64,000 nt of DNA from Nostoc sp. NMS2 (GTDB taxonomy: Bacteria; Cyanobacteriota; Cyanobacteriia; Cyanobacteriales; Nostocaceae): the NCBI RefSeq assembly GCF_017115105.1, contig NZ_JABXKH010000049.1:62001-126000 (forward strand), read 5' to 3'. The notes beneath the pieces are model-generated. The model worked only from the letters and a program-made list of their open reading frames with translations. It was not told the origin of the DNA and did no database searches. Each line of letters starts with the position of its first letter. Positions within the stretch are counted from its first letter, which is position 1. The translations under genes were made by a program, and so were the position numbers. Shown one piece after another: positions 1-64,000 of this stretch.

Positions 1-48
1 GCTCAATGCCATTAATGACTAGCTATACCATTTAGAGGAATTGCAAAA

Positions 49-444
49 ATGGATTCCATTGATAAGCTGTTAGCTGAACTGCAAACTGAATATAAAGAAG
101 TCCAACCACAACAGCAACAGTCAAAATCAGCCACAGCCAAATCCTTTATTCCATCATCGCCAAAGTCGGCATCTTTTATGGATAACCTTTTGGCAGAGGT
201 TAAGGCTGATTTTGCAGAAGAGGATGCTGCTATTGAGTTAAAAAAACAACAAGCACTAGAACAGGAAAGAATTCGCCAAGAACAACTAAAAGCCAAACAA
301 TTAGAGGCTTTGAAAGTGCAAGCAAAAGAATGGTTAGCCAAAGTAGATCCACTTTCGTCTGAAGGACTTTGGTTTGAAAGGTTTGCTGAAAGTTACCCCT
401 CAAAATTAGAGGCAGCAATTGAATATTTAAGAAGCAATGAATGA
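49..444 (+). CDS. Small cyanobacterial stress-type protein, Slr1339-like
   Basis: 131 residues, highly charged and without membrane segments. The N-terminus (MDSIDKLLAELQ) and a second similar block (MDNLLAEVKADF) around residue 44 look like two copies of a short amphipathic helix. They are separated by a Gln/Ser-rich linker, and a long Glu/Gln/Lys helix (about residues 55-100) follows that probably forms a coiled coil. An AGAGGA ribosome binding site lies about 10 bases before the ATG. From memory this matches the cyanobacterial family named salt stress protein, Slr1339 family; its molecular function is not established. It stands alone on the plus strand. The family name is recalled, not searched. 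Confidence 0.7.
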   Translation: MDSIDKLLAELQTEYKEVQPQQQQSKSATAKSFIPSSPKSASFMDNLLAEVKADFAEEDAAIELKKQQALEQERIRQEQLKAKQLEALKVQAKEWLAKVDPLSSEGLWFERFAESYPSKLEAAIEYLRSNE

Positions 445-561
445 AAGGGAACAGGGAATAGGGAAATAAGCCAGTGAGGCTTCTGCTTATCTAGCTAAAA
501 TTATAAGTTAGCAATTATTGTTTATTACCTGTAGCAATTGGTGTAGGAGTTACAAACAAAA

Positions 562-594
562 AGATCCCCGACTTCTTCAAGAAGTCGGGGATCT
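562..594. repeat. 33-nt near-perfect palindrome, possible terminator
   Basis: Arms AGATCCCCGACTTCTT and AAGAAGTCGGGGATCT are perfect 16-base complements around one base. It lies between the convergent ends of the Slr1339-like gene and the HxlR gene, so it may end transcription from both sides. A sister copy with the same outer sequence is at 32897-32928, so it is also an interspersed repeat. Confidence 0.75.
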
Positions 595-615
595 GAGCCT
601 CTCCATGTTTGTAAA

Positions 616-963
616 TTAATATTGATGGTGATTTGTTCGATTTGAGTGTTGAACAGCCCATTCATGCATAGCATAGAGAATTGGTTGCAAAGTTTCTCCT
701 AAATGCGTTAGAGAATATTCTACCTTTGGTGGAATTTGGGGATAAACTTCTCGATGGATAATGCCGTCTTGCTCCATTTCTCTAAGTTGCTGAGTCAACA
801 TCTTTTGCGTAACTCCAGGTAAAGCCCGTTGTAACTCACCAAATCTTTTTACGCCAGTCATTAATTCTCTAATAATCAAAACTTTCCAGCGTCCACCAAT
901 CACCTTTAGGGTAGTTTCTACTTCACAAGTCAGCCTGATATTGTTTTCTGCTTCAGCTTTCAT
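616..963 (-). CDS. HxlR-family winged-helix transcriptional regulator
   Basis: 115 residues, the usual size for HxlR/MarR-like regulators. The family core is visible: [21 protein letters not shown] at about residues 14-33, then [20 protein letters not shown] (recognition helix region) and the wing segment with [13 protein letters not shown]. The Cys in the first segment is the residue many HxlR proteins use to sense electrophiles or oxidants; whether this one does is inference. The C-terminus is His/Asn-rich. The target is unknown. The nearest gene in the same direction is the methyltransferase upstream (start at 1897, end at 1073), about 110 bases away. Confidence 0.88.
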
Positions 964-1072
964 AGTCAGTTTTTAGGAAGTACCTTACTTAGGTTTGCTG
1001 GGTAGTACCGCTAGTTAAAAGTATGGGTACATCTATAACACTCCACAAAATTTAACTGCTCTCTTTGATGGA

Positions 1073-1897
1073 CTAAACTTTTTTGGCAACGTGAAAAGCG
1101 GAGATATATGAGAGATGAAGACTGCCTCCAAAGTCATCTTCTATACTGTGTCTCAATCCTGCAAATAATGCTTCTTTGGTGTGTGGAGCTAACTTTAGGT
1201 ACGGCGAGTAAGTGTTTAAAAGCATTAAATATTCATCAACATTATATGTCACTTCCGATGCAAATCGCCCGGATATCAAATCTTTAAATTGACCCGAATC
1301 GATGGCCATATTGCCTAATCCTCTCAATATCTCTTCTTGGGTTTCTATGTCTTCATATCGATCAAGAGATGGAGCATATAGTTGATAGATTTGGGATAAC
1401 CGTTGATATACTTGATAGCAAGGTTGAAGTTCCTTGTTCCATAGTAAAATCAGGTAGCCACCTTGTTGTAGAGTACTTGCTGCTTTTGGATATCCTACTT
1501 CTTGTGATATCCAATGAAAAGAACTCGCTGCTAAGACGGCATCAAATTTAGAAGTCTGTAGCGCCCACTCTTCAAAAGATGTATTCTCAATCTCTACATT
1601 GGGATACGGTTGACAATTCTGTTGAGCTAACCGAAAAAAATCTGGGTTGGGTTCTAAGCAAACCATTGAGCAACCCAATTGAGCGAATGCTATCGTTGCA
1701 GTTGCAGGGCCACATCCTACTTCTAGAATTTTTGAGTTAGTGGAGAGTTGAGCAATTTCCACAACTTGGTGAATTAAATCCTCTGGATAGCGGGGTCGTG
1801 CCTTGTTGTAAGCCTCTGCTGCTGGAGAATACCAATTTTTTCGCTGTTCGAGGTCTTTACTGGAGTAGCTGATTATTGCTTGTTTTAAGTCTTCCAT
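1073..1897 (-). CDS. Class I SAM-dependent methyltransferase
   Basis: 274 residues. The SAM-binding motif I is ILEVGCGPATATIAFAQLGC at about residues 57-76, followed by the acidic end of strand 2 (CLEPNP) and motif II around FDAVLAASSFHWI. This is the Methyltransf_11/25 type seen in small-molecule methyltransferases. No domain shows the substrate. It is transcribed toward the HxlR regulator, so the two may be linked, but the gap contains no clear shared signal. Confidence is high for the fold and low for any specific role. Confidence 0.85.
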   Translation of the reverse strand: MEDLKQAIISYSSKDLEQRKNWYSPAAEAYNKARPRYPEDLIHQVVEIAQLSTNSKILEVGCGPATATIAFAQLGCSMVCLEPNPDFFRLAQQNCQPYPNVEIENTSFEEWALQTSKFDAVLAASSFHWISQEVGYPKAASTLQQGGYLILLWNKELQPCYQVYQRLSQIYQLYAPSLDRYEDIETQEEILRGLGNMAIDSGQFKDLISGRFASEVTYNVDEYLMLLNTYSPYLKLAPHTKEALFAGLRHSIEDDFGGSLHLSYISAFHVAKKV

Positions 1898-1992
1898 AAT
1901 CTACTTGGGGATAGCGCTTCAAATAAAGCAATGTGGAATTAATTTGAAGAAGGCAAAAGGCAAAGTTTTTACCTTTCAAGCTAGATGTTGAA

Positions 1993-2152
1993 GGGAGCAT
2001 CCACTTTTGGAAGAAACACTGGGCGATTGGAAATCGCGGCTACACAAACGAAGTCCGCCTACGCGGACTCTCTGAAACCCGCGCAGGCGGGTTTAGTTTG
2101 TATAGCCCCAGACTTCTAGTCTGAGGGCAATCTGCCAAAAGTGGATGCTCCC
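1993..2152. mobile_element. 160-bp MITE with 18-bp inverted ends and 9-bp target duplication
   Basis: The ends are GGGAGCATCCACTTTTGG (1993-2010) and its exact reverse complement (2135-2152). The 9-base sequence GATGTTGAA flanks the element directly on both sides (1984-1992 and 2153-2161), as expected for a target site duplication. The inside contains two further hairpins (GTCCGCCTACGCGGAC and AAACCCGCGCAGGCGGGTTT) and no reading frame. It is a non-autonomous element that would need a transposase from elsewhere. Confidence 0.85.
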
Positions 2153-2265
2153 GATGTTGAATGTTCTCAATTTTTTTAAAATTAGATACTCAACGATAAC
2201 TATATAGGAATCCGATTTGATTACTGTTCGCGCAGCGTGGCGTAGCCATACTTACTTGGGTAGGG

Positions 2266-2324
2266 AGGGAACAGGGAATAGGGAACAGGGAATAGGGAAC
2301 AGGGAATAGGAAAGAAGGGAATAG
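2266..2324. repeat. Short tandem repeats of GGGAACA/GGGAATA
   Basis: About seven iterations of the heptamers GGGAACA and GGGAATA lie just downstream of the ferritin-like gene. This is the short tandemly repeated repetitive (STRR) type known from heterocyst-forming cyanobacteria. Together with the MITE it fills most of the gene-free stretch 1898-2367. Confidence 0.7.
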
Positions 2325-2367
2325 ATGTGTACTGGGTTTTTTCAAAAATCAAATACGAGTCCTATAG

Positions 2368-3111
2368 TTACGTAGCTATCAACTCAGAATCGATTTCCGA
2401 CGGCGCACTATCTTGGACTAGCGATCGCGTTTCACCGTTATGGAGGATACCACCAACCATTGCTAACAAGGCGTTTACTTTGCGCGATCGCCACATATCT
2501 ACAAGTTTTTCCACTTTGGCAGCAGACATCCGTCGCATCATCGCTTCGTAGAGATAAGCAGCATGTCCAGTTTCATCTTGGGCAATACTTAGCATTCCTA
2601 ACTTCAAGTTACGACCGGTTGGCTCTTTATCAGGTAATACTTTCGCCATTCGCGCAAAGTCTTTACTAGCATCTAACTCAAGAATGTATGTGCTTGCCAT
2701 AAACACATCCCAGTCAATGACAGCAGGTTTAAGTTGTTCTTGGGTATAACCTTCAAAGAATGCTGCAAAAAATGGGCTACGCTGCTGTTGTGATTTGTTT
2801 GTGGTTGTAGTTTGGGGTTGACGCTTAAAATCTATAACTTGTTTATTCATCTGTTGTAAGGCGTGGGCAAAAACTTTACCATGCCTAGTCTCATCTGATG
2901 CGTGTTTTGCTAGTTTTTCGGCTAGCCATGTATCGCCTTCGGCAGAGGCGCGATCGCTAAGTGCAGATAAAAACGGCACAGAACCAGATTCGGCGAAATA
3001 AAACCCTGCAAGGATGTTGGGGCGGGTTTTAGAATCACGAATTTGAGCAGCAGAGTAATAGGCAAAAGCACCTGAACCAGCTAAATGCAGAATGTGAGTT
3101 AAGAAGTTCAT
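2368..3111 (-). CDS. Ferritin-like di-iron domain protein
   Basis: 247 residues, all helical. Carboxylate/His motifs typical of the ferritin-like fold are spaced along the chain: FAESGS (about residue 39), DETRHGK (about 73), ELDASKD (about 145) and QDETGHAAY (about 178). The two E-x-x-H pairs fit a di-iron site like that of rubrerythrins and related oxygen- or peroxide-handling proteins. No rubredoxin domain or signal peptide is seen. Substrate and partners are not visible, and the gene is monocistronic. Confidence 0.72.
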   Translation of the reverse strand: MNFLTHILHLAGSGAFAYYSAAQIRDSKTRPNILAGFYFAESGSVPFLSALSDRASAEGDTWLAEKLAKHASDETRHGKVFAHALQQMNKQVIDFKRQPQTTTTNKSQQQRSPFFAAFFEGYTQEQLKPAVIDWDVFMASTYILELDASKDFARMAKVLPDKEPTGRNLKLGMLSIAQDETGHAAYLYEAMMRRMSAAKVEKLVDMWRSRKVNALLAMVGGILHNGETRSLVQDSAPSEIDSELIAT

Positions 3112-3466
3112 CAGAAATTGCCACTGATAATTGGGAGGTTACAATTCTTATACTAATGTGCATTTTCTATTCGGGTGTCGGCAGAGGGCAGGGGGGAATT
3201 TTGGAAGTTGTTAAATCATCTCGCAAATATGCAATGCCCCATTTTGGATTTTGAATTGCTTGTGGCAATGATGTCAATGGTTAACAAATACAGCACCTTG
3301 CAAGTAAGTGAGGTACAAATGCAGGACTCACGCATTAGATAGATGTTCCTACCTCCTGCCTCCTGTCTCAAAACCCGTAGCTCTTTGTACTTCATGCAAA
3401 AGAAAACTGCTGTATATCTTTGCATTTTGCTAGTATCATCGCACAGAGGTAATTTGGTAAGTTTGG
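3112..3466. other. Gene-free stretch between the ferritin-like and nuclease genes
   Basis: A 69-codon minus-strand reading frame here has no family features and is rich in intergenic-repeat-like sequence, so it was not called. The stretch must hold the divergent promoters of the two neighbours, but no clear -10/-35 pair or operator was recognised. Confidence 0.5.
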
Positions 3467-4036
3467 ATGGAGAAATTAACTAAACCAGTACGATTTTTGC
3501 TGTGTGCAACAACTATCATCTTTTTGGGTTTGATGGGCTGCGATCGCTTTGTCAATACTTCTGGAGAACCAGTTGAGCGTGTGAGTGATGGCGATACTTT
3601 AGTAGTTAAAGATACAGATGGCAAAAATGTTACCGTGCGCTTTGCTTGTGTAGATGCGCCAGAAATAGCCCACTCTAATAAAGAAAAGCAGAGTAAACGC
3701 ACTAGCGATCGCAATCAATTTACTTGGGGTGTGAAAGCTCAAGAACGGGTGCAACAATTGGTGCAACAAGGAGGCAATCGCGTGACTTTGAATATCACAG
3801 ATAGCGATCGCTATAAACGCAAAATTGCCGAAGTTCGTTTACAAAATGGCACTTTTGTGCAGCAAGTATTGTTAAAAGAAGGATTGGCAAAAGTATATCG
3901 TCCTTATTTAAACAAGTGTCCTAGTAAAGACTTAGTTCAACAAGCCGAAGCTGAAGCCAAGGAACAACGTATTGGGATTTGGAGTGACACTAAATTTGTT
4001 AATCCTTGGGAATATCGCAGCTTATATAAAAAGTAA
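3467..4036 (+). CDS. Thermonuclease-family lipoprotein (SNase-like)
   Basis: 189 residues. The N-terminus is a lipoprotein signal: positive residues, a hydrophobic run, then the lipobox LMGC with Cys at about residue 25, so the protein is probably anchored outside the inner membrane. The staphylococcal nuclease fold follows: VSDGDTLVV, VRFACVDAPE (Asp of the calcium site), DRYKRKIAEV (catalytic Arg region) and LLKEGLAKVYRPY. An insert with the Lys/Arg-rich segment EKQSKRTSDRNQ lies after the DAPE motif, as in other cyanobacterial members. It likely degrades extracellular or periplasmic nucleic acid. The gene stands alone. Confidence 0.9.
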   Translation: MEKLTKPVRFLLCATTIIFLGLMGCDRFVNTSGEPVERVSDGDTLVVKDTDGKNVTVRFACVDAPEIAHSNKEKQSKRTSDRNQFTWGVKAQERVQQLVQQGGNRVTLNITDSDRYKRKIAEVRLQNGTFVQQVLLKEGLAKVYRPYLNKCPSKDLVQQAEAEAKEQRIGIWSDTKFVNPWEYRSLYKK

Positions 4037-4150
4037 AACAGGAGTCAGAATGGGCTAAACCCTAGCTATCCGCTAACAGGAGCGGAGCCGGAGACGCTCC
4101 GCCTCCGGTCAGAATTCAGAATTGGTGAATACTCTACGCATAAAGTCCCC

Positions 4151-5032
4151 TTACTCTTCTCCCCAGGTTTGTAGTTGCAAATAAACTAGTATCATCGTCA
4201 CTGCTAGTAATAACGTCGCTGCTGCTGCTGCATAACCAAAATCAAATTGACCAAAAGCCTCTTGATAAATGTAATAAACCAGCAAATTAGTCGAATTCAG
4301 TGGGCCACCGCCAGTCATCACATAAACTTGCTCAAAACTCCGCAATGTAAAAATCGCGGTAGTGATGATTGTAAATATCACAGTAGGGCGCAATCCAGGT
4401 AGAGTAATATACCAAAATTGTTGCCAAGCATTTGCTCCATCCAAATCTGCTGCTTCATAACGACTGGGAGGAATTGCTTGCAAGCCTGCTAAAAAAACTA
4501 CCATATTGAAACCCAGTTGTTTCCAAATACTCATTAAAATAATTATCGGCATTGCCCAAAATGTATCTCCTAGCCAGGGGATGGCTGGAATCCCAAAAAA
4601 ATCTAAAAGTCCGTTAGCTGGCCCTGATGTTTGAAACAGCCAGCGAAATCCCAAGCCGGCTGCCACAAGTGAGATAATTGAAGGTAGAAAATAAGCACTC
4701 CGCAGGATGCCCCGCAAGGGAATGGAGCGGTTTAATAGCACTGCCAATCCCAAGGAAATAACTAAACTGGGAATAATGGTGGCAACAGTAAAATAAATGG
4801 TGTTACCCAGAACTTGCCAAAAGTCAGGGTTGAGTAGCAAGCGCCAATAGTTTTTTAAGCCTATCCAATAAGTGCCTTTTAAGGTGAAACTACCAGCAGT
4901 AAAGCTGAGGTAAAACAAATAAGCGATCGGCCAAATGATAAAAGCACCCAGTAAAATTAGTGCTGGTGTGAGAAAAGTCCAGGCAGCTACTGTATCATTA
5001 TCCAACCATGACTTAGTATATTTTTTTGGCAT
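4151..5032 (-). CDS. Sugar ABC transporter permease (MalF/UgpA type)
   Basis: 293 residues with six predicted membrane segments. The cytoplasmic EAA loop that docks the ATPase is clear (EAADLDGANAWQQFWYITLPG, around residues 200-220). The N-terminus FLTPALILLGAFIIWPIAYLF is typical of the carbohydrate uptake family 1 permeases. The partner permease, binding protein and ATPase are not in the window, so the gene is an orphan here. A broken copy of its first 17 codons lies at 10652-10705, showing that the gene once lay next to purN in divergent orientation. Confidence 0.88.
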   Translation of the reverse strand: MPKKYTKSWLDNDTVAAWTFLTPALILLGAFIIWPIAYLFYLSFTAGSFTLKGTYWIGLKNYWRLLLNPDFWQVLGNTIYFTVATIIPSLVISLGLAVLLNRSIPLRGILRSAYFLPSIISLVAAGLGFRWLFQTSGPANGLLDFFGIPAIPWLGDTFWAMPIIILMSIWKQLGFNMVVFLAGLQAIPPSRYEAADLDGANAWQQFWYITLPGLRPTVIFTIITTAIFTLRSFEQVYVMTGGGPLNSTNLLVYYIYQEAFGQFDFGYAAAAATLLLAVTMILVYLQLQTWGEE

Positions 5033-5110
5033 CTATAATTTTTCCTCTTAGCTGTTATGACCCTCGGCCCTGATTCTACCCTTAGCTTGGTTTCTCCTAG
5101 TATTAGCGAT
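4968..5110. repeat. 143-bp direct repeat, left copy, flanking the accessory island
   Basis: It aligns without gaps, at roughly 85-90 percent identity by eye, to 10641-10783. It contains the 5' end of the permease gene, the short permease-purN spacer, and the first codons of a truncated purN. The two copies bracket 5.5 kb with toxin-antitoxin genes and the caspase gene. Confidence 0.85.
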
Positions 5111-5122
5111 CGCTTGGGTTAA
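5057..5122 (+). pseudogene. Truncated 5' end of purN
   Basis: Twenty-one codons starting MTLGPDSTLSLVSPSISD match the first 18 residues of the intact PurN at 10730 with two changes, then diverge and stop at TAA. It is a relic left where the accessory island joins the permease side. Confidence 0.8.
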
Positions 5123-5208
5123 GGGCTACTGACAACAATTTTGGGTTTTGGAGACGCGATAAATCGCCGTCTCTACAAGTGTTTTGGGCTTATCTGAACT
5201 GTATTGGG

Positions 5209-5254
5209 GTAAACTCTTGGTTCATAATTATCTCTAGTTGAAATCTTTACTTAA
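5209..5254 (-). pseudogene. Relic of the 5' end of the UPF0175 gene
   Basis: The segment repeats the start region of the gene at 6049-6285, including the leader and the first codons (MNQE), then runs into unrelated sequence. The intact counterpart is about 6269-6313. It suggests a further small duplication inside the island. Confidence 0.55.
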
Positions 5255-5276
5255 ACATCGCTATTTTTCTGCAAAC

Positions 5277-5615
5277 TCAAACCAATCCCAAATGCAATTT
5301 CAACGCTGCATCAATTAGTACTATCAACTCTTCGTTTAAACTACCTAATACTTCACCAGTAATTCGTTGCTTAGAAATTGTTCGCACTTGCTGCGCCTGT
5401 ACTTTAGAAGGTTTTGTTAAACCACTAATCTCTGGATTAAGCAGAACTTCAAAGGGATAAACACGGCTCACATTAGAAGTAAGCGGTAAAATTGTCACAG
5501 TGGTAGCAGCACTATTACTTATATCATTACTGACAATTAGCACTGGACGACGTTTACCCATTTCTGAACCCATCACCGGACTAAGATTTGCGTAATAAAT
5601 ATCACCACGTTTCAT
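5277..5615 (-). CDS. MazF/PemK-family endoribonuclease toxin
   Basis: 112 residues, the normal size. The family start KRGDIYYANLSPVMGSEMGK, the RPVLIVSND strand and the QQVRTISKQRI segment are all present. MazF toxins cut single-stranded mRNA at short sites and are neutralised by the cognate antitoxin. Here the antitoxin gene lies just upstream and overlaps by 14 bases (5602-5615), the usual translational coupling. The pair sits in the accessory island, which it may help to stabilise (inference). Confidence 0.93.
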   Translation of the reverse strand: MKRGDIYYANLSPVMGSEMGKRRPVLIVSNDISNSAATTVTILPLTSNVSRVYPFEVLLNPEISGLTKPSKVQAQQVRTISKQRITGEVLGSLNEELIVLIDAALKLHLGLV

Positions 5616-5847
5616 CTGTTAAACCATCTGCCACCGTCACATCCCAATAGTTATCAACTTCAGCAGAGGCTTCTCGGTAAGCTGCCTCTAATTCTCGGTT
5701 TCGGAGCAATTCTAATGCTTCTTCAATTACTTGAGAACGAGATTTACATCCTTTATTGCGTTTGTAGTTTTCGACAAACTCCACTAAAGACGGTGGCAAG
5801 GAAATAGAGAGTTTTTCTACATTCATCTTCCTACCAATTAGTAGCAA
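5602..5847 (-). CDS. Ribbon-helix-helix antitoxin of the MazF pair
   Basis: 81 residues from a TTG start with a well-spaced AGGAA; an ATG at 5826 would give 74 residues and begins MNVEKLSISLP, but its purine stretch is immediately adjacent. The N-terminal half is a ribbon-helix-helix DNA-binding fold (KLSISLPPSLVEFVENY, then KSRSQVIEEALELL). The acidic C-terminal tail (YREASAEVDNYWDVTVADGL) is the part expected to wrap around the toxin. It likely also represses its own operon. The operator was not identified. Confidence 0.88.
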   Translation of the reverse strand: MLLIGRKMNVEKLSISLPPSLVEFVENYKRNKGCKSRSQVIEEALELLRNRELEAAYREASAEVDNYWDVTVADGLTDETW

Positions 5848-5867
5848 TAATAATTCCTACTAATATA

Positions 5868-6020
5868 CTATAGCGGTTCTCAGTTGAGTGCAATACAGAC
5901 CTAACCCCCAGCCCCAACCCTTGTAGCGTTGGGGAGTAAGATTCAAAGCCTCTCTCCTTTTAGGAGAGAGGAATGGAAGTGAGGTCAAACTGTATTGCAT
6001 CCAAGCGAGAACCCCTATAG
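5868..6020. repeat. 153-bp inverted-repeat element, CTATAGCGGTTCTC family
   Basis: The ends are CTATAGCGGTTCTC and its imperfect reverse complement, followed inward by TGCAATACAG on both sides. The middle is a CT-rich core with two hairpins (GGAGAGAGG and GGGGAGTAAG types). Related copies are at 29562-29713 and 29774-29926. The core also resembles the element inserted in the NRPS gene at 47001-47137. No coding capacity. Confidence 0.75.
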
Positions 6021-6048
6021 CTTAATCTCAAAGTTCAGCAGAATTCAT

Positions 6049-6285
6049 TTACCAGTTTTTTTCCAAAGCAACATCTTCTTCAAAAAGGTAAGAAAATTCA
6101 ATTCCCATAAGTTCTAGAATTTTGAGCAATTGTGCTGGCTCTAGTTGCATAACTTCTGCGGCTTTTTGAAGGCTGATTATTTTAGCAAGTAAAGCACCAA
6201 GTAAAAAGAGAAAATTTTCTTTCTGCTCGATGCTGTGGAATAGCTGAACTTCTAAAGCGATCGCTTGAGTAAGCTCTTGGTTCAT
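6049..6285 (-). CDS. UPF0175-like small protein, possible orphan antitoxin
   Basis: 78 residues. The central segment AKIISLQKAAEVMQLEPAQLLKILELMGI matches the UPF0175 pattern of a short helix-turn-helix (SlgkAAelagls..eflelL...gi). The C-terminus carries the acidic YLFEEDVALEKNW typical of that family. UPF0175 proteins are often paired with a PIN/DUF3368 toxin, which is absent here, so it would be an orphan. A relic of its 5' end is at 5209-5254. Confidence 0.65.
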   Translation of the reverse strand: MNQELTQAIALEVQLFHSIEQKENFLFLLGALLAKIISLQKAAEVMQLEPAQLLKILELMGIEFSYLFEEDVALEKNW

Positions 6286-6376
6286 AATTATCTCTACTTG
6301 GAGTCTTTAAACTAAGTTTTGCATCAAAGCCCAGCAGGTGCGTAGCTTACAGCCGTAGGCATCGCTTATACTTTAA

Positions 6377-6394
6377 TATGCTATTATTAGCATA
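6377..6394. promoter_or_regulatory. Probable operator of the HigBA-type operon
   Basis: The perfect palindrome TATGCTA-TTAT-TAGCATA lies 12-29 bases upstream of the toxin ATG, and a third half-site TAGCATT follows at 6397-6403. This is the expected position and form of a binding site for the HTH antitoxin encoded second in the operon. Binding is inferred. Confidence 0.6.
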
Positions 6395-6405
6395 ATTAGC
6401 ATTAC

Positions 6406-6783
6406 ATGAGTAAAAAACAAGAAAAACCCCTCAAATGGATTGCAAGCGCTCTTGATGATTTAAAAGATTTCCCTGAAGATGTGCAAGATGTAATGGGTTA
6501 TGCTCTGGATTTAGCACAACATGGTGAAAAGCATCCTGACGCAAAACCTTTGTATGGATTTACAGGCACTGGGGTTTTAGAAATTGTAGATGATTTTGAA
6601 GGAGATACATACAGGGCAATTTACACTGTTAAATTTGCAGGATTTGTTTACCTATTACATTCATTTCAAAAGAAATCAAAACACGGTATTGCTACACCAA
6701 AACAAGATATAGATTTAGTTAAAAAGAGACTCAAGGTTGCTCAGGAAGATTATTTACAAGAAATAGCAAAAACAGTGGAGTAA
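6406..6783 (+). CDS. RelE/HigB-type toxin (phage Gp49-like family)
   Basis: 125 residues. KPLKWIASALDDLKDFPEDVQDVMGYALDLAQHG followed by KPLYGF, GVLEIVDDFEGDTYRAIYTVKF and VYLLHSFQKKSKHG is the Gp49-like/DUF891 toxin pattern, a RelE-fold ribosome-dependent mRNA nuclease. The F-Q-K-K-S-K segment provides the basic residues used for RNA contact in the family. The antitoxin gene follows after 3 bases. Toxin-first order is typical of HigBA systems. Confidence 0.9.
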   Translation: MSKKQEKPLKWIASALDDLKDFPEDVQDVMGYALDLAQHGEKHPDAKPLYGFTGTGVLEIVDDFEGDTYRAIYTVKFAGFVYLLHSFQKKSKHGIATPKQDIDLVKKRLKVAQEDYLQEIAKTVE

Positions 6784-6786
6784 AAA

Positions 6787-7116
6787 ATGAGCAACGAAAA
6801 TGATGTTTATATTAGTAACGGAAATGTCTTTGCTGATCTAGGATTGTCTAATCCTGAAGAACGCTTAATTAAAGCAGAACTTGCACGCAAAATTAGTGAA
6901 ATTATTGCTAATCGCCAATTAAATCAAGTCCAAGCAGCCGAAGTTCTTGGAATAGATCAACCAAAAATATCTGCTTTAACTAGAGGGAAACTAAAAGATT
7001 TTTCAATAGATAGATTGATCAGATTTATAAATATTTTAGGTAATGATGTAGAAATTACAATTAAGCCTAAACCAGAAAGCCGTTCAATTGCTTGCACGAC
7101 TGTAGTTTGTGAATAA
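6787..7116 (+). CDS. HTH (XRE-family) antitoxin of the HigBA-type pair
   Basis: 109 residues. The HTH covers about residues 45-90: QLNQVQAAEVLGIDQPKISALTRGKLKDFSIDRLIRF, as in the HTH_37/HigA-2 family. The C-terminus (VEITIKPKP) is the usual short strand; the last ten residues (SIACTTVVCE) look like a read-through extension. It should bind and silence the upstream toxin and bind the palindrome at 6377-6394. Confidence 0.9.
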   Translation: MSNENDVYISNGNVFADLGLSNPEERLIKAELARKISEIIANRQLNQVQAAEVLGIDQPKISALTRGKLKDFSIDRLIRFINILGNDVEITIKPKPESRSIACTTVVCE

Positions 7117-7124
7117 TTATCCAT

Positions 7125-7187
7125 CTTGTGGGGTGGGCATCTTGCCCGCCCTGAATCTGGGACGGGTGGGGACACCCATCCCACAAG
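7125..7187. repeat. 63-bp imperfect palindrome
   Basis: The ends CTTGTGGG..TGGG and their complement CCCATCCCACAAG enclose a GC-rich stem. The element lies between the convergent HigA and caspase genes and may act as a bidirectional terminator. It resembles intergenic palindromes common in Nostoc. Confidence 0.6.
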
Positions 7188-7344
7188 ACAATTTTGGATG
7201 TTTTTTTAGTTGGAAGTCCCTAAACCTAATCCTAATTTGATCCACTCTGTTTTTTGAAAAAAAATTTAGATCGTTCCGCTTCGCTACAGTCAAAAAGAGT
7301 AAAGGAAAGAAGGGTAGAGGACAAAAGAGCTAGAGTGTAAAGGG

Positions 7345-10300
7345 CTAAGGAGTCCTCCCAACGGCAGAAACGACAACCCGAAAACCAAGATTGCTGTGGA
7401 TGAGGTCGCGCCCCACCCTAAAGTTGAGATTACGGGACGCGGAACGGCATTCTCCAGGAAGATCGTGCCAGGAACCGCCTCGCAGCATCCGAATTTTATT
7501 ATCATTATCTATCCATGCACTTCCATCACTAGGCGCTCCTTTATAGCTGTCATGCCAAGTATCTTGACACCACTCCCAGACATTCCCATGCATATCGTAT
7601 AATCCAAAGGCGTTGGGTGGAAAACTTTCTACTTCTGTTGTTTCTTGAAGATTTTTTCCTTTTGGTGCAGAAGCATAAGTGGAATCTCCCTCATAGTTAG
7701 CTAACTCAGTTGTAATCGTTTCGCCGAAGTGAAATGCTGTGGTTGTTCCTGCACGACAGGCGTATTCCCACTCTGCTTCACTAGGTAGGCAATAATTACG
7801 CCCAGCCTTTTGACTCAGCTTTTTGCAAAATTCCACTGCATCATTCCAGGACACTTGCTCTACAGGACGTTTTGCTCCCTTAAATTTGGACGGAGTGCTA
7901 ACCATTATTTGCTGGTACTGTTCCTGAGTCACTTCAAACTTGCCGATAAAAAAAGCAGGGACATTCACAACGTGCTGTGGTTCTTCATTTTTGGCTCGAC
8001 CATTTTCACCGGGTGGTGAACCCATATTAAAAGAGCCTTCAACAATCTGAACCATATCTAAAGTTATGCCATTGCCTAAGTCCTCCTTAAAGAACTTAGC
8101 TTGCTTGTTAGGCTCTCGTTTAATTACCTGTCCCTTTTTATTTACCGTTACCGTTTCAAACTTAAAGGGAATATATTTAGGTTCAGGTACAGAGATAGTT
8201 GTTGATTTATTAGTAGGTTGATTAGTAGGTTGATTAGCAGGTTCAATAATAGTAGATTGAGGTGTCGGTGATTGACCCTTAAAAATTTCACGACCTACTA
8301 CTGCTGTCACCAAACCTACACTTCCGAAGCCAGCCCATTTGAAAAACTTTTGTCGGGTTATTCGCTCTTGAGCCGGTTGAGTGGGTTGAACAGAGCTTGA
8401 CTGCTGCTGAATCGGAGGTTTAATTAATTCTTGGCTTGCTACAACTCTGGTTTCAATTCCAGTGATGTCCATCTGCTGTAATTTTTGGCGATATTCTGCT
8501 TCCTCCTGCTGCCGTTGTCTTTCTACCTCCTGCTTGTTTAGTCGTACAGCTTCTTCTTGTTGTTTTTCTGTCTGCTGCTGTCTGATTCTGTCTTGCTGTT
8601 TCCGGTATTCTGCTTTTGAAGATGATTGAATAATAATTGCTTCGATCGCAGCTATTTCCCCATCATTTAGTTCTAAAATTCGTTGAAAACGTTGAAGTTC
8701 TTCACGAGTAACGTCACTGAGAGGATATTCAAACTGCATCGACTCTCTAAACACCTCTTCATACTGTTGCAGCTTTTGCCGATGTTCCTCGATCGCAGCC
8801 ACAATTGGATTTTCAATTGCAGTCACATCCTCAGCAGTCAGATTCAACGCTTGATGACGTTGCGTTAGTTGAGAGCGGTTAAAAGCACTGAGCGGATATT
8901 CTTGCTGAATCGCTTCTGTAAACTCTTGCTCATATTGCCGCAAGTTTGCTTGATGTCTTTCAATCTCCGCATTAATCCGCCTCTCGATCGCCCCCACATC
9001 CCCTTCACTCAACCCCAACGTCTGCCACGTTTGCTGCAACTGCTTTTGCGTCACCTCATCTGGATAATGCTGGCGCTGCGTCGCCTTCACAAACGCCTGC
9101 TCGTACTGCTGGAGTTTTTGATGATAGCTTTCAATCTGTGTTGTGATTTGCGCTTCAATTGGTGCAACATCTACATCCGTCAGTCCCAAGCGCTGCTGCT
9201 GTTGACGTAAATCATTGCGGGTTGCCGCACTAAGGGGATATTCCTGCTGCGTGGCTGTAAAAAACAACTTTTGGTAGTCCTGGAGTTTTTGGTGATATGC
9301 CTCTACCTCAGTCGTAATCTGAGATTCAATTGCGGCAATATCTCCATCCGCAAGTTCTAATTGCTGCTGCGTTTGCCGTAAGCGATCGCGGCTTGCTGCA
9401 CTCAGAGGAAACTCCTGTCGTAGTGCCGTTGTAAACGCTTGCTGATATGTTTGCAGGTTTTGCTGATGCGTCTTAAACCGTGCAGTCACCAGTGCCTCAA
9501 TCGGCATCGTGTCCTCATTCCGCAGCCCCAAAATTTGCTGGAGATTTTGCAGATCGTGGCGATCGCTATCGGTAATTGTCTCATCTCGCTCCAGTAGTTC
9601 AGTAAACACCTGCTGATACTGCTGGAGTTTTTCGCCAAACTCGTTGCGATAAGGTTCCAACACCTCATCTTCGATCGCCTTTGCCTCAGTTGTCTCCAAT
9701 TCCAAGCGAGTCCTCAGTACATCCAATGTACGACGACCAACAAAGGAAATTTCGCCTCGATGAATAAATCGCGCTACCTCTTTACGGTATCGCTGTCTAG
9801 GATCGCCCGGAGCCACCTTTGTCAGCCGAATTTTAAAGCCTTCTCGAATTGCATAGATTTCCGGCTTCATCGCAGGTTGAAGTTCTCGCACCTTCTGACT
9901 GGCGTATTCATGGAGTTCATCGATGGAGATAAACTCATCGCGATCGCGATCGGCTTCTCCCGACTTGATACCTTCAACCAAAAAACGAGTGTAAATCGAT
10001 AAATCTTGCCCTTCCTCCTCAAAGGAATATTGAGTTGAAGTAGAAGAAGTCAATACGGCTCGTCCTTCACCGCCTAATTGTTCCCGAATGTCAATCATGC
10101 CGTCATCTTTGGCAGACATCCCCTCAGCAAAGGCACCACTAAAGCAGCTATCCAGGATTACCACCTGCCGACGGGAGCGGCTAAGACTCATACACTGTTG
10201 GATAAAGCGTGCTGCAACAGCAGTAGAACGAACTAATTCACCTTTGCTATTTTTGCGTGTTTTGCGCGTTGCCAAGTAAAGCTGTCCTAGATCATCCTTG

Positions 10301-10551
10301 ATGCCATGCCCTGAAAAGTAAAACAACACCAAGTCATCCTTTGGCTGATAGGTAAATAGACGCTCGATCGCTTCTTCTACATCTTGTCGCTCAGGATTTT
10401 TTAGCAGGGTAATATCTGACGCAGCAAATCCACCCATATCTGGATGCAAAAGCACCTCTCGCAACGCTTCTACATCCTTAACTGCACTAGGCAATGGGTT
10501 CAGCCCTGGCTCATACTCACTGATTCCAACCAGCAACGCTACCTTCACCAT
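7345..10551 (-). CDS. Caspase-like protease fused to helical repeats, membrane anchor and FGE-sulfatase domain
   Basis: 1068 residues. Domains in order: a C14 caspase-like (orthocaspase) domain at about 1-240, with the catalytic His in FYFSGHG and Cys in ILDSCFSGAF; six tandem helical repeats of about 57 residues (about 290-630), each with a Q-x-Y-x-x-x-F core and a LGL..DVxxIE end; a Gln/Glu/Arg-rich coiled coil (about 630-700); one hydrophobic segment (FFKWAGFGSVGLVTAVVGR, about 737-755); and an FGE-sulfatase/C-type-lectin-like domain (about 825-1068) with MGSPPGE, EVTQEQY, LPSEAEWEYACRAG, GNVWEWCQD and RMLRGGSW. In cyanobacteria such FGE domains usually serve as ligand-binding folds. The last 45 codons have the composition of a DGR variable region (see findings). 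A likely sensor-effector protein: the outer lectin-like part senses and the caspase part cuts. Confidence 0.88.
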   Translation of the reverse strand: MVKVALLVGISEYEPGLNPLPSAVKDVEALREVLLHPDMGGFAASDITLLKNPERQDVEEAIERLFTYQPKDDLVLFYFSGHGIKDDLGQLYLATRKTRKNSKGELVRSTAVAARFIQQCMSLSRSRRQVVILDSCFSGAFAEGMSAKDDGMIDIREQLGGEGRAVLTSSTSTQYSFEEEGQDLSIYTRFLVEGIKSGEADRDRDEFISIDELHEYASQKVRELQPAMKPEIYAIREGFKIRLTKVAPGDPRQRYRKEVARFIHRGEISFVGRRTLDVLRTRLELETTEAKAIEDEVLEPYRNEFGEKLQQYQQVFTELLERDETITDSDRHDLQNLQQILGLRNEDTMPIEALVTARFKTHQQNLQTYQQAFTTALRQEFPLSAASRDRLRQTQQQLELADGDIAAIESQITTEVEAYHQKLQDYQKLFFTATQQEYPLSAATRNDLRQQQQRLGLTDVDVAPIEAQITTQIESYHQKLQQYEQAFVKATQRQHYPDEVTQKQLQQTWQTLGLSEGDVGAIERRINAEIERHQANLRQYEQEFTEAIQQEYPLSAFNRSQLTQRHQALNLTAEDVTAIENPIVAAIEEHRQKLQQYEEVFRESMQFEYPLSDVTREELQRFQRILELNDGEIAAIEAIIIQSSSKAEYRKQQDRIRQQQTEKQQEEAVRLNKQEVERQRQQEEAEYRQKLQQMDITGIETRVVASQELIKPPIQQQSSSVQPTQPAQERITRQKFFKWAGFGSVGLVTAVVGREIFKGQSPTPQSTIIEPANQPTNQPTNKSTTISVPEPKYIPFKFETVTVNKKGQVIKREPNKQAKFFKEDLGNGITLDMVQIVEGSFNMGSPPGENGRAKNEEPQHVVNVPAFFIGKFEVTQEQYQQIMVSTPSKFKGAKRPVEQVSWNDAVEFCKKLSQKAGRNYCLPSEAEWEYACRAGTTTAFHFGETITTELANYEGDSTYASAPKGKNLQETTEVESFPPNAFGLYDMHGNVWEWCQDTWHDSYKGAPSDGSAWIDNDNKIRMLRGGSWHDLPGECRSASRNLNFRVGRDLIHSNLGFRVVVSAVGRTP

Positions 10552-10640
10552 TTAACTCACCTGTGCGGCTTTAATCTCTATGTTGTTTCTTTCATACTAA
10601 GTTTTAGAATATCACTTATATCAATTGGACTAGTTATGAA

Positions 10641-10783
10641 GTGAGAAAAATCTAGGCGGCTACTGTATCATTACCCAACCACGATCTACTATATATTTTT
10701 GGCATCTATAATTTTTCCTTTTAGCTGTTATGACCCTCCGCCCTGATTCTACCTTTAGCTTGGTTTCTCCTAGCATTAGCGAT
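10641..10783. repeat. 143-bp direct repeat, right copy
   Basis: This is the partner of 4968-5110. It holds a decayed permease 5' end, the spacer and the intact purN start. It marks the right border of the accessory island. Confidence 0.85.
10652..10705 (-). pseudogene. Truncated 5' end of the ABC permease gene
   Basis: It reads MPKIYSRSWLGNDTVAA then a TAG stop, against MPKKYTKSWLDNDTVAAW in the intact permease starting at 5032. The downstream part of the gene is missing at this site. Confidence 0.82.
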
Positions 10784-11392
10784 ATTTGCCAACAAGTCGC
10801 CCCTTTAAAACTGGGAATTATGGCTTCTGGGAATGGCAGCAATTTTGATGTAGTTGCTCAAGCTATCCAAGATGGACAGCTAAATGCCCAAATTAAAGTT
10901 TTAATTTACAATAACTCCTCAGCGAAAGCAGCCGTCAGAGCCGCTAATAGAGGTGTAGAAACCGTCTTATTAAATCACCGCAACTATCAAAACCGAGAAG
11001 AATTTGACGAAAAAATTGTGCAGACATTGCAGCACTACGATGTAGAATGGGTGATTTTGGCAGGGTGGATGCGACTATTAACGTCAGTTTTTATTGATGC
11101 TTTTCCTGAGAAGATTATCAATATCCATCCTAGTTTGTTACCTAGTTTCAAGGGAATCCATGCTGTAGAACAAGCCTTGGCATCTGGGGTAAAAATCACT
11201 GGTTGTACAGCGCATATCGCTTGTTTAGAAATGGATAGTGGCCCCATATTGATGCAAGCCGCAGTCCCAGTACTGCCGGATGATACCGCAGAAACACTCC
11301 ACGCTAGAATTCAAATTCAGGAACATCGAATTTTACCACTAGCGATCGCTCTAGCAGCTTCTTCGTCAAAAGGTATACTAAGCGTTACATAA
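10730..11392 (+). CDS. purN: Phosphoribosylglycinamide formyltransferase
   Basis: 220 residues. PurN transfers a formyl group from 10-formyltetrahydrofolate to GAR in purine synthesis, in the cytoplasm. Visible motifs are LGIMASGNGSNFDVV (phosphate binding), VILAGWMRLL, the catalytic block INIHPSLLPSFKGIHAVEQAL (Asn and His), and CTAHIACLEMDSGPIL with the catalytic Asp. The first 25 residues precede the usual PurN start, as in other cyanobacteria. The start codon lies inside the 143-bp repeat, and its original divergent neighbour was the permease now at 4151-5032. Confidence 0.95.
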   Translation: MTLRPDSTFSLVSPSISDICQQVAPLKLGIMASGNGSNFDVVAQAIQDGQLNAQIKVLIYNNSSAKAAVRAANRGVETVLLNHRNYQNREEFDEKIVQTLQHYDVEWVILAGWMRLLTSVFIDAFPEKIINIHPSLLPSFKGIHAVEQALASGVKITGCTAHIACLEMDSGPILMQAAVPVLPDDTAETLHARIQIQEHRILPLAIALAASSSKGILSVT

Positions 11393-11414
11393 AAATACAT
11401 ATAGCGGTTCGTAT

Positions 11415-12833
11415 TTATGATTCATTCTCAAACCACCAAGGGTCATTAGTCGCATTAGTTTTAATTAAAATAGCTTTTTTTCGCATGAACCGTTTCAGCG
11501 CTGCTGCACCCATGCGCGATCCTCCCATCCCGGAGAATTTAAAGGCGTTTTTCTCTCCCTCGTGCATGATGGCGGTGAGTCCAGCATCGTTGATACTAAT
11601 AGCACCTGCATCTATCTGCTGGGCAATTTCTAAGGCTTTAGCTTCCGAGGCAAAAACAGCAGCACTCAATCCATAAATTGAATCGTTTGCTAAAGACACT
11701 GCTTCCTCAACTGTAGAAAAAGGCATTATTGGCATAATGGGGCCAAAAGTCTCTTCCGTCATCACTTTCATGGAATGATTAACTTGGGTGAGAACTGTCG
11801 GACGACACCACCAACCCCCACCCAAGTCTTCAATTACACCGCCGCAGTGAATTACTGCTCCCTTTTCTACGGCATCTAGGAGATGATCGCTAATAATTGC
11901 GGCTTGTCTTTCGGCGATGATGGGGCCAATTTCTCCACTTTCAACAGTGGGGTAGGCTAGCCCAAGGCGATGTGCTTTGGCTACTAATTGATGGTAAAAC
12001 TTGTCAAATATGGAGTCAGCAACGTAAATCCGCTCAATTGATAAGCACGACTGTCCAGTGTTGACGACGGAACCCCACAAGATTGCTGAGGTTGCTAATT
12101 CTAAATTGGCTGATTCTAAAACGATCGCAGGATCTTTTCCCCCTAATTCCAAAAAAGCTGGAATAAACCGTTTAGCAGCCGCTTCTGCCACTTTTCGCCC
12201 TGTCGCTACACTACCCGTGAAGCACACTAAGTCTACATTGTCAATCAAAATAGATCCGGTTACGCCTGCTCCTTCAATAAAAGTTAAGACATCGCGCAAT
12301 TTGGGTACGGCGTTGAGTGCTGTTGTCAGTGGTGCGACGAAGCGGGGAGCGATTTCACTGGGTTTGACAATGACGGCACAACCTGCCAACAATGCCGGAA
12401 TGGTATCAATGGTTGACAACAACAGTGGAAAATTCCACGGGCTAATGATCCCAACTAGTGGGTAAGGGACGGATATTTGTTGCAAGGCGATAAATGGAAT
12501 TGCTGTGTTTTTTGCAGAGTCTTGCAGCAATTCTGGTGCTAACCTACACCACCGATCGATGCTAGAGAGGAAGGAGTCTATTTCTAATACTGAGGTTGAT
12601 AATCTTCCCGTATCATTTACCAGAGCTTCCGTTAAGCGATCGCGCTCAGATACTATCGCTTTCCTCCACTGCTGTAAAGCTTCAATTCTCCCCTCCAAAC
12701 CCAGTTTTTGCCAGCTAACTTGTGCCCGGCGCGATCGCTTACATTGCTGTGCCAGCAACCTTGGGGGCGGCGGGATAATTACGTAGTCAAATTTGCCAGT
12801 TCGGGGATTGCGGACTTCTATTGGTTTTGTCAT
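11415..12833 (-). CDS. Aldehyde dehydrogenase family protein
   Basis: 472 residues, full length for the NAD(P)-dependent ALDH superfamily. Visible: SPWNFPLLLSTIDTIPALLAG (Rossmann entry), KPSEIAP, FTGSVATGRKVAEAAAKR, FLELGGKDPAIV (catalytic Glu) and NTGQSCLSIERIYV (catalytic Cys). The C-terminal FSGMGGSRMG is normal. The natural substrate cannot be read from sequence. It lies 74 bases downstream of the nitrilase-like gene on the same strand, so the two may form an operon acting on a nitrile, amide or aldehyde series (inference). Its start codon is part of a heptamer repeat array and has no clear ribosome binding site. Confidence 0.92.
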   Translation of the reverse strand: MTKPIEVRNPRTGKFDYVIIPPPPRLLAQQCKRSRRAQVSWQKLGLEGRIEALQQWRKAIVSERDRLTEALVNDTGRLSTSVLEIDSFLSSIDRWCRLAPELLQDSAKNTAIPFIALQQISVPYPLVGIISPWNFPLLLSTIDTIPALLAGCAVIVKPSEIAPRFVAPLTTALNAVPKLRDVLTFIEGAGVTGSILIDNVDLVCFTGSVATGRKVAEAAAKRFIPAFLELGGKDPAIVLESANLELATSAILWGSVVNTGQSCLSIERIYVADSIFDKFYHQLVAKAHRLGLAYPTVESGEIGPIIAERQAAIISDHLLDAVEKGAVIHCGGVIEDLGGGWWCRPTVLTQVNHSMKVMTEETFGPIMPIMPFSTVEEAVSLANDSIYGLSAAVFASEAKALEIAQQIDAGAISINDAGLTAIMHEGEKNAFKFSGMGGSRMGAAALKRFMRKKAILIKTNATNDPWWFENES

Positions 12834-12865
12834 TTGTCATTTGTCATTTGTCATTTGTCATTTGT
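12826..12865. repeat. Tandem heptamer array (TTTGTCA) over the aldehyde dehydrogenase start
   Basis: About five and a half copies of TTTGTCA. On the coding strand each copy offers an ATG in a different frame; the last one is the start of the aldehyde dehydrogenase gene. It is an STRR-type repeat. Confidence 0.8.
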
Positions 12866-12907
12866 TATTACTGCCAATGCCCAATTCCCAATTCCCAATT
12901 CCCAAAT

Positions 12908-13939
12908 TCAAATTATCCCCAGTTGGGCTAACCGATTAATTGTGGCTTGCTGGGTTTGCAAAAAGTGTTTGCGGTCTATTTCTCCCTCCAGCATAGTATT
13001 AGCCGGGTAAAAGTGTGATTGGTGATAACTTTCGGCGTATAGTTCAAAGCGTTGGCGGGCAAGTAAATTATGTAACCCCGGACGGCGGCGATCGCGGCGT
13101 AATGCTGCTAAATCAATCTCGGCAAATGCTGCCATGCTCTCGCCTGCACCTGTTTCGGCTAAAACGATTCCGCGATGGTCGATGATTTTAGAGCCACCAT
13201 CAGCCGAAGCTATGGGGATAGCAATATTGGCGATGCCTGCGGTATTGGCTGAAACTACGTAAGCCATGTTTTCGACGGCGCGAGTAATTTTTGCCGCGTC
13301 TTTGGGAGTGAGGTTTTTGTTGTATACTTCCGAGGTGGAATGGACAAAAATCTCTGCTCCTCGCATTGCCAGACATCGCGCCACTTCTGGATATAAAATT
13401 TCTTCTGATGCTAAAGCTGCTAAATTACCGATCGCAGTTTTGGCTACGGGGAAAACTCCCTCTAAACCATAGCAGTCAAGATATTTATCCCAAACATCAT
13501 GGGGAGTGGGAGCAAATAAGGAATTTAGCCGCCGATATCGCAAGACGATTGAGCCAGAGGGGTCAAGAATAAAGCAGGTTTGGAAGTACAATCCGGGAAA
13601 GTTAGGATCGACTTCATAGGCGTTCCCAGCTAAGAAGATTTTGTGCTTTTGAGCAATTTTACCAAGTGCTTCATACTCAGCACCAGCCATTTCTATACAA
13701 GCTTTTTCTGCCCACCCTGCAAGACTATCTCCCATTGGAAAACCCGTGAGGAAATATTCTGGCAGTACAATTAAACGACAATCAAAGCCAATGAAAGCGA
13801 TACTGGCAGCAATTTGTTGAGCTAGGCGATTGATGGAGTTTAGCATGAGCGATCGCGCTTCGTGGCAATCGCTGGTTTGGTTCACTGCATGACAGGTAAC
13901 TTGCAGTGCTAAGGCGCGGTATGATTCTTGATTACTCAT
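12908..13939 (-). CDS. Nitrilase-superfamily protein with Ser in place of the catalytic Cys
   Basis: 343 residues of the carbon-nitrogen hydrolase fold. The catalytic Glu region is LIVLPEYFLTGFPMGDS (about 59-75), and the Lys region is expected near the RYRRLNSLFAPTPHD segment. The nucleophile block reads NLAALASEEILYPEVARCLA: where active enzymes have Cys before (Y/W)(E/D)xx(F/Y)PE, the codon here is TCA, Ser. The segment MRGAEIFVHSTSE then follows as normal. The enzyme may therefore be inactive, use Ser, or have a non-hydrolytic role. It lies upstream of the aldehyde dehydrogenase on the same strand. Confidence 0.8.
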   Translation of the reverse strand: MSNQESYRALALQVTCHAVNQTSDCHEARSLMLNSINRLAQQIAASIAFIGFDCRLIVLPEYFLTGFPMGDSLAGWAEKACIEMAGAEYEALGKIAQKHKIFLAGNAYEVDPNFPGLYFQTCFILDPSGSIVLRYRRLNSLFAPTPHDVWDKYLDCYGLEGVFPVAKTAIGNLAALASEEILYPEVARCLAMRGAEIFVHSTSEVYNKNLTPKDAAKITRAVENMAYVVSANTAGIANIAIPIASADGGSKIIDHRGIVLAETGAGESMAAFAEIDLAALRRDRRRPGLHNLLARQRFELYAESYHQSHFYPANTMLEGEIDRKHFLQTQQATINRLAQLGII

Positions 13940-14074
13940 AGGGCATGGGGCAAAACAGTGCTGAGTGCTGAGTTAGTAGTTAGGAGTTAGGAGTTATTCT
14001 CCACTCAGCACGGGCTAAACACCCCGCTAACGGAACTCGGAACTCCTAAAGGGCATGGGGCATTGGTCTTTTGC

Positions 14075-14119
14075 TAATGACTAATGACTAATGACTAATG
14101 ACTAATGACTAATGACTAA
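14075..14119. repeat. Tandem heptamer array (TAATGAC)
   Basis: Six or more copies of TAATGAC. The array supplies the last codons and stop of the RCCR-like gene (ending ISH). It is of the STRR type. Confidence 0.8.
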
Positions 14120-14873
14120 TTCGATCGCCACCCCAGAGAGATCGGACTAATTTATCAGTCATTTCTGCTCCAAATAGCCGTATAGCGATTTGGTTGTCTG
14201 GGTCGCGTTCTGCGATCGCCTGGCGTACAATTAAATCACGGTTAGATAAAGCAGCACGCTCATTATCTGGTACGGATTCCGCTTCATCTACCCACTTCAA
14301 CCAGCGATCGATCATCTCATGAGCCACCGTGCGAAGACGAGCTAGTGTCTCTTCTGTAACAGGGCTGGTATAACACAGACTAGTATGGGATTGAGCTTGG
14401 CGGATGTAAAGAGTTTTGCTGATATACTGCTTGAAACGAGAATCTTCTAGCAACGCCAGATATGTCTGGTTCATCGGTTCATAGTAGCGATCCAAATATT
14501 CCAGGTCAACAGAGAGGTCGCTCCGAGGAATGTAATCCATGTAGAAAAACAAGTGTGGAACCGTGGCAAAAGCAAAGGCTAAATGTGGAACACGGAACTG
14601 TGACTTGAGCCAAATAGTTAAGTGCATATTGCAAAAGCCGGATTTAGGTTCACGCAACCATGAATGCACTAGCCAATCAATTTCTGAGCCAGAGAACGTG
14701 TTGAGCGATCCGTGAGCGCCTCCTGTCGTAGCAGAATAGCTTTTTAAGTCCTCGGTAGAAGGATCTGGATGTAACTCAAAACGAGCGTCTATTTTCTGAC
14801 GGAGTTCCTTTGTAATGTCCCATAACTGCCCAAATACAGACTTATTATCTAGATCGCTTGGTTGCTGAGTCAT
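14109..14873 (-). CDS. Red chlorophyll catabolite reductase-like protein
   Basis: 254 residues. The central part, PHLAFAFATVPHLFFYMDYIPRSDLSVDLEYLDRYYE, then KQYISKTLYIRQAQSHTS and the downstream helix ending in RWLKWVDEAE, follows the layout of plant RCC reductase (ACD2). That enzyme belongs to the ferredoxin-dependent bilin reductase superfamily and reduces an open-chain chlorophyll catabolite. Cyanobacterial homologues are known but their substrates are not settled. A Rieske oxygenase of the type that opens pheophorbide lies at 18719-19774, which adds some context. The assignment rests on recalled motif similarity. Confidence 0.68.
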   Translation of the reverse strand: MTQQPSDLDNKSVFGQLWDITKELRQKIDARFELHPDPSTEDLKSYSATTGGAHGSLNTFSGSEIDWLVHSWLREPKSGFCNMHLTIWLKSQFRVPHLAFAFATVPHLFFYMDYIPRSDLSVDLEYLDRYYEPMNQTYLALLEDSRFKQYISKTLYIRQAQSHTSLCYTSPVTEETLARLRTVAHEMIDRWLKWVDEAESVPDNERAALSNRDLIVRQAIAERDPDNQIAIRLFGAEMTDKLVRSLWGGDRISH

Positions 14874-15287
14874 AGTTTGAGTTTGTGGCTTTTCATAGAC
14901 TTTATATTGTATCCACTCCGTAAGTTGGGGTAAGGAGAAAAAAGAAGAAGGAAGATTAGCTAAAACAAAAGGTGTTTGAACATTTTCATTTTGTATTGTT
15001 CAACTGTGCGGAGGGGCATCTCGTGCAGTCTAAACAAAGCTCAGTTAATGTCCGACGGGATACCGGGAGTCGCTGAGAAGTTTACACTGTATGCAGTGTA
15101 GGAGTATGTCACTACACCTTGCGTCATAGAATATGACACATGACGCAAACAGTATCCCCAGAGAAATTAATGTCCGCATTACTGCAATCTATCGGCCCGA
15201 AAGAGATTGCAGACTACTCAATGCATCAAATAGCTGCACAATAATCCTACGGAGTTGACATAACTTAACCCAATTGTAGGAAGTATT
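14874..15287. other. Gene-free stretch with two palindromes
   Basis: The palindrome TACACTG-TATG-CAGTGTA lies at 15083-15100, and a longer hairpin (arms TTGCGTCAT/ATGACGCAA) at 15119-15148. Both lie 140-205 bases upstream of the small membrane protein gene and could be regulatory sites. Nothing else was recognised. Confidence 0.5.
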
Positions 15288-15734
15288 TTGGTGAGCAATT
15301 GTGCCAATCTAGCAAATAACTTTTCTTTAGATGGACTTATGGCTAAAAAATCCCAAACAAATGTAGAACAATACCAAGATGTCAGATTATCTGCCACCAC
15401 AAGAATTTGGGTCATTACAGTTGCCATTCTCGGAGTTTGCGTCCCCCTCTCAGCCGTTACTAGAAGTGGTGCTATTCTTCCTTTAGTTGCTATTGGTGGT
15501 GCAGCAGTTGGTACAGTTGCTATTTGGCGTTCTGATGAGCAAAAATCCAAAACTAACTATTTGCAACAGCAGCAAATAGAACTGTTAGAGCGGAGATTAG
15601 CGAATTTAGAAACGATTGTTAGCAGTGATGACTTGAACTTGCAAATGAAAATTAAACAGATTGAGGCAAGAGATACTTTTGGTGACTCCTCTGATACAAG
15701 TACTATACCCAGACAACCAAAACGCAAAGGTTAA
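15288..15734 (+). CDS. Small membrane protein of unknown function
   Basis: 148 residues from a TTG start (GTG at 15291 is an alternative); an AGGAAG lies 5-8 bases upstream of either. An internal ATG at 15339 (MAKKSQTNVEQYQ) would give 131 residues. Two hydrophobic segments (IWVITVAILGVCVPLSAV and AILPLVAIGGAAVGTVAIW) form a hairpin, followed by a Gln-rich coiled coil (YLQQQQIELLERRLANLETI) and a polar tail. It is probably an inner-membrane protein with a cytoplasmic coiled coil. No family was recognised and no operon partner is present. Confidence 0.7.
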   Translation: MVSNCANLANNFSLDGLMAKKSQTNVEQYQDVRLSATTRIWVITVAILGVCVPLSAVTRSGAILPLVAIGGAAVGTVAIWRSDEQKSKTNYLQQQQIELLERRLANLETIVSSDDLNLQMKIKQIEARDTFGDSSDTSTIPRQPKRKG

Positions 15735-16140
15735 AATTAGCTAATCTTCACCATTTATGCCAATTTCAGATGATATACCTGTAAATCATCGTTACTAAGT
15801 CATTCTAGTGGGGGTATTTGTTGACTTAACGTTGCCGCAACCTTTAAAATACCTCTCACATTAAACTTTCCTTTGCAGCTAGAAGTGTTTCCCTAGAAAC
15901 AGTATCTTATTCTCCATCTCCGTTAGAATTGACTGACATCATTTAATTCTATATACTTCAACTGCATCAGTTTATGAAATGTCTAAGTGCTATCCATCTC
16001 TATTTTTCCCGGAAATATCTACCAATGGCTGTGTTTTATTAGACTGCTAACATTACTGAATTTTTAATTAACTAAGGTTATAAACTTGGGTAATTGCATT
16101 GGTATAGCTTACCGTAGGTATGCAATAGTTTGCCGCAGGA
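15735..16140. other. Gene-free stretch before the WD40 gene
   Basis: AT-rich, without reading frames longer than noise and without recognised repeats or hairpins of note. It presumably carries the promoter of the WD40 gene. Confidence 0.45.
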
Positions 16141-16146
16141 ATGCAG

Positions 16147-17910
16147 ATGGATTGGATTAGCTTACTTAAAGCTCAACAAACTGACTTCCTTCAACGTGTG
16201 AAGAAACCTAAAACTTATGACTTATCTTTATTGGAAAGTCAAGTCAAGGGTTGTCACACTGAAATGATGGCATTTTGGGGCGAACCATTGGCCAGACTCC
16301 AAGAACTTTCTCGCCAACAAGCAGAAGTTCTGGCCAAAAATCCGCCGCCTACGCCACCCGAATATCCTGAGCCTCCCGACTGGACGATACCTTTTCCCAA
16401 ATACTTCCAGCGCCAAGCGGAAGATTATCTTTTGCGGGAAAAAATCGTTGACTTGGTGATAGCTGAACGTTTGGGGAAGTTGGTAAAAAAGGTATCACAA
16501 GATACTTTGCAAAACATGATTTTAGATGATGAGGGAAATTTGTGTGGTGAAAGCAAATTTTCTTATGTACTAAAAGATAATCCTCAGCTAAGTGTTCAAG
16601 TTTATGTTGCTGATGGAGAAAGTTTTAATGGTATTAAGAAAGACAAAATTAGGTGGTCGGTTACTCAAGAAGATTTAAAAAATCACCAAGTATTAATTTT
16701 TCTGTGTTTGTTTTATCCATCAACAAGTCAGTTAGGATACGAAAGACAGAGTATAATTACAGGCTTTTTACCTGCAAATCAAATTGAACTTACTGAACCA
16801 AAACTGTATATAAGTCCAAGTAACTTGTTGTATGCCGGTGGACTGAGTTGGTATTTAGAATCACTTCTTGGCAAAAAAGACACGTCGCCAGTAATTAATG
16901 AGAAAGCGATCGCAGATACAATAGAGACTCTACCATCAGAGCATTGCCTTAAGGGGATAGTTGGTGACTGGGAATGCTGGCAAACTTTACAAGGGCACAA
17001 CAGAGGGATTAATTGCCTAGCTTTCAGTTCCGGGTGTAAGAATGGTAAAGCCTTACCCATATTAGCAAGTGGTAGTCGGGGAGAAACGAAACTCTGGGAT
17101 TTGAGCAAGGGTGAATTAATAGATACATTATCAGAGTATCCTTGGGTGATACCTGGGCTAGTGGATGAAGTGAATTCCCTGGCTTTTAGTTCAGATGGAC
17201 AGACTTTAGTGAGTTGTGGTGCAGATTCCACAATTAAACTTTGGCACGTAGGTGCTTTAGACTTGATAGATATTTTGCATAAACATAATGGCGTAGTGCG
17301 GTGTGCTGCCTTTACTCCCGATGGCAGAATGTTAGCTACAGGCGGAGATGACAGAAAAATTCTGTTTTGGGATTTGATGCATCGTCAGGTTGCGATCGCA
17401 CTTTCTTTAGATGATACAGCTGCTCATTCCCTAGTTTTGAGTCGAGACGGCGAAACTCTGGTTACAGGTAGCTACCGTAAAATCAAAGTCTGGCGCACCT
17501 TACCCCAAACGGGGATCAAAAGTTTAAAGGACGCACAACCTCTGCATACCCTCATGGGTCATTCTCACATCGTTCGTTCCTTAGCAATCAGCGCAGATGC
17601 TAAACTGCTCGTGAGTGGTAGCTGGGATCAAACAATTAAAATTTGGCAATTAGAGACTGGAGAATTACTTCATACTCTTAAAGGACATAGAGATAGAGTA
17701 TATGCGATCGCCTTAAGTCCCGATGGACAAATTATCGCTAGTGGTAGTGCAGATAAAACCATCAAATTATGGCATCTACAAACCGGTGAATTACTGGGTA
17801 CGTTTACAGGTCATGGAAATATAGTCACAGCATTAGCTTTCACCGCTTCTGGCGAGATGTTGGTTAGCGGGAGTTTAGATAAGACAATTAAAATTTGGCA
17901 ACGGAGTTAA
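16147..17910 (+). CDS. WD40 repeat protein with a unique N-terminal domain
   Basis: 587 residues from the ATG at 16147, which has AGGA six bases upstream; the ATG at 16141 touches that AGGA. The first 270 residues are unassigned: a helical start, a Pro-rich linker (PPPTPPEYPEPPDW), and a mixed segment. Seven WD40 repeats follow (about residues 275-587), each ending in a form of KIW or KLW; the last three are canonical (SGSWDQTIKIWQL, SGSADKTIKLWHL, SGSLDKTIKIWQR). Seven repeats suffice for a closed beta-propeller, a protein-interaction platform. No kinase or protease domain is fused. The first repeat has an insertion (SGCKNGKALPIL). Confidence 0.87.
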   Translation: MDWISLLKAQQTDFLQRVKKPKTYDLSLLESQVKGCHTEMMAFWGEPLARLQELSRQQAEVLAKNPPPTPPEYPEPPDWTIPFPKYFQRQAEDYLLREKIVDLVIAERLGKLVKKVSQDTLQNMILDDEGNLCGESKFSYVLKDNPQLSVQVYVADGESFNGIKKDKIRWSVTQEDLKNHQVLIFLCLFYPSTSQLGYERQSIITGFLPANQIELTEPKLYISPSNLLYAGGLSWYLESLLGKKDTSPVINEKAIADTIETLPSEHCLKGIVGDWECWQTLQGHNRGINCLAFSSGCKNGKALPILASGSRGETKLWDLSKGELIDTLSEYPWVIPGLVDEVNSLAFSSDGQTLVSCGADSTIKLWHVGALDLIDILHKHNGVVRCAAFTPDGRMLATGGDDRKILFWDLMHRQVAIALSLDDTAAHSLVLSRDGETLVTGSYRKIKVWRTLPQTGIKSLKDAQPLHTLMGHSHIVRSLAISADAKLLVSGSWDQTIKIWQLETGELLHTLKGHRDRVYAIALSPDGQIIASGSADKTIKLWHLQTGELLGTFTGHGNIVTALAFTASGEMLVSGSLDKTIKIWQRS

Positions 17911-18106
17911 GAATTTATCACGTTACCCTGAATGACCAAAATAGCTTTATGATTTTCTAGAAAAGCATATTTGAAATTATTTTGGTAGTAGACCTAAATA
18001 TTTTCAAGCTCATTCTGGAAAATAGTGAATTACTTAAAAGTGATTCGTGCAATCCAGGTATTGAACGTTCTTCCAGGTCAAATAAAGTACAGGGAGATGC
18101 AAAAGT

Positions 18107-18325
18107 ATGGCTGAACACCCATTTCATGACCAACTGAGTTTAGAGGAACAAGCTGAGAAACTTGGAAAGCAAGCAGTAAGTTTGGGTCTGATTCCCAGCT
18201 TTGTGGTGCATTACTTTCCAGATACTTGGGTATTTTATATACCTAATGAAAGTCAATCAACAGCGCTGACACCAGAAGAGGCATACTTTCGTTTAAAGCA
18301 ACTGGTTAATACCATTTCGCTTTAA
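18107..18325 (+). CDS. Small conserved-type hypothetical protein
   Basis: 72 residues, beginning MAEHPFHDQLSLEEQAEKLG, with GGGAG about nine bases before the ATG. The chain reads like one compact alpha/beta domain: an amphipathic helix (QLSLEEQAEKLGKQAVSLGL), a strand pair (SFVVHYFPDTWVFYIP), then a helix (TPEEAYFRLKQLVNTI). No membrane segment or known motif. It follows the WD40 gene by 196 bases on the same strand. The function is unknown. Confidence 0.65.
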   Translation: MAEHPFHDQLSLEEQAEKLGKQAVSLGLIPSFVVHYFPDTWVFYIPNESQSTALTPEEAYFRLKQLVNTISL

Positions 18326-18344
18326 TAATGATACAAATACACTG

Positions 18345-18576
18345 GTAGGGGCTTGTCTTTGCCCATTGGTGTCAACTTAAGGGAAAATCTGCTTTGTTTC
18401 AAGGTTTTGCCCTCATCCCCTAACCCCTTCTCCCAATTTGGGAGAAGGGGAACTAGAGAATTTGCTCCCCTCTCCCAATTTTGGGAGAGGGGTTGGAGGT
18501 GAGGGCAACCAAAGAATGCTTGTCAATGCTAGCTTCTACGTTAAGTTGACACCAATGGGCAATGCCATGCCCCTAC
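18345..18576. repeat. 232-bp inverted-repeat element with 36-bp ends
   Basis: The left end (18345-18380) and right end (18541-18576) are imperfect reverse complements sharing CCCATTGGTGTCAACTTAA and GTAGGGGC. The middle is two GGGAGAAGGGG/CCCCTTCTCCC-type hairpins like those in other elements of this window. No coding capacity; it looks like a MITE-type repeat downstream of the small hypothetical gene. Confidence 0.7.
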
Positions 18577-18718
18577 GAGAAATCTATATGTATCAGTTTT
18601 TTTGTGAATTGGTATAAGTAAGTCGGAAGTCGGATTTTGCTGTAATTGTTGCTCTTAGTTATGTCAGGGTATCATCTGCTAAAGTGCCTAGAATTTGCAG
18701 AATTTAGTTTGGAGTAAT

Positions 18719-19774
18719 TTAAGCACGCCAGCGAAGTACTTGATCCTTAACAGGGTTCACAAATTCTCTTCCTTCAGCGACAGACCGAGCATACTCCCGC
18801 TTTAACTGGTAATACCACTGCGCCTGCATATCTGAATCCTTAATCAGTCGCAGCACAGGATTATATTTGAGTCCAATCTGCTGCTTTTCCACAACCGTTC
18901 GGTCTTGACCCAGGAAGGTTTGTGCCAGTACATGCAGCAGTGGCTTGAAAAATCCCACCCAGGGAAGTGTCGAGTAAAGAACAAAAGTTACCTCAGTTTC
19001 TGTGTCTGAAATGGGGGTAACTGCCGTTAAATTAACAACTCGATGGTTGCCTATTGTGGTTTCTTCTATTCTGACACTAGGTAAACGAAAAGAAATCTCC
19101 GTTTCCGGCACACCACCGCCAATCAGCAAGTATAATCGGCCTCCATTTGCTGGCAATCGGTGTCGTCGCATCGTGAAGCCGTAGGGCGAAGCGTCAAATT
19201 GTTTGACTTCCTCGTGCAGTTTCTCACTTCGCCACCACCAAGCACGATGAACGTAGGGTGAATGGGCAGGGTCCATCAGACCCACTACTGCATGATCCAC
19301 AAAACAGGGAAATCTCATCACCTCTACAAATTGGGGCAATCGCTCATCAAACCCTGGAATCACCGGAATCTCCATCTCAGAAGCAGCAGGCTGAGATTTA
19401 TCGGGATCAGCCATATATATCCAAATGTTCCCTTGGGCTTCCCGAACTTCGTAGGATTGTACGTCAAAGCGGCTTAAATCCATCTGCTGCTCTTCAACAA
19501 GAGATGGAATTGCAGTGCAACGTCCAGCCGGGTTAAAGCGCCAACCGTGATAGCAGCATTCCACTTCCTGCCCATCGAATCTACCACAACTCAAAGGCAC
19601 GGCCCGATGAGGACAAATATCTCTCATCGCCGATATTTTACCATTCTGGTCTCGGACTAACAGCACCGGTTCACCCAAGAAAATGCGGCTGATCATCATA
19701 CCTGGTTTGATTTGATTACTAGGCAGAGCATAGTACCAAGTATTACGTAATACAAAGTTATCGTTATTTTTCAT
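18719..19774 (-). CDS. Rieske 2Fe-2S oxygenase, pheophorbide a oxygenase-like
   Basis: 351 residues from the ATG at 19774 (MKNNDNFVLRNTWYYAL), chosen over a longer frame because GAGG precedes it. The Rieske cluster motif is CPHRAVPLSCGRFDGQEVECCYHGW (C-x-H ... C-x2-H, about residues 54-78). The mononuclear iron site follows as VDHAVVGLMDPAHSPYVH. The layout and the hydrophobic C-terminal half (PWVGFFKPLLHVLAQTF) resemble the PaO/Tic55/VanA-type oxygenases found in cyanobacteria. It needs a reductase or ferredoxin partner, none of which is adjacent. The substrate is unproven; the RCCR-like gene nearby hints at a tetrapyrrole. Confidence 0.85.
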   Translation of the reverse strand: MKNNDNFVLRNTWYYALPSNQIKPGMMISRIFLGEPVLLVRDQNGKISAMRDICPHRAVPLSCGRFDGQEVECCYHGWRFNPAGRCTAIPSLVEEQQMDLSRFDVQSYEVREAQGNIWIYMADPDKSQPAASEMEIPVIPGFDERLPQFVEVMRFPCFVDHAVVGLMDPAHSPYVHRAWWWRSEKLHEEVKQFDASPYGFTMRRHRLPANGGRLYLLIGGGVPETEISFRLPSVRIEETTIGNHRVVNLTAVTPISDTETEVTFVLYSTLPWVGFFKPLLHVLAQTFLGQDRTVVEKQQIGLKYNPVLRLIKDSDMQAQWYYQLKREYARSVAEGREFVNPVKDQVLRWRA

Positions 19775-19957
19775 CACTAATTGCCTCTGCCTTTGACACA
19801 ACAAAAGTTCTGGTTTGTGGAAAGGAAGGTTATGTTTAGAAACATTCTTTCAGATTTTTAATTACTGTAAGTAAATTCAACTGATGCACTTGTTGATCGT
19901 GTTCGTAATTCTCTCAGATTTGGGTTGTTCTGAGAGGATTGTAGATGTGAAGTTGCA

Positions 19958-20395
19958 TTATTCGCCAGAAATTTGGACAAATACCGTTCTTTTGCGCGGC
20001 CCATCCAACTCAAAAAACAACACAGATTGCCAGGTTCCCAAAGCTAATTTACCATCCACAATGGGAATTATCTCACTAGTGGTCAGCATCATTGCCATTA
20101 AGTGAGAGTGAGCATTAATCGGCTCATCTTCCGGGACATCTCTTAAATGCAAGTCATTATGCAAGTAACTGTCCGATTCTGGTGCTAATTTTTGCAAGAA
20201 TGCTTTTATATCTTCTAACAATCTGACTTCATTCTCGTTGATAGCTAAAGCTGTTGTCGTGTGCCGAGAAAATACTAAAATTTGTCCATTGTTAATCGAT
20301 GTTGAAGCAAGAAAGTCTTGAATTTGTGGTGTTATATTATGAATATTAATTTTTGGCTCAGTTGCAATTTCAATTAGCTTATTAATAATCGGCAT
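19958..20395 (-). CDS. YjbQ/UPF0047 family protein
   Basis: 145 residues from the ATG at 20395 (MPIINKLIEIATE). The family signature is clear: GQILVFSRHTTTALAINENE, then YLHNDLHLRDVPEDEPINAHSHLMAMML with its His/Glu cluster, and GTWQSVLFFELDGPRKR near the end. YjbQ proteins form a trimeric barrel; some have weak thiamine-phosphate synthase activity, but the main role is unsettled. A longer frame upstream has no family support. Confidence 0.9.
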   Translation of the reverse strand: MPIINKLIEIATEPKINIHNITPQIQDFLASTSINNGQILVFSRHTTTALAINENEVRLLEDIKAFLQKLAPESDSYLHNDLHLRDVPEDEPINAHSHLMAMMLTTSEIIPIVDGKLALGTWQSVLFFELDGPRKRTVFVQISGE

Positions 20396-20506
20396 CTGTT
20401 CAATTTTATATTTATGATTGCATAGGAGTGACAATTTGAGATTTTTGATTTGCGATTGGAGGAAAAATCTAAAATCTAAAATCTAAAATCCAAAATTAAA
20501 TGACTT

Positions 20507-21673
20507 TTAACTCCTAACTATAGTTTCCAAGCCTTGTACTAATCTTTCTATACCTTCTTTGGCTGTATCATTTTGCAGCGCACCGTAAGCAACGCGCAAG
20601 TAGCATCCGTCATCCATGCCAAAGGTTGTACCTGGAATGACTGCCACTTTATGTTCCTGAATCAGTCTTTTAACTAACTCAAAAGCATCCATCTGAGTAT
20701 TAACTTTGAGGAAAAAATAGAAAGCGCCATTAGCGGGTGTAATGCTACATAAACCTTGTAGGCGGTTAAGCGAGTCGAGTACTACTTGCCGCACTTGAGC
20801 AATTGCACCTATATTACTCTGTAAATACTCCTCTTTTGCCTGCAATGCCCCTAAAGCTGCATATTGGGAAATTACTGGCGGACAAATCAAAATTGTATCC
20901 TGGACTTTTTTGATGGCGACAAATAAGTGTTTGGGAATCACCATATAGCCAATGCGCCAACTAGCAAAGCCGTATGCTTTGGAAAGGCTAAATAGAGAAA
21001 TAGTGTACTTGCTACTCCCAAATGCACCAGGAGAAACGTGTTTTACGCCGTTATAGGTAAAGTATTCATAAGCTTCATCGCTGATGTGGTAAATGCAGTG
21101 AGTGTCACAAATTTGATTTACTTGGCGCAATGCTGCTTCTGAATAGACAACTCCAGTGGGATTATTTGGCGAAATTGTCACCACAGCGCGTGTTTTGGGA
21201 GTAATTGCTTGAGCGATCGCTTCTTGTCGCAGTTGGTAATTTTCATCTGTCGCCACTAACACTGCACGACAACCAGCCATTGCGATCGCCATTTCATGGT
21301 TGAAATAGTAAGGCGTATTCAGAATAATTTCATCACCTGGGTTAGTAATAGCAAGAATGGCATTCATAAATCCCATATTGCTTCCTGCTGTCACGACGAT
21401 GCAGTTTTCCTCATTGATTTCAATACCATTGAAAGCTTGCAATTTTCCAGCAAGTGCTGTCAGAAACGCGGAAATTCCCTCAACCGCTTTGTATAAATTG
21501 TTAGCGGGTTCGGCTAAAAATTTGGGTAAAAATTCGATAGCTTCCGGTGGTGGGTTGTAATGAACAACACCCTGTCCTAGAGAGATTGTTCCTGGAGAGT
21601 TTTTAATCAGTTCCCCAACCACAGGAATAATCGGCGACTGTACACCCTGCATACGAGAGGTTAGGGATTCCAT
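20507..21673 (-). CDS. Class I/II PLP-dependent aminotransferase
   Basis: 388 residues from the ATG at 21673 (MESLTSRMQGVQSP), preceded by AAGGAA. A 44-codon in-frame extension upstream is translated repeat sequence (SQFPIPHSQFPVHSQ) and was left out. Fold type I motifs: ISLGQGVVHYNPPPEA, SPNNPTGVVYS, YHISDEAYEYFTY (Asp and Tyr to PLP), SLFSLSKAYGFASWRIGY (Schiff-base Lys) and DDGCYLRVAYGA (Arg for the carboxylate). Cyanobacterial members are annotated as aspartate or aromatic aminotransferases; the substrate is not fixed by the sequence. Confidence 0.9.
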   Translation of the reverse strand: MESLTSRMQGVQSPIIPVVGELIKNSPGTISLGQGVVHYNPPPEAIEFLPKFLAEPANNLYKAVEGISAFLTALAGKLQAFNGIEINEENCIVVTAGSNMGFMNAILAITNPGDEIILNTPYYFNHEMAIAMAGCRAVLVATDENYQLRQEAIAQAITPKTRAVVTISPNNPTGVVYSEAALRQVNQICDTHCIYHISDEAYEYFTYNGVKHVSPGAFGSSKYTISLFSLSKAYGFASWRIGYMVIPKHLFVAIKKVQDTILICPPVISQYAALGALQAKEEYLQSNIGAIAQVRQVVLDSLNRLQGLCSITPANGAFYFFLKVNTQMDAFELVKRLIQEHKVAVIPGTTFGMDDGCYLRVAYGALQNDTAKEGIERLVQGLETIVRS

Positions 21674-21921
21674 ATTTCCTTGGCTATGTACTGGGAATTG
21701 GGAATGGGGAATTGGGAATTGAGAATTGGGGAAACCCACGGGTTTCAAGCGTGGGATTGTAACAAAAACATCGAATTTAAGAGCGCTGCGCGTCTCGAAA
21801 AACATTTTTTTTCAAATGGGATTTTGACCCATAACTAAAGTTTCTATCACTATCCCCTGTTCCCAATTCCCAATTCCCTATTCCCAATAATAATCAACCG
21901 AATTTGCGATTACTCAAAAAT

Positions 21922-22137
21922 TTAGTCAATGGAAATCTGTTGAGGCCCACTTGCTTTGCCATTATGTGCTTGTGTTGTGCTGGTATAGCTATTTGAGCCG
22001 CTCTGTCGATCAAGCCAGCTTTTAACAGGATCGTCTGCAAGATTGAGCCGAAGCACACCAGAGAATAACCCACCCACAAATGAGGCCGGATGCTGGATAA
22101 ATTCTCTGAATATAGGTGACAATTCATTAATGAACAT
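21922..22137 (-). CDS. Small conserved-type protein with PQQISID end
   Basis: 71 residues. The start is supported by AGGAG eight bases before the ATG. The N-terminal half (MFINELSPIFREFIQHPASFVGGLFSGVLRLNLADDPVKSW) forms helices including a semi-hydrophobic stretch; the C-terminal 30 residues are polar and end GPQQISID. That tail resembles small cyanobacterial proteins of unknown function as I recall them. A longer overlapping frame on the same strand (21894-22160) has no ribosome binding site. Confidence 0.6.
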   Translation of the reverse strand: MFINELSPIFREFIQHPASFVGGLFSGVLRLNLADDPVKSWLDRQSGSNSYTSTTQAHNGKASGPQQISID

Positions 22138-22231
22138 AAAAAGACTCCTGGCAGTGCCATAAAAAATTATTACTTCTTAATTCATCGTAACCTGTTGATT
22201 TCTGCCCTACGCTACTGGTGACTGGAAGTCA

Positions 22232-22395
22232 TTAGTTAGGCGCTCCATATTCTGTTAAAATCAGCATATAGCGAAAACCAAGCTCTGCAAGTCTTTTTTC
22301 TGATTCTTTTATGTGCTGCCCCATTTTCTCCACCAGTTGTTTGACCCTGGGTGGAGTTTTTTCCCAATCTGACTCAGAAATCTCAATTCCGTAAG
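22232..22395 (-). pseudogene. Fragment resembling the N-terminus of an IS66-type transposase
   Basis: One frame reads ISESDWEKTPPRVKQLVEKM and continues HIKESEKRLAELGF before a stop. This resembles the N-terminal coiled-coil region of IS66-family transposases (DWE-TP-SV--LV). No start codon in frame and no further transposase sequence follow. The rest of the gap 22138-22466 shows nothing else. Confidence 0.45.
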
Positions 22396-22466
22396 CGAGG
22401 CAGTTTTTATATTATTCATAGGCTTTGTCTCCTATTATTAAATAATGTGCCAATGTGCCAATTCAC

Positions 22467-24134
22467 TCATGGTAAAGTTTCATGACAAGTTTTGGCACGA
22501 GTAAAAAATAAATGCATCTGCCATACTAGCCAAGATCCAACTCGCCAAGCTGCCATTGACAGGGGGGTTGTAGATGAATGTGGGGGTATGTCATTTTGGT
22601 CATAATGTAACCATTTAACTGGTAGATGCCCCATTGGTGTCTTCGGGGATAATTTAAAAGTTAGTTGGTCGTAATTTAACCAGTTTCCCTCTTTTCGCCA
22701 ACCCAGGCGATCGCCAAGTCTTTTTTCTGTTTCATAATCTATTTGACCGCCTATTTCGTTCCAAATACTTTGCTGAACACTAAAGCCAAAGTAACCATGA
22801 CTGTATTGTTGCCAAAGTCGATCAATTTTATGAAAAGCTTGACATGAAAAGTTAAGAATATCTTCTTTATAAACTTCATTCCAGTCATTCTTACCCATGA
22901 CTTGTAGCATTAATTTAGCTGTTTCAATATCAGCTTCTTCCCACTTGTACTGTGTAAGGAGGTTTTGCAATTTACCGTAATCAATACTCCAATTACTTTT
23001 AAATTCTGTGGCAAACTCAATATCATTATTAGATTGTTCCGCCAATTCTGTTTTTTCGATAAAAATTGAAGAAACAATATCTGTTTCTACTATCCCTAGC
23101 ACTTTCTTTTGATCAACCAGTTGAGTAGACATATAATTAGATATTAGGTAAATCGCTTGATTTAAAGTTATCTCATCTTTACTTAAATCAAAGTCATGAG
23201 CCTCCAAATCTAATAATTGTGACTGAAAAAAAGCATCTTGCAGTCTATCTTTTTTATCATAACTTGCCACTAATAAATTGAGGATGTCATGAGACATCGT
23301 ATTAGTATCCTGTATGGTTAATAAATTTACTTGAGAATTTAGATTGTTACTTGCTAAATTTTGAATTTCTCCTACAACTGCGTAAAAATCTGCATCTACT
23401 TTTACTACATCATCTATTAAAGATTGAAACGGACTAAAGTAATCTTGTAGAGAGTTTTCTAGATTAATTGCTGTTTCAGCTATTTTTGCTATTTCTTGAC
23501 GAATTTTTGTAGCTCTGACTTGGTATTCATAAATTTCTTGATACACCTCTATATCTTTAAGTATTTGCTGAATAGCTTGCTTTTGATTTTTGGTATCTTC
23601 CGCTAAATTTTTAATTCCTTCACTGAGTATTTTGACTTTTTCTAAAATCAAAAGGTTAGTATTACTTAACAGCAAAATAGATTTTAAATTTTCTTCTTCT
23701 TCCAATTTTAACTTGTCAATTATTTGAGAATTATTATAATTCTTTATCTCTAGCTTATTTCTTTCCTCATTTACTTTTCTAATTTCATAATATTTTTGGT
23801 TAAACAGATTTTTCCAGTCATCTATAAATTTTAGTAAAAAATCTTGATAACTATCTTTATAGTTTTCTAAAAAATCAAGAAGTTGAGTATAATCTCTAAT
23901 TAATAATTTAACTTCTGCTAAAATTTCTCTTTGACTAATTTCTTTTTTACGTTTGATTATTCCCCAAAAATAAGAATGATATTTAGTACCTTCTTTAATT
24001 AAGCTTTGGCATTTTCTAATTTTTCTTTGAACTTTTTTTAGCTTGGGATTTTTTAAAGTAGGAAATTTATAATTTTTTTCATAAATTGTAATAGATTCAT
24101 AAGTAACTAATTGTTTTTGCTTTTTAGTTAGCAT
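22467..24134 (-). CDS. Coiled-coil protein with C-terminal GUN4 domain
   Basis: 555 residues from the ATG at 24134 (a GTG directly before it is possible). Residues 1-380 are mostly long Lys/Glu/Ile-rich helices, likely coiled coils, with no recognised domain. From about residue 390 a GUN4 fold is clear: YGKLQNLLTQYKWEEADIET, FSCQAFHKIDRLWQQYSHGY, FGFSVQQSIWNEIGG, RLGWRKEGNWLNYDQLTF and PMGHLPVKW. GUN4 binds porphyrins and stimulates Mg-chelatase, but cyanobacteria have many GUN4-domain proteins with other N-termini and unknown roles. The gene starts 12 bases after the ABC transporter gene, so the two are probably co-transcribed. Its base composition is AT-richer than its neighbours. Confidence 0.8.
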   Translation of the reverse strand: MLTKKQKQLVTYESITIYEKNYKFPTLKNPKLKKVQRKIRKCQSLIKEGTKYHSYFWGIIKRKKEISQREILAEVKLLIRDYTQLLDFLENYKDSYQDFLLKFIDDWKNLFNQKYYEIRKVNEERNKLEIKNYNNSQIIDKLKLEEEENLKSILLLSNTNLLILEKVKILSEGIKNLAEDTKNQKQAIQQILKDIEVYQEIYEYQVRATKIRQEIAKIAETAINLENSLQDYFSPFQSLIDDVVKVDADFYAVVGEIQNLASNNLNSQVNLLTIQDTNTMSHDILNLLVASYDKKDRLQDAFFQSQLLDLEAHDFDLSKDEITLNQAIYLISNYMSTQLVDQKKVLGIVETDIVSSIFIEKTELAEQSNNDIEFATEFKSNWSIDYGKLQNLLTQYKWEEADIETAKLMLQVMGKNDWNEVYKEDILNFSCQAFHKIDRLWQQYSHGYFGFSVQQSIWNEIGGQIDYETEKRLGDRLGWRKEGNWLNYDQLTFKLSPKTPMGHLPVKWLHYDQNDIPPHSSTTPLSMAAWRVGSWLVWQMHLFFTRAKTCHETLP

Positions 24135-24146
24135 CACTATATAGCC

Positions 24147-26279
24147 TTAATCTATTACCCATTTCAAGACCTCCGGGTTTTTGTTATAGCGGTAGGTTAC
24201 ACCATCCTTAGTAGTCACAGACTTTTCTTGACTAGCCTTGCTTCTAATAGTAGCAAGAGTATAGTCTGTTAATTTCTGAAGCTCTTTATGAGAAAGTCCT
24301 ATAATTGTGGCGTAGACGCTTTGCGGTGAGGAAGTTGCAGTCTTGGCGGTTCCCGTCGATTGCGATAGCGTAGCGTTAGCGACGTTAGGAGCGTCACTCT
24401 CGAACCCGAAGGGCTTGTCGTTAGACATCGCTGCTGACTCTAGTTTTATTTTGAGTTCATTTTTAGGGTAAATATCTATCGTAATTTGCTCCTTTTGTGA
24501 TGGGTTAACAGCAATTCCTTTTTGCAATTGATAATCTTGGATAGAAACAAGTTGCCAACTAGATTCTTGTGAAAGTTCTAACACCCATTGATGATAATTA
24601 AATAAGCTTTCTCTATGACCAACGCTGATAAAAGTTGTTTTCGTTGATTGTAATTGTTTATATAAATTACCTTCGTTATTTAAATCTAAAGCACTCGTTG
24701 CTTCATCTAAGATAGTGAAACTGGGATGTGTAATTAATAGCCGTGCAAAAGCGAGGCGTTGTTGTTCTCCCAACGATAATATATTTTCCCAAGGAACTTC
24801 TGTATCAAAGCCATCTACGCGAGTAAGTAAGTGTTGCAGGTTAACTTGTTGCAAAATGTGTTCAAGTTCGCGATCGCTCATTTTCCTGTCTGTTTGAGGA
24901 TAAAGCAACTGTTCGCGCAAAGTCCCTAAAATGATATAAGGCCGTTGGGGTAAGAATAATACTTCTTTTAGGGGAGGACGCACCAAACGACCGGTTCCCG
25001 CATTCCACAAACCAGCGATCGCTCTCAACAAAGAACTTTTACCCCTACCACTAGGGCCAACAATCAATAACCCTTCGCCAGCCTGAACAGCAACTGACAA
25101 ATTTTCAACAATCACCTGTTCATAATTTGGCGTTTGTAAAGTGACATTCTCAAAAGCTAAACGTTCTTCTTCTACAATTTGAATAGTACTGACATTCTCT
25201 GGTTGTTTACTAGCAGCCTGTAGCGCATCTGAAAACTCTGCTAAACGCTTGACATAGCCAGAAAATCGCCCTGAAATCCCAAACTCAGCTATTAGTTCTC
25301 CCAGAGCATTAGAAAACATAAAGCAAGCAAAACTAACTTGGTTAATTTCTCCATAATCAATTTGATCCTGAAGAAATAAAGGTGTAAGAATGAACATCGA
25401 AAATACGCCAATGGCAGACTGATATGCTCTGCCAAAAGCGTCTTGTCCTCTCTCTAAACTCAGCCTGCGTTCAGCAGTTTTTAAAACATTATTAAATCGG
25501 CGCTGAATTATATTTAATTCTTCATCTTCTCCCTGAAAAAAAGCGATGGATTCAGCGTGATTACGAACATGAGTTAAGCAATAAGCAAAATCTGCTTTAA
25601 ATGCAAGTTCTTCTTGGTTAACTTTATTTATTACTTGATTTAAGTAAATAGCTATGAAATTACCTATAATTGTATAAATAACTAAATAAATTGCGATTTG
25701 TGAAGAAACTGTCCAGAGAATTATCAAAGCACTTCCCATTTCTAAAGATTTTTCTAGCAAAGAAGATGAGAATCTCAAACCAATACTAGTAATGGGTTCT
25801 ATTTCTTGGGATAAGCGCTGATCTGGATTATCTATATCAGAGTTAAAATTGATTTTATAATAAGCTTGATTGCTTAAATATTTTTCTAAAACATGAAAAT
25901 TTAGCCATTTGTACCAGTCAAGAATTATTTTTTTTCTGACATATCTCAAAAGAGTTACTAACAAGACTAACCCGACAATAATAAGACTGGACAGCCATAA
26001 AGTACTATTATATTTATCAAGATTTCTCTCTTCAATAACGATATCAATTACATAGCGATTCCAGTAGCTATTTGCAGCATTTGCACCGACAATCCCGACT
26101 ATTAATAATACTAAGAGAATGAGCATTCCCCATGAACGAATCACATCTGAAAATGCTCTTCCTTCTGCTTTTGTTGGATACCAATAAGGCCCGGCAACTA
26201 GTTTCACATCCTCCCAAAATTGAATCAAGGCTGAAAAAGGATTTGTTGTATTTTGCTCACGCACAGATGGAGTTTGCAT
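24147..26279 (-). CDS. SbmA/BacA-like ABC transporter (permease plus ATPase) with C-terminal HTH-like tail
   Basis: 710 residues. The N-terminal permease has about six membrane segments and the ABC_membrane_2 signature (WYKWLNFHVLEKYLSNQAYYKINF, DNPDQRLSQEIEP, THVRNHAESIAFFQGE). The ATPase has Walker A GPSGRGKSSLLRAI, the signature LSLGEQQRLAFARLL, Walker B FTILDEATSALD and a terminal His in SVGHRESL. The final 50 residues (from IIGLSHKELQKLTDYT) form a small helix-turn-helix-like unit ending NKNPEVLKW, also found at the end of the transporter at 33014-35005. Between the ATPase and this unit is a Ser/Ala/Thr-rich linker. Homologues move peptides across the membrane. Confidence 0.9.
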   Translation of the reverse strand: MQTPSVREQNTTNPFSALIQFWEDVKLVAGPYWYPTKAEGRAFSDVIRSWGMLILLVLLIVGIVGANAANSYWNRYVIDIVIEERNLDKYNSTLWLSSLIIVGLVLLVTLLRYVRKKIILDWYKWLNFHVLEKYLSNQAYYKINFNSDIDNPDQRLSQEIEPITSIGLRFSSSLLEKSLEMGSALIILWTVSSQIAIYLVIYTIIGNFIAIYLNQVINKVNQEELAFKADFAYCLTHVRNHAESIAFFQGEDEELNIIQRRFNNVLKTAERRLSLERGQDAFGRAYQSAIGVFSMFILTPLFLQDQIDYGEINQVSFACFMFSNALGELIAEFGISGRFSGYVKRLAEFSDALQAASKQPENVSTIQIVEEERLAFENVTLQTPNYEQVIVENLSVAVQAGEGLLIVGPSGRGKSSLLRAIAGLWNAGTGRLVRPPLKEVLFLPQRPYIILGTLREQLLYPQTDRKMSDRELEHILQQVNLQHLLTRVDGFDTEVPWENILSLGEQQRLAFARLLITHPSFTILDEATSALDLNNEGNLYKQLQSTKTTFISVGHRESLFNYHQWVLELSQESSWQLVSIQDYQLQKGIAVNPSQKEQITIDIYPKNELKIKLESAAMSNDKPFGFESDAPNVANATLSQSTGTAKTATSSPQSVYATIIGLSHKELQKLTDYTLATIRSKASQEKSVTTKDGVTYRYNKNPEVLKWVID

Positions 26280-26843
26280 ATTCTAAAAATGTAGCCGTTA
26301 CTAATTACACTAGGAATTTTGAAATGGCCTTTGAGAATTAAGTTAGACTCAGCTGACTTTTCACGTTATGTGGAAAAGTCCACCGAAAACCTAACCCCCT
26401 AACCCCCAACCCGTGGCGGGAAGGGGGAAAATTCAAAGTCTCTCTCCTTTTAGGAGAGAGAAATAGAAGTTAAGAAAAATAGTAGGTTGGGTTGAGCAAT
26501 AGCGAAACCCAACAAATGGTTAATAATGTTGGGTTTCGTTCCTCAACCCAACCTACACAACTTTTAGTTTTTACCCTTAACTGAACCGTATTGAAATAGA
26601 AGTGAGGTTTTCCAGATGCCGTGAAAAGTCAGAGACTCAGAGGCCATTCCCATGCGGAGCATGGGAACGAGAGAACAATGGGAAATCAAGCTTTTTTCGA
26701 CTTGTGTGTACACCGTAGCCTTTTTAAGAGGAGCCAGCGCTGTGAGTGGGTTTCCCGACTTCCCTACGGGGAAGCAAGCTACGCTGTAAGCGTTCTCGCA
26801 GGGTAGCGACTGGCGCAGGCTAGGGGGGATCAAATCAAATGCA
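26280..26843. other. Gene-free stretch filled with repeats
   Basis: It contains a CT-rich core like the MITE cores (26380-26475), the long palindrome 26482-26556, a small hairpin CATTCCCATGCGGAGCATGGGAACG, and GC-rich segments typical of intergenic Nostoc repeats. Reading frames here are translated repeat and were not called. Confidence 0.6.
26482..26556. repeat. 75-bp long palindrome (GTAGGTTGGGTTGAG type)
   Basis: GTAGGTTGGGTTGAG and AGCGAAACCCAACA on the left pair with TGTTGGGTTTCGTT and CTCAACCCAACCTAC on the right, around a short loop. It lies between the small membrane protein gene and the ABC transporter gene downstream. It could end transcription or stabilise mRNA, and is probably an interspersed repeat. 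Confidence 0.7.
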
Positions 26844-27254
26844 CTAAATCAATGGTTCCGGTTCCTCATCAACAATTTCGACTGTTCTCGGAAAAGGGCC
26901 TTGGTCAGGCTCAGTAACGACTACTGGGCTAATATAATGTTTCAGTTTGAGTTTTAACTCATCTGTAATGGGCAATTCTTGAATTTCTTTGAGAAGAAAT
27001 CTGATAGATTCAGTTTTGCTACGTTCTGTATAAATGAGCTTGAGAACGTTTTCAATTCCAAATCCCGCTATATATTCCCCTAGAACACCTACCAGTCCAA
27101 GTAGTCCTAAACCTCCTAAGAGGCCTAAAGGCCCGCCCAACGATGAAAGCATAGCGACAACGGCGGCGACACTACCCCCTGATGCAGCCGTTGCAATCAC
27201 GAAAAGTATGCCAGGAAGTCCTAAACCAGAAATTTTTTTGACGAGTTCATCCAT
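26844..27254 (-). CDS. Small Gly-rich membrane protein of unknown function
   Basis: 136 residues. An N-terminal amphipathic start (MDELVKKISGLGLPG) leads into two hydrophobic, Gly-rich segments (ILFVIATAASGGSVAAVVAM and LGLLGGLGLLGLVGVLGEYI), then a soluble helix-rich tail (YTERSKTESIRFLLKEIQEL) and an acidic end (EEPEPLI). No family recognised. It lies 128 bases downstream of the patatin gene on the same strand, so it may be part of the same transcript. The tight Gly packing recalls pore-forming or holin-like proteins, but that is only an impression. Confidence 0.7.
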   Translation of the reverse strand: MDELVKKISGLGLPGILFVIATAASGGSVAAVVAMLSSLGGPLGLLGGLGLLGLVGVLGEYIAGFGIENVLKLIYTERSKTESIRFLLKEIQELPITDELKLKLKHYISPVVVTEPDQGPFPRTVEIVDEEPEPLI

Positions 27255-27382
27255 TGTACTTACCTACAATCCTTATAAGGTGAAAACATGACTAAGAGAG
27301 TCATTACTAATTTCTTTTGTGAAGAAATTAAAAATCTTACATCTTGCACCAGTTAGCTGGTGCAAGATACAAGAAATCTGAT

Positions 27383-29479
27383 TTAGCCCAACAAAAGACT
27401 ACACAGCTCATCGATTTGTTGACTTTTTTGAGATATTAATCGATGGGCTATAGCTTGTAGCTGACGAGTATTTTGAAGTTTGGTATTATCTATTTCTTCT
27501 AGTTCACTATCTAACAATGTTTGAAAGCGATAATAAAAACTTTTAGCTTCTTTATCGCTAGGTTCAAACAACTGTTCTAATTCTCCAGCTACCACTTCAC
27601 TACCACCGTCAAACACAATATTTAAAAGTGGTCTTCCCCATTGCAAGAGTCCCCAATTTTTGACTTCTTTATAAGGGTAGACACTCGTCAGCGAACCAGT
27701 ACCTAAAGAAACTACTAAAATATCTTCTGTATTGAGGACTTTTTGTGCTTTTCGTTTACTACTAATTTGTGCTTCTAAAATAGCTAAATGGGCTGGATTA
27801 TTAGCAAATACTCCACCATCGATTAAAGTATAGGCGATGCCGCTATTGTGGGGGTTTACAATCCGATGAGGAGCAAAATAAGTCGGAGTGGCACTAGTTG
27901 CCAATGCTGCATCTAGGAGCGAAAAACCACCACATAACTTCTGAAAATTCTTAGATTCTATTTGCTGTTTTTCTAGTTTGTTTGTAAAAAATATCGGAAT
28001 TCGCTGCTCTATATCGTAACTCGTAACAAAAACTTCTTTGAGATTATTTTCTAAAGGAGCGTTACCAAAATATTGCCTTAAAATTTCTTCTTTACTTTCG
28101 GAAGGATATTTTGGCTGGAGAAATATATCCTCTAATGGGCCAAGTAGTCTTTCAAACAACGGCTCATAAAATATTTCTACCCCATACTCAATAAATAGCT
28201 GTAGGAGATCCTCAGCAGTGTATTCAGCTAGTGGTGAGTTATCGGATACATCGGAACTTAATCGTGGTTTAGTTAGTCCAAGTGCTAAAATTCCGCCGCT
28301 AGAAGTGCCAGTAATTAAATCAAACAAACTGAATATGGGCTTTTGTGTCCGCCTTTCAATTTCTGCTAGGAGTAATGCAGGAATAATGCCCCGAATACCG
28401 CCTCCATCAATGGAAAGTATTTTATATTTGGGACGGGCTTTTGTATTCATGGTTTCTGGCGATTCCTCCTGAATTAATATTTGTGCTTGTTGGATATTGA
28501 CAGGATCTTCAGTTTGATCTGTTTTGGTTTCTTCGCTATATGGCTGGAGAGCGATCGCAGTTGGAATAATCTCGGATTCTTCGCTCTTTGTTTCTGTCTG
28601 TTGAATTTCCTTTGCTTGGTCTTCGTCGTCGCTTACTAACGATACCGTTGCTGCTAATAAACTTGTGGTTAGTGGTGAGATATTTTCTTCGGGAATAACT
28701 GCTGTCTCAATTTGGATCTCTTCTTGAATATCTTCTTGATTGGATGATTCTTCTGCAAATGGAACTGAATTTGATGATTGTGTTGCAAATGGGATTTCTG
28801 CTAAAGTCCAAATAGGATTACCACGAAAATTTCCTTGATAGGACTTTCCAGTTTGGTTTTTGACAGTTGTACCTTGCCCATCGTCTAATTTCCAGTAAGC
28901 CACTAATCCTGCTTCATTCCCGACTATTAGCCCACAACGATGAGTCTGGATTTGTGCTGGAGTACAGGGATAATTCCAAAGGGTAATGTTTGCTAATTGT
29001 CCTTTGAAATAGACCTGTTTATGTAACGTTGCTCCCAGAGTTATAGAACTTGTGGCTTTGTTTAAAGATGAACCTCTAAGAGAATCGTTGTATTCACGAT
29101 CGTCAAGATATACGGTTAGTTGACCACTATTAAAAACAATAGCAAAAAAGTGCCATTGTCCTATAGTTAATTCTCCTTGCCCGAAGGTTTTGATATTTTT
29201 GCTAACACTTTCATCAATGTAGACATCTAGGCTTCCTGTTTCACTGATGCCGAATTCAAAATTATCGCTATATCTCTCTGAAGAACGGGCAAAAAATACA
29301 TTGCGCGTCCCGTAACTAGTGGCTTTATTTGTTAGTTCATGTGGATTTACCCATCCTGAAACCGTAAAAGCTGAACTCCCTTGAGCAAAAACGCCGCCAA
29401 TATCGTTTCTGCCAAAATCTATATAATCATTTACCCCATCAAATGTTAAAACTATTTGTGTATTTACTAGGTTTATCAC
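27383..29479 (-). CDS. LamG-like domain fused to patatin-like phospholipase
   Basis: 698 residues from a GTG start. Residues 1-220 form a concanavalin/LamG-like jelly roll (LTFDGVNDYIDFGRNDIGG, FTVSGWVNPHE, GQWHFFAIVFNSGQLTVYLDD, LANITLWNYPCTPAQIQTH). A Glu/Ser-rich linker of about 130 residues follows. The patatin domain begins about residue 350: ILSIDGGGIRGIIPALLLAE (oxyanion Gly run), DLITGTSSGGILALGL (GTSSG, nucleophile Ser) and LIDGGVFANNPAHLAI (DGG, Asp of the dyad). Patatins hydrolyse acyl lipids. No signal peptide is seen, so it may act inside the cell. It follows the microviridin ligase genes on the same strand after a 512-base gap with two repeats. Confidence 0.88.
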   Translation of the reverse strand: MINLVNTQIVLTFDGVNDYIDFGRNDIGGVFAQGSSAFTVSGWVNPHELTNKATSYGTRNVFFARSSERYSDNFEFGISETGSLDVYIDESVSKNIKTFGQGELTIGQWHFFAIVFNSGQLTVYLDDREYNDSLRGSSLNKATSSITLGATLHKQVYFKGQLANITLWNYPCTPAQIQTHRCGLIVGNEAGLVAYWKLDDGQGTTVKNQTGKSYQGNFRGNPIWTLAEIPFATQSSNSVPFAEESSNQEDIQEEIQIETAVIPEENISPLTTSLLAATVSLVSDDEDQAKEIQQTETKSEESEIIPTAIALQPYSEETKTDQTEDPVNIQQAQILIQEESPETMNTKARPKYKILSIDGGGIRGIIPALLLAEIERRTQKPIFSLFDLITGTSSGGILALGLTKPRLSSDVSDNSPLAEYTAEDLLQLFIEYGVEIFYEPLFERLLGPLEDIFLQPKYPSESKEEILRQYFGNAPLENNLKEVFVTSYDIEQRIPIFFTNKLEKQQIESKNFQKLCGGFSLLDAALATSATPTYFAPHRIVNPHNSGIAYTLIDGGVFANNPAHLAILEAQISSKRKAQKVLNTEDILVVSLGTGSLTSVYPYKEVKNWGLLQWGRPLLNIVFDGGSEVVAGELEQLFEPSDKEAKSFYYRFQTLLDSELEEIDNTKLQNTRQLQAIAHRLISQKSQQIDELCSLLLG

Positions 29480-29561
29480 AAGGATTTAATCTCCAAATAT
29501 CATTTAATTCGTAATTTTAAATAAGAATTTTAATATCAATAAAGTTAATAGAAAAATCTCA

Positions 29562-29713
29562 CTATAGCGGTTCTCGTTTGGATGCAATACAGTTTGACCT
29601 CTCTCCAAACCTCTCTCCTAAGAGGAGAGAGGCTTTGAATCTTACTCCCCTTCCCTACAAGGGAAGGGGCTGGGGGTTAGGTCTGTATTGCACTCAACTG
29701 AGAACCGCTATAA
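29562..29713. repeat. Inverted-repeat element, CTATAGCGGTTCTC family, copy 2
   Basis: The ends CTATAGCGGTTCTC and GAGAACCGCTATA enclose TGCAATACAG arms and the CT-rich core (GGGAAGGGGCTGGGGGTTAGG). It is related to 5868-6020 and to the next element. It lies in the 512-base gap upstream of the patatin gene. Confidence 0.75.
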
Positions 29714-29773
29714 CAACTTTCAAAGTGGTAGAGGATAGACGCAGCATCGGCTACTTTTCTTTACAGGACGCTA

Positions 29774-29926
29774 CTATAGCGGTTCTCGAATGGAAACAAT
29801 ACAGTCTGACCTCACTTCCATTCCTCTCTCCTAAAAGGAGAGAGACTTTGAATCTTACTCCCCTTCCCTACAAGGGAAGGGGCTGGGGGTTAGGTTTGTA
29901 TTGCACTCAACCCAGAAGCACTATAT
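29774..29926. repeat. Inverted-repeat element, CTATAGCGGTTCTC family, copy 3
   Basis: Same orientation and core as the copy 60 bases away; the right end is more decayed (AGAAGCACTATA). A plus-strand frame through both copies (29578-29928) is only translated repeat. Confidence 0.75.
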
Positions 29927-29991
29927 AAACGTGTTTTTCAATTGAGTACCTATAGGATAGAAGACAATAAAAATACACAAGGCTCAATCTC

Positions 29992-30969
29992 CTAATTTTT
30001 ATTAGTCAGTAATACTTCTGCGATCGCCTGCGAAATCGGGTAGTGTGGTGCATATATCTCCATCCAAAAAAATTCCCCGACTGGGTTAACTTCGAGGAAT
30101 ACATGGTGACCATCGGGGGTAACAATAATATCAATTGCTCCATAGTTTAAGCCAAAATAAGCCATCAGTTTGAGCAGTTTTTTCTCAATATCTTCTGGCA
30201 AGTCGTAGGGTTGCCAATTTTTAACTAAGGCTCTCCCCTCTTTGCGCCAGTCGTAAGTAGATCCTGACAAGCTTTGGGAATCTACTGCGGCAGTAAATAC
30301 GCGGTGTCCGACAATAGTTGTCCGCAACTCCACTACTTTGGGCACATTTTCTTGAAAGGTCATCGGACAAAAACCCAGTCCTTCCATATTCTCCAGATCA
30401 TCATTTGTAACTGGAGTGGTAAACACAACGTTTTCTCGCCCCCGATCATCATAAATAGCAAAGGAAGAAAGCATCTTGGTAACTATACCTTGCTTACACT
30501 CTTGAGCAAATTGCTTGACTGCTTCTGGATTGTTTGAAGTCAGAGTGCGTGGAGTTACAAGACCAACTTCTCGTGCAACTTGCAATTGTAGTTGCTTATT
30601 ATTAGCCCGATCCACATTGGACATTTTATCAAAGTGGAATCCCTGAAGGCTGGCAATCATACCTCTGACTGTGGCGCGACACTCGTTAATTGACGCATCT
30701 CTATATTGCTTGTCCATTGAGTCGGGGATTTTTTGTCCGTAGCGCATTCGCCGATACCAAACTGAGGAAACCTCACTCAAATCTAGCTTTTGTTCGCCAT
30801 CAGTAATAATTACCCGTTCAGTAACGCCAGAGTAAATATCTAGCTTGACTTCGGTGGGATATCTGTCTGTGTCAAACCGAAATGCTTTTTCTCCTCTAGC
30901 CTCAATTTCTCTGATGACTAGAGGAATGCTTTCGTTGTCTTTACTAAACGTGACTATTAATACGGTCAT
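29992..30969 (-). CDS. mdnC: ATP-grasp ligase of the microviridin type, MvdD/MdnC family
   Basis: 325 residues. The N-terminus MTVLIVTFSKDNESIPLVI, FRFDTDRYPTEVKLD, VSSVWYRRMRYG and the Arg-rich INECRATVRGMIASLQGFHF follow MdnC closely as I remember it. The ATP-grasp core includes KMLSSFAIYDD, CPMTFQENVPKVVELRTTIVG and the metal/ATP site LNYGAIDIIVTPDGHHVFLEVNPVGEF. In microviridin synthesis MdnC acts first, using ATP to close two omega-ester bonds between Thr/Ser and Asp/Glu side chains of the precursor after binding its leader helix. It lies 59 bases downstream of the MdnB gene. Confidence 0.93.
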   Translation of the reverse strand: MTVLIVTFSKDNESIPLVIREIEARGEKAFRFDTDRYPTEVKLDIYSGVTERVIITDGEQKLDLSEVSSVWYRRMRYGQKIPDSMDKQYRDASINECRATVRGMIASLQGFHFDKMSNVDRANNKQLQLQVAREVGLVTPRTLTSNNPEAVKQFAQECKQGIVTKMLSSFAIYDDRGRENVVFTTPVTNDDLENMEGLGFCPMTFQENVPKVVELRTTIVGHRVFTAAVDSQSLSGSTYDWRKEGRALVKNWQPYDLPEDIEKKLLKLMAYFGLNYGAIDIIVTPDGHHVFLEVNPVGEFFWMEIYAPHYPISQAIAEVLLTNKN

Positions 30970-31011
30970 AATTTAGTTGCGCCTAAGATACCCTACAGTA
31001 ATTGACTTTCT

Positions 31012-31045
31012 TAATTACGAATTACGAATTACGAATTACGAATTG
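31012..31045. repeat. Tandem heptamer array (AATTACG)
   Basis: About four and a half copies of AATTACG. It encodes the last residues and the stop of the MdnB-type ligase (ending RNS) and continues into the gap before the MdnC gene. Confidence 0.8.
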
Positions 31046-32021
31046 GTACAAGAGCATCTGCGATCGCATTTGCAATTGGTAAGTCTAAATCCTTTTCCAG
31101 CATTCCCCACTCCCCCACAGGGTTGATTTCCAAAAAGACGTATTCGCCTGATGGTGTGACGATGAAATCTAAGGCTCCAAACAACAATCCAAATTTCCCC
31201 ATAAAGGCTTTGAGACGGCAAGCTACTTCATCAGGAAGCTGGTGGTGTTGCCATGCGCCAACCTCAACACCTGGTTTACGCCAATCAACTTTGGCTGCTG
31301 CATACACATCTGCATTTAGCGCCCCCACAAATACATTACCATTCACATACACCACCCGTAATTCTTGTTGCTTCGGAATTTGCTCTTGAAAAACCATTGG
31401 GCAATAGCGCAGTAACTCGGCATCTTGTAAGTCTTCTTCTTTGACGATGCTGGTGTACAGAAAAAACGAGGAGTTAGCTTCCATACTGCGGGAGAGAGGA
31501 GTTAAAAGCTTGCTCACCATTTTGCCCTTGACTTGCCAGAAAAACTCTCGTGCTGCTTCTGCTTTGTTGGTGATAAGAGTCTGCGGAATAACAAAACCTA
31601 CTTCAGACGCAATCCGTAGTTGACGCAGCTTGTTACTTGCATAATCTATCCGCTCTAAATTATCTACCCACGTAGCTCCCTTGAGGCTGTCCCAAAAACC
31701 ATCTAAAGTTGCTTGTGATTCTCTAACACAAGCTTCTCGGAACTTGGGCGCTAATTCTTGACTTAGTTGTGGTTCCCAAATACGGCGCATCCATACAGCT
31801 TGCACCTGCTCTGTGCTGATAGAGTGGTTGTTACATTCTATAGTGTGGTAGCTTTTAGACTTATCAAAATGTGCTGTTAATTGCACTTCTAGAGGAAATT
31901 TATCAGTATCTAGACGAAATGGTTGCACCCCTTTTTTTGATAAGGCTTCTGCCACTCTATCTATTGTGAAGAAATCACCACTGTGGGTGATTAATAAAAC
32001 AACATCACGAGACAGGTGCAT
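31029..32021 (-). CDS. mdnB: ATP-grasp ligase of the microviridin type, MvdC/MdnB family
   Basis: 330 residues from the ATG at 32021 (MHLSRDVVLLITHSGDFFTI), where the family normally begins; 17 further codons upstream are in frame but unlike the family. Motifs: FRLDTDKFPLEVQLTA, VQAVWMRRIWEP, RESQATLDGFWDSLKGATWVDN, KLLTPLSRS, CPMVFQEQIPKQQELRVVYV and LFGALDFIVTPSGEYVFLEINPVGEW. MdnB-type enzymes make the final omega-amide between Lys and an acidic side chain after the esters have formed. It lies 264 bases downstream of the precursor gene. Confidence 0.92.
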   Translation of the reverse strand: MHLSRDVVLLITHSGDFFTIDRVAEALSKKGVQPFRLDTDKFPLEVQLTAHFDKSKSYHTIECNNHSISTEQVQAVWMRRIWEPQLSQELAPKFREACVRESQATLDGFWDSLKGATWVDNLERIDYASNKLRQLRIASEVGFVIPQTLITNKAEAAREFFWQVKGKMVSKLLTPLSRSMEANSSFFLYTSIVKEEDLQDAELLRYCPMVFQEQIPKQQELRVVYVNGNVFVGALNADVYAAAKVDWRKPGVEVGAWQHHQLPDEVACRLKAFMGKFGLLFGALDFIVTPSGEYVFLEINPVGEWGMLEKDLDLPIANAIADALVPIRNS

Positions 32022-32285
32022 AAAATATATTTTCTTTGATAATTTTAGGAGGTAGCTATTAAGGAATAGCAAACAAATTGCTTTCTATAACCCCAAAGTT
32101 TTGATGAATTTAGTGAGATAGAAAAAGCAATCACCTCCATGTTATGGATAAGGTAATATGAAAGCGATCGCGTTGTTAAGAGTAGTTTTCAGTTGTTTGA
32201 TAATTACTACTCACTTAATTATGATGAAGCCAATTACAAGGTATCTTCCCGATCCCAAAGGTACTTTCAGATGTAGAAGACTAAA

Positions 32286-32420
32286 TTATTTGTCTTCCAA
32301 ATCTGAAGGAAACTTGTAAGTCCAAGGAACATCTGTTCCTTCAATAGCTTGCTCTTCCAAGAAACGCGCAAAAAATGGTATTGCTTTGACATCCACTGTT
32401 TTGACTGTGTTTGTAGGCAT
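32286..32420 (-). CDS. mdnA: Microviridin-type precursor peptide
   Basis: 44 residues from the ATG at 32420, with AAGGA seven bases upstream; a longer in-frame start at 32486 lacks leader-like sequence. The leader contains the recognition helix PFFARFLEEQ (residues 15-24), which the ATP-grasp ligases bind. The core is TYKFPSDLEDK (34-44) and fits T-x-K-x-P-S-D-x-E-(E/D): Thr34-Asp40 and Ser39-Glu42 are the expected esters, Lys36-Asp43 the expected amide. Unusual are Phe37 (usually Tyr), Leu41 (usually Trp) and a terminal Lys44 in place of an aromatic residue. Mature microviridins inhibit serine proteases. Only one core is present. No N-acetyltransferase (MdnD) gene is in the window. Confidence 0.92.
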   Translation of the reverse strand: MPTNTVKTVDVKAIPFFARFLEEQAIEGTDVPWTYKFPSDLEDK

Positions 32421-32489
32421 AGAGTTTTCCTTAAAGAAAATTGTTTTTTCAACTAAATATATATCACTAATTAAATATATTTTCAAGGT

Positions 32490-32571
32490 CAGTTAAGACA
32501 GTTAAGAAGTAATTATTCTCAGGCGTTTAAGAAAGTTAAGAAAGTTAAGAAAGTTAAGCGGGCAGTTAAGA
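32490..32571. promoter_or_regulatory. Seven 9-bp CTTAACT repeats upstream of the precursor gene
   Basis: Read on the minus strand, the unit TCTTAACTG/TCTTAACTT occurs seven times (one copy, then four, then two, with gaps of 3 and 16 bases) 70-151 bases upstream of the precursor ATG. The 9-base period differs from the 11-base period of the cyanobacterial Pho box, which has a similar CTTAAC core. It may be a regulator site or a simple tandem repeat. Confidence 0.5.
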
Positions 32572-32786
32572 AAAAAATATTTAATAATTATCAATGGTAA
32601 GTAATCAATATCAAACTATAGCAATTCTATTTGATTATTGAACAAGTAGGGGTGGGTTCACCGAGATCATCATTAGTAATTAATAATAAATATTTTTAAA
32701 CCTGCTCCTACTCTTGCCTGTTTTCCTTGCTGTTAACTTATTTCATACATATAGGACTACTATTTGATTTTTGAAAAGATACGTAG

Positions 32787-32814
32787 GGTGCGTTAGCGTT
32801 TCGCGTAACGCACC
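32787..32814. repeat. Hairpin GGTGCGTTA/TAACGCACC
   Basis: Nine-base perfect arms around a 10-base loop, in the 593-base gap between the precursor gene and the transporter gene. It is a common type of Nostoc intergenic repeat; it could also be a terminator for the transporter transcript. Confidence 0.55.
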
Positions 32815-32896
32815 TTACTAATGGGTATGCCCTACCCCCTACAGGTGTACCTCACGTAAACGAGAACGGCTATAAGTCATTCATTCGTGAACAACA

Positions 32897-32928
32897 AGAT
32901 CCCCGACTTTTTAAAAAGTCGGGGATCT
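32897..32928. terminator. 32-nt perfect palindrome, sister of 562-594
   Basis: AGATCCCCGACTTTTT pairs fully with AAAAAGTCGGGGATCT. It lies 86 bases past the end of the transporter gene at 33014, where a terminator would be expected, but it is also a dispersed repeat. Confidence 0.55.
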
Positions 32929-33013
32929 GAGCGAGCGGGATTTTTACAAATCAAAATATAAAACTATTCTTTCACAGACGATAATTCAGCAGACTAAACA
33001 GATTGTTTAACCG

Positions 33014-35005
33014 CTAAACCCTCAGCCATTTCAACACACTTGGGTTCTTGTCATAGCGGTACATCAAGCCGTCCCTAGTAGTGATAGAATCTCCTTTGCT
33101 TGCCTTACCTCTGATAGTGCTAGTGGAATAGTTTGTTAATTCACTTATTTCCTTATGAGAAAGCCCTTCACTTGTGATTGTTTTCGTCAATATTTGTGAT
33201 TGATTTTGCGACTCATTATTAGGGGTGCTTTGAAAATTTATTATTTGTTGATTTCGATATTCCTGCACAGTCAAAAGTTGCCAACTAGAATCTTGTGAAA
33301 GTTCTAGAACCCATTGATGATAATTAAATAGGCTTTCTCGATGTCCAACACTAATAAACGTTGTTTTCGTCTCTTGTAACTGTTGATATAAATTTCCTTC
33401 ATTCTTCAAATCTAAGGCACTTGTTGCTTCATCTAATATAGTGAACCTGGGATTAGTCACTAACAGGCGTGCGAAAGCTAGGCGTTGTTGTTCTCCCAAG
33501 GACAATATATTTTCCCAAGGAACTTCAGTATCAAAACTTTCAACTCGACTTAGCAAGTTTTGCAGGTTAACTTGTTGCAAAACTTCTTTGAGTTCTGCGT
33601 CGGTCAATTGACGATTAGTTTTAGGATAAAGCAACTGTTCGCGCAAAGTTCCCAGAATTATATAAGGACGTTGGGGTAAGAATAAGACTTCTTTTAGGGG
33701 AGGACGCACCAAACGACCAGTTCCGGCATTCCACAAACCAGCGATGGCTCTCAACATAGAACTTTTACCCCTACCACTTGGCCCAACAATCAATAAACCT
33801 TCTCCTGGCTGAACAGCTAGTGACAAGTTTTCGACGATTACCTGTTCATAGTTTGGCGTTTGTAAAGTGACGTTTTCAAAAGCAAAATAATTCTCTTCTA
33901 TGGTTTTAATAGTACCGACGTTTTCAGGTTCTTTTGCCACTGCTTCTAAAGCATCTGAAAAATCAGATAAACGCTGAACGTAACTAGAAAATCGCCCAGA
34001 AACGCCAAATTCAGCTATTAATTCTTCCAAAGCACCAGCAAAGAAATAGCAAGCTGTAGTGGCTTGTCCAATTTCTCCGAAATCAATATCACCTCTAATA
34101 AATAAAGGTGCGAGTACTAAGAGCGTGAGAAATTCGATAGTAGCCCGATATCCTCTGTTAAAAATTGCCTGATTTTTCTCCCAATTAATCTTTTCTTTAA
34201 TATTTTTTATCAGGATACTAAATCTGCGTTGAATTATATTCAGTTCTTGTTTTTCTCCTTGAAAAAAAGCTATTGACTCAGCGTGATTGCGGACATGAGT
34301 TAGACAATAACTATAATCAGCTTTAGACTCGAGTTCTGCTTGATTAATCTTAATTAATTCTTGATTTAAGTAAACAGCAATAAAGTTACCTATAATTGTA
34401 TAGATGAGCAGAGCAAGAGCTATCTGTTGGGAAATTGACCAGACAACTATTAAAAAAGTTACCATTTCTAGTGCTTTTTCTAGTAAAGTAGCTGAAAAAC
34501 TGAGGGCACTACTGGTTATCGGTTCAATTTCTTGAGATAAACGTTGATCTGGGTTATCAATATCAGCTTTAAAATTGATTTTATAATAAGCACGATTGTG
34601 CAAATATTTATTTAAAGTATGATTATCGAGCCATTGATACCAATCAATAGAAATTTGTTTTCTAATAAATTTGGTAAATCCTACTAAAAGCGTTATTAAG
34701 ACAAGTCCAACAGCATAAATTGATATAGTATAAGTAAATTTTGAATAATCTTTTTCTTGAATGATGACATCGATTAAATAGCGATGAATGAAACTATTAT
34801 AAGTAGTTGCAGCGACAAGGGCGAATATTAGCAATATTAGGAGAATAAGCATTCCCCAGGCGCGAATAACGTCTGAAAAGGCTCTTTCTCCTGGCGAGGT
34901 TGGATACCAGTAAGGGCCGGCGATCGCTCTTATATCTTGCCAAAATTTAATAAAGTCTGAAAAAGCATTTGTTGAGGGTTTAGCTTGAACAACTTGGGTT
35001 GCCAT
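33014..35005 (-). CDS. SbmA/BacA-like ABC transporter with C-terminal HTH-like tail
   Basis: 663 residues, a close paralogue of the transporter at 24147-26279. Permease part: WYPTSPGERAFSDVIRAWGM, DNPDQRLSQEIEP, THVRNHAESIAFFQGE. ATPase part: Walker A GPSGRGKSSMLRAI, LSLGEQQRLAFARLL, FTILDEATSALD. The last 50 residues (SEGLSHKEISELTNYSTSTI onward) repeat the small HTH-like unit of its paralogue. It is the gene directly upstream of the microviridin precursor and downstream of the methylproline genes, so it could export either product: microviridin loci carry an ABC transporter (MdnE/MvdA) and nostopeptolide loci also have one (NosG). The position before the precursor favours the first. Confidence 0.9.
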   Translation of the reverse strand: MATQVVQAKPSTNAFSDFIKFWQDIRAIAGPYWYPTSPGERAFSDVIRAWGMLILLILLIFALVAATTYNSFIHRYLIDVIIQEKDYSKFTYTISIYAVGLVLITLLVGFTKFIRKQISIDWYQWLDNHTLNKYLHNRAYYKINFKADIDNPDQRLSQEIEPITSSALSFSATLLEKALEMVTFLIVVWSISQQIALALLIYTIIGNFIAVYLNQELIKINQAELESKADYSYCLTHVRNHAESIAFFQGEKQELNIIQRRFSILIKNIKEKINWEKNQAIFNRGYRATIEFLTLLVLAPLFIRGDIDFGEIGQATTACYFFAGALEELIAEFGVSGRFSSYVQRLSDFSDALEAVAKEPENVGTIKTIEENYFAFENVTLQTPNYEQVIVENLSLAVQPGEGLLIVGPSGRGKSSMLRAIAGLWNAGTGRLVRPPLKEVLFLPQRPYIILGTLREQLLYPKTNRQLTDAELKEVLQQVNLQNLLSRVESFDTEVPWENILSLGEQQRLAFARLLVTNPRFTILDEATSALDLKNEGNLYQQLQETKTTFISVGHRESLFNYHQWVLELSQDSSWQLLTVQEYRNQQIINFQSTPNNESQNQSQILTKTITSEGLSHKEISELTNYSTSTIRGKASKGDSITTRDGLMYRYDKNPSVLKWLRV

Positions 35006-35110
35006 ATTTTAGAGATAAATTAAAATTTTTGAGAATTAGATTTAATATTTTTTAGTGTTGGATTATCAGTAATAATTACCGAATAAAGAATTCCACTCAC
35101 CACTAATTTT

Positions 35111-35932
35111 TCAACTGAAATTACCTAACTGTTGAGTGTGGTTCAATGCAGCAAGCACTGCATTAGAAATGACAGTTCGCATACCACCTTTTTCTAACTC
35201 GTAAAGACCAGCGGCCGTCACTCCTCCAGGACTTGTTACCTTGTTGCGTAAGACTGCTGGATGTTCATGAGTTTGAAACATAAGTTCTACACTACCAGCG
35301 ATCGCATGCAATGTTAGTTCTTGAGCTTGTGTGCGAGTTAAACCCATCTGAACCCCAGCATCAATCATCGCTTCGATATATAGAAACACAAATCCAGTCC
35401 CCGCACTACTCAACGCCGTTGCCATATCAAGGTAGTGTTCGTTTTGGGTAGCAAATTCCTTACCTAATGCTTGTAAAATGATTTGGATATGCGATCGCTG
35501 TATCTCTGTCACACCTGATGATGCGCTCCACACCGTAGTCCCATGACCAACTTGTACTGCAATATTCGGCATTGTACGGACAACAGCAGGATGATTCAAC
35601 CCTTGACACAGAGATGAAATACTCACTCCACTGACAATACTCATTACTAAAACATCAGGTGAAATTTTATCCTTGAGCATAGCCATCACAGAGGTCAAAA
35701 CCTGCGGCTTCACGGCTAATATAACGATGGATGCACCTTCTACAGCTTCTAGATTGCAGGTTGTAGTACGTACTCCATATTCCTTTTCTAAATGAAGGCA
35801 TCGTGCAGCAACTGGATCGCTAACTATAATCAGATCGGGTTCTGGAACAATTTTCGTTGATAACAATCTAGTAATTATCATTTCGCCCATTGTCCCACCG
35901 CCGATAAAGGCAATTTTTAAATCTCCGAGCAT
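35111..35932 (-). CDS. nosF: Pyrroline-5-carboxylate reductase homologue, methylproline pathway
   Basis: 273 residues. Rossmann motif IAFIGGGTMGEMIITRLL, then VILAVKPQVL, RTMPNIAVQVGHGTTV and the C-terminal signature block ALSSAGTGFVFLYIEAMIDAGVQMGLTRTQAQELT with VTSPGGVTAAGLYELEKGGMR. NosF-type enzymes reduce the methyl-pyrroline carboxylate to 4-methylproline using NAD(P)H. The alternative is housekeeping ProC; linkage to the dehydrogenase and oxygenase genes and the NRPS supports the pathway role. A good AGGAAA precedes the ATG. Confidence 0.85.
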   Translation of the reverse strand: MLGDLKIAFIGGGTMGEMIITRLLSTKIVPEPDLIIVSDPVAARCLHLEKEYGVRTTTCNLEAVEGASIVILAVKPQVLTSVMAMLKDKISPDVLVMSIVSGVSISSLCQGLNHPAVVRTMPNIAVQVGHGTTVWSASSGVTEIQRSHIQIILQALGKEFATQNEHYLDMATALSSAGTGFVFLYIEAMIDAGVQMGLTRTQAQELTLHAIAGSVELMFQTHEHPAVLRNKVTSPGGVTAAGLYELEKGGMRTVISNAVLAALNHTQQLGNFS

Positions 35933-36163
35933 ATTTTTTTCCTATTATCTAAGTCTGATATATTGGCATCAAAATATAGATTTTCCTAATCAAATGAGGT
36001 ACTTCATAGCCCCCTATCGAAGAGCGGGGAGGGGGTTGGGTTTTTGTACCTCACTCAACTGGGAACCGCTATATAGAAATCTTATCTAAGTTGTGAAAAT
36101 TATTTTTTAATCGAACCACAGAGATCAGAATCAACAGAAATTTTCACGAATGATTTAGTAGTA

Positions 36164-37264
36164 CTATAGATTAGGTTGAATTACAGCTTTTAATACAGAG
36201 CCTTTTTCTACATCTGCTAGGGCTTGATTAATTTCTTGTAATGTGTATGAACGACTAATTAAGCTTTCCCACGCAATATTTTTACTGGAATCGCTATGGC
36301 GTTTTAGTAATTTAATCATTCTGTAAAAATGGCTGAAATCGATTCCCCAAGTTCCGCGAATATCAATATGTTTTAGATTAATTTCCAAGTGGGGATTGAT
36401 GAGAATCTCGCCCGTATTGGTATAATGCCCGACGATAACATAACGACCTCCATTTCTTGTCATATTCAAACCTTCTTTAACAGCAATGGGAATACCAGTG
36501 GCTTCAATAGTGACATCAGCACCATGTCCGTTTGTCAATTCCAAAACCCGCTCAATATGTTGTCGTGGATCATCATTAATTACAAGGGTTTCATCTACAC
36601 CAAAGGATTTGGCAACTAGTAATCGGCTCTCAAATTTATCGATGACGATTACTTTGCCTGCACCTGAGAGCAAAGCTAGAATTGCCACACTCAAACCCAC
36701 AGGCCCACAACCCTGCACCACGACAACATCACCAATTTGAATCTGCGCTCGGTCGATAGCGTGTAGTGCAGTTGGTAAAGCACACCCCCCAGCAATGAAT
36801 TGCTTTGGTGAGACTTCTTCGGGTAAGGTTAGGACTTTAACCCCTGGTTTAAGGTAAATCAGTTCAGACCAACCACCCAGCAATCCATCTTTAGCTGAGT
36901 AGGTGACACCATAAACCTTGCGTTGTGGACAGCGAGTGGATGCTTTCGCTACTAGACAATACCAGCAGTTGTAACAGGTTTCGTGGACATCGAGAAAGGT
37001 AGCGATCGCTCCAGGCTGAATTAATTTACCATTGACATCACTAACTTGTCCACCTGTTTCCACCACACGACCGACTGAGAAATGTCCAGGGATAATTGGA
37101 TACGGTACTCCGTCTAAACGCCCATGTAGTAAATGTACATCAGTTCCGCAAACCTCAGAATATAAGGTTTCAAGAATGATTCCACCCTTTTCTAAAATCG
37201 GGTCTGGTAATTGTTGCACTTCAACCGGGTAGTTAGGTGCAGTCATCACAGCGGCCAAGGGCAT
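36164..37264 (-). CDS. nosE: Zinc-dependent long-chain alcohol dehydrogenase, methylproline pathway
   Basis: 366 residues of the medium-chain ADH family. Catalytic zinc site: YSEVCGTDVHLLHGRLDG with the Cys, then PIIPGHFSVGRVVE. Structural zinc Cys cluster: ETCYNCWYCLVAKASTRC. NAD site: VVVQGCGPVGLSVAILALLSGAGKVIVID. In the nostopeptolide pathway NosE oxidises 5-hydroxyleucine toward the aldehyde that closes to a methyl-pyrroline carboxylate. AGGAAG lies eight bases before the ATG. It is flanked by the oxygenase upstream and the reductase downstream, all on the minus strand. Confidence 0.88.
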   Translation of the reverse strand: MPLAAVMTAPNYPVEVQQLPDPILEKGGIILETLYSEVCGTDVHLLHGRLDGVPYPIIPGHFSVGRVVETGGQVSDVNGKLIQPGAIATFLDVHETCYNCWYCLVAKASTRCPQRKVYGVTYSAKDGLLGGWSELIYLKPGVKVLTLPEEVSPKQFIAGGCALPTALHAIDRAQIQIGDVVVVQGCGPVGLSVAILALLSGAGKVIVIDKFESRLLVAKSFGVDETLVINDDPRQHIERVLELTNGHGADVTIEATGIPIAVKEGLNMTRNGGRYVIVGHYTNTGEILINPHLEINLKHIDIRGTWGIDFSHFYRMIKLLKRHSDSSKNIAWESLISRSYTLQEINQALADVEKGSVLKAVIQPNL

Positions 37265-37312
37265 AAATTACTTCCTCACTATATTTACCAGATTGCTTTC
37301 TACTTCTCAGCT

Positions 37313-38110
37313 TCAAGACCACAAAATAATTTCACCGTTAGGCAGTAATCCAATTGCGGAAGTGAAAGTCATACGTTGTCCATCCATCGGCTCAACAGTG
37401 TGATAGTTGCGTGTATTGAAAATGAATACATCCCCCACATAAGGTTGGAAAGTCATCATGTCTGCATCTGCAATTACAGTATCACTATATCCGTAGGAAT
37501 CGAGTTTATATTGGTCATTTCCTGGTTGCCACTGGCGATCGTAAATACTTGTTTTGCCATGATTACTGAGAGAAAACTTCAAGTACAAATTCCAGGAAAG
37601 TTGATAAATAACTGTACCAACTTCCCATCCAGATTGTTCTAGCGGGGCATAATCAATATGAAGTTGAGTCCCCTGCTCTATTTTTCTAATCAGTCCTGCA
37701 TAATAACTACCATAGAATGGTTCCGAAGCAATTCGCACAGTTGCGCCAGTACACTCTTGGATTTTCACCATTAAGCGTTCTAATGGATTGAAAGAAGCTC
37801 TCATAATGGAGTCTCTTAATTTAGTTGCGCGTTCTACTGCTTGAAAATAAGCTGCTTTACTAATGCGGTTATATTCAAACACAGTGATGCCAATTCGCTC
37901 AATCTTGGGATGCACATCTTGATAGGAGTCAAAATTGAACAATTGAGCTTGAGCAATTAACATCTCACACTCTTGGGGTGTAGCAAATTCTTTCAGCCGA
38001 ATTAAAGGAATTCGGTTTTCCAAGAGCATTCTTAAAGATTCTATAGTTAAGGGATACTCTTGTTTGTTTTCCCATACCTTAGATTTAATCTGGTTAGAAG
38101 TAGCAGTCAT
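37313..38110 (-). CDS. ldoA: 2-oxoglutarate/Fe(II) oxygenase, probable leucine 5-hydroxylase
   Basis: 265 residues from the ATG at 38110, which has AAGGA eight bases upstream; an in-frame ATG at 38131 precedes that site and is less likely. The iron facial triad is visible: His151-x-Asp153 in QLHIDYAP and His237 in RNYHTVEP, with Arg246 in GQRMTFTS for 2-oxoglutarate. Hydroxylation of leucine at C5 is the known first step to 4-methylproline (LdoA of Nostoc punctiforme). Position next to the NosE- and NosF-like genes and behind an NRPS with Pro-type adenylation domains supports that reaction here. Alternatives are a proline or other amino acid hydroxylase. Confidence 0.82.
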   Translation of the reverse strand: MTATSNQIKSKVWENKQEYPLTIESLRMLLENRIPLIRLKEFATPQECEMLIAQAQLFNFDSYQDVHPKIERIGITVFEYNRISKAAYFQAVERATKLRDSIMRASFNPLERLMVKIQECTGATVRIASEPFYGSYYAGLIRKIEQGTQLHIDYAPLEQSGWEVGTVIYQLSWNLYLKFSLSNHGKTSIYDRQWQPGNDQYKLDSYGYSDTVIADADMMTFQPYVGDVFIFNTRNYHTVEPMDGQRMTFTSAIGLLPNGEIILWS

Positions 38111-38401
38111 AGTACAGTTCCTTATATTCAAATGGAAGTTTTATCCCAATTCAGGGTGTTTCCTAACAACGTAGAGATGAAAATTTAGCCCCTCTACAAG
38201 TTTTTTACCAATTGTCTATAAATCAACACAGTTCAGTTAAGCATTTCTTTCTTTCTTTTCTTCGCGTTCTTCGCGTCCTTCTCTGCGAGACGCTGCGCGT
38301 AGCTTGCTTCTCCGTAGGAGTACGTGGTTCGTTAAAAAAAAATCATTTGACAAAGAATAAAGCCTTAACTGAACCGTATTGGTCTATTGATTGGTTTCTA
38401 C

Positions 38402-41400
38402 TTATTCAAGAAATTTTTGGAGTTTTTGAACTAGGGTCTGGACATGAGGTGGTGTCACTATGTTGTGATGATTACCAGGAACTACAAAAGTTTCTATATC
38501 TTCCACTAGTTCATTCCAGTGATATTCAAAGTTGGCATCAGTCTCACTGGCTTTAAATAGAACAATTGAGCCTGAGTAATACTGAGGTTTGTAATGTTGT
38601 ATTGCTTGAGCGTTGATCTGGAAAATTTTCAGAAGATGAGGAGCTAAATCGAAGTCAAAACCTCTTATAACTATGTTTTTCTGTTTAGCTTGTTCCCCGA
38701 CATAAATTATCTGCTCCTCTGGTTCTAATTGCCGCAGTTCCTCTAAACAGAGTTTTAAACGATCTTTGAATAACTCTACTAATAGAAAAGCATAGTCTAC
38801 TGATTCTTTATAACTTAGACAAGGAGGAGTAGTATCTATTAGAGCTAATAGAGCTATTTGTTCACCTTGACGAGAAAGCTGTTGAGCCATCTCAAAAGCT
38901 ACCAAGCCACCAAAAGACCAGCCAGAGAGAAAATAAGGGCCATAAGGTTGAACAGTTTGCAACTCTTGAATATAGTGAGTTGCCATTTCTTCAATACTAG
39001 TATGAGGTTGATTTTCGGGATTTAAACCAATACATTGTAGTCCATATAATGGTCGTTCTGAACTCAAATAATAGGCAAGATGGTGATAGCAAAGGACATT
39101 TCCCCCACCAGGATGAACACAGAACAGAGGTGATTGATTGCCATTAATTTTGATAGGAACTAGGGCAGACCAAGGTAAAGAATCTGTTGAAGAATCCAGA
39201 AAATGTGCTAGTTGCTCGATAGTGGGATATTGGAACAAAATAGCTAAAGACAAATTTATCTGGAAATGTTTTTGAATCTGGAACACGAGACGGAGAGCTA
39301 TAAGGGAATGGCCCCCAACTTCAAAGAAGTTATCTCTGATGCTGATAGGATGAATGTCCAGAATGTCTTCCCAAATTTGTACAAGTTTAAATTCACAGAC
39401 ATTTCGAGGTGCTTCAAAGTCCTGTTGCAGTTTCTTTTGAACAAGTTGCTGAGGTAGTCTAACTTGGGGAATTTGATCTGCCGCAATTCTTTCAATTAGT
39501 GTTCCCAGGTGCTGCTCTGGAAGGTCAACAATGCTGTTCAATAAAGCCTGAAAATGTTCCAAAATCAGCGTTATCGCCGAATTGTCATAACGGTAACGGT
39601 TGTAGATGATGCGAAACTCAAGCTCTGAACTTGGGCTAACTAGAATCGTGAGGGCGTATTTCGTTTGCGCCCCTATAGAACGAGTCTGAAGTTGATTCAC
39701 GTCATGGTTCGCAGACTGTTTTACTGATGAATCGACTGGATAGTTTTGGAAAACCAGAAGACTCTCGTAAAGGGGTAATGAACCTGGTACTTCACTCCAT
39801 TCATGAATTTGTCCTTCAGAGCAGTATTCATAATCTCGTTGCGTGAAGCTTTGATCGTGGATATCTTTAAGCCAAGACCAAAGTGATGCTTGGGGAGAAA
39901 CCAAAAGCCGCATCGGTAAGGTATTAATGAATAGACCTAACATAGATTCAGCCCCGACCAATTCTGAGGGACGACCAGAGACAGTCGCACCGAATACCAC
40001 ATCTTCCAGACCGCTATAGCGACTCAAGAGCAAAGCCCAAACGCCTTGAACTAGAATATTTAAGGTCAAGTGATGTTGCCGCACCAAAGACTGTAAAGCT
40101 GCTGTTGCCGAAGCTGGCAAGCGGGTTTTTTGTTCACCATAGCGCTCTTCCTGGGTAGAAAGATTAACAGGTTCAGCTTCTATTCCTAATGGGGTTGGAC
40201 TTTTGAAACCTTGAAGTTTGCTCCGCCAGAATACCTCTGCCTGTAACAAATCCTGCTGTTTTAGCCAGACGATATAATTTCTGTAGAGATAACTGGGTTC
40301 CAGTGATAAATCTTCACCTCTGCTGAATGCCTCATAGAATGCGAAAACCTCCTTGAGTATGAGAGGCACACACCAGCCATCTGTAAGAATGTGATGGGAA
40401 GTCCAGACGAATTGATAGGCATTCGAGCCTACTTGGAAAATCGCCAAACGCATTAGGGGTGGTTCAGTCATGTTGAAACCACGGAGTCGATCTGCACTGA
40501 GATAGGTTTCTAATTTTTCTTGTTGCTGAGACAGAGAACGTCCCCGCCAATCTTGCTGCTTCAGAAAAATTTCCACTTCCTTCACTACAACTTGAAGTGG
40601 CTCATCTTGATCTTCCCAAATAAAGGCTGTTCTGAGGATTGAGTGGCGATCGACGACACGCTGCCAAGCTCTTTCAAAGGCTAAGACGTTTAGTCCTTCT
40701 TGGAAGTTGAAAACGCACTGCTCAATATATATTCCTGACTCAAAAGCAGATAGAGTCTCGAAAAGCATTCCCTGTTGTGAAGGAGAAAGTGGATAAATTG
40801 ACTCAATATTTTTAGTTTGGAACCGAGTTAATAACTCATCCAGTTGTAATTGATTTAATTGTGCATCTGGAAAATCACTTGGTGTATATCCTCTATTCTC
40901 TGCTAACTGACAATGTTTTATTATTGACCTAATTGCTTGAATATAGCTCTGTGCTAATTTCTCCACTGTGGCACAAGTATGAACATGACTATTGTAAGTC
41001 CAATCAATTTGTAATTCACCTTCCACTACTAGAGCATTAATATCCAATAGATGGTCACGACTTTGCTTTAAACTTTGGCTAGCTCCAGCAGATTCAGGCG
41101 CAAATTTCCAACCAGTTTCTGATTGTACTTGGTCAAATTGTCCCAGGTAGTTAAAACTAATTTCTGAAGCCGGAATTGTTTTTATTTGTTCATTAATAAT
41201 CGGATTTTTACACAAGTAACGCAATATACCGTAGCCAATCCCACGATTAGGAATCGCTCGTAATTGTTCTTTGATTGATTTGATTATTTCTCCTGGTTGG
41301 TTTAATGAAGATAGTTGCAATAATACGGGAAACAAACTGGTAAACCAACCTACCGTCCGTGATAAGTCTACATCTGCAAATAGTTCTTCTCTGCCATGTC

Positions 41401-44400
41401 CCTCTAAGTCAATTAGTACGGTTGAATTTCCTGTCCATTCTGCTATTGAAACTACTAATGCACTTAGCAATATATCGTTAATTTGGGTGTTGTAAGCTTC
41501 GTTTACTGACAACAGGAGAGTCTGGGTTTCTTCTTGACTTAATTTAACTGATATAGAAGCAGCACTACCTACTGTATTTTCTTGTTGAATGTCAGCATAA
41601 TCTAATGGTAGTGGTGTGCTTTTAGACCAAGATTGGTTCAGCCAATAGTCTAATTCAAGTTTGATAATTTCTGATTGGGCATAATTGTTTAATTTCTCCG
41701 CCCAATCAATAAATGCTGTTGTTTTTGCACTTAGCTTTGGAGGTTTCTGAGTAATTAGTTGTTGATAAATTTTTTGTAGGTCTGATAATAAAATTCGCCA
41801 ACTTACACCATCTACTGCTAAGTGATGAATAATAATTAGTAACCTGGCATCATTTTCATTACCCAAGTTAAACATCACCACTTGTATTATCGGCCCTGTT
41901 GACAAGTTTAAACTTGCTTGATACTCTGCGGCAATTTTTTCTAGAGCTAGTGGTTGTTCATGCCTGGGCGTAGATGATAAATCAACTACGGCAAATGGTA
42001 CGCTATCATCTAACCCTTGGTTTATTTGTTTGTGTTCAGCCGCAACGGATGTGAATTTTAAACGCAAAGCATCGTGATGCTCTAGTAATTTTTTCAAGGC
42101 TATTTCAATTAATTCACTTTGCAGATGGTTTGGAATCTGCAATAAAACTGATTGGTTATAGTGGTGTGACTCTTGCTTTTTTTGCTCAAAGAACCAGTGT
42201 TGAATTGGTATGAGGGGTGCTACTCCAGTCACTATACCTTGTTTACATTCAACACTCACTGTTGTATTGGCAACCCTGGCAAGTTCGGCGATGGTTTGGT
42301 TTTGGAATATTTGTTTGGGAGTAATTTGTAATCCTGAGTTTTTGGCACGAGAAACTATTTGAATACTCAGGATGGAGTCGCCACCAATTTCAAAGAAGTT
42401 GTCGTGGATGCTGACTTTTTCTTTGAGCAGCAGTTGTTGCCAGATGTTGGTTAAGATTTGTTCTATGGCTGTACGTGGTGCTACGTACTCATGTTCCCGG
42501 CTAATTTCCCCATCAGGTGTTGGTAGTGCTTTGCGGTCTAGTTTGCCGTTGGGTGTTAAAGGTAGGTTGTCTAAGGTGACAAAGCCACTGGGAATCATGT
42601 ATTCTGGTAGCTGTTGCTTGAGGAATTGACGCAGTTGGTTGGTGGTGAGCGATTCATCACTCTTGACTACATAAGCAACTAAGCGTTTACTTCGACTCCT
42701 TTCGACTGCGCTCAGGGCAAGCCGCTCAGTACAAGTGTTACCTGGAATATCCTCTGTTACAATAGCTACGGCTTGTTGGATTTGGGGGTGGGTATTGAGG
42801 GCTGCTTCGATTTCTCCGAGTTCGATGCGGAAACCACGAATTTTCACTTGGTTATCGATGCGGCCAAGGTATTGGATATTACCATCACTCAGATAACGTG
42901 CCAAGTCTCCTGTTTTGTAAAGGCGTTCGGATTTGGCATCAGAAAAGGGATTTGGGATAAATTTTTCTTGGGTGAGTTCTGGGCGGTTGAGGTAGCCTTT
43001 TGCCAAGCACACACCACCAATGTACAATTCTCCTGGGACACCAATGGGAACAGGTTGTAAATACCTGTCTAGAATATATACAGTTCTGTTAGGCAGAGGA
43101 CGACCAATAGGAATTTTTTTCAGATTGATGTCTTCACTCAACTGGGGAAGAATTTCAAACAGGCTTGCGGTGATGGTCGTCTCTGTGGGGCCATAAGCGT
43201 TGACCAGACGAACAGAAGACATTGGGCTTCGTTGCCAAATCGCAACATATTCGGGTAACATTACATCTCCACCAACAAGCACAAGTCTCAGTTGGCTATT
43301 GGTATTTAGCACTTGTGTTTTGGCCCACTCTTGAGCCAATTGTTGCCAATAAGCTGTTGGGAGATTAACGACAGTAAGCCCAAAATCTGAAATTATTTTT
43401 TGGAAGTTTGTCGGAGTCCAGACATCTGAGCCTCGGAGTACCAAGGTAGCGCCAACTATTAGTGTAGGAAATATCTGTTCTAATGAGGCATCAAAGTTGA
43501 TTGAGGCAAACTGGAGTACGCGATCGCTCTTTCCAAGTCCATAAACTTGTTGAATAATACAGCAGTGGTTAGCGATCGCGCCATGTGGGATCATCACCCC
43601 TTTGGGTCTACCTGTAGAACCAGAGGTATAAATCACATAAGCCAAGTTAGTTGCTTGCACATCGGCGATACCTACAGTAAACTGCGCTAACGCATTATCC
43701 TGACAAGACTTAGAAATAAATTGCCAGTCAGTATCTAAACATACAATCTGCGCTTGATGTTGAGGTAACTTTTCCAGGATTTGTTGTTGTGTCAGCAGCA
43801 CTCTCACTTGAGCATCTTCAAGCATAAAGCTCAAGCGTTCTTGAGGATAATCTGGATCAAGTGGTACATAAGCCCCACCCGCCTTGAGAATACCCAGTAG
43901 TCCCACCACCATTGAGAGCGATCGCTCTACACACAACCCCACCAGCACATCTGGTTTTACACCCAAAGACTGCAAGTAATGTGCCAACTGGTTAGCGCGA
44001 CAATTCAACTGTTGGTAAGTCAGTTGTTGATCTTCAAACACAACTGCTACAGCATCCGGGGTGCGCTGAACTTGCTCATCAAACAACTGATGGATACACT
44101 TATCAGAAGAATAGTCTACTTGAGTGTTGTTCCAATCAATAAGTAACTGTCTTTGTTCAACTGCTGTCAGCAGGGGCAATTGTGAGATTTGCTGCTGCGG
44201 GTTAGTAATAATACCTTCCAGCAATGTCACAAAATGACTAGTCATCCGTGCGATCGTGCTGGCATCAAACAAGTCGGTGTTATACTCCCAAAAACCCACC
44301 AGTCCAGTGGCCGTGTTCTGCATTGCCAAGGTAAGATCAAATTTTGTCGTTGCGCCTTCTGTGATCAATGGGGTAACAGTTAACCCAGTCAGTTTTAATG

Positions 44401-47400
44401 CAGACATGGGCGTATTTTGCAAAACAAACATTACCTGGAACAGTGGTGTATGGCTGAGGTCACGTTCTGGCTGCAATGCTTCTACGAGCATTTCAAAAGG
44501 CAATTCCTGATGAGCGTAAGCTCCTAAAGCTACTTCTCGAACGCGAGTGAGTAATTCACTAAAGCTCGGATTGCCTGCCAAGTTGGTACGCATGACTAAA
44601 TTATTGACAAAAAAGCCAATTAACCCTTCGATTTCCAAGCGATCGCGGTTTGCAATTGGCGAACCCACCAAGATATCTTCTTGTCCTGTGTAGCGGTAAA
44701 GTAGCGTATCATAAGCTGCCAACAGCGTCATGAACAACGTGACTCCTTGCTCCTGGCTCAATTTTGCCAATCTCTGGGTTAACTCAACTGAGAGTGCAAA
44801 CTGTTGATACGCCCCAGCGAAAGTCTGCACAGCAGGTCTTGGTCTATCTATGGGCAGGGACAATAAAGCTGGTGCATCTTTTAGTTGTTGTTGCCAGTAA
44901 TTCAATTGGCTTTGCAGTACTTCTCCTTGCAACCAGTCTCTTTGCCAAATTGCAAAATCTGCATACTGAATCGGCAGTGGGGCTAACGGTGACTGCTGAC
45001 CTTGAGAATAAGCATTGTACAGTGCTACTAGTTCTTGAACAAACACACCCATTGACCAGCCGTCAGAGACAATGTGGTGCATACACACTAATAAAGCGTG
45101 TTCTGTCTCCGAAAGTACTAATAATGTCGCTCTGATTAATGCTTCATCTACCAGGTCAAACGGTTGAATAGCTAGTTGTTGTGCTAATTGCTGTAAAGCA
45201 CTTTCTTGTTCGGTTACTTCGACTTCACTCAGTACAAGTTTGGATAAATGCGTCAAATCAACAACTGAAACTGTCCAATTCGTTTGTGTTTGAATGATTT
45301 GTGTTGGTTGTTCATTAACGGTGACGAAATTGGTACGTAACGCTTCGTGGCGATGAATAATGTCTTGTAAACTTTGCTCTAAGGCTGCAACATTAAGAGT
45401 TCCTACTAGACGTAAAGCCACAGGAATGTTGTATGAGGGGCTGTTCGGCTCAAACTGGTCTAAAAACCACAAACGCTGTTGAGCATAAGATAGTGGTAAG
45501 TTTGTATTCTTAGCTCTTGGTAGAATGAGTGGTGCAGACAGTTCTAAGTCTTGTACTGAGCGACTTGCCCTGAGCGCAGTCGAAGGGAGTCGAAGTACTT
45601 GTTTCTGTAACTGCTCAATCAAGAGTGCTAATTCGGCTAGTGTTGCTTTAGCAAACAACTCACGCAATGGTAGTTCCACTTTGAAAATGTTGCGGATGCG
45701 TGAAACCAGTTGCGTTGCTAGTAGCGAGTGTCCTCCTAGTTCAAAGAAGTTATCATAAATCCCCACTGGTTCTACTTTCAGCACTTGCGCCCACATTTGT
45801 GCTAACAGTTCTTCAATCGGAGTCCGTGGGGCTACATATTTATCTGTGATTTCGCTGTGTAAATCTGGCGCGGGTAAAGCCCGACGGTCTACTTTACCGC
45901 TAGGAGTTAGTGGCAATGACTCCAACATCACAAAAGTATTGGGTATCATATACTCTGGCAGCTTTGCTTTAAAGAATTGCCGGAGTTCCCTGATTGTGGG
46001 TGTAGAGTCCTGATGTGCTACCACATAAGCGACTAGACGTTTATCACCAGGGGTATCTTCGCGGGCGATAACACAAGATGCCTGCACATCACTATGTTGG
46101 CTTAAGACTGCTTCAACCTCGCCCAATTCAATGCGGAAACCCCGGATTTTGACTTGATTGTCAATACGTCCCAAGTACTCAATATTGCCATCCGGTAAAT
46201 AACGTGCTAAATCTCCCGTCTTATATAATTTTGAATTGTTAAACGGATTAGAGATAAATTTTTCTTGTGTCAATTCGGGACGGTTGAAGTAGCTTTTTGT
46301 TAATCCAACGCCACCAATGTGTAATTCTCCAGGCACACCGATAGGTACTGGCTGTAAATATTTATCTAAGATATATATCTGTGTATTGGCAATTGGTTGC
46401 CCAATGGGAGGCAGTAGCGGCCATGTCTCCACTGAATTAGTCAGGGTAAAACTGGCGGCTAAATGGCTTTCTGATGGCCCATAATGGTTGTGCAAGGTAC
46501 AATCAGTGAGTTTGCTGAACCATTGGGAAATAGCGGAAGTAATCTGCAACTGTTCGCCAGCAGTGATGATTTCCCGTAGATGACTAGTAACTAATTCACT
46601 ATCAACAGCGACTTCAGCTAGTTGCTGCAAGGCAACAAAGGGAACAAACAGTCTTTCAACAGCTTTTTCTTCAAGAAAACCTAATAAAGCCACTGCATCA
46701 CGACGCAATTCCTCTGTAATTAAGAGCAATGTACCTCCAGAACACCAGGTAGTGAATATTTCTTGGAAGGAGACATCAAAGCTGATGGGAGCAAATTGCA
46801 GCGTTTTTGCTCCACGAGAAATTTTCATATTTTCCAAGTTCCATAAAATCAGATTGCAAAGGGCAAGCTGATTCATGGGTACACCTTTAGGTTTACCTGT
46901 AGAACCGGAGGTATAAATTATATAAGCTAAGTTATTGGCTTGCACGCCAGAGATAAGATTTTCCTGACCCGACTGGGAAATCATTTGAGCGTCAGTATCT
47001 AACGCCGTGTGCAACTTTCTCTCAAACCTAACCCCCAACCCCTTCCCTTGTAGGGAAGGGGAGCAAGAATCAAAGCCTCTCTCCCTGTGGGGGAGAGGTT
47101 TGGAGAGGGGTTCTAAGAATAAGTTGCACATCGCGTTATCTAAGTAGACAAGTTTTGCTTGATGCTCAGGTAGTCTGTCAATAAGTGACTGCTGGGTCAA
47201 CAATACTGAAACTTGAGCATCTTCTAACATGAAAGCCAAACGCTCTTGAGGATAGTTTGGATCAAGTGGCAGGTATGCCCCACCTGCCTTAAGAATCCCT
47301 AATAGTCCCACGACCATTTCTAAGGAACGCTCAACACATAACCCAACTAACACATCGGCTTTTACACCCAAAGACTTGAGGTAGTGTGCCAACTGGTTAG

Positions 47401-49099
47401 CGCGGCAGTTTAATTGGTGGTAAGTCAGTTGTTTATTGCCAAACTCCACCGCCACTGCATCGGGTGTACGCCCAACCTGCTCTTCAAACAACTGATGGAT
47501 AGATTTATCACGGGGATAATCTACCTGAGTATTGTTCCAATCAACTAGTAACTGTCTTTGCTCAACTTGTCTCAGCAGGGGGAATTGGGAAATTTGCTGC
47601 TGTGGGTTGGCAATAATACCTTCTAGCAAGGTCACAAAATGACCCGCCATCCGCTCTATGGTGCTAGGGTCAAACAAGTCTGTGTTGTATTGCCATATAG
47701 CTACCAGCCCGGAGGGAGTGTTTTTAATGAATAAAGTCAAATCAAACTTGGCAGTTGTTTTTTCTGTCGCTAATGGACTGACAGTTAGCCCAGGCAGTTC
47801 TAGCTCAGATATGGATGCATTTTCGAGGACAAACATTACCTGAAACAGTGGTGTATGGCTGAGGTCTCGTTGTGGCTGTAATGCTTTTACCAACTCCTCA
47901 AAGGGGAGGTCTGGATGAGTGTAAGCTAAGAGCGTCAGTTGCCGGACTCGACTTAGCAACTGCTGAAAACTGGGGTTGCCTGACAAATCGGTACGTAGCA
48001 CTAAAGTGTTGACAAAAAAGCCAATTAATCCTTCAAGTTCCAAGCGATCGCGGTTAGCAAGGGGCGTACCCACTACAATGTCATCGGAGCCAGTATAGCG
48101 ATAAAGCAAGGTAACATAAGCAGAGAACAGCGTCATGAATAGAGTAGCTCCCTCTTGCCGACTGAAATTGGCAAGTGCTTCACTCAGTTCATTTGAAAAT
48201 TCTCTATATTGAATTGCGCCCCGGAAAGTTTGAATGGCTGGTCTTGGTCTGTCTGTGGGTAGTTCTAGTAAGGTAGGAGCGTTTTTGAGTAGTTGCTTCC
48301 AGTAATCAAGCTGCCTTTGGAGTACTTCTGCTTGCAACCATTGCCGTTGCCAAATAGCAAAGTCGGCATACTGAATTGGTAGCTCAGGTAGCTTTGGCGA
48401 TAAGTTATTGCAGAGGGCTGAGTAAATGGTTGCTAACTCGCGCATCAACACGCCCATTGACCAACCATCAAAGACGATGTGGTGTATTGTTAGTACCAAA
48501 GCGTGTTCTACCTCTGTGAATTTAACCACAGAAGCTCGGATTAAAGGTGAACTAGCAAGGTCAAAGGGCCGAGTCGCTTCTGTCGCAGCTAATTGTTGGC
48601 AAGCGATCGCTCTTTCAGTTTCAGGTAGTTCTGTTAGGTCTACAATTGGCACACTTAAGGTTAACCTGTCAGCAATTACCTGGACTGGCTGCTCGTTGAT
48701 GGTGCGGAAGTTGGTACGTAAAGCTTCGTGGCGAGAGATAATTTTGTTGAGGCTTTGCTCTAGCGCCACGACGTTCAACTTACCGTGAAGTTTTAGACCT
48801 GTTTGTTCATTGTAGAAGGGGTTATCTGGTTCCAACTGGTTTAATAACCAGAGTCGTTCTTGGGCAAAAGATAGAGGTAAGTTCTGAGGACGCTCGGCTT
48901 TGATCAGGGGTAAATCTGTATCGGTGTCCGCATTTTTATCGTGCAGCAATAAGATAAGTTCTGCTTTATTTTTAGCTAATAAGTCACGAGTTTCTAGCGT
49001 CAATACTCCCTTTGGAGCATTAGCCCGCAACTGCTCACCTTCAACCCACAACTTTACACCCTGTTTAGTAAGATCAACTACCAATTGTTCGATATTCAT
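38402..49099 (-). CDS. NRPS: C-A(Pro-type)-PCP-C-A-PCP-E-C-PCP-TE, terminal module without A domain
   Basis: 3565 residues. Order by rough residue: TubC-type docking domain 1-55; C1 70-490 (HHIVFDG); A1 530-1075; PCP1 near 1121 (GGHSL); C2 1190-1630 (HHIVSDG); A2 1660-2185; PCP2 near 2240 (GGDSI); epimerase 2285-2700 (HHLAVDG, EGHGRE, NYLGQ); C3 2760-3200 (HHILTDG); PCP3 near 3261 (GGHSL); thioesterase 3305-3560 (GWSFGG). A1 pocket residues read DVQFIAHLA(K), close to proline codes, with the PSESH motif; A2 reads DAENLGAIT(K), not assigned, and its residue is epimerised to D. C3 runs straight into the PCP linker EAPRNVCEFKLVQIW, so the last module has no adenylation domain. A 137-bp element sits in frame in A1. 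It follows the PKS gene by 83 bases. Confidence 0.94.
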   Translation of the reverse strand: MNIEQLVVDLTKQGVKLWVEGEQLRANAPKGVLTLETRDLLAKNKAELILLLHDKNADTDTDLPLIKAERPQNLPLSFAQERLWLLNQLEPDNPFYNEQTGLKLHGKLNVVALEQSLNKIISRHEALRTNFRTINEQPVQVIADRLTLSVPIVDLTELPETERAIACQQLAATEATRPFDLASSPLIRASVVKFTEVEHALVLTIHHIVFDGWSMGVLMRELATIYSALCNNLSPKLPELPIQYADFAIWQRQWLQAEVLQRQLDYWKQLLKNAPTLLELPTDRPRPAIQTFRGAIQYREFSNELSEALANFSRQEGATLFMTLFSAYVTLLYRYTGSDDIVVGTPLANRDRLELEGLIGFFVNTLVLRTDLSGNPSFQQLLSRVRQLTLLAYTHPDLPFEELVKALQPQRDLSHTPLFQVMFVLENASISELELPGLTVSPLATEKTTAKFDLTLFIKNTPSGLVAIWQYNTDLFDPSTIERMAGHFVTLLEGIIANPQQQISQFPLLRQVEQRQLLVDWNNTQVDYPRDKSIHQLFEEQVGRTPDAVAVEFGNKQLTYHQLNCRANQLAHYLKSLGVKADVLVGLCVERSLEMVVGLLGILKAGGAYLPLDPNYPQERLAFMLEDAQVSVLLTQQSLIDRLPEHQAKLVYLDNAMCNLFLEPLSKPLPHRERGFDSCSPSLQGKGLGVRFERKLHTALDTDAQMISQSGQENLISGVQANNLAYIIYTSGSTGKPKGVPMNQLALCNLILWNLENMKISRGAKTLQFAPISFDVSFQEIFTTWCSGGTLLLITEELRRDAVALLGFLEEKAVERLFVPFVALQQLAEVAVDSELVTSHLREIITAGEQLQITSAISQWFSKLTDCTLHNHYGPSESHLAASFTLTNSVETWPLLPPIGQPIANTQIYILDKYLQPVPIGVPGELHIGGVGLTKSYFNRPELTQEKFISNPFNNSKLYKTGDLARYLPDGNIEYLGRIDNQVKIRGFRIELGEVEAVLSQHSDVQASCVIAREDTPGDKRLVAYVVAHQDSTPTIRELRQFFKAKLPEYMIPNTFVMLESLPLTPSGKVDRRALPAPDLHSEITDKYVAPRTPIEELLAQMWAQVLKVEPVGIYDNFFELGGHSLLATQLVSRIRNIFKVELPLRELFAKATLAELALLIEQLQKQVLRLPSTALRASRSVQDLELSAPLILPRAKNTNLPLSYAQQRLWFLDQFEPNSPSYNIPVALRLVGTLNVAALEQSLQDIIHRHEALRTNFVTVNEQPTQIIQTQTNWTVSVVDLTHLSKLVLSEVEVTEQESALQQLAQQLAIQPFDLVDEALIRATLLVLSETEHALLVCMHHIVSDGWSMGVFVQELVALYNAYSQGQQSPLAPLPIQYADFAIWQRDWLQGEVLQSQLNYWQQQLKDAPALLSLPIDRPRPAVQTFAGAYQQFALSVELTQRLAKLSQEQGVTLFMTLLAAYDTLLYRYTGQEDILVGSPIANRDRLEIEGLIGFFVNNLVMRTNLAGNPSFSELLTRVREVALGAYAHQELPFEMLVEALQPERDLSHTPLFQVMFVLQNTPMSALKLTGLTVTPLITEGATTKFDLTLAMQNTATGLVGFWEYNTDLFDASTIARMTSHFVTLLEGIITNPQQQISQLPLLTAVEQRQLLIDWNNTQVDYSSDKCIHQLFDEQVQRTPDAVAVVFEDQQLTYQQLNCRANQLAHYLQSLGVKPDVLVGLCVERSLSMVVGLLGILKAGGAYVPLDPDYPQERLSFMLEDAQVRVLLTQQQILEKLPQHQAQIVCLDTDWQFISKSCQDNALAQFTVGIADVQATNLAYVIYTSGSTGRPKGVMIPHGAIANHCCIIQQVYGLGKSDRVLQFASINFDASLEQIFPTLIVGATLVLRGSDVWTPTNFQKIISDFGLTVVNLPTAYWQQLAQEWAKTQVLNTNSQLRLVLVGGDVMLPEYVAIWQRSPMSSVRLVNAYGPTETTITASLFEILPQLSEDINLKKIPIGRPLPNRTVYILDRYLQPVPIGVPGELYIGGVCLAKGYLNRPELTQEKFIPNPFSDAKSERLYKTGDLARYLSDGNIQYLGRIDNQVKIRGFRIELGEIEAALNTHPQIQQAVAIVTEDIPGNTCTERLALSAVERSRSKRLVAYVVKSDESLTTNQLRQFLKQQLPEYMIPSGFVTLDNLPLTPNGKLDRKALPTPDGEISREHEYVAPRTAIEQILTNIWQQLLLKEKVSIHDNFFEIGGDSILSIQIVSRAKNSGLQITPKQIFQNQTIAELARVANTTVSVECKQGIVTGVAPLIPIQHWFFEQKKQESHHYNQSVLLQIPNHLQSELIEIALKKLLEHHDALRLKFTSVAAEHKQINQGLDDSVPFAVVDLSSTPRHEQPLALEKIAAEYQASLNLSTGPIIQVVMFNLGNENDARLLIIIHHLAVDGVSWRILLSDLQKIYQQLITQKPPKLSAKTTAFIDWAEKLNNYAQSEIIKLELDYWLNQSWSKSTPLPLDYADIQQENTVGSAASISVKLSQEETQTLLLSVNEAYNTQINDILLSALVVSIAEWTGNSTVLIDLEGHGREELFADVDLSRTVGWFTSLFPVLLQLSSLNQPGEIIKSIKEQLRAIPNRGIGYGILRYLCKNPIINEQIKTIPASEISFNYLGQFDQVQSETGWKFAPESAGASQSLKQSRDHLLDINALVVEGELQIDWTYNSHVHTCATVEKLAQSYIQAIRSIIKHCQLAENRGYTPSDFPDAQLNQLQLDELLTRFQTKNIESIYPLSPSQQGMLFETLSAFESGIYIEQCVFNFQEGLNVLAFERAWQRVVDRHSILRTAFIWEDQDEPLQVVVKEVEIFLKQQDWRGRSLSQQQEKLETYLSADRLRGFNMTEPPLMRLAIFQVGSNAYQFVWTSHHILTDGWCVPLILKEVFAFYEAFSRGEDLSLEPSYLYRNYIVWLKQQDLLQAEVFWRSKLQGFKSPTPLGIEAEPVNLSTQEERYGEQKTRLPASATAALQSLVRQHHLTLNILVQGVWALLLSRYSGLEDVVFGATVSGRPSELVGAESMLGLFINTLPMRLLVSPQASLWSWLKDIHDQSFTQRDYEYCSEGQIHEWSEVPGSLPLYESLLVFQNYPVDSSVKQSANHDVNQLQTRSIGAQTKYALTILVSPSSELEFRIIYNRYRYDNSAITLILEHFQALLNSIVDLPEQHLGTLIERIAADQIPQVRLPQQLVQKKLQQDFEAPRNVCEFKLVQIWEDILDIHPISIRDNFFEVGGHSLIALRLVFQIQKHFQINLSLAILFQYPTIEQLAHFLDSSTDSLPWSALVPIKINGNQSPLFCVHPGGGNVLCYHHLAYYLSSERPLYGLQCIGLNPENQPHTSIEEMATHYIQELQTVQPYGPYFLSGWSFGGLVAFEMAQQLSRQGEQIALLALIDTTPPCLSYKESVDYAFLLVELFKDRLKLCLEELRQLEPEEQIIYVGEQAKQKNIVIRGFDFDLAPHLLKIFQINAQAIQHYKPQYYSGSIVLFKASETDANFEYHWNELVEDIETFVVPGNHHNIVTPPHVQTLVQKLQKFLE
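42689..42736. repeat. 48-bp ACTTCGACT...AGTACAAGT repeat inside the A2 domain
   Basis: In frame in the NRPS gene, encoding TCTERLALSAVERSRS between the A-domain strands before KRLVAYVV. The same loop carries it in other A domains of this locus (57147, 63932). Confidence 0.85.
45215..45239. repeat. Short 25-bp form of the ACTTCG...ACAAGT repeat
   Basis: ACTTCGACTTCACTCAGTACAAGT inside the C2 domain, encoding the insert KLVLSEVEV after the strand VVDLTHLS. It is the short form lacking the middle, as at 57234. Confidence 0.7.
45550..45597. repeat. 48-bp ACTTCG repeat in inverted orientation, in the PCP1-C2 linker
   Basis: The same repeat lies in the opposite direction and encodes RLPSTALRASRSVQ between PCP1 and C2. 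Both strands of the repeat are open for in-frame reading. Confidence 0.8.
47001..47137. mobile_element. 137-bp MITE inserted in frame in the A1 domain of the NRPS
   Basis: The ends AACGCCGTGTGCAACTT and AAGTTGCACATCGCGTT are imperfect inverted repeats. ATCT is duplicated directly on both sides (46997-47000 and 47138-47141). 137+4=141 bases add exactly 47 codons between LVYLD and TDAQ of the adenylation domain. The CT-rich core matches the elements at 5868, 29562 and 29774, though those have different ends. Confidence 0.85.
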
Positions 49100-49182
49100 A
49101 TAATTATTACCTTTAAATCTTCACCTAATTCGTAATAGCCTGCGGCAAGGCTTTCACCTACGGAATTGAAAATATTTGTTAC

Positions 49183-52100
49183 TCAAATTGCAATTTCTTC
49201 TCTCTCAATTGCATCTAAGCTTGTATCTGATTCTACTTGGATTTCTAGCTTTGATACTATTTCAGCTATTGTGGGAGACTCAAACAAACTTGCTACAGTT
49301 AATCGGATATAAAAAGTATTTCGGAGTCGGGATAGAACTTGAACAGCGATTAAAGAATCTCCTCCTAAATCAAAAAAGTTATCATCAATTCCTACCTGTT
49401 TAATTCCTAATAATTCTTGCCAGATATTGGCAATTTTTTGCTCACTTTCATCACGAGGGGCTACATAAGAATTGGGTAAATTAGGTCTTGAATGGAGTGC
49501 AGATAATTTTTCTGGCTGAAAAATATCCGGCTTTCTTTGTAATGAAATCTCTGATTTTTGGTCAGTTTCTTTTTGCCCAGATTTTCTGCTAAATGCAGTT
49601 GATGCAGAAGCTTGAGCCATAATAATCTGATGCTCAAATGCTTCAGTTTCAGGAAATGCAGCAACTTGAACAAAATCTTGAGCGCGTAGGGCTTCAAACC
49701 ACTGGTCTTTGATAATAAAAGGCTGACCTGGGTTGCGCCTTTTATCATCTAAAGGTTTCAACAACAGACCCCAACTAATATCAAAGTCTATTTTTGGCTG
49801 AGTTATTTCCCATACTAAGAGGAAGCCGCCAGGAGCTAATAAAGAGCGCACATGGTGGAGTGTTTGATCTATGTTCTGAGTTGCGTGCAACACATTAGAG
49901 GCTATGATTACATCAAAGCTATACTTCTCAAACCCTTGCTCAGTTGGCGACTTATCTATGTCTAGTAATCGATATTCAACAAATGGATAGTCACTAAACT
50001 TCTGTTGGGCTTGAGTCAGGAAGCCGCTACCAATATCAGTAAAAGTGTAGTTGGTTTGTTTGGGCGGCAGCACAGGTAATAATGCTTGCGTAGACACACC
50101 AGTACCTGCGCCGATTTCTAAAATTCTCAGGTTAATGGATGATGGCAATGATTTGACCACCTGTTCCAAGCTTGAGCGCAAGATAGAGTTGTAGTGATTA
50201 ATTAAGGGAGATTCAGAATATGAACCTTTGTTTTCTTTTTGGTAAACCAGTTCATTGAAAATCTCTAAAGGTTCTTGTTCCCCGACAACAATAGTAGCTA
50301 AATTTTCACCACAGCGTTGCACTAAATCTAAATCTACTAAAGATGAAGCAGCGAACCTGGCTCTTACTTCTTCTAAATGTTCATTAATATAATCTTGTGA
50401 AGATGGCACTAGCCCGGTGAATAGTTCCTCGTTTTGCTGTAATTGTCCTTGTTCTACTAATATTTGCAACCATCTAGACAACAATTGCTGATAACGAGAA
50501 GAAATATGGCATTGGGCTAACAAATTCTCTAAAGAATACTTTTCTTTGGCATTGCTAAAAGCCCCTAATTGCTGGAATACCGAGTTTATGTAGGCTGTAC
50601 ATAAACGATCCAACCATTGTCTGTCTTCTTGATATGTTAACTCGTTGAGTTCTGCATTTCTTACACTTGCTTGTTTTTGACCTGCTTGTATGAGCGATGT
50701 CCACAATTGTGATGTTGTGGGTAAGGTTTGCAACTGCCCCCAAGCTGCTTTTTGTGGGGGGTCAATCCAATAACGTTCGCGCTCAAAAGGATAAGTCGGT
50801 AAGGGAAGGCGGTAATATTCCTCCTGGCTATAGAATCCAAACCAATCTACCTTCACCCCAGCTAACCAGAGTTGACCAAATGTGGTGAATAAAATACCCA
50901 AATCTGATTGCTTTTCTTGGGGATGACGGACTGAAGTCAAGACTATTTGTGCGGCTGCTTTGCCTGGATGTCTTTTGACTAATTTAGTTAGTGTATGTCC
51001 TGGCCCTACTTCTAATAAAACTTGCTCAGGTGTTGCTAATAATTTCTCTACACCTTGGGCAAACAGCACTGGAGAACGCAGATGTTGAGTGTAGTAGTCA
51101 GGATTTGTGGCTTGTGTAACTGTAATCCAAGTACCAGTCAGGTTGGAGATATAAGGAAGTTTTGGGGGATTTAGAGTAACTTTTTTGACTCGTTCTGCAA
51201 ATGCTTCTAAGATTGGTTCCATCATTTGCGAATGGAAGGCATGGGAAGTATGCAAAGGTTGGCATTCAATCCCTTGAGCAGCAAGCTGATTTTGTAGTGC
51301 ATCTACTGCTACTATGCAACCGGAAACCACACACTGCAAGGGTTGATTAATTGCGGCAAGAGAGAGTTCTTGCCCTAATAAGGATTTTATTTTGTCTGCG
51401 GGCAGGGGAATTGAAAGCATTGCTCCAGTGGGCAGTTGCTGCATCATTTTTCCGCGTGCTGCTACCAGAGATAAGGCATCTTCTAGAGAAAAAACTTCTG
51501 CTAAAGTTGCTGCAACATACTCGCCAATACTATGACCGATCGCAGCTTGTGGCTGCACTCCATAAGACTGCCATAATTTAGCTAGGGCGTATTCAATGAC
51601 AAAAATAGCAGGTTGGGCAATTTCTGTCTGTTGAAGTTGCTTTGATACCTCATCAATATTTTCTTCGCTGGGGTAAAGAATATGACGTAAATCTAGCCCT
51701 AATAGAGGTTTAAGAACTTCTGAGCAATAATCAACTTGTTCTTTAAATACTGTTTCGGTTTCGTAAATTTCCCGCGCCATATTGACATACTGGGAACCTT
51801 GACCGGGAAACATAAAGACAACAGACCGTTCTGTAATCTCTGTATAGTTAGTAAAAACTTGTTTTGGCTCTACAGCATCTTCTAAGTCGTGACAAATTAA
51901 CATCCGTCGATAATTAAAACCCCGGCGACCACTATTGAGGGTATAAGCTACATCGCCTAAGTTAACTTCTGGATGCTCTTTTAAATGCGTGATTAAATTA
52001 TTTGTAGTTTTTTCAAGCGCACTTGCCGTTTTAGCCGACAGACACAACAAAAAATATTCACTTTTGAATTTTGAATTTTGAATTTTGAATTGAGTTGGTG

Positions 52101-53421
52101 CTTCTTCTAAAATGACATGAGCATTAGTACCCCCCATACCAAAAGAACTAACTCCAGCACGGCGAGGGGTGTTATCTGTTTTCCATTCAGTCAGGGTTGT
52201 ATTGACGTAAAAAGGACTGTTGGCAAAATCAATTTTGGGACTAGGTGTCTCGAAGTGCAAACTAGGAGGCAACATTTTATTTTGCAGTGCTAATACAGTT
52301 TTAATCAAACCTGCAACACCTGCTGCTGTATCCAAATGTCCAAAGTTGGTTTTTAACGAACCAATAGCGCAGAAACCTTTTTTATCGGTAGTTTGATTAA
52401 AAGCTTGAGTTAAAGCTGCAATTTCGATTGGATCTCCTAAAGGCGTAGCTGTACCATGAGCTTCAATATAGGAAATTGTCTCAGCATCTACACCAGCTAT
52501 TGCTTGAGCTTCACCAATTACTGCTGCTTGACCGCTAACGCTAGGAGCAGTGTAGCCCACTTTCATTGCACCATCGTTATTGATGGCCGAGCCTTTAATG
52601 ATTGCATGGATGTGGTCGCGATCGCTTATCGCATCCTTTAATCTTTTCAATACCACAATCCCTGCACCGCTACCAGTAATTGTTCCTTGTGCTTTGGCAT
52701 CAAAAGCACGGCAGTGTCCATCAGGAGAAAGAATCATGCCCTCTTGATGCAAATAACCTATTTTTTGAGGAATGTTGAGAGTAACACCACCCGCTAAAGC
52801 CATGTCGCACTCACCATTTAAGAGACTTTGACAAGCTACATGAACAGCAACCAAAGAAGTAGAACAGGCTGTTTGCACATTTACTGCGGGGCCAGTCAAG
52901 TTGAGTTTATATGCAACTCTTGTCGGTAAAAAATCTTTATCGTTGGAAATTCCTAATTGAACAGGGTCAATCGTTGCCAATAACTGATGATTAGGGTAGA
53001 GGTTGTTGAGCAAATACCTACTCATTCCTACACCACCATAAACCCCTATTAAACCATTGTAACTTTGTGGGTCATAACCAGCTTTTTCTACAGCTTCCCA
53101 AGCCAATTCTAAAAATAGACGTTGTTGTGGATCTATTAACTCAGCTTCTTTGGCACTATAAGCAAAGAAATTTGCATCAAACAATTCAATGTCTGATAGA
53201 ACACCGCTAGCTTTTACATAATTAGGATTATTCAGTAAATCTAGAGAAACGCCAGAATTTAGTAATTCTTCATCCGTTAGCCAGGAGATAGATTCTACAC
53301 CATCTCGTAAATTCTGCCAAAATGATGCAATATCTTTTGCACCTGGAAATCTACCAGCAACAGCAATTACCGCTATTTCAGAATTATTAAATTCATTATT
53401 GTTATGCACTAAAATTGTCAT
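49183..53421 (-). CDS. Type I PKS module: KS-AT-cMT-ACP
   Basis: 1412 residues. KS about 12-430 (active Cys in VQTACSTSLVAVH, His in EAHGTATPLGDP and KTNFGHLDTAAG); AT about 530-830 (GHSIGEY nucleophile, HAFHS malonyl-CoA type); C-methyltransferase about 900-1270 with LRILEIGAGTG; ACP near 1350 (GGDSL). No ketoreductase, dehydratase or enoylreductase, so the added unit should stay a beta-keto, alpha-methylated acetate on the aminoacyl chain. Its ATG overlaps the stop of the preceding NRPS gene (ATGA). A nostopeptolide-type pathway also has one PKS module after the Ser-MePro-X stretch. Confidence 0.93.
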   Translation of the reverse strand: MTILVHNNNEFNNSEIAVIAVAGRFPGAKDIASFWQNLRDGVESISWLTDEELLNSGVSLDLLNNPNYVKASGVLSDIELFDANFFAYSAKEAELIDPQQRLFLELAWEAVEKAGYDPQSYNGLIGVYGGVGMSRYLLNNLYPNHQLLATIDPVQLGISNDKDFLPTRVAYKLNLTGPAVNVQTACSTSLVAVHVACQSLLNGECDMALAGGVTLNIPQKIGYLHQEGMILSPDGHCRAFDAKAQGTITGSGAGIVVLKRLKDAISDRDHIHAIIKGSAINNDGAMKVGYTAPSVSGQAAVIGEAQAIAGVDAETISYIEAHGTATPLGDPIEIAALTQAFNQTTDKKGFCAIGSLKTNFGHLDTAAGVAGLIKTVLALQNKMLPPSLHFETPSPKIDFANSPFYVNTTLTEWKTDNTPRRAGVSSFGMGGTNAHVILEEAPTQFKIQNSKFKSEYFLLCLSAKTASALEKTTNNLITHLKEHPEVNLGDVAYTLNSGRRGFNYRRMLICHDLEDAVEPKQVFTNYTEITERSVVFMFPGQGSQYVNMAREIYETETVFKEQVDYCSEVLKPLLGLDLRHILYPSEENIDEVSKQLQQTEIAQPAIFVIEYALAKLWQSYGVQPQAAIGHSIGEYVAATLAEVFSLEDALSLVAARGKMMQQLPTGAMLSIPLPADKIKSLLGQELSLAAINQPLQCVVSGCIVAVDALQNQLAAQGIECQPLHTSHAFHSQMMEPILEAFAERVKKVTLNPPKLPYISNLTGTWITVTQATNPDYYTQHLRSPVLFAQGVEKLLATPEQVLLEVGPGHTLTKLVKRHPGKAAAQIVLTSVRHPQEKQSDLGILFTTFGQLWLAGVKVDWFGFYSQEEYYRLPLPTYPFERERYWIDPPQKAAWGQLQTLPTTSQLWTSLIQAGQKQASVRNAELNELTYQEDRQWLDRLCTAYINSVFQQLGAFSNAKEKYSLENLLAQCHISSRYQQLLSRWLQILVEQGQLQQNEELFTGLVPSSQDYINEHLEEVRARFAASSLVDLDLVQRCGENLATIVVGEQEPLEIFNELVYQKENKGSYSESPLINHYNSILRSSLEQVVKSLPSSINLRILEIGAGTGVSTQALLPVLPPKQTNYTFTDIGSGFLTQAQQKFSDYPFVEYRLLDIDKSPTEQGFEKYSFDVIIASNVLHATQNIDQTLHHVRSLLAPGGFLLVWEITQPKIDFDISWGLLLKPLDDKRRNPGQPFIIKDQWFEALRAQDFVQVAAFPETEAFEHQIIMAQASASTAFSRKSGQKETDQKSEISLQRKPDIFQPEKLSALHSRPNLPNSYVAPRDESEQKIANIWQELLGIKQVGIDDNFFDLGGDSLIAVQVLSRLRNTFYIRLTVASLFESPTIAEIVSKLEIQVESDTSLDAIEREEIAI
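52062..52091. repeat. Tandem heptamers (TTTTGAA) inside the PKS gene
   Basis: Four copies of TTTTGAA encode FKIQNSKFKSE in the linker between KS and AT. It is an STRR-type array tolerated in a coding region. Confidence 0.8.
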
Positions 53422-56400
53422 ATACCACCTTTTTTCTGAGAGCGATGTTGTTGTCTGGATTGTAACTGCTGCTTTCTCAAAGCTTTAATTTCACTATGAG
53501 CTTGAGGACGAGAAGTGTTTTCCTTGGTTGTCTCTTCTTTGTGAGTTTTAGCACTTAAATATTGGCTTAAACTATGTATAGTTGGGTAATTAAACATATT
53601 AACTATTGACAATTCTAAACCAAGTTTTTCTTGCAATTGCTGATTAATTTTTACTAGTAGTAACGAATGACCTCCAAGCTCAAAGAAATTATTGTAAATT
53701 CCTACCTTTTCTACTGCTAATGCTTTTTGCCAAATGCCAGCAATAATTCTTTCTACTTCTGTTTTTGGCATTACATAATCTGATAGTTCTTGATGTAAAT
53801 CTGGGTTAGGCAGAGCGCGACGGTCTACTTTACCGTTAGGTGTCAGGGGTAGGGACTCTAGTATTACAAAAGCGGCTGGCACCATATACCCAGGTAATTT
53901 ATTGGCAAGGAACTGACGCAGTTCATCCGGTGTAAGTGTTACGTCTTTTTGTGGCACTATGTAGGCAACTAAGCGCTTATTACCCGGAGTTCCTTCATGA
54001 GCGATGACACAACATATCTGCACATCACCATGTTGCCCTAATAGTGTTTCTATTTCTGCCAATTCAATGCGGAAGCCCCGAATTTTTACTTGATTATCAA
54101 TGCGTCCTATGTATTCAATGTTGCCATCGGGTAAATAGCGGACTAAATCCCCAGTTTTGTAGAGACGACCAGAACCAAAGGGGTTGCTGATAAATTTTTC
54201 CTGAGTTAGTTCGGGACGGTTGAGGTAGCCTCTTGCTAACCCCACACCACCGATATGCAACTCTCCTGGCACACCCACAGGCACTGGTTGCAAATTTTCG
54301 TCTAAAATATAAACTTGCGTGTTAGCGATCGCTCTACCAATAGATATTTTCTCGTCATCTTCAGTGCATTTTGCGATTGTGGCACAGACAGTAGCTTCTG
54401 TTGGCCCGTAGGCATTGAAGAAGTTTCTGCCAGCAGACCATTGTCTAATTAGTTCAGCAGAACAAGCTTCTCCACCTACAATTATTGTTTGCAGTGCTGG
54501 AAGTTCCTCCACAGGCATAACTGCTAACGCCGATGGTGGTAGTGTGATATTGGTAATGCAGCGATCGCGTAATTGCTCAATTAATGGCTTTCCTGGCAAT
54601 AGAGAGTCTTTTGTTCCCAGGTACAGCGTTGCACCTGACCCCAGAGCCAATACAATTTCCCAGATAGAAGCATCAAAACTGAAAGAGGCAAACTGGAGAA
54701 CGCGACTATCAGAATGCAAGCCAAAAGTCTGAATCTGAGCTTGAGTTAAGTTGCATAGTCCCTTATGCTCAACCATCACACCTTTAGGTCTACCTGTAGA
54801 TCCTGAAGTGTAAATCACATAAGCTAGATGAAAAGCTTTAACTCCACTGGTTGGATTATCTTGATTGTTTTGGGCGATTTGTTCCCAGCTTTCATCTAAA
54901 CAAACAAGTTTTGCTTGACACTCAGGAAGTCTTTGAATAAGTCGTTTTTGAGTCAGCAGCACCGAAACTTGAGCATCTTCTAGCATAAAGCTCAAGCGTT
55001 CTTGGGGATACTCTGGGTCAAGTGGTAGGTATGCTCCACCTGCTTTGAGAATCCCCAAAAGTCCAACCACCATATCTAAAGAACGTTCTACACAAATACC
55101 GACCAACACATCTGGTTTTACACCCAGTGAGCGTAAGTAATGAGCCAATTGGTTAGCACGACAATTTAATTGGTAGTAAGTCAGTTGTTGATTGTCAAAT
55201 ACAACAGCCACAGCATCAGGAGTGCGCTTAACCTGCTCCTCAAACAACTGATGGATAGAGCGATCGCTAGGATAATCTGCCTGAGTGTTATTCCATTCTA
55301 CTAATAACTGCCGTTGCTCAACTTCTGTCAACAGGGGCAATTGTGAGATTTGCTGCTGTGGGTTAGCAACAATTGCAGAGAGCAAAGTGACAAAATGATT
55401 ACTCATCCGCTTAATTGTGCTTGCATCAAACAAATCAGTGTTGTATTCCCACACTCCTATCAGTCCAGTGGCAGTGTTTTGCATTATTAAAGTTAAATCA
55501 AACTTTGCCGTTATCCCTTTACTCATCAATGGACTGACAGTTAACCCACTCAACTCTACTTCAGATATGGGCGCATTCTGGAGGACAAACATTACCTGAA
55601 ATATTGGTGTATGGCTAAGATCCCGTTCTGGCTGCAATGCTTCTACCAGCATTTCAAAAGGCAAATTCTGATGAGAGTATGCGGACAATGCAACTTCTCG
55701 AACCCGAGTCAGCAATTCGCTAAAGCTCGGATTTCCTGCCAAGTTGGTACGCATGACTAAATTGTTGACAAAAAAGCCAATTAACCCTTCTATCTCACTG
55801 CGATCGCGGTTAGCAATGGTAGAACCCACCAAAATATCTGATTGTTTTGTATAGCGATAAAGCAGTGTATTATAAGCTGCCAACAGCGTCATAAAGAGAG
55901 TACAACCTTGCTCCTGGCTCAGTTTTTCCAATCTATCAGTTAACTCAACTGAGAGGACAAACTCTTGATACGCCCCAGCGAAAGTCTGCACAGCAGGTCT
56001 GGGTCGGTCTGTGGGCAGCGACAACAAAGCTGGTGCCGAAGCCAGTTGTTGCTGCCAGTAACTCAGTTGGCTTTGTAATACATCTCCTTGCAACCAGTCT
56101 CTTTGCCAAATGGCGAAATCTGCGTACTGAATCGGCAGTGGCATTAACGATGGGGGTTGACCTTGAGAATAAGCATTGTACAGTGCTGCTAGTTCTTGGA
56201 TAAACACACTCAGCGACCAACCATCAAAGACAATGTGATGTATACACACTAATAAGGCGTGTTCTGTCTCCGACAGCATTATTAATGTTGTCCTGATTAA
56301 TGCTTCAGTTGCTAAGTCAAAGGGTCGTTGCGCTTGTTGTTGCGCTAATTGCTGCAAAGCAATTTCTTTTTCGCTTGTGGATAAATGCTTCAAGTCAACA

Positions 56401-59400
56401 ATCGAGACTGTCCAAGGTGTAGGTGCTAAAGGGTTGGAAATTCCTACTATTCCCTGTTCCCTGTTCTCTGTTCCCTGTTCCCTAATAATTTGAGTTGGTT
56501 GTCCATCAACTGTGATGAAGTTGGTGCGTAACGCTTCGTGGCGATAAGTAATTTCTTGTAAGCTTTGTTCTAAAACTGAAACTTCAAGAGTTCCGACTAG
56601 ACGCAAAGCTAAGGGTATATTATAGAAGGCGCTGTTCGGGTTTAACTTGTCTAAAAACCATAGCCGCGTTTGGGCAAACGACAGTGGTAATTCTGCATCC
56701 TTTGCCCTCGGTAAGATGGCTGATGCTGTTAGTTCTAAATCCTGTTGCTGCAACTGTTGAATATTTTGGGACAACTCTGCAACCGTGGGTGCAGCAAATA
56801 AGCTACGCAATGGTAGTTCTACTTTCAAGCTGGTACGCACGCGGGAGATGAGTTGCGTTGCTAGTAACGAGTGTCCTCCAAGTTCAAAGAAGTTATCATG
56901 TATGCCCACTTGCTCTACTTTTAGCACTTGTGCCCAAATTATTGACAGGATTTCTTCGATTGGGCTGCGTGGGGCGACATATTTGTCCGATAATTGGCTG
57001 TGTAAATCAGGTATGGGCAAAGCGCGACGGTCTAGTTTACCGTTGGGGGTAAGCGGTAGAGCTTCTAAGATAACGATCGCACTTGGCACCATATACTCTG
57101 GTAACTTTTCCTTCAGGAAGCTACGTACAACGCTAACTTTGAGTGTACTTCGACTCCCTTCGACTGCGCTCAGGGCAAGTCGCTCAGTACAAGTCTGCTC
57201 TTTTTGAGGCACAATGTAAGCGACTAGGCGTTTACTTCGACTTCGCTCAGTACAAGTGTTACCAGGAATGTCTTCGCGGGCAATGACACAAGATGCCTGC
57301 ACATCAAGTTGGCTGAGTACTGCTTCAATTTCTCCCAACTCGATGCGGAAGCCACGGATTTTAACTTGATTGTCAATGCGTCCTAAGGATTCGATGTTAC
57401 CGTCAGGTAAATAGCGTGCTAAGTCCCCTGTTTTGTAAAGGCGATCGCAATTAAAGGTTTCCCCTCTGCTCCCCTGCTCCCCTGCTCCTCTGCTTCTTTT
57501 AAAGGGATTAGGGATAAATCTCTCTTGTGTTAACTCTGGTCGGTTGAAGTAGCCTTGTGCTAAAAGGACACCACCAATATGCACTTCTCCTGGTACACCA
57601 ACGGGTACAGGCTGTAAATATTTATCCAGGATGTAGATTTGTGTGTTGGCGATGGGACGACCAATGGGAGGAAGTAGCGGCCAAGTCTTTACTGATTTAT
57701 TCAGAGTAAAGCTGGTGGCTAAATGGCTCTCTGATGGCCCATACTGATTGTGCAATGTACAATTAGTTAGTTTGCTTAACCACTGAGAAATAGCTGGAGT
57801 AATCTGCAACTGCTCCCCAGCAGTAACGATTTCCTGCAAATGACTATTAACTAATTCACTATTAACACCGACTTCAGCTAGTTGTTGTAAGCCAACAAAG
57901 GGGAGAAACATTCTTTCAATTGCTTTTTGTTGGAGAAAACCTAACAAAGCTGAGGCATCTCTGCGTAATTCCTCCCCAATTAAGAACAATGTGCCGCCAG
58001 AACACCAGGTAGTGAATATTTCTTGGAAGGAGACATCAAAGCTAATAGAAGCAAATTGCAGTGTTTTGGCTCCACGAGAAATTTTCAGATTTTCTCGATG
58101 CCACAAGATCAGATTGCCAAGGGCAAGCTGATTCATGGCTACACCTTTAGGTTGACCTGTAGAACCAGAGGTATAAATTACATAAGCTAAATTAGTTGCT
58201 TGCATGTCAGAGATGGGATTATCCTGACTGCACAGCGAAATTAGTTGAGCGTCAGTATCCAAACAAACCAGCTGTGCTTGATGCTGAGGCAATCTGTCAA
58301 GAAGTGATTGCTGGGTCAGCAATACCCTAACTTGAGCATCTTCTAAAATAAAGCTCAACCGCTCAGTTGGATACTCTGGGTCAAGTGGCAGGTATGCTCC
58401 ACCCGCTTTGAGAATCCCCAGTAGTCCTATGACCATCTCTAAAGAACGCTCTACACACAGACCGACTAAAATATTGGCTCCCACACCCAAAGACCGCAAG
58501 TAGTGCGCCAACTGGTTAGCACGGTAGTTTAATTCATAGTAAGTAAGTTGTTGATTTTCATACACAACTGCCACTGCATTGGGTGTAAGCTCCACCTGCT
58601 CTTCAAACAAGTGATAGATGCACTTATCACGGGGATAATCTACCTGAGTATCGTTCCACTCTACAAGTAACTTTTGTTGTTCCGGTTGTGTCAGCAGGGG
58701 CAATTGTGAGATTTGCTGTTCTGGGTTAGCAATAATACCTTCAAGCAATGTAATAAAATGACCCGTCATTCGCTCAATGGTACTAGCATCAAACAAGTCA
58801 GTGTTGTATTCCCATATCCCTACCAGCCCAGTGGCAGTATTGTGCATGATTAAAGTTAAATCAAACCTGGCGTTTGCACCTTTCATTGGGAATGGACTGA
58901 CAGTTAGCCCAGTCAGTTCTACTTGTGATGTGGGCGCATTTTGAAGGACAAACATTACCTGAAACAGTGGTGTATGGCTGAGATTCCGTTCTGGCTGCAA
59001 TGCTTCTACCAGCATTTCAAAAGGCAAATGCTGATGAGAGTATGCTTCCATTGCCATTTCACGAACACGAGTGAGTAATTCGCTAAAGCTAGGATTGCCT
59101 GACAAGTTAGTACGCATGACTAAAGTGTTGACAAAAAAGCCAATTAACCCTTCTATCTCACTGCGATCGCGGTTAGCAATGGGAGAACCCACCAAAATGT
59201 CTTCTGTACCTGTGTAGCGATAAAGTAGTGTATCAAACGCTGCCAACAACGTCATGAACAGCGTCACCCCTTGTTGCTGACTCAGTTGTGTCAGTTTACC
59301 AGTTAGCTCCTGTGAGAGTGCAAACTCTTGATATGCCCCATTGTCAGTCTGCACAGCAGGTCTGGGTCGGTCAGTTGGTAACGACAATAAAGCTGGTGCC

Positions 59401-62400
59401 GAAGCCAGTTGTTGCTGCCAGTAACTCAGTTGGCTTTGCAATACATCTCCTTGCAACCACTGTCGCTGCCATAAGGCGAAATCTGCGTACTGCACAGGCA
59501 GTGGTGCTAACGGTGACGGCTGATCTTGAGAATAAGCATTATATAGTGTCGCTAGTTCTTGAACAAACACACCCATTGACCAGCCATCAGAGACAATATG
59601 GTGCATACACACTAATAAAACGTGTTCTGTCTGGGACAGTACTACTAATGTTGCCCTGACTAATGCTTGGTTTGCCAGGTCATAAGGTTGAATAGCTTGT
59701 TGTTTCGCTAATTGCTCTGTGGCGATTTCTTGTTCACTGTTTGGCAGATGTTGCAACTTAACAACATAGACTGTGCAATTCGGCTGTTTTTGAATAATTT
59801 GAGAAGGTTTTCCATCAATTGCGATGAAGTTGGTGTGTAAAGTTTCGTGGCGATAAATAATTTCTTGTAAGCTTTGTTCTAAGGCAGTTTGATTAAGAGT
59901 TCCAACAATACGCAAAGCTATGGGTATGTTGTAGAAGGCGCTGTTTGGGTTTAACTGGTCTAAAAACCACAAACGCTGTTGAGCATAAGACAGTGGTAAC
60001 TCTGCATTATCTGCCCTTGCTACGATGGGTTGTGCAGATAGTTCTAAGTCCTGTTGCTGCAATTGCCCAATCGATTGCGCCAATTCGGCAACGGTGGCGG
60101 CGGCAAACAATTCACGCAATGGTAGTTCTACTTTAAAAATGTTGCGGATACGTGAAACAAGTTGCGTTGCTAGTAGCGAGTGTCCCCCCAGTTCAAAGAA
60201 GTTATCATATATGCCCACTTGCTCTACTTTCAGAACTTGCGACCAAATTTGCGCCAGCATTTCCTCAATGGGAGTGCGTGGGGCGACATACAATTCTCGC
60301 AGTGTGCTGTCTATATCTGGTTTTGGTAGGGCGCGGCGGTCTACTTTGCCGTTGGGAGTCAGAGGTAAGGATTCCAGCAGTACAAAAGCACTTGGCAGCA
60401 TGTACTCTGGTAGCTTTTCCTTGAGAAACTGTCGCAGTTCTGGGACTATGGGAGATTCTTCTACCTGCGGCACTACATAAGCAACTAAACGTTTGTCGCC
60501 TAGTTCATCTTCTCGCACCACTACCACACTTTCCCATACTGTTGGGTGAGAAACCAGTAAAGCCTCAATTTCACCCAATTCAATGCGGAAACCACGAATT
60601 TTAACTTGGTGGTCAATTCTGCCTAAATATTCAATATTGCCATCAGAACGATAACGTGCTAAATCACCCGTTTTGTATAAATATTTTCCTGTTTCAAAGG
60701 GGCTAGAAATAAACTTTTCTTGAGTCAATTCAGGTTTATTCCAATAACCACGTGCTAATCCCACACCACCAATGTGTAACTCACCACTGACTCCAATGGG
60801 AACAGGTTGTAAGTGTTTATCTAAAATATATATCTGTGTATTGGCAATTGGACGACCAATAGGAACAATTTTCTCATTACTATTGGGTTGACAAGCCCAA
60901 AAAGTTACGTCAATTGCCGCTTCTGTTGGGCCATAAAGGTTGTGTAACTCGGCGTTTAATCTTTCAAAGCAGCGTCGTTGTAGGTCAAAAGATAGCGCCT
61001 CACCGCTACAAATTACCCGTTTGATACTACCACATTTATCTAGTCCTGTTTCTTCTAGAAACACTTGCAACATTGAGGGCACAAAATGAAGTGTAGTAAT
61101 TTTTTCTTGGGCAATTAGTTGAACTAGATAACGGCTATCTTGATGTCCACCTGGTTTGGCTATAATTAAGCTTGCACCTGTCAATAAAGGCCAGAAGAAT
61201 TCCCAAACTGAGACATCAAAGCTGAATGGTGTTTTCTGTAAAACTTTTTCGGTTGCTGTTAGTTGATATGTGTCTTGCATCCATAATAGACGGTTACACA
61301 AGCCTTTATGAGTGTTCATTGCACCTTTGGGCTTTCCTGTGGAACCGGAGGTGTAAATTACATAAGCTAAGTTTTTTGCTGTAACTTCACTAGTTGGGTT
61401 TTCAGGGCTGTAAGCAGCAAATTCTTGAGAGTCGGAGTTAATGCATACTACTTGTGCTTGGTGTGGCGGTAGTTCTTGGACTAGATGTGGTTGCACTAAC
61501 AGCACCGACACTTGAGCATCTGCCAACATGAATGCTAAACGTTCTTTGGGATAAGTAGGATCTAAAGGTACATAAGCACCACCTGCTTTGATAATTGCCA
61601 ATATCCCAATTACCATCTCTAAAGAGCGTTCCATGCAGATACCAACCAATACGTCTGGCTTGACATCTAGAGTTTTGAGAGAATGGGCGATTTTGTTAGC
61701 GCGTTGATTTAACTCTCGGTAGGTAAGTTTTTGATTTTCAAAGATGAGAGCGATCGCATCTGGTGTATGTTCTACCTGCTGCTCAAATAACTCATGGATA
61801 CACTTGTCCTGAGAATAGTCTACTTGAGTGTTGTTCCACTCCACCAACAATTGATGACGTTCTGCTTGACTCAACAGTGGTAATTCTGCAATCGGCGCTT
61901 TGGGATTAGCAACAATTGCTTGGAGTAAAGTTTGAAAATGTTGGGCTATGCGAGCAATAGTTGCTGCATCAAATAAATCAGTACTGTAAGACCATACGCC
62001 CTCTAGACCGGATGAAACTTCCCAGTAGTTCACTTCCAGGTCAAACTTGACCATTTCATCAACTGGCAAGGACATTTGCTGAATAGTTAAACCTGGCAAA
62101 TCCGAAAAAGACTGTGAGGCATTCTGGAGAGAAAACATCACCTGTACCAGGGGATTACGACTCAAATCTCGGTCTGGCTGTAGCTTTTCGACCAGCATCT
62201 CAAAGGGCAAGTCTTGATGGGCATAAGCTGACAAAGTTGTTTGCCGCACTTGCGCTAAAAAGTTAACAAAGCTGGGGTTGCCAGAGAGATCACCCCTTAG
62301 TGCTAGGGTATTAGTAAAAAACCCCATTAGCTGCTCGACGCTCTTGTTGTTGCGGTTAGCGATCGGGGAGCCAACAACAATATCTAATTGACCACTATAA

Positions 62401-63434
62401 CGAGAAATTAAGACCAAAAAAGCTGCTAGTAGGGTCATAAACAACGTTGTGTCTGACTCCTGACTCAACTGCTTGAGGCGTTGCGTGAGGTGGCGATCCA
62501 GTTGAAAACGCTCAACTCCACCTCGGAAGCTCTGAACTGGGGGACGTGGTTTATCAGTAGGCAGTTCTAGTACGGCAGGGACACCCGCTAACTGTTGCTG
62601 CCAGTAATCGAGTTGACGTTCCAGGACAACGCCAGTCAGCCACTGGCGTTGCCAAACTGCAAAATCAGCATACTGAATGGGTAATTCAGGTAGTGGGTAG
62701 GGCAATTGTTGAGCGAAAGCTATATATAGCTGAGATAACTCACGTTTGAAGATGTTCAAAGACCAGCCATCGTAGATAATGTGGTGCATCTTCAATAGCA
62801 GTACATACTCCTGGTTAGATAGTTGGAGGAGAGTGAATTCTACTAATGGCCCAACAGCCAGATCGAAGGGCTTGGACACAAGGGACTGCACTATTTGTTG
62901 AATCTGGTCAGTTTGCTCCTGATCTGACAACCCCTGCAAGTAATGGATGGGCAAAGTTAAGGCAGTGGGAGCAGCAATTAGCTGGAAAGGTTTTCCGTCT
63001 ACTGTGGGAAAAGTAGTTCTTAAGACCTCGTGGCGGCGAATGAGTTCACTTAGACTCTGCTCCAGTGCAACTACATTCAACGCCCCATTTAGCCTTTGAA
63101 CATCCAGCATATTATAAGAACGACTGTCTGGTGACAAGTGGTGCAGAAACCAGAGTCGCTGTTGGGCAAAAGATAGTGGTAGCTCACCGTTCCGTGGCAC
63201 TCTTTGAATGGGCAACTGATGAGAGGTTTTAACCTGCTTTGCTTGCTGTAAAAACAGCATAATTTCTGTTTTGCGCCCAGCTATTTCCTGACGTAGCGAT
63301 GGAGTTAACACCCCTTTAGGTGCATGACAACGCAAGCGAACCTCTTCCAGAGGCGCTCCGCTAACGCCATCGACCTCTAGTTCTATACTTAAGTTTGTTA
63401 GGTGACGAACGAATTCAAAGGTGCTGTTAGTCAT
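53418..63434 (-). CDS. Three-module NRPS: Ser, Pro-type, aromatic
   Basis: 3338 residues from the ATG at 63434, with GGAG eight bases upstream and three bases after the previous stop. TubC-type docking domain about 1-68, then three C-A-PCP modules. C domains: HHIIYDG, HHIVSDG and HHIVFDG. PCPs: GGHSL near 1083, 2184 and 3253. Adenylation pocket residues read by eye: A1 DVWHISLID(K), a serine code; A2 DVQFVAQLA(K) with PSESH, a proline-type code and the best candidate for 4-methylproline; A3 DAWTIGAVC(K), close to phenylalanine/aromatic codes. No epimerase. The order Ser-(Me)Pro-aromatic/Leu before a PKS matches nostopeptolide and nostocyclopeptide assembly lines as I recall them. Repeat-derived inserts lie in modules 2 and 3. 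Confidence 0.94.
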   Translation of the reverse strand: MTNSTFEFVRHLTNLSIELEVDGVSGAPLEEVRLRCHAPKGVLTPSLRQEIAGRKTEIMLFLQQAKQVKTSHQLPIQRVPRNGELPLSFAQQRLWFLHHLSPDSRSYNMLDVQRLNGALNVVALEQSLSELIRRHEVLRTTFPTVDGKPFQLIAAPTALTLPIHYLQGLSDQEQTDQIQQIVQSLVSKPFDLAVGPLVEFTLLQLSNQEYVLLLKMHHIIYDGWSLNIFKRELSQLYIAFAQQLPYPLPELPIQYADFAVWQRQWLTGVVLERQLDYWQQQLAGVPAVLELPTDKPRPPVQSFRGGVERFQLDRHLTQRLKQLSQESDTTLFMTLLAAFLVLISRYSGQLDIVVGSPIANRNNKSVEQLMGFFTNTLALRGDLSGNPSFVNFLAQVRQTTLSAYAHQDLPFEMLVEKLQPDRDLSRNPLVQVMFSLQNASQSFSDLPGLTIQQMSLPVDEMVKFDLEVNYWEVSSGLEGVWSYSTDLFDAATIARIAQHFQTLLQAIVANPKAPIAELPLLSQAERHQLLVEWNNTQVDYSQDKCIHELFEQQVEHTPDAIALIFENQKLTYRELNQRANKIAHSLKTLDVKPDVLVGICMERSLEMVIGILAIIKAGGAYVPLDPTYPKERLAFMLADAQVSVLLVQPHLVQELPPHQAQVVCINSDSQEFAAYSPENPTSEVTAKNLAYVIYTSGSTGKPKGAMNTHKGLCNRLLWMQDTYQLTATEKVLQKTPFSFDVSVWEFFWPLLTGASLIIAKPGGHQDSRYLVQLIAQEKITTLHFVPSMLQVFLEETGLDKCGSIKRVICSGEALSFDLQRRCFERLNAELHNLYGPTEAAIDVTFWACQPNSNEKIVPIGRPIANTQIYILDKHLQPVPIGVSGELHIGGVGLARGYWNKPELTQEKFISSPFETGKYLYKTGDLARYRSDGNIEYLGRIDHQVKIRGFRIELGEIEALLVSHPTVWESVVVVREDELGDKRLVAYVVPQVEESPIVPELRQFLKEKLPEYMLPSAFVLLESLPLTPNGKVDRRALPKPDIDSTLRELYVAPRTPIEEMLAQIWSQVLKVEQVGIYDNFFELGGHSLLATQLVSRIRNIFKVELPLRELFAAATVAELAQSIGQLQQQDLELSAQPIVARADNAELPLSYAQQRLWFLDQLNPNSAFYNIPIALRIVGTLNQTALEQSLQEIIYRHETLHTNFIAIDGKPSQIIQKQPNCTVYVVKLQHLPNSEQEIATEQLAKQQAIQPYDLANQALVRATLVVLSQTEHVLLVCMHHIVSDGWSMGVFVQELATLYNAYSQDQPSPLAPLPVQYADFALWQRQWLQGDVLQSQLSYWQQQLASAPALLSLPTDRPRPAVQTDNGAYQEFALSQELTGKLTQLSQQQGVTLFMTLLAAFDTLLYRYTGTEDILVGSPIANRDRSEIEGLIGFFVNTLVMRTNLSGNPSFSELLTRVREMAMEAYSHQHLPFEMLVEALQPERNLSHTPLFQVMFVLQNAPTSQVELTGLTVSPFPMKGANARFDLTLIMHNTATGLVGIWEYNTDLFDASTIERMTGHFITLLEGIIANPEQQISQLPLLTQPEQQKLLVEWNDTQVDYPRDKCIYHLFEEQVELTPNAVAVVYENQQLTYYELNYRANQLAHYLRSLGVGANILVGLCVERSLEMVIGLLGILKAGGAYLPLDPEYPTERLSFILEDAQVRVLLTQQSLLDRLPQHQAQLVCLDTDAQLISLCSQDNPISDMQATNLAYVIYTSGSTGQPKGVAMNQLALGNLILWHRENLKISRGAKTLQFASISFDVSFQEIFTTWCSGGTLFLIGEELRRDASALLGFLQQKAIERMFLPFVGLQQLAEVGVNSELVNSHLQEIVTAGEQLQITPAISQWLSKLTNCTLHNQYGPSESHLATSFTLNKSVKTWPLLPPIGRPIANTQIYILDKYLQPVPVGVPGEVHIGGVLLAQGYFNRPELTQERFIPNPFKRSRGAGEQGSRGETFNCDRLYKTGDLARYLPDGNIESLGRIDNQVKIRGFRIELGEIEAVLSQLDVQASCVIAREDIPGNTCTERSRSKRLVAYIVPQKEQTCTERLALSAVEGSRSTLKVSVVRSFLKEKLPEYMVPSAIVILEALPLTPNGKLDRRALPIPDLHSQLSDKYVAPRSPIEEILSIIWAQVLKVEQVGIHDNFFELGGHSLLATQLISRVRTSLKVELPLRSLFAAPTVAELSQNIQQLQQQDLELTASAILPRAKDAELPLSFAQTRLWFLDKLNPNSAFYNIPLALRLVGTLEVSVLEQSLQEITYRHEALRTNFITVDGQPTQIIREQGTENREQGIVGISNPLAPTPWTVSIVDLKHLSTSEKEIALQQLAQQQAQRPFDLATEALIRTTLIMLSETEHALLVCIHHIVFDGWSLSVFIQELAALYNAYSQGQPPSLMPLPIQYADFAIWQRDWLQGDVLQSQLSYWQQQLASAPALLSLPTDRPRPAVQTFAGAYQEFVLSVELTDRLEKLSQEQGCTLFMTLLAAYNTLLYRYTKQSDILVGSTIANRDRSEIEGLIGFFVNNLVMRTNLAGNPSFSELLTRVREVALSAYSHQNLPFEMLVEALQPERDLSHTPIFQVMFVLQNAPISEVELSGLTVSPLMSKGITAKFDLTLIMQNTATGLIGVWEYNTDLFDASTIKRMSNHFVTLLSAIVANPQQQISQLPLLTEVEQRQLLVEWNNTQADYPSDRSIHQLFEEQVKRTPDAVAVVFDNQQLTYYQLNCRANQLAHYLRSLGVKPDVLVGICVERSLDMVVGLLGILKAGGAYLPLDPEYPQERLSFMLEDAQVSVLLTQKRLIQRLPECQAKLVCLDESWEQIAQNNQDNPTSGVKAFHLAYVIYTSGSTGRPKGVMVEHKGLCNLTQAQIQTFGLHSDSRVLQFASFSFDASIWEIVLALGSGATLYLGTKDSLLPGKPLIEQLRDRCITNITLPPSALAVMPVEELPALQTIIVGGEACSAELIRQWSAGRNFFNAYGPTEATVCATIAKCTEDDEKISIGRAIANTQVYILDENLQPVPVGVPGELHIGGVGLARGYLNRPELTQEKFISNPFGSGRLYKTGDLVRYLPDGNIEYIGRIDNQVKIRGFRIELAEIETLLGQHGDVQICCVIAHEGTPGNKRLVAYIVPQKDVTLTPDELRQFLANKLPGYMVPAAFVILESLPLTPNGKVDRRALPNPDLHQELSDYVMPKTEVERIIAGIWQKALAVEKVGIYNNFFELGGHSLLLVKINQQLQEKLGLELSIVNMFNYPTIHSLSQYLSAKTHKEETTKENTSRPQAHSEIKALRKQQLQSRQQHRSQKKGGI
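56441..56484. repeat. TTCCCTGTTC-type repeats in frame in the C3 domain
   Basis: Five GGGAACA/GGGAATA-like units encode REQGTENREQGIVG in a loop of the third condensation domain. It is the same heptamer family as at 2266-2324. Confidence 0.75.
57147..57194. repeat. 48-bp ACTTCG repeat in the A2 domain
   Basis: Encodes TCTERLALSAVEGSRST in frame near the C-terminal A-subdomain. Confidence 0.85.
57234..57257. repeat. Short form of the ACTTCG repeat, 40 bases from the full copy
   Basis: Encodes TCTERSRS in frame, before KRLVAYIV of the same A domain. Confidence 0.75.
57459..57500. repeat. GGAGCAGGGG-type low-complexity insert in the A2 domain
   Basis: CCCCTGCTCC units encode RSRGAGEQGSRGE in the loop after NPFK of the adenylation domain; homologous A domains have three to five residues there. 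Confidence 0.75.
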
Positions 63435-63436
63435 GC

Positions 63437-64000
63437 TCAAAACTCCACTACCTCGCTACTGACTTCTTTATTTGATAAATTTTGTGTTACCAAATTCACT
63501 ACTTCTATGTAGGCTGCTATCCCCGCTACTGTGGGAGACTCAAACATCATCTTTATAGATAAATCGAGTTCAAATGTTGAATTTATCTTTGACATGACTT
63601 GGGTAGCTAGTAGGGAATGTCCCCCTAGTTCAAAGAAGTTGTCATTAACGCCAATGCGTTCAACTCCTAAGACTTCACTCCAGATTTGAGCTAGTTGAGC
63701 TTCAATAGGCGATCGCGGTAAAACAATGCCAGTGGAAAGATTTCTCGTGGCTGTATCAGGTGTTGGTAAAGCGCGACGATCCACCTTGCCATTAGGTGTT
63801 AAAGGCAAGGCATTGAGGATAACAAAAGCTTGCGGCACCATGTATGGAGGCAGTTTATTGACAAGGAACTGACGCAGTTCACCTGTTAGTGTCATTTGTT
63901 TTTGCGGCACTATGTAGGCAACTAAACGTTTACTTCGACTCCTTTCGACTTCGCTCAAGGCAAGCCGCTCAGTACAAGTCTCACCTGGGATATCTTCACG
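63437..64000 (-). CDS. NRPS, C-terminal part (end of A domain, PCP), cut by the window edge
   Basis: 187 residues visible; the frame is open to the edge. It holds the end of an adenylation domain (REDIPGE, KRLVAYIVPQK, LPPYMVPQAFVILNALPLT, NGKVDRRALP with the catalytic Lys) and a carrier protein (VNDNFFELGGHSLLATQVM). It ends without epimerase or thioesterase and is followed after three bases by the next NRPS, so it passes its chain on. The pocket residues lie outside the window. By analogy with nostopeptolide it could load Ile (inference). Confidence 0.92.
   Translation of the reverse strand, partial: REDIPGETCTERLALSEVERSRSKRLVAYIVPQKQMTLTGELRQFLVNKLPPYMVPQAFVILNALPLTPNGKVDRRALPTPDTATRNLSTGIVLPRSPIEAQLAQIWSEVLGVERIGVNDNFFELGGHSLLATQVMSKINSTFELDLSIKMMFESPTVAGIAAYIEVVNLVTQNLSNKEVSSEVVEF
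63932..63979. repeat. 48-bp ACTTCG repeat in the upstream NRPS A domain
   Basis: Encodes TCTERLALSEVERSRS directly before KRLVAYIV, the same position as in two other A domains of this locus. Confidence 0.85.

Follow-up and report, generated by a model that had tools for sequence, protein, structure and literature searches.

Cyanobacterial remote variable proteins with orthocaspase parts are known (Vallota-Eastman et al. 2020, PMC7517822), and that study describes them with a C-terminal CLec, an orthocaspase N terminus, a variable region (VR) at the 3' end of the gene and no adjoining reverse transcriptase (RT), all as at the locus studied here. Those remote proteins are, however, tied to a diversity-generating retroelement (DGR) of the same genome by template (TR) identity, whereas no such TR was found in G000, the genome to which our locus belongs. 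According to the same study, all3226 of Nostoc sp. PCC 7120, a paralog, likewise has remnant TR-VR homology with no RT genes or pseudogenes nearby, and its authors suggest that the diversifying parts were removed once a variant had been chosen. PCC 7120 nevertheless still carries two DGRs (PMC7517822), whereas G000 yields only a truncated RT fragment.

Leftover targets have also been described outside the cyanobacteria. In Treponema denticola (PMC4891356), isolates without the core DGR likewise carry VRs that differ mostly at the template adenines of other isolates; these targets, with neither RT nor TR in the genome, are lipoproteins from another phylum, unlike the protein studied here. Incomplete loci with remote targets of related DGRs are likewise found in Thiohalocapsa PB-PSB1 (Dore et al. 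2024, PMC10907252), where the targets combine FGE-type sensors and caspase-like effectors, as here. In contrast to our case, that paper reports that a complete DGR remains for each class and that diversification in trans is seen. Adenine-specific mutation is reported from cultured Nostoc punctiforme (PMC12691664). Orphaned DGR targets are already known in the literature, and the VR of the caspase-FGE gene adds a case that is well resolved by comparison. It would provide an example, dated by comparison, of the aftermath of targeted hypermutation, in which the receptor that had been diversified survives in a single fixed form.

Domain structure and variable region of the caspase-FGE gene

The window, i.e. 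the whole stretch of 64,000 nucleotides that was analysed, covers positions 62001-126000 of contig C181 in an assembly of 7.57 Mb and 183 contigs. Labels are those of this analysis: G000 is the window's own genome, G### are genomes of relatives, L### loci and C### contigs. The features of the locus are collected in Table 1.

Table 1. Features of the caspase-FGE locus in window coordinates
Feature	Position	Strand	Basis
Caspase-FGE gene, probable former variable protein	7345..10551	minus	1068 aa ORF and Pfam
Peptidase_C14 (caspase) domain, residues 3-232	9856..10545	minus	Pfam, E 5.8e-20
FGE-sulfatase / C-type-lectin-like domain, residues 832-1060	7372..8058	minus	Pfam, E 8.2e-56
Variable region (VR) RGGSWHDLPGECRSASRNLNFRVGRDLIHSNLGFR, 35 codons	7378..7482	minus	Alignment with related templates and orthologs
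Conserved VR 3' end GGTTTTCGGGTTGTC	7372..7386	minus	Sequence comparison
Pyrimidine-rich tract right behind the VR	7292..7347	minus	Common to VRs of intact cassettes
TAGCGAAGCGGAACGATC element, in place of the G+C stem-loop of other cassettes	7269..7286	minus	Motif match
T run after the TAGCGAAGCGGAACGATC element	7256-7267	minus	Sequence

By sequence, the FGE part matches the solved structures of PvdO (5hha, E 2.6e-41) and Treponema denticola variable protein 1 (2y3c, E 4.9e-26), and the VR lies at the 3' end of the gene, within the predicted C-type-lectin fold. The caspase part has both SGHG (residue 80) and DSCFSGA (residue 134); we take these to be the sites of the catalytic His and Cys. 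Ahead of the VR the gene has a pN/pS of 0.23, suggesting that it is maintained as a protein under purifying selection. Two small-gene pairs adjoin it (window 6406-7116 and 5277-5847), toxin-antitoxin-like by eye.

The original prediction placed a DGR-type VR at the 3' end of this gene, pointing to an intact frame RGGSW..CRSA.R...GFRVV in the last lectin segment and to intervening codons that all end in C or T. The frame is intact and was located at 7372-7482, and we agree that FGE-type folds are the usual class of DGR target in cyanobacteria. The named codons are present as well, but the description of their endings was selective, as GGA, GAA, AGG, GTG and GGG occur in the same stretch; the TCC codon, moreover, corresponds to an invariant serine of the best related template (L150, see below). 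When every codon with an A at position 1 or 2 of the L150 template was taken, 14 of 18 ended in C or T, compared with 45% gene-wide (binomial p = 0.005). The codon-ending argument by itself is weak. The assignment is backed instead by comparison with real templates and syntenic orthologs, which at the level of sequence confirms the last lectin segment as a DGR-type variable region. As had been stated, the window holds no RT; it also has no second copy of, or template-like match for, the VR 3' end.

Comparison with templates of relatives

A contig scan yielded 80 relatives, six of which had an adjoining RT bearing GxxxSQ and YVDD in the stretches fetched. At four of these six loci the script gave a clear VR/template pairing, with 12-19 adenine mismatches and 0-1 others; no template was seen for L051, and the row for L083 was unclear. 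A DGR RT search of 217 family genomes returned 54 that match at E <= 1e-60, of which 10 belong to the genus (53 genus genomes). The loci fetched gave 37 template-like sequences in total, and 35-codon templates, the exact length of the VR, lie beside the DGR RTs of L036, L146 and L150. The VR shares both length and frame with a known template class.

The best match was the 35-codon template of L150 (RGGSWNNNPKNCRSASRNNNNRAERDNINNNIGFR), which belongs to another genus. Over 105 nt the VR is changed at 18 of its 33 adenines and at 8 of the 72 other bases (Fisher p = 4.6e-6), and over 117 nt at 18/33 adenines versus 13/84 others (p = 3.8e-5). The other two 35-codon templates (those of L036 and L146) gave 17/32 versus 11/73 and 16/31 versus 13/74. 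True VR/TR pairs of equal length at RT-bearing loci are cleaner, as 21 of 25 have no non-adenine difference and the maximum is three. The L150 template is therefore best regarded as a relative of the lost template, judging from these alignments, and not as that template itself. No cognate template of the VR was found among the 37 template-like sequences or in the searches of G000.

Syntenic orthologs and the kinase-FGE paralog

The caspase-FGE gene has an ortholog in seven other genomes of the genus, all seven syntenic with G000, so that a syntenic protein with a C-terminal DGR-type VR is found in at least eight species. Among 27 ortholog pairs (the pair G000-G017 excluded), amino acid identity was 45-66% in the VR versus 82-90% in the 180 residues before it. 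Five VRs could be compared in one register once an inserted codon in the VR of G013 had been omitted. In the nine pairs among them other than G000-G017, 16-24 of the 35 adenine sites differ. The VRs of G013, G016 and G038 differ from one another at only 2 of 70 non-adenine sites, and those of G000 and G017 differ from these three at 7-8 of 70. The same segment of the kinase-FGE paralog, used as a control, is 91-100% identical in seven of eight genomes (G038 was left out, as the script found no motif at its kinase locus).

Element downstream of the variable region

Behind the VR, the tract reaches up to 43 pyrimidines per 50 nt, compared with 25 behind the kinase-FGE control, and the TAGCGAAGCGGAACGATC element is the sole match in the window with up to three mismatches (0.01 expected). 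The tract, the TAGCGAAGCGGAACGATC motif and the T run also occur in G017, G004 and G041, where they follow the VRs of intact cassettes, whereas the kinase-FGE paralog of G000 has neither a pyrimidine tract nor a TAGCGAAGCGGAACGATC element behind its segment. According to the script the element forms no stem of at least five pairs; in other cassettes this place is taken by a G+C stem with 5-6 pairs. Homing of phage BPP-1 requires a hairpin behind the VR (PMC3240598), and by analogy the TAGCGAAGCGGAACGATC motif may do the same job. The conserved VR 3' end would likewise occupy the position of an initiation-of-mutagenic-homing site; after GTTGTC at this end, the bases are unlike those of the related templates. 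A TAGCGAAGCGG match was observed on C103, a contig without an FGE gene.

Probable loss of reverse transcriptase and template in G000

Six RVT_1 matches were obtained in G000, five of the group II intron type (GxxxSP and YADD) and one partial without the motif pair. The intron-type RTs were ruled out as servants of the VR by their motif, GxxxSP and not GxxxSQ, which we assume to mark the type of RT. A long ORF in L023 (G000:C161, 3921-6476) matches an RT domain over no more than its first 84 positions (of 205). Querying G000 with a DGR RT gave only a truncated 5' fragment on C162, in addition to weak matches to the intron RTs. The fragment (C162:84013-84123) matches at 76% over residues 3-39 in an open frame of 48 aa. 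Nor was a template detected in G000 with the VR DNA, the L036 template DNA, the L036 peptide or the L150 template with its 3' flank, although these queries do detect the template of G017, and the L036 peptide and the L150 query with flank also an orphan template in G013. The gene had been proposed as a remote target. A DGR would indeed have acted on it from elsewhere, but neither a DGR RT nor an adenine-rich template was found by these searches of the assembly, so that a current remote target is not borne out and this check speaks against activity.

The C162 fragment belongs to a DGR wreck in the window's own genome (L113, G000:C162:80000-96000, positions 1480-4121). It consists, in order, of a TIR-FGE gene ending in a VR, a bAvd-like ORF as the Avd accessory gene (PF22296, E 4.6e-19) and about 35 RT codons. 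Its VR differs from the template class of G047 at 14 of 26 adenines and 1 of 70 other sites. After these codons the RT joins what is, in G047, G003 and G009, the sequence behind the template; the 1,264-1,406 missing bases comprise the TR and all further RT codons. This junction indicates that G000 has lost at least one DGR by deletion. As it stands, the C162 cassette was rejected as the VR's own DGR, since its template class has 32 codons and the VR 35; a second template, of 35 codons, would thus have been lost from G000 as well.

Present state of the variable region

In the closest relative, G017, the RT looks complete and there is a template of 33 codons. The G017 copy of the caspase-FGE VR, at 35 codons, no longer has the tract and element behind it. 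Amino acid identity between G000 and G017 is 86% in the VR and 95% in the preceding 180 residues. The two VRs differ at 9 of 105 bases, namely 4 of 35 adenine sites and 5 of 70 others, which is no adenine bias (p = 0.48), and the divergence resembles that of the gene at large (8.3% ahead of the VR). Change at adenine sites is significantly lower than in the other pairs (4/35 versus 16/35, p = 0.003; versus 24/35, p = 2e-6). The expectation that strains vary only at adenine-derived sites thus holds mainly among the older orthologs and fails between G000 and its nearest relative. This low and unbiased change argues that adenine-targeted rewriting of the VR has stopped. On the other hand, the VR diverges more than the adjoining FGE part (9/105 versus 18/570, p = 0.025), which counts against a strictly frozen state.

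On these comparisons, the VR is very probably orphaned and now fixed: what remains of a familiar type of system that is no longer at work. An RT/Avd complex would have copied a 35-codon template into the caspase-FGE gene with random bases wherever the template has adenine (mutagenic retrohoming). The lectin pocket would thereby have been varied, and its variants possibly fed the caspase effector. The DGR would have been lost before G000 and G017 split, and the last VR variant retained as the ordinary binding surface of an intact protein.

Synonymous divergence (pS) between G000 and G017 is 0.068 in the FGE part but 0.464 in the gene's caspase part (window 7345-10551 versus L175), so that recombination of the gene end between lineages is possible and would blur the timing. 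The VR might then have ceased to change long after the two species separated, or long before, the near-identity of the two genomes reflecting recombined FGE ends. We consider this unlikely, as synteny between G000 and G017 extends over the entire neighbourhood, with 90-97% identity, and the VR is, if anything, above the FGE part in divergence.

Still less probable is that the VR remains an active remote target, served by an RT and template located in a gap of the assembly or on a plasmid that has been lost. A cassette of G000 hidden in a gap is possible with 183 contigs; the VR still has an intact cis element behind it, and VRs away from an RT occur in related genomes too. Against this, assembly completeness is 99.74%, four queries gave no TR, and G005 and G016, assembled in 6 and 10 contigs, carry the ortholog and are also without an intact DGR RT; in addition, the change relative to G017 shows no adenine bias. 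That no DGR ever acted, and that selection diversified an ordinary lectin loop, can practically be dismissed: FGE-like lectins do vary in their loops and codon endings prove little alone (p = 0.005), but among the older orthologs only 2 of 70 silent or constant positions changed while adenine sites are saturated (16-24/35), the kinase-FGE paralog is conserved and shows no such variation, and the VR has the downstream element.

Reverse transcriptases and RT-less cassettes in relatives

Among the eight ortholog-bearing genomes, a DGR RT is intact in G017, occurs as fragments in G000, G005 and G013, and was not detected in G016, G020, G032 and G038. When 12 genomes were searched for RVT_1 and 80 RT loci inspected for their motifs, GxxxSQ was found only in G017's own RT; 13 of these loci lacked the motif pair, and some RVT_1 matches had no locus. 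In G013, which has no intact DGR RT in its genome, an orphan template-like repeat was observed near dnaA-like and protease-like ORFs (L258, G013:C233, about 4333-4440).

Tentatively, and with the odds somewhat against it, DGR targets in this genus may outlive the enzyme as a rule: RTs and templates would come and go, departure of the DGR would leave its targets fixed as dedicated receptors, and some RT-less TR/VR cassettes would persist, to be rewritten in trans at any time that an RT is available. If so, G000 and G017 would represent complementary uncouplings of one target. In G000 the cis element is kept and RT and TR are gone, whereas in G017 RT and TR are kept and the target, without its downstream element, does not match the template. 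With syntenic orthologs at several stages of coupling and uncoupling within one genus, the idea that a DGR is lost after selection of a good variant becomes testable.

RT-less cassettes were observed in five sister species that have a caspase-FGE gene in common (L127 in G045, L134 in G040, L138 in G028, L139 in G018 and L142 in G024). The template lies 315-327 bases downstream of the gene, with no Avd or RT between, and no DGR-type RT was detected in the five genomes. Their TR/VR pairs show 10-18 adenine differences and, in the above order of genomes, 5, 4, 0, 14 and 2 others. At a few repeat sites (e.g. 26 and 74), a change in the TR of one lineage is also found in its VR, the pattern predicted for an RT that acted in trans once the lineages had separated.
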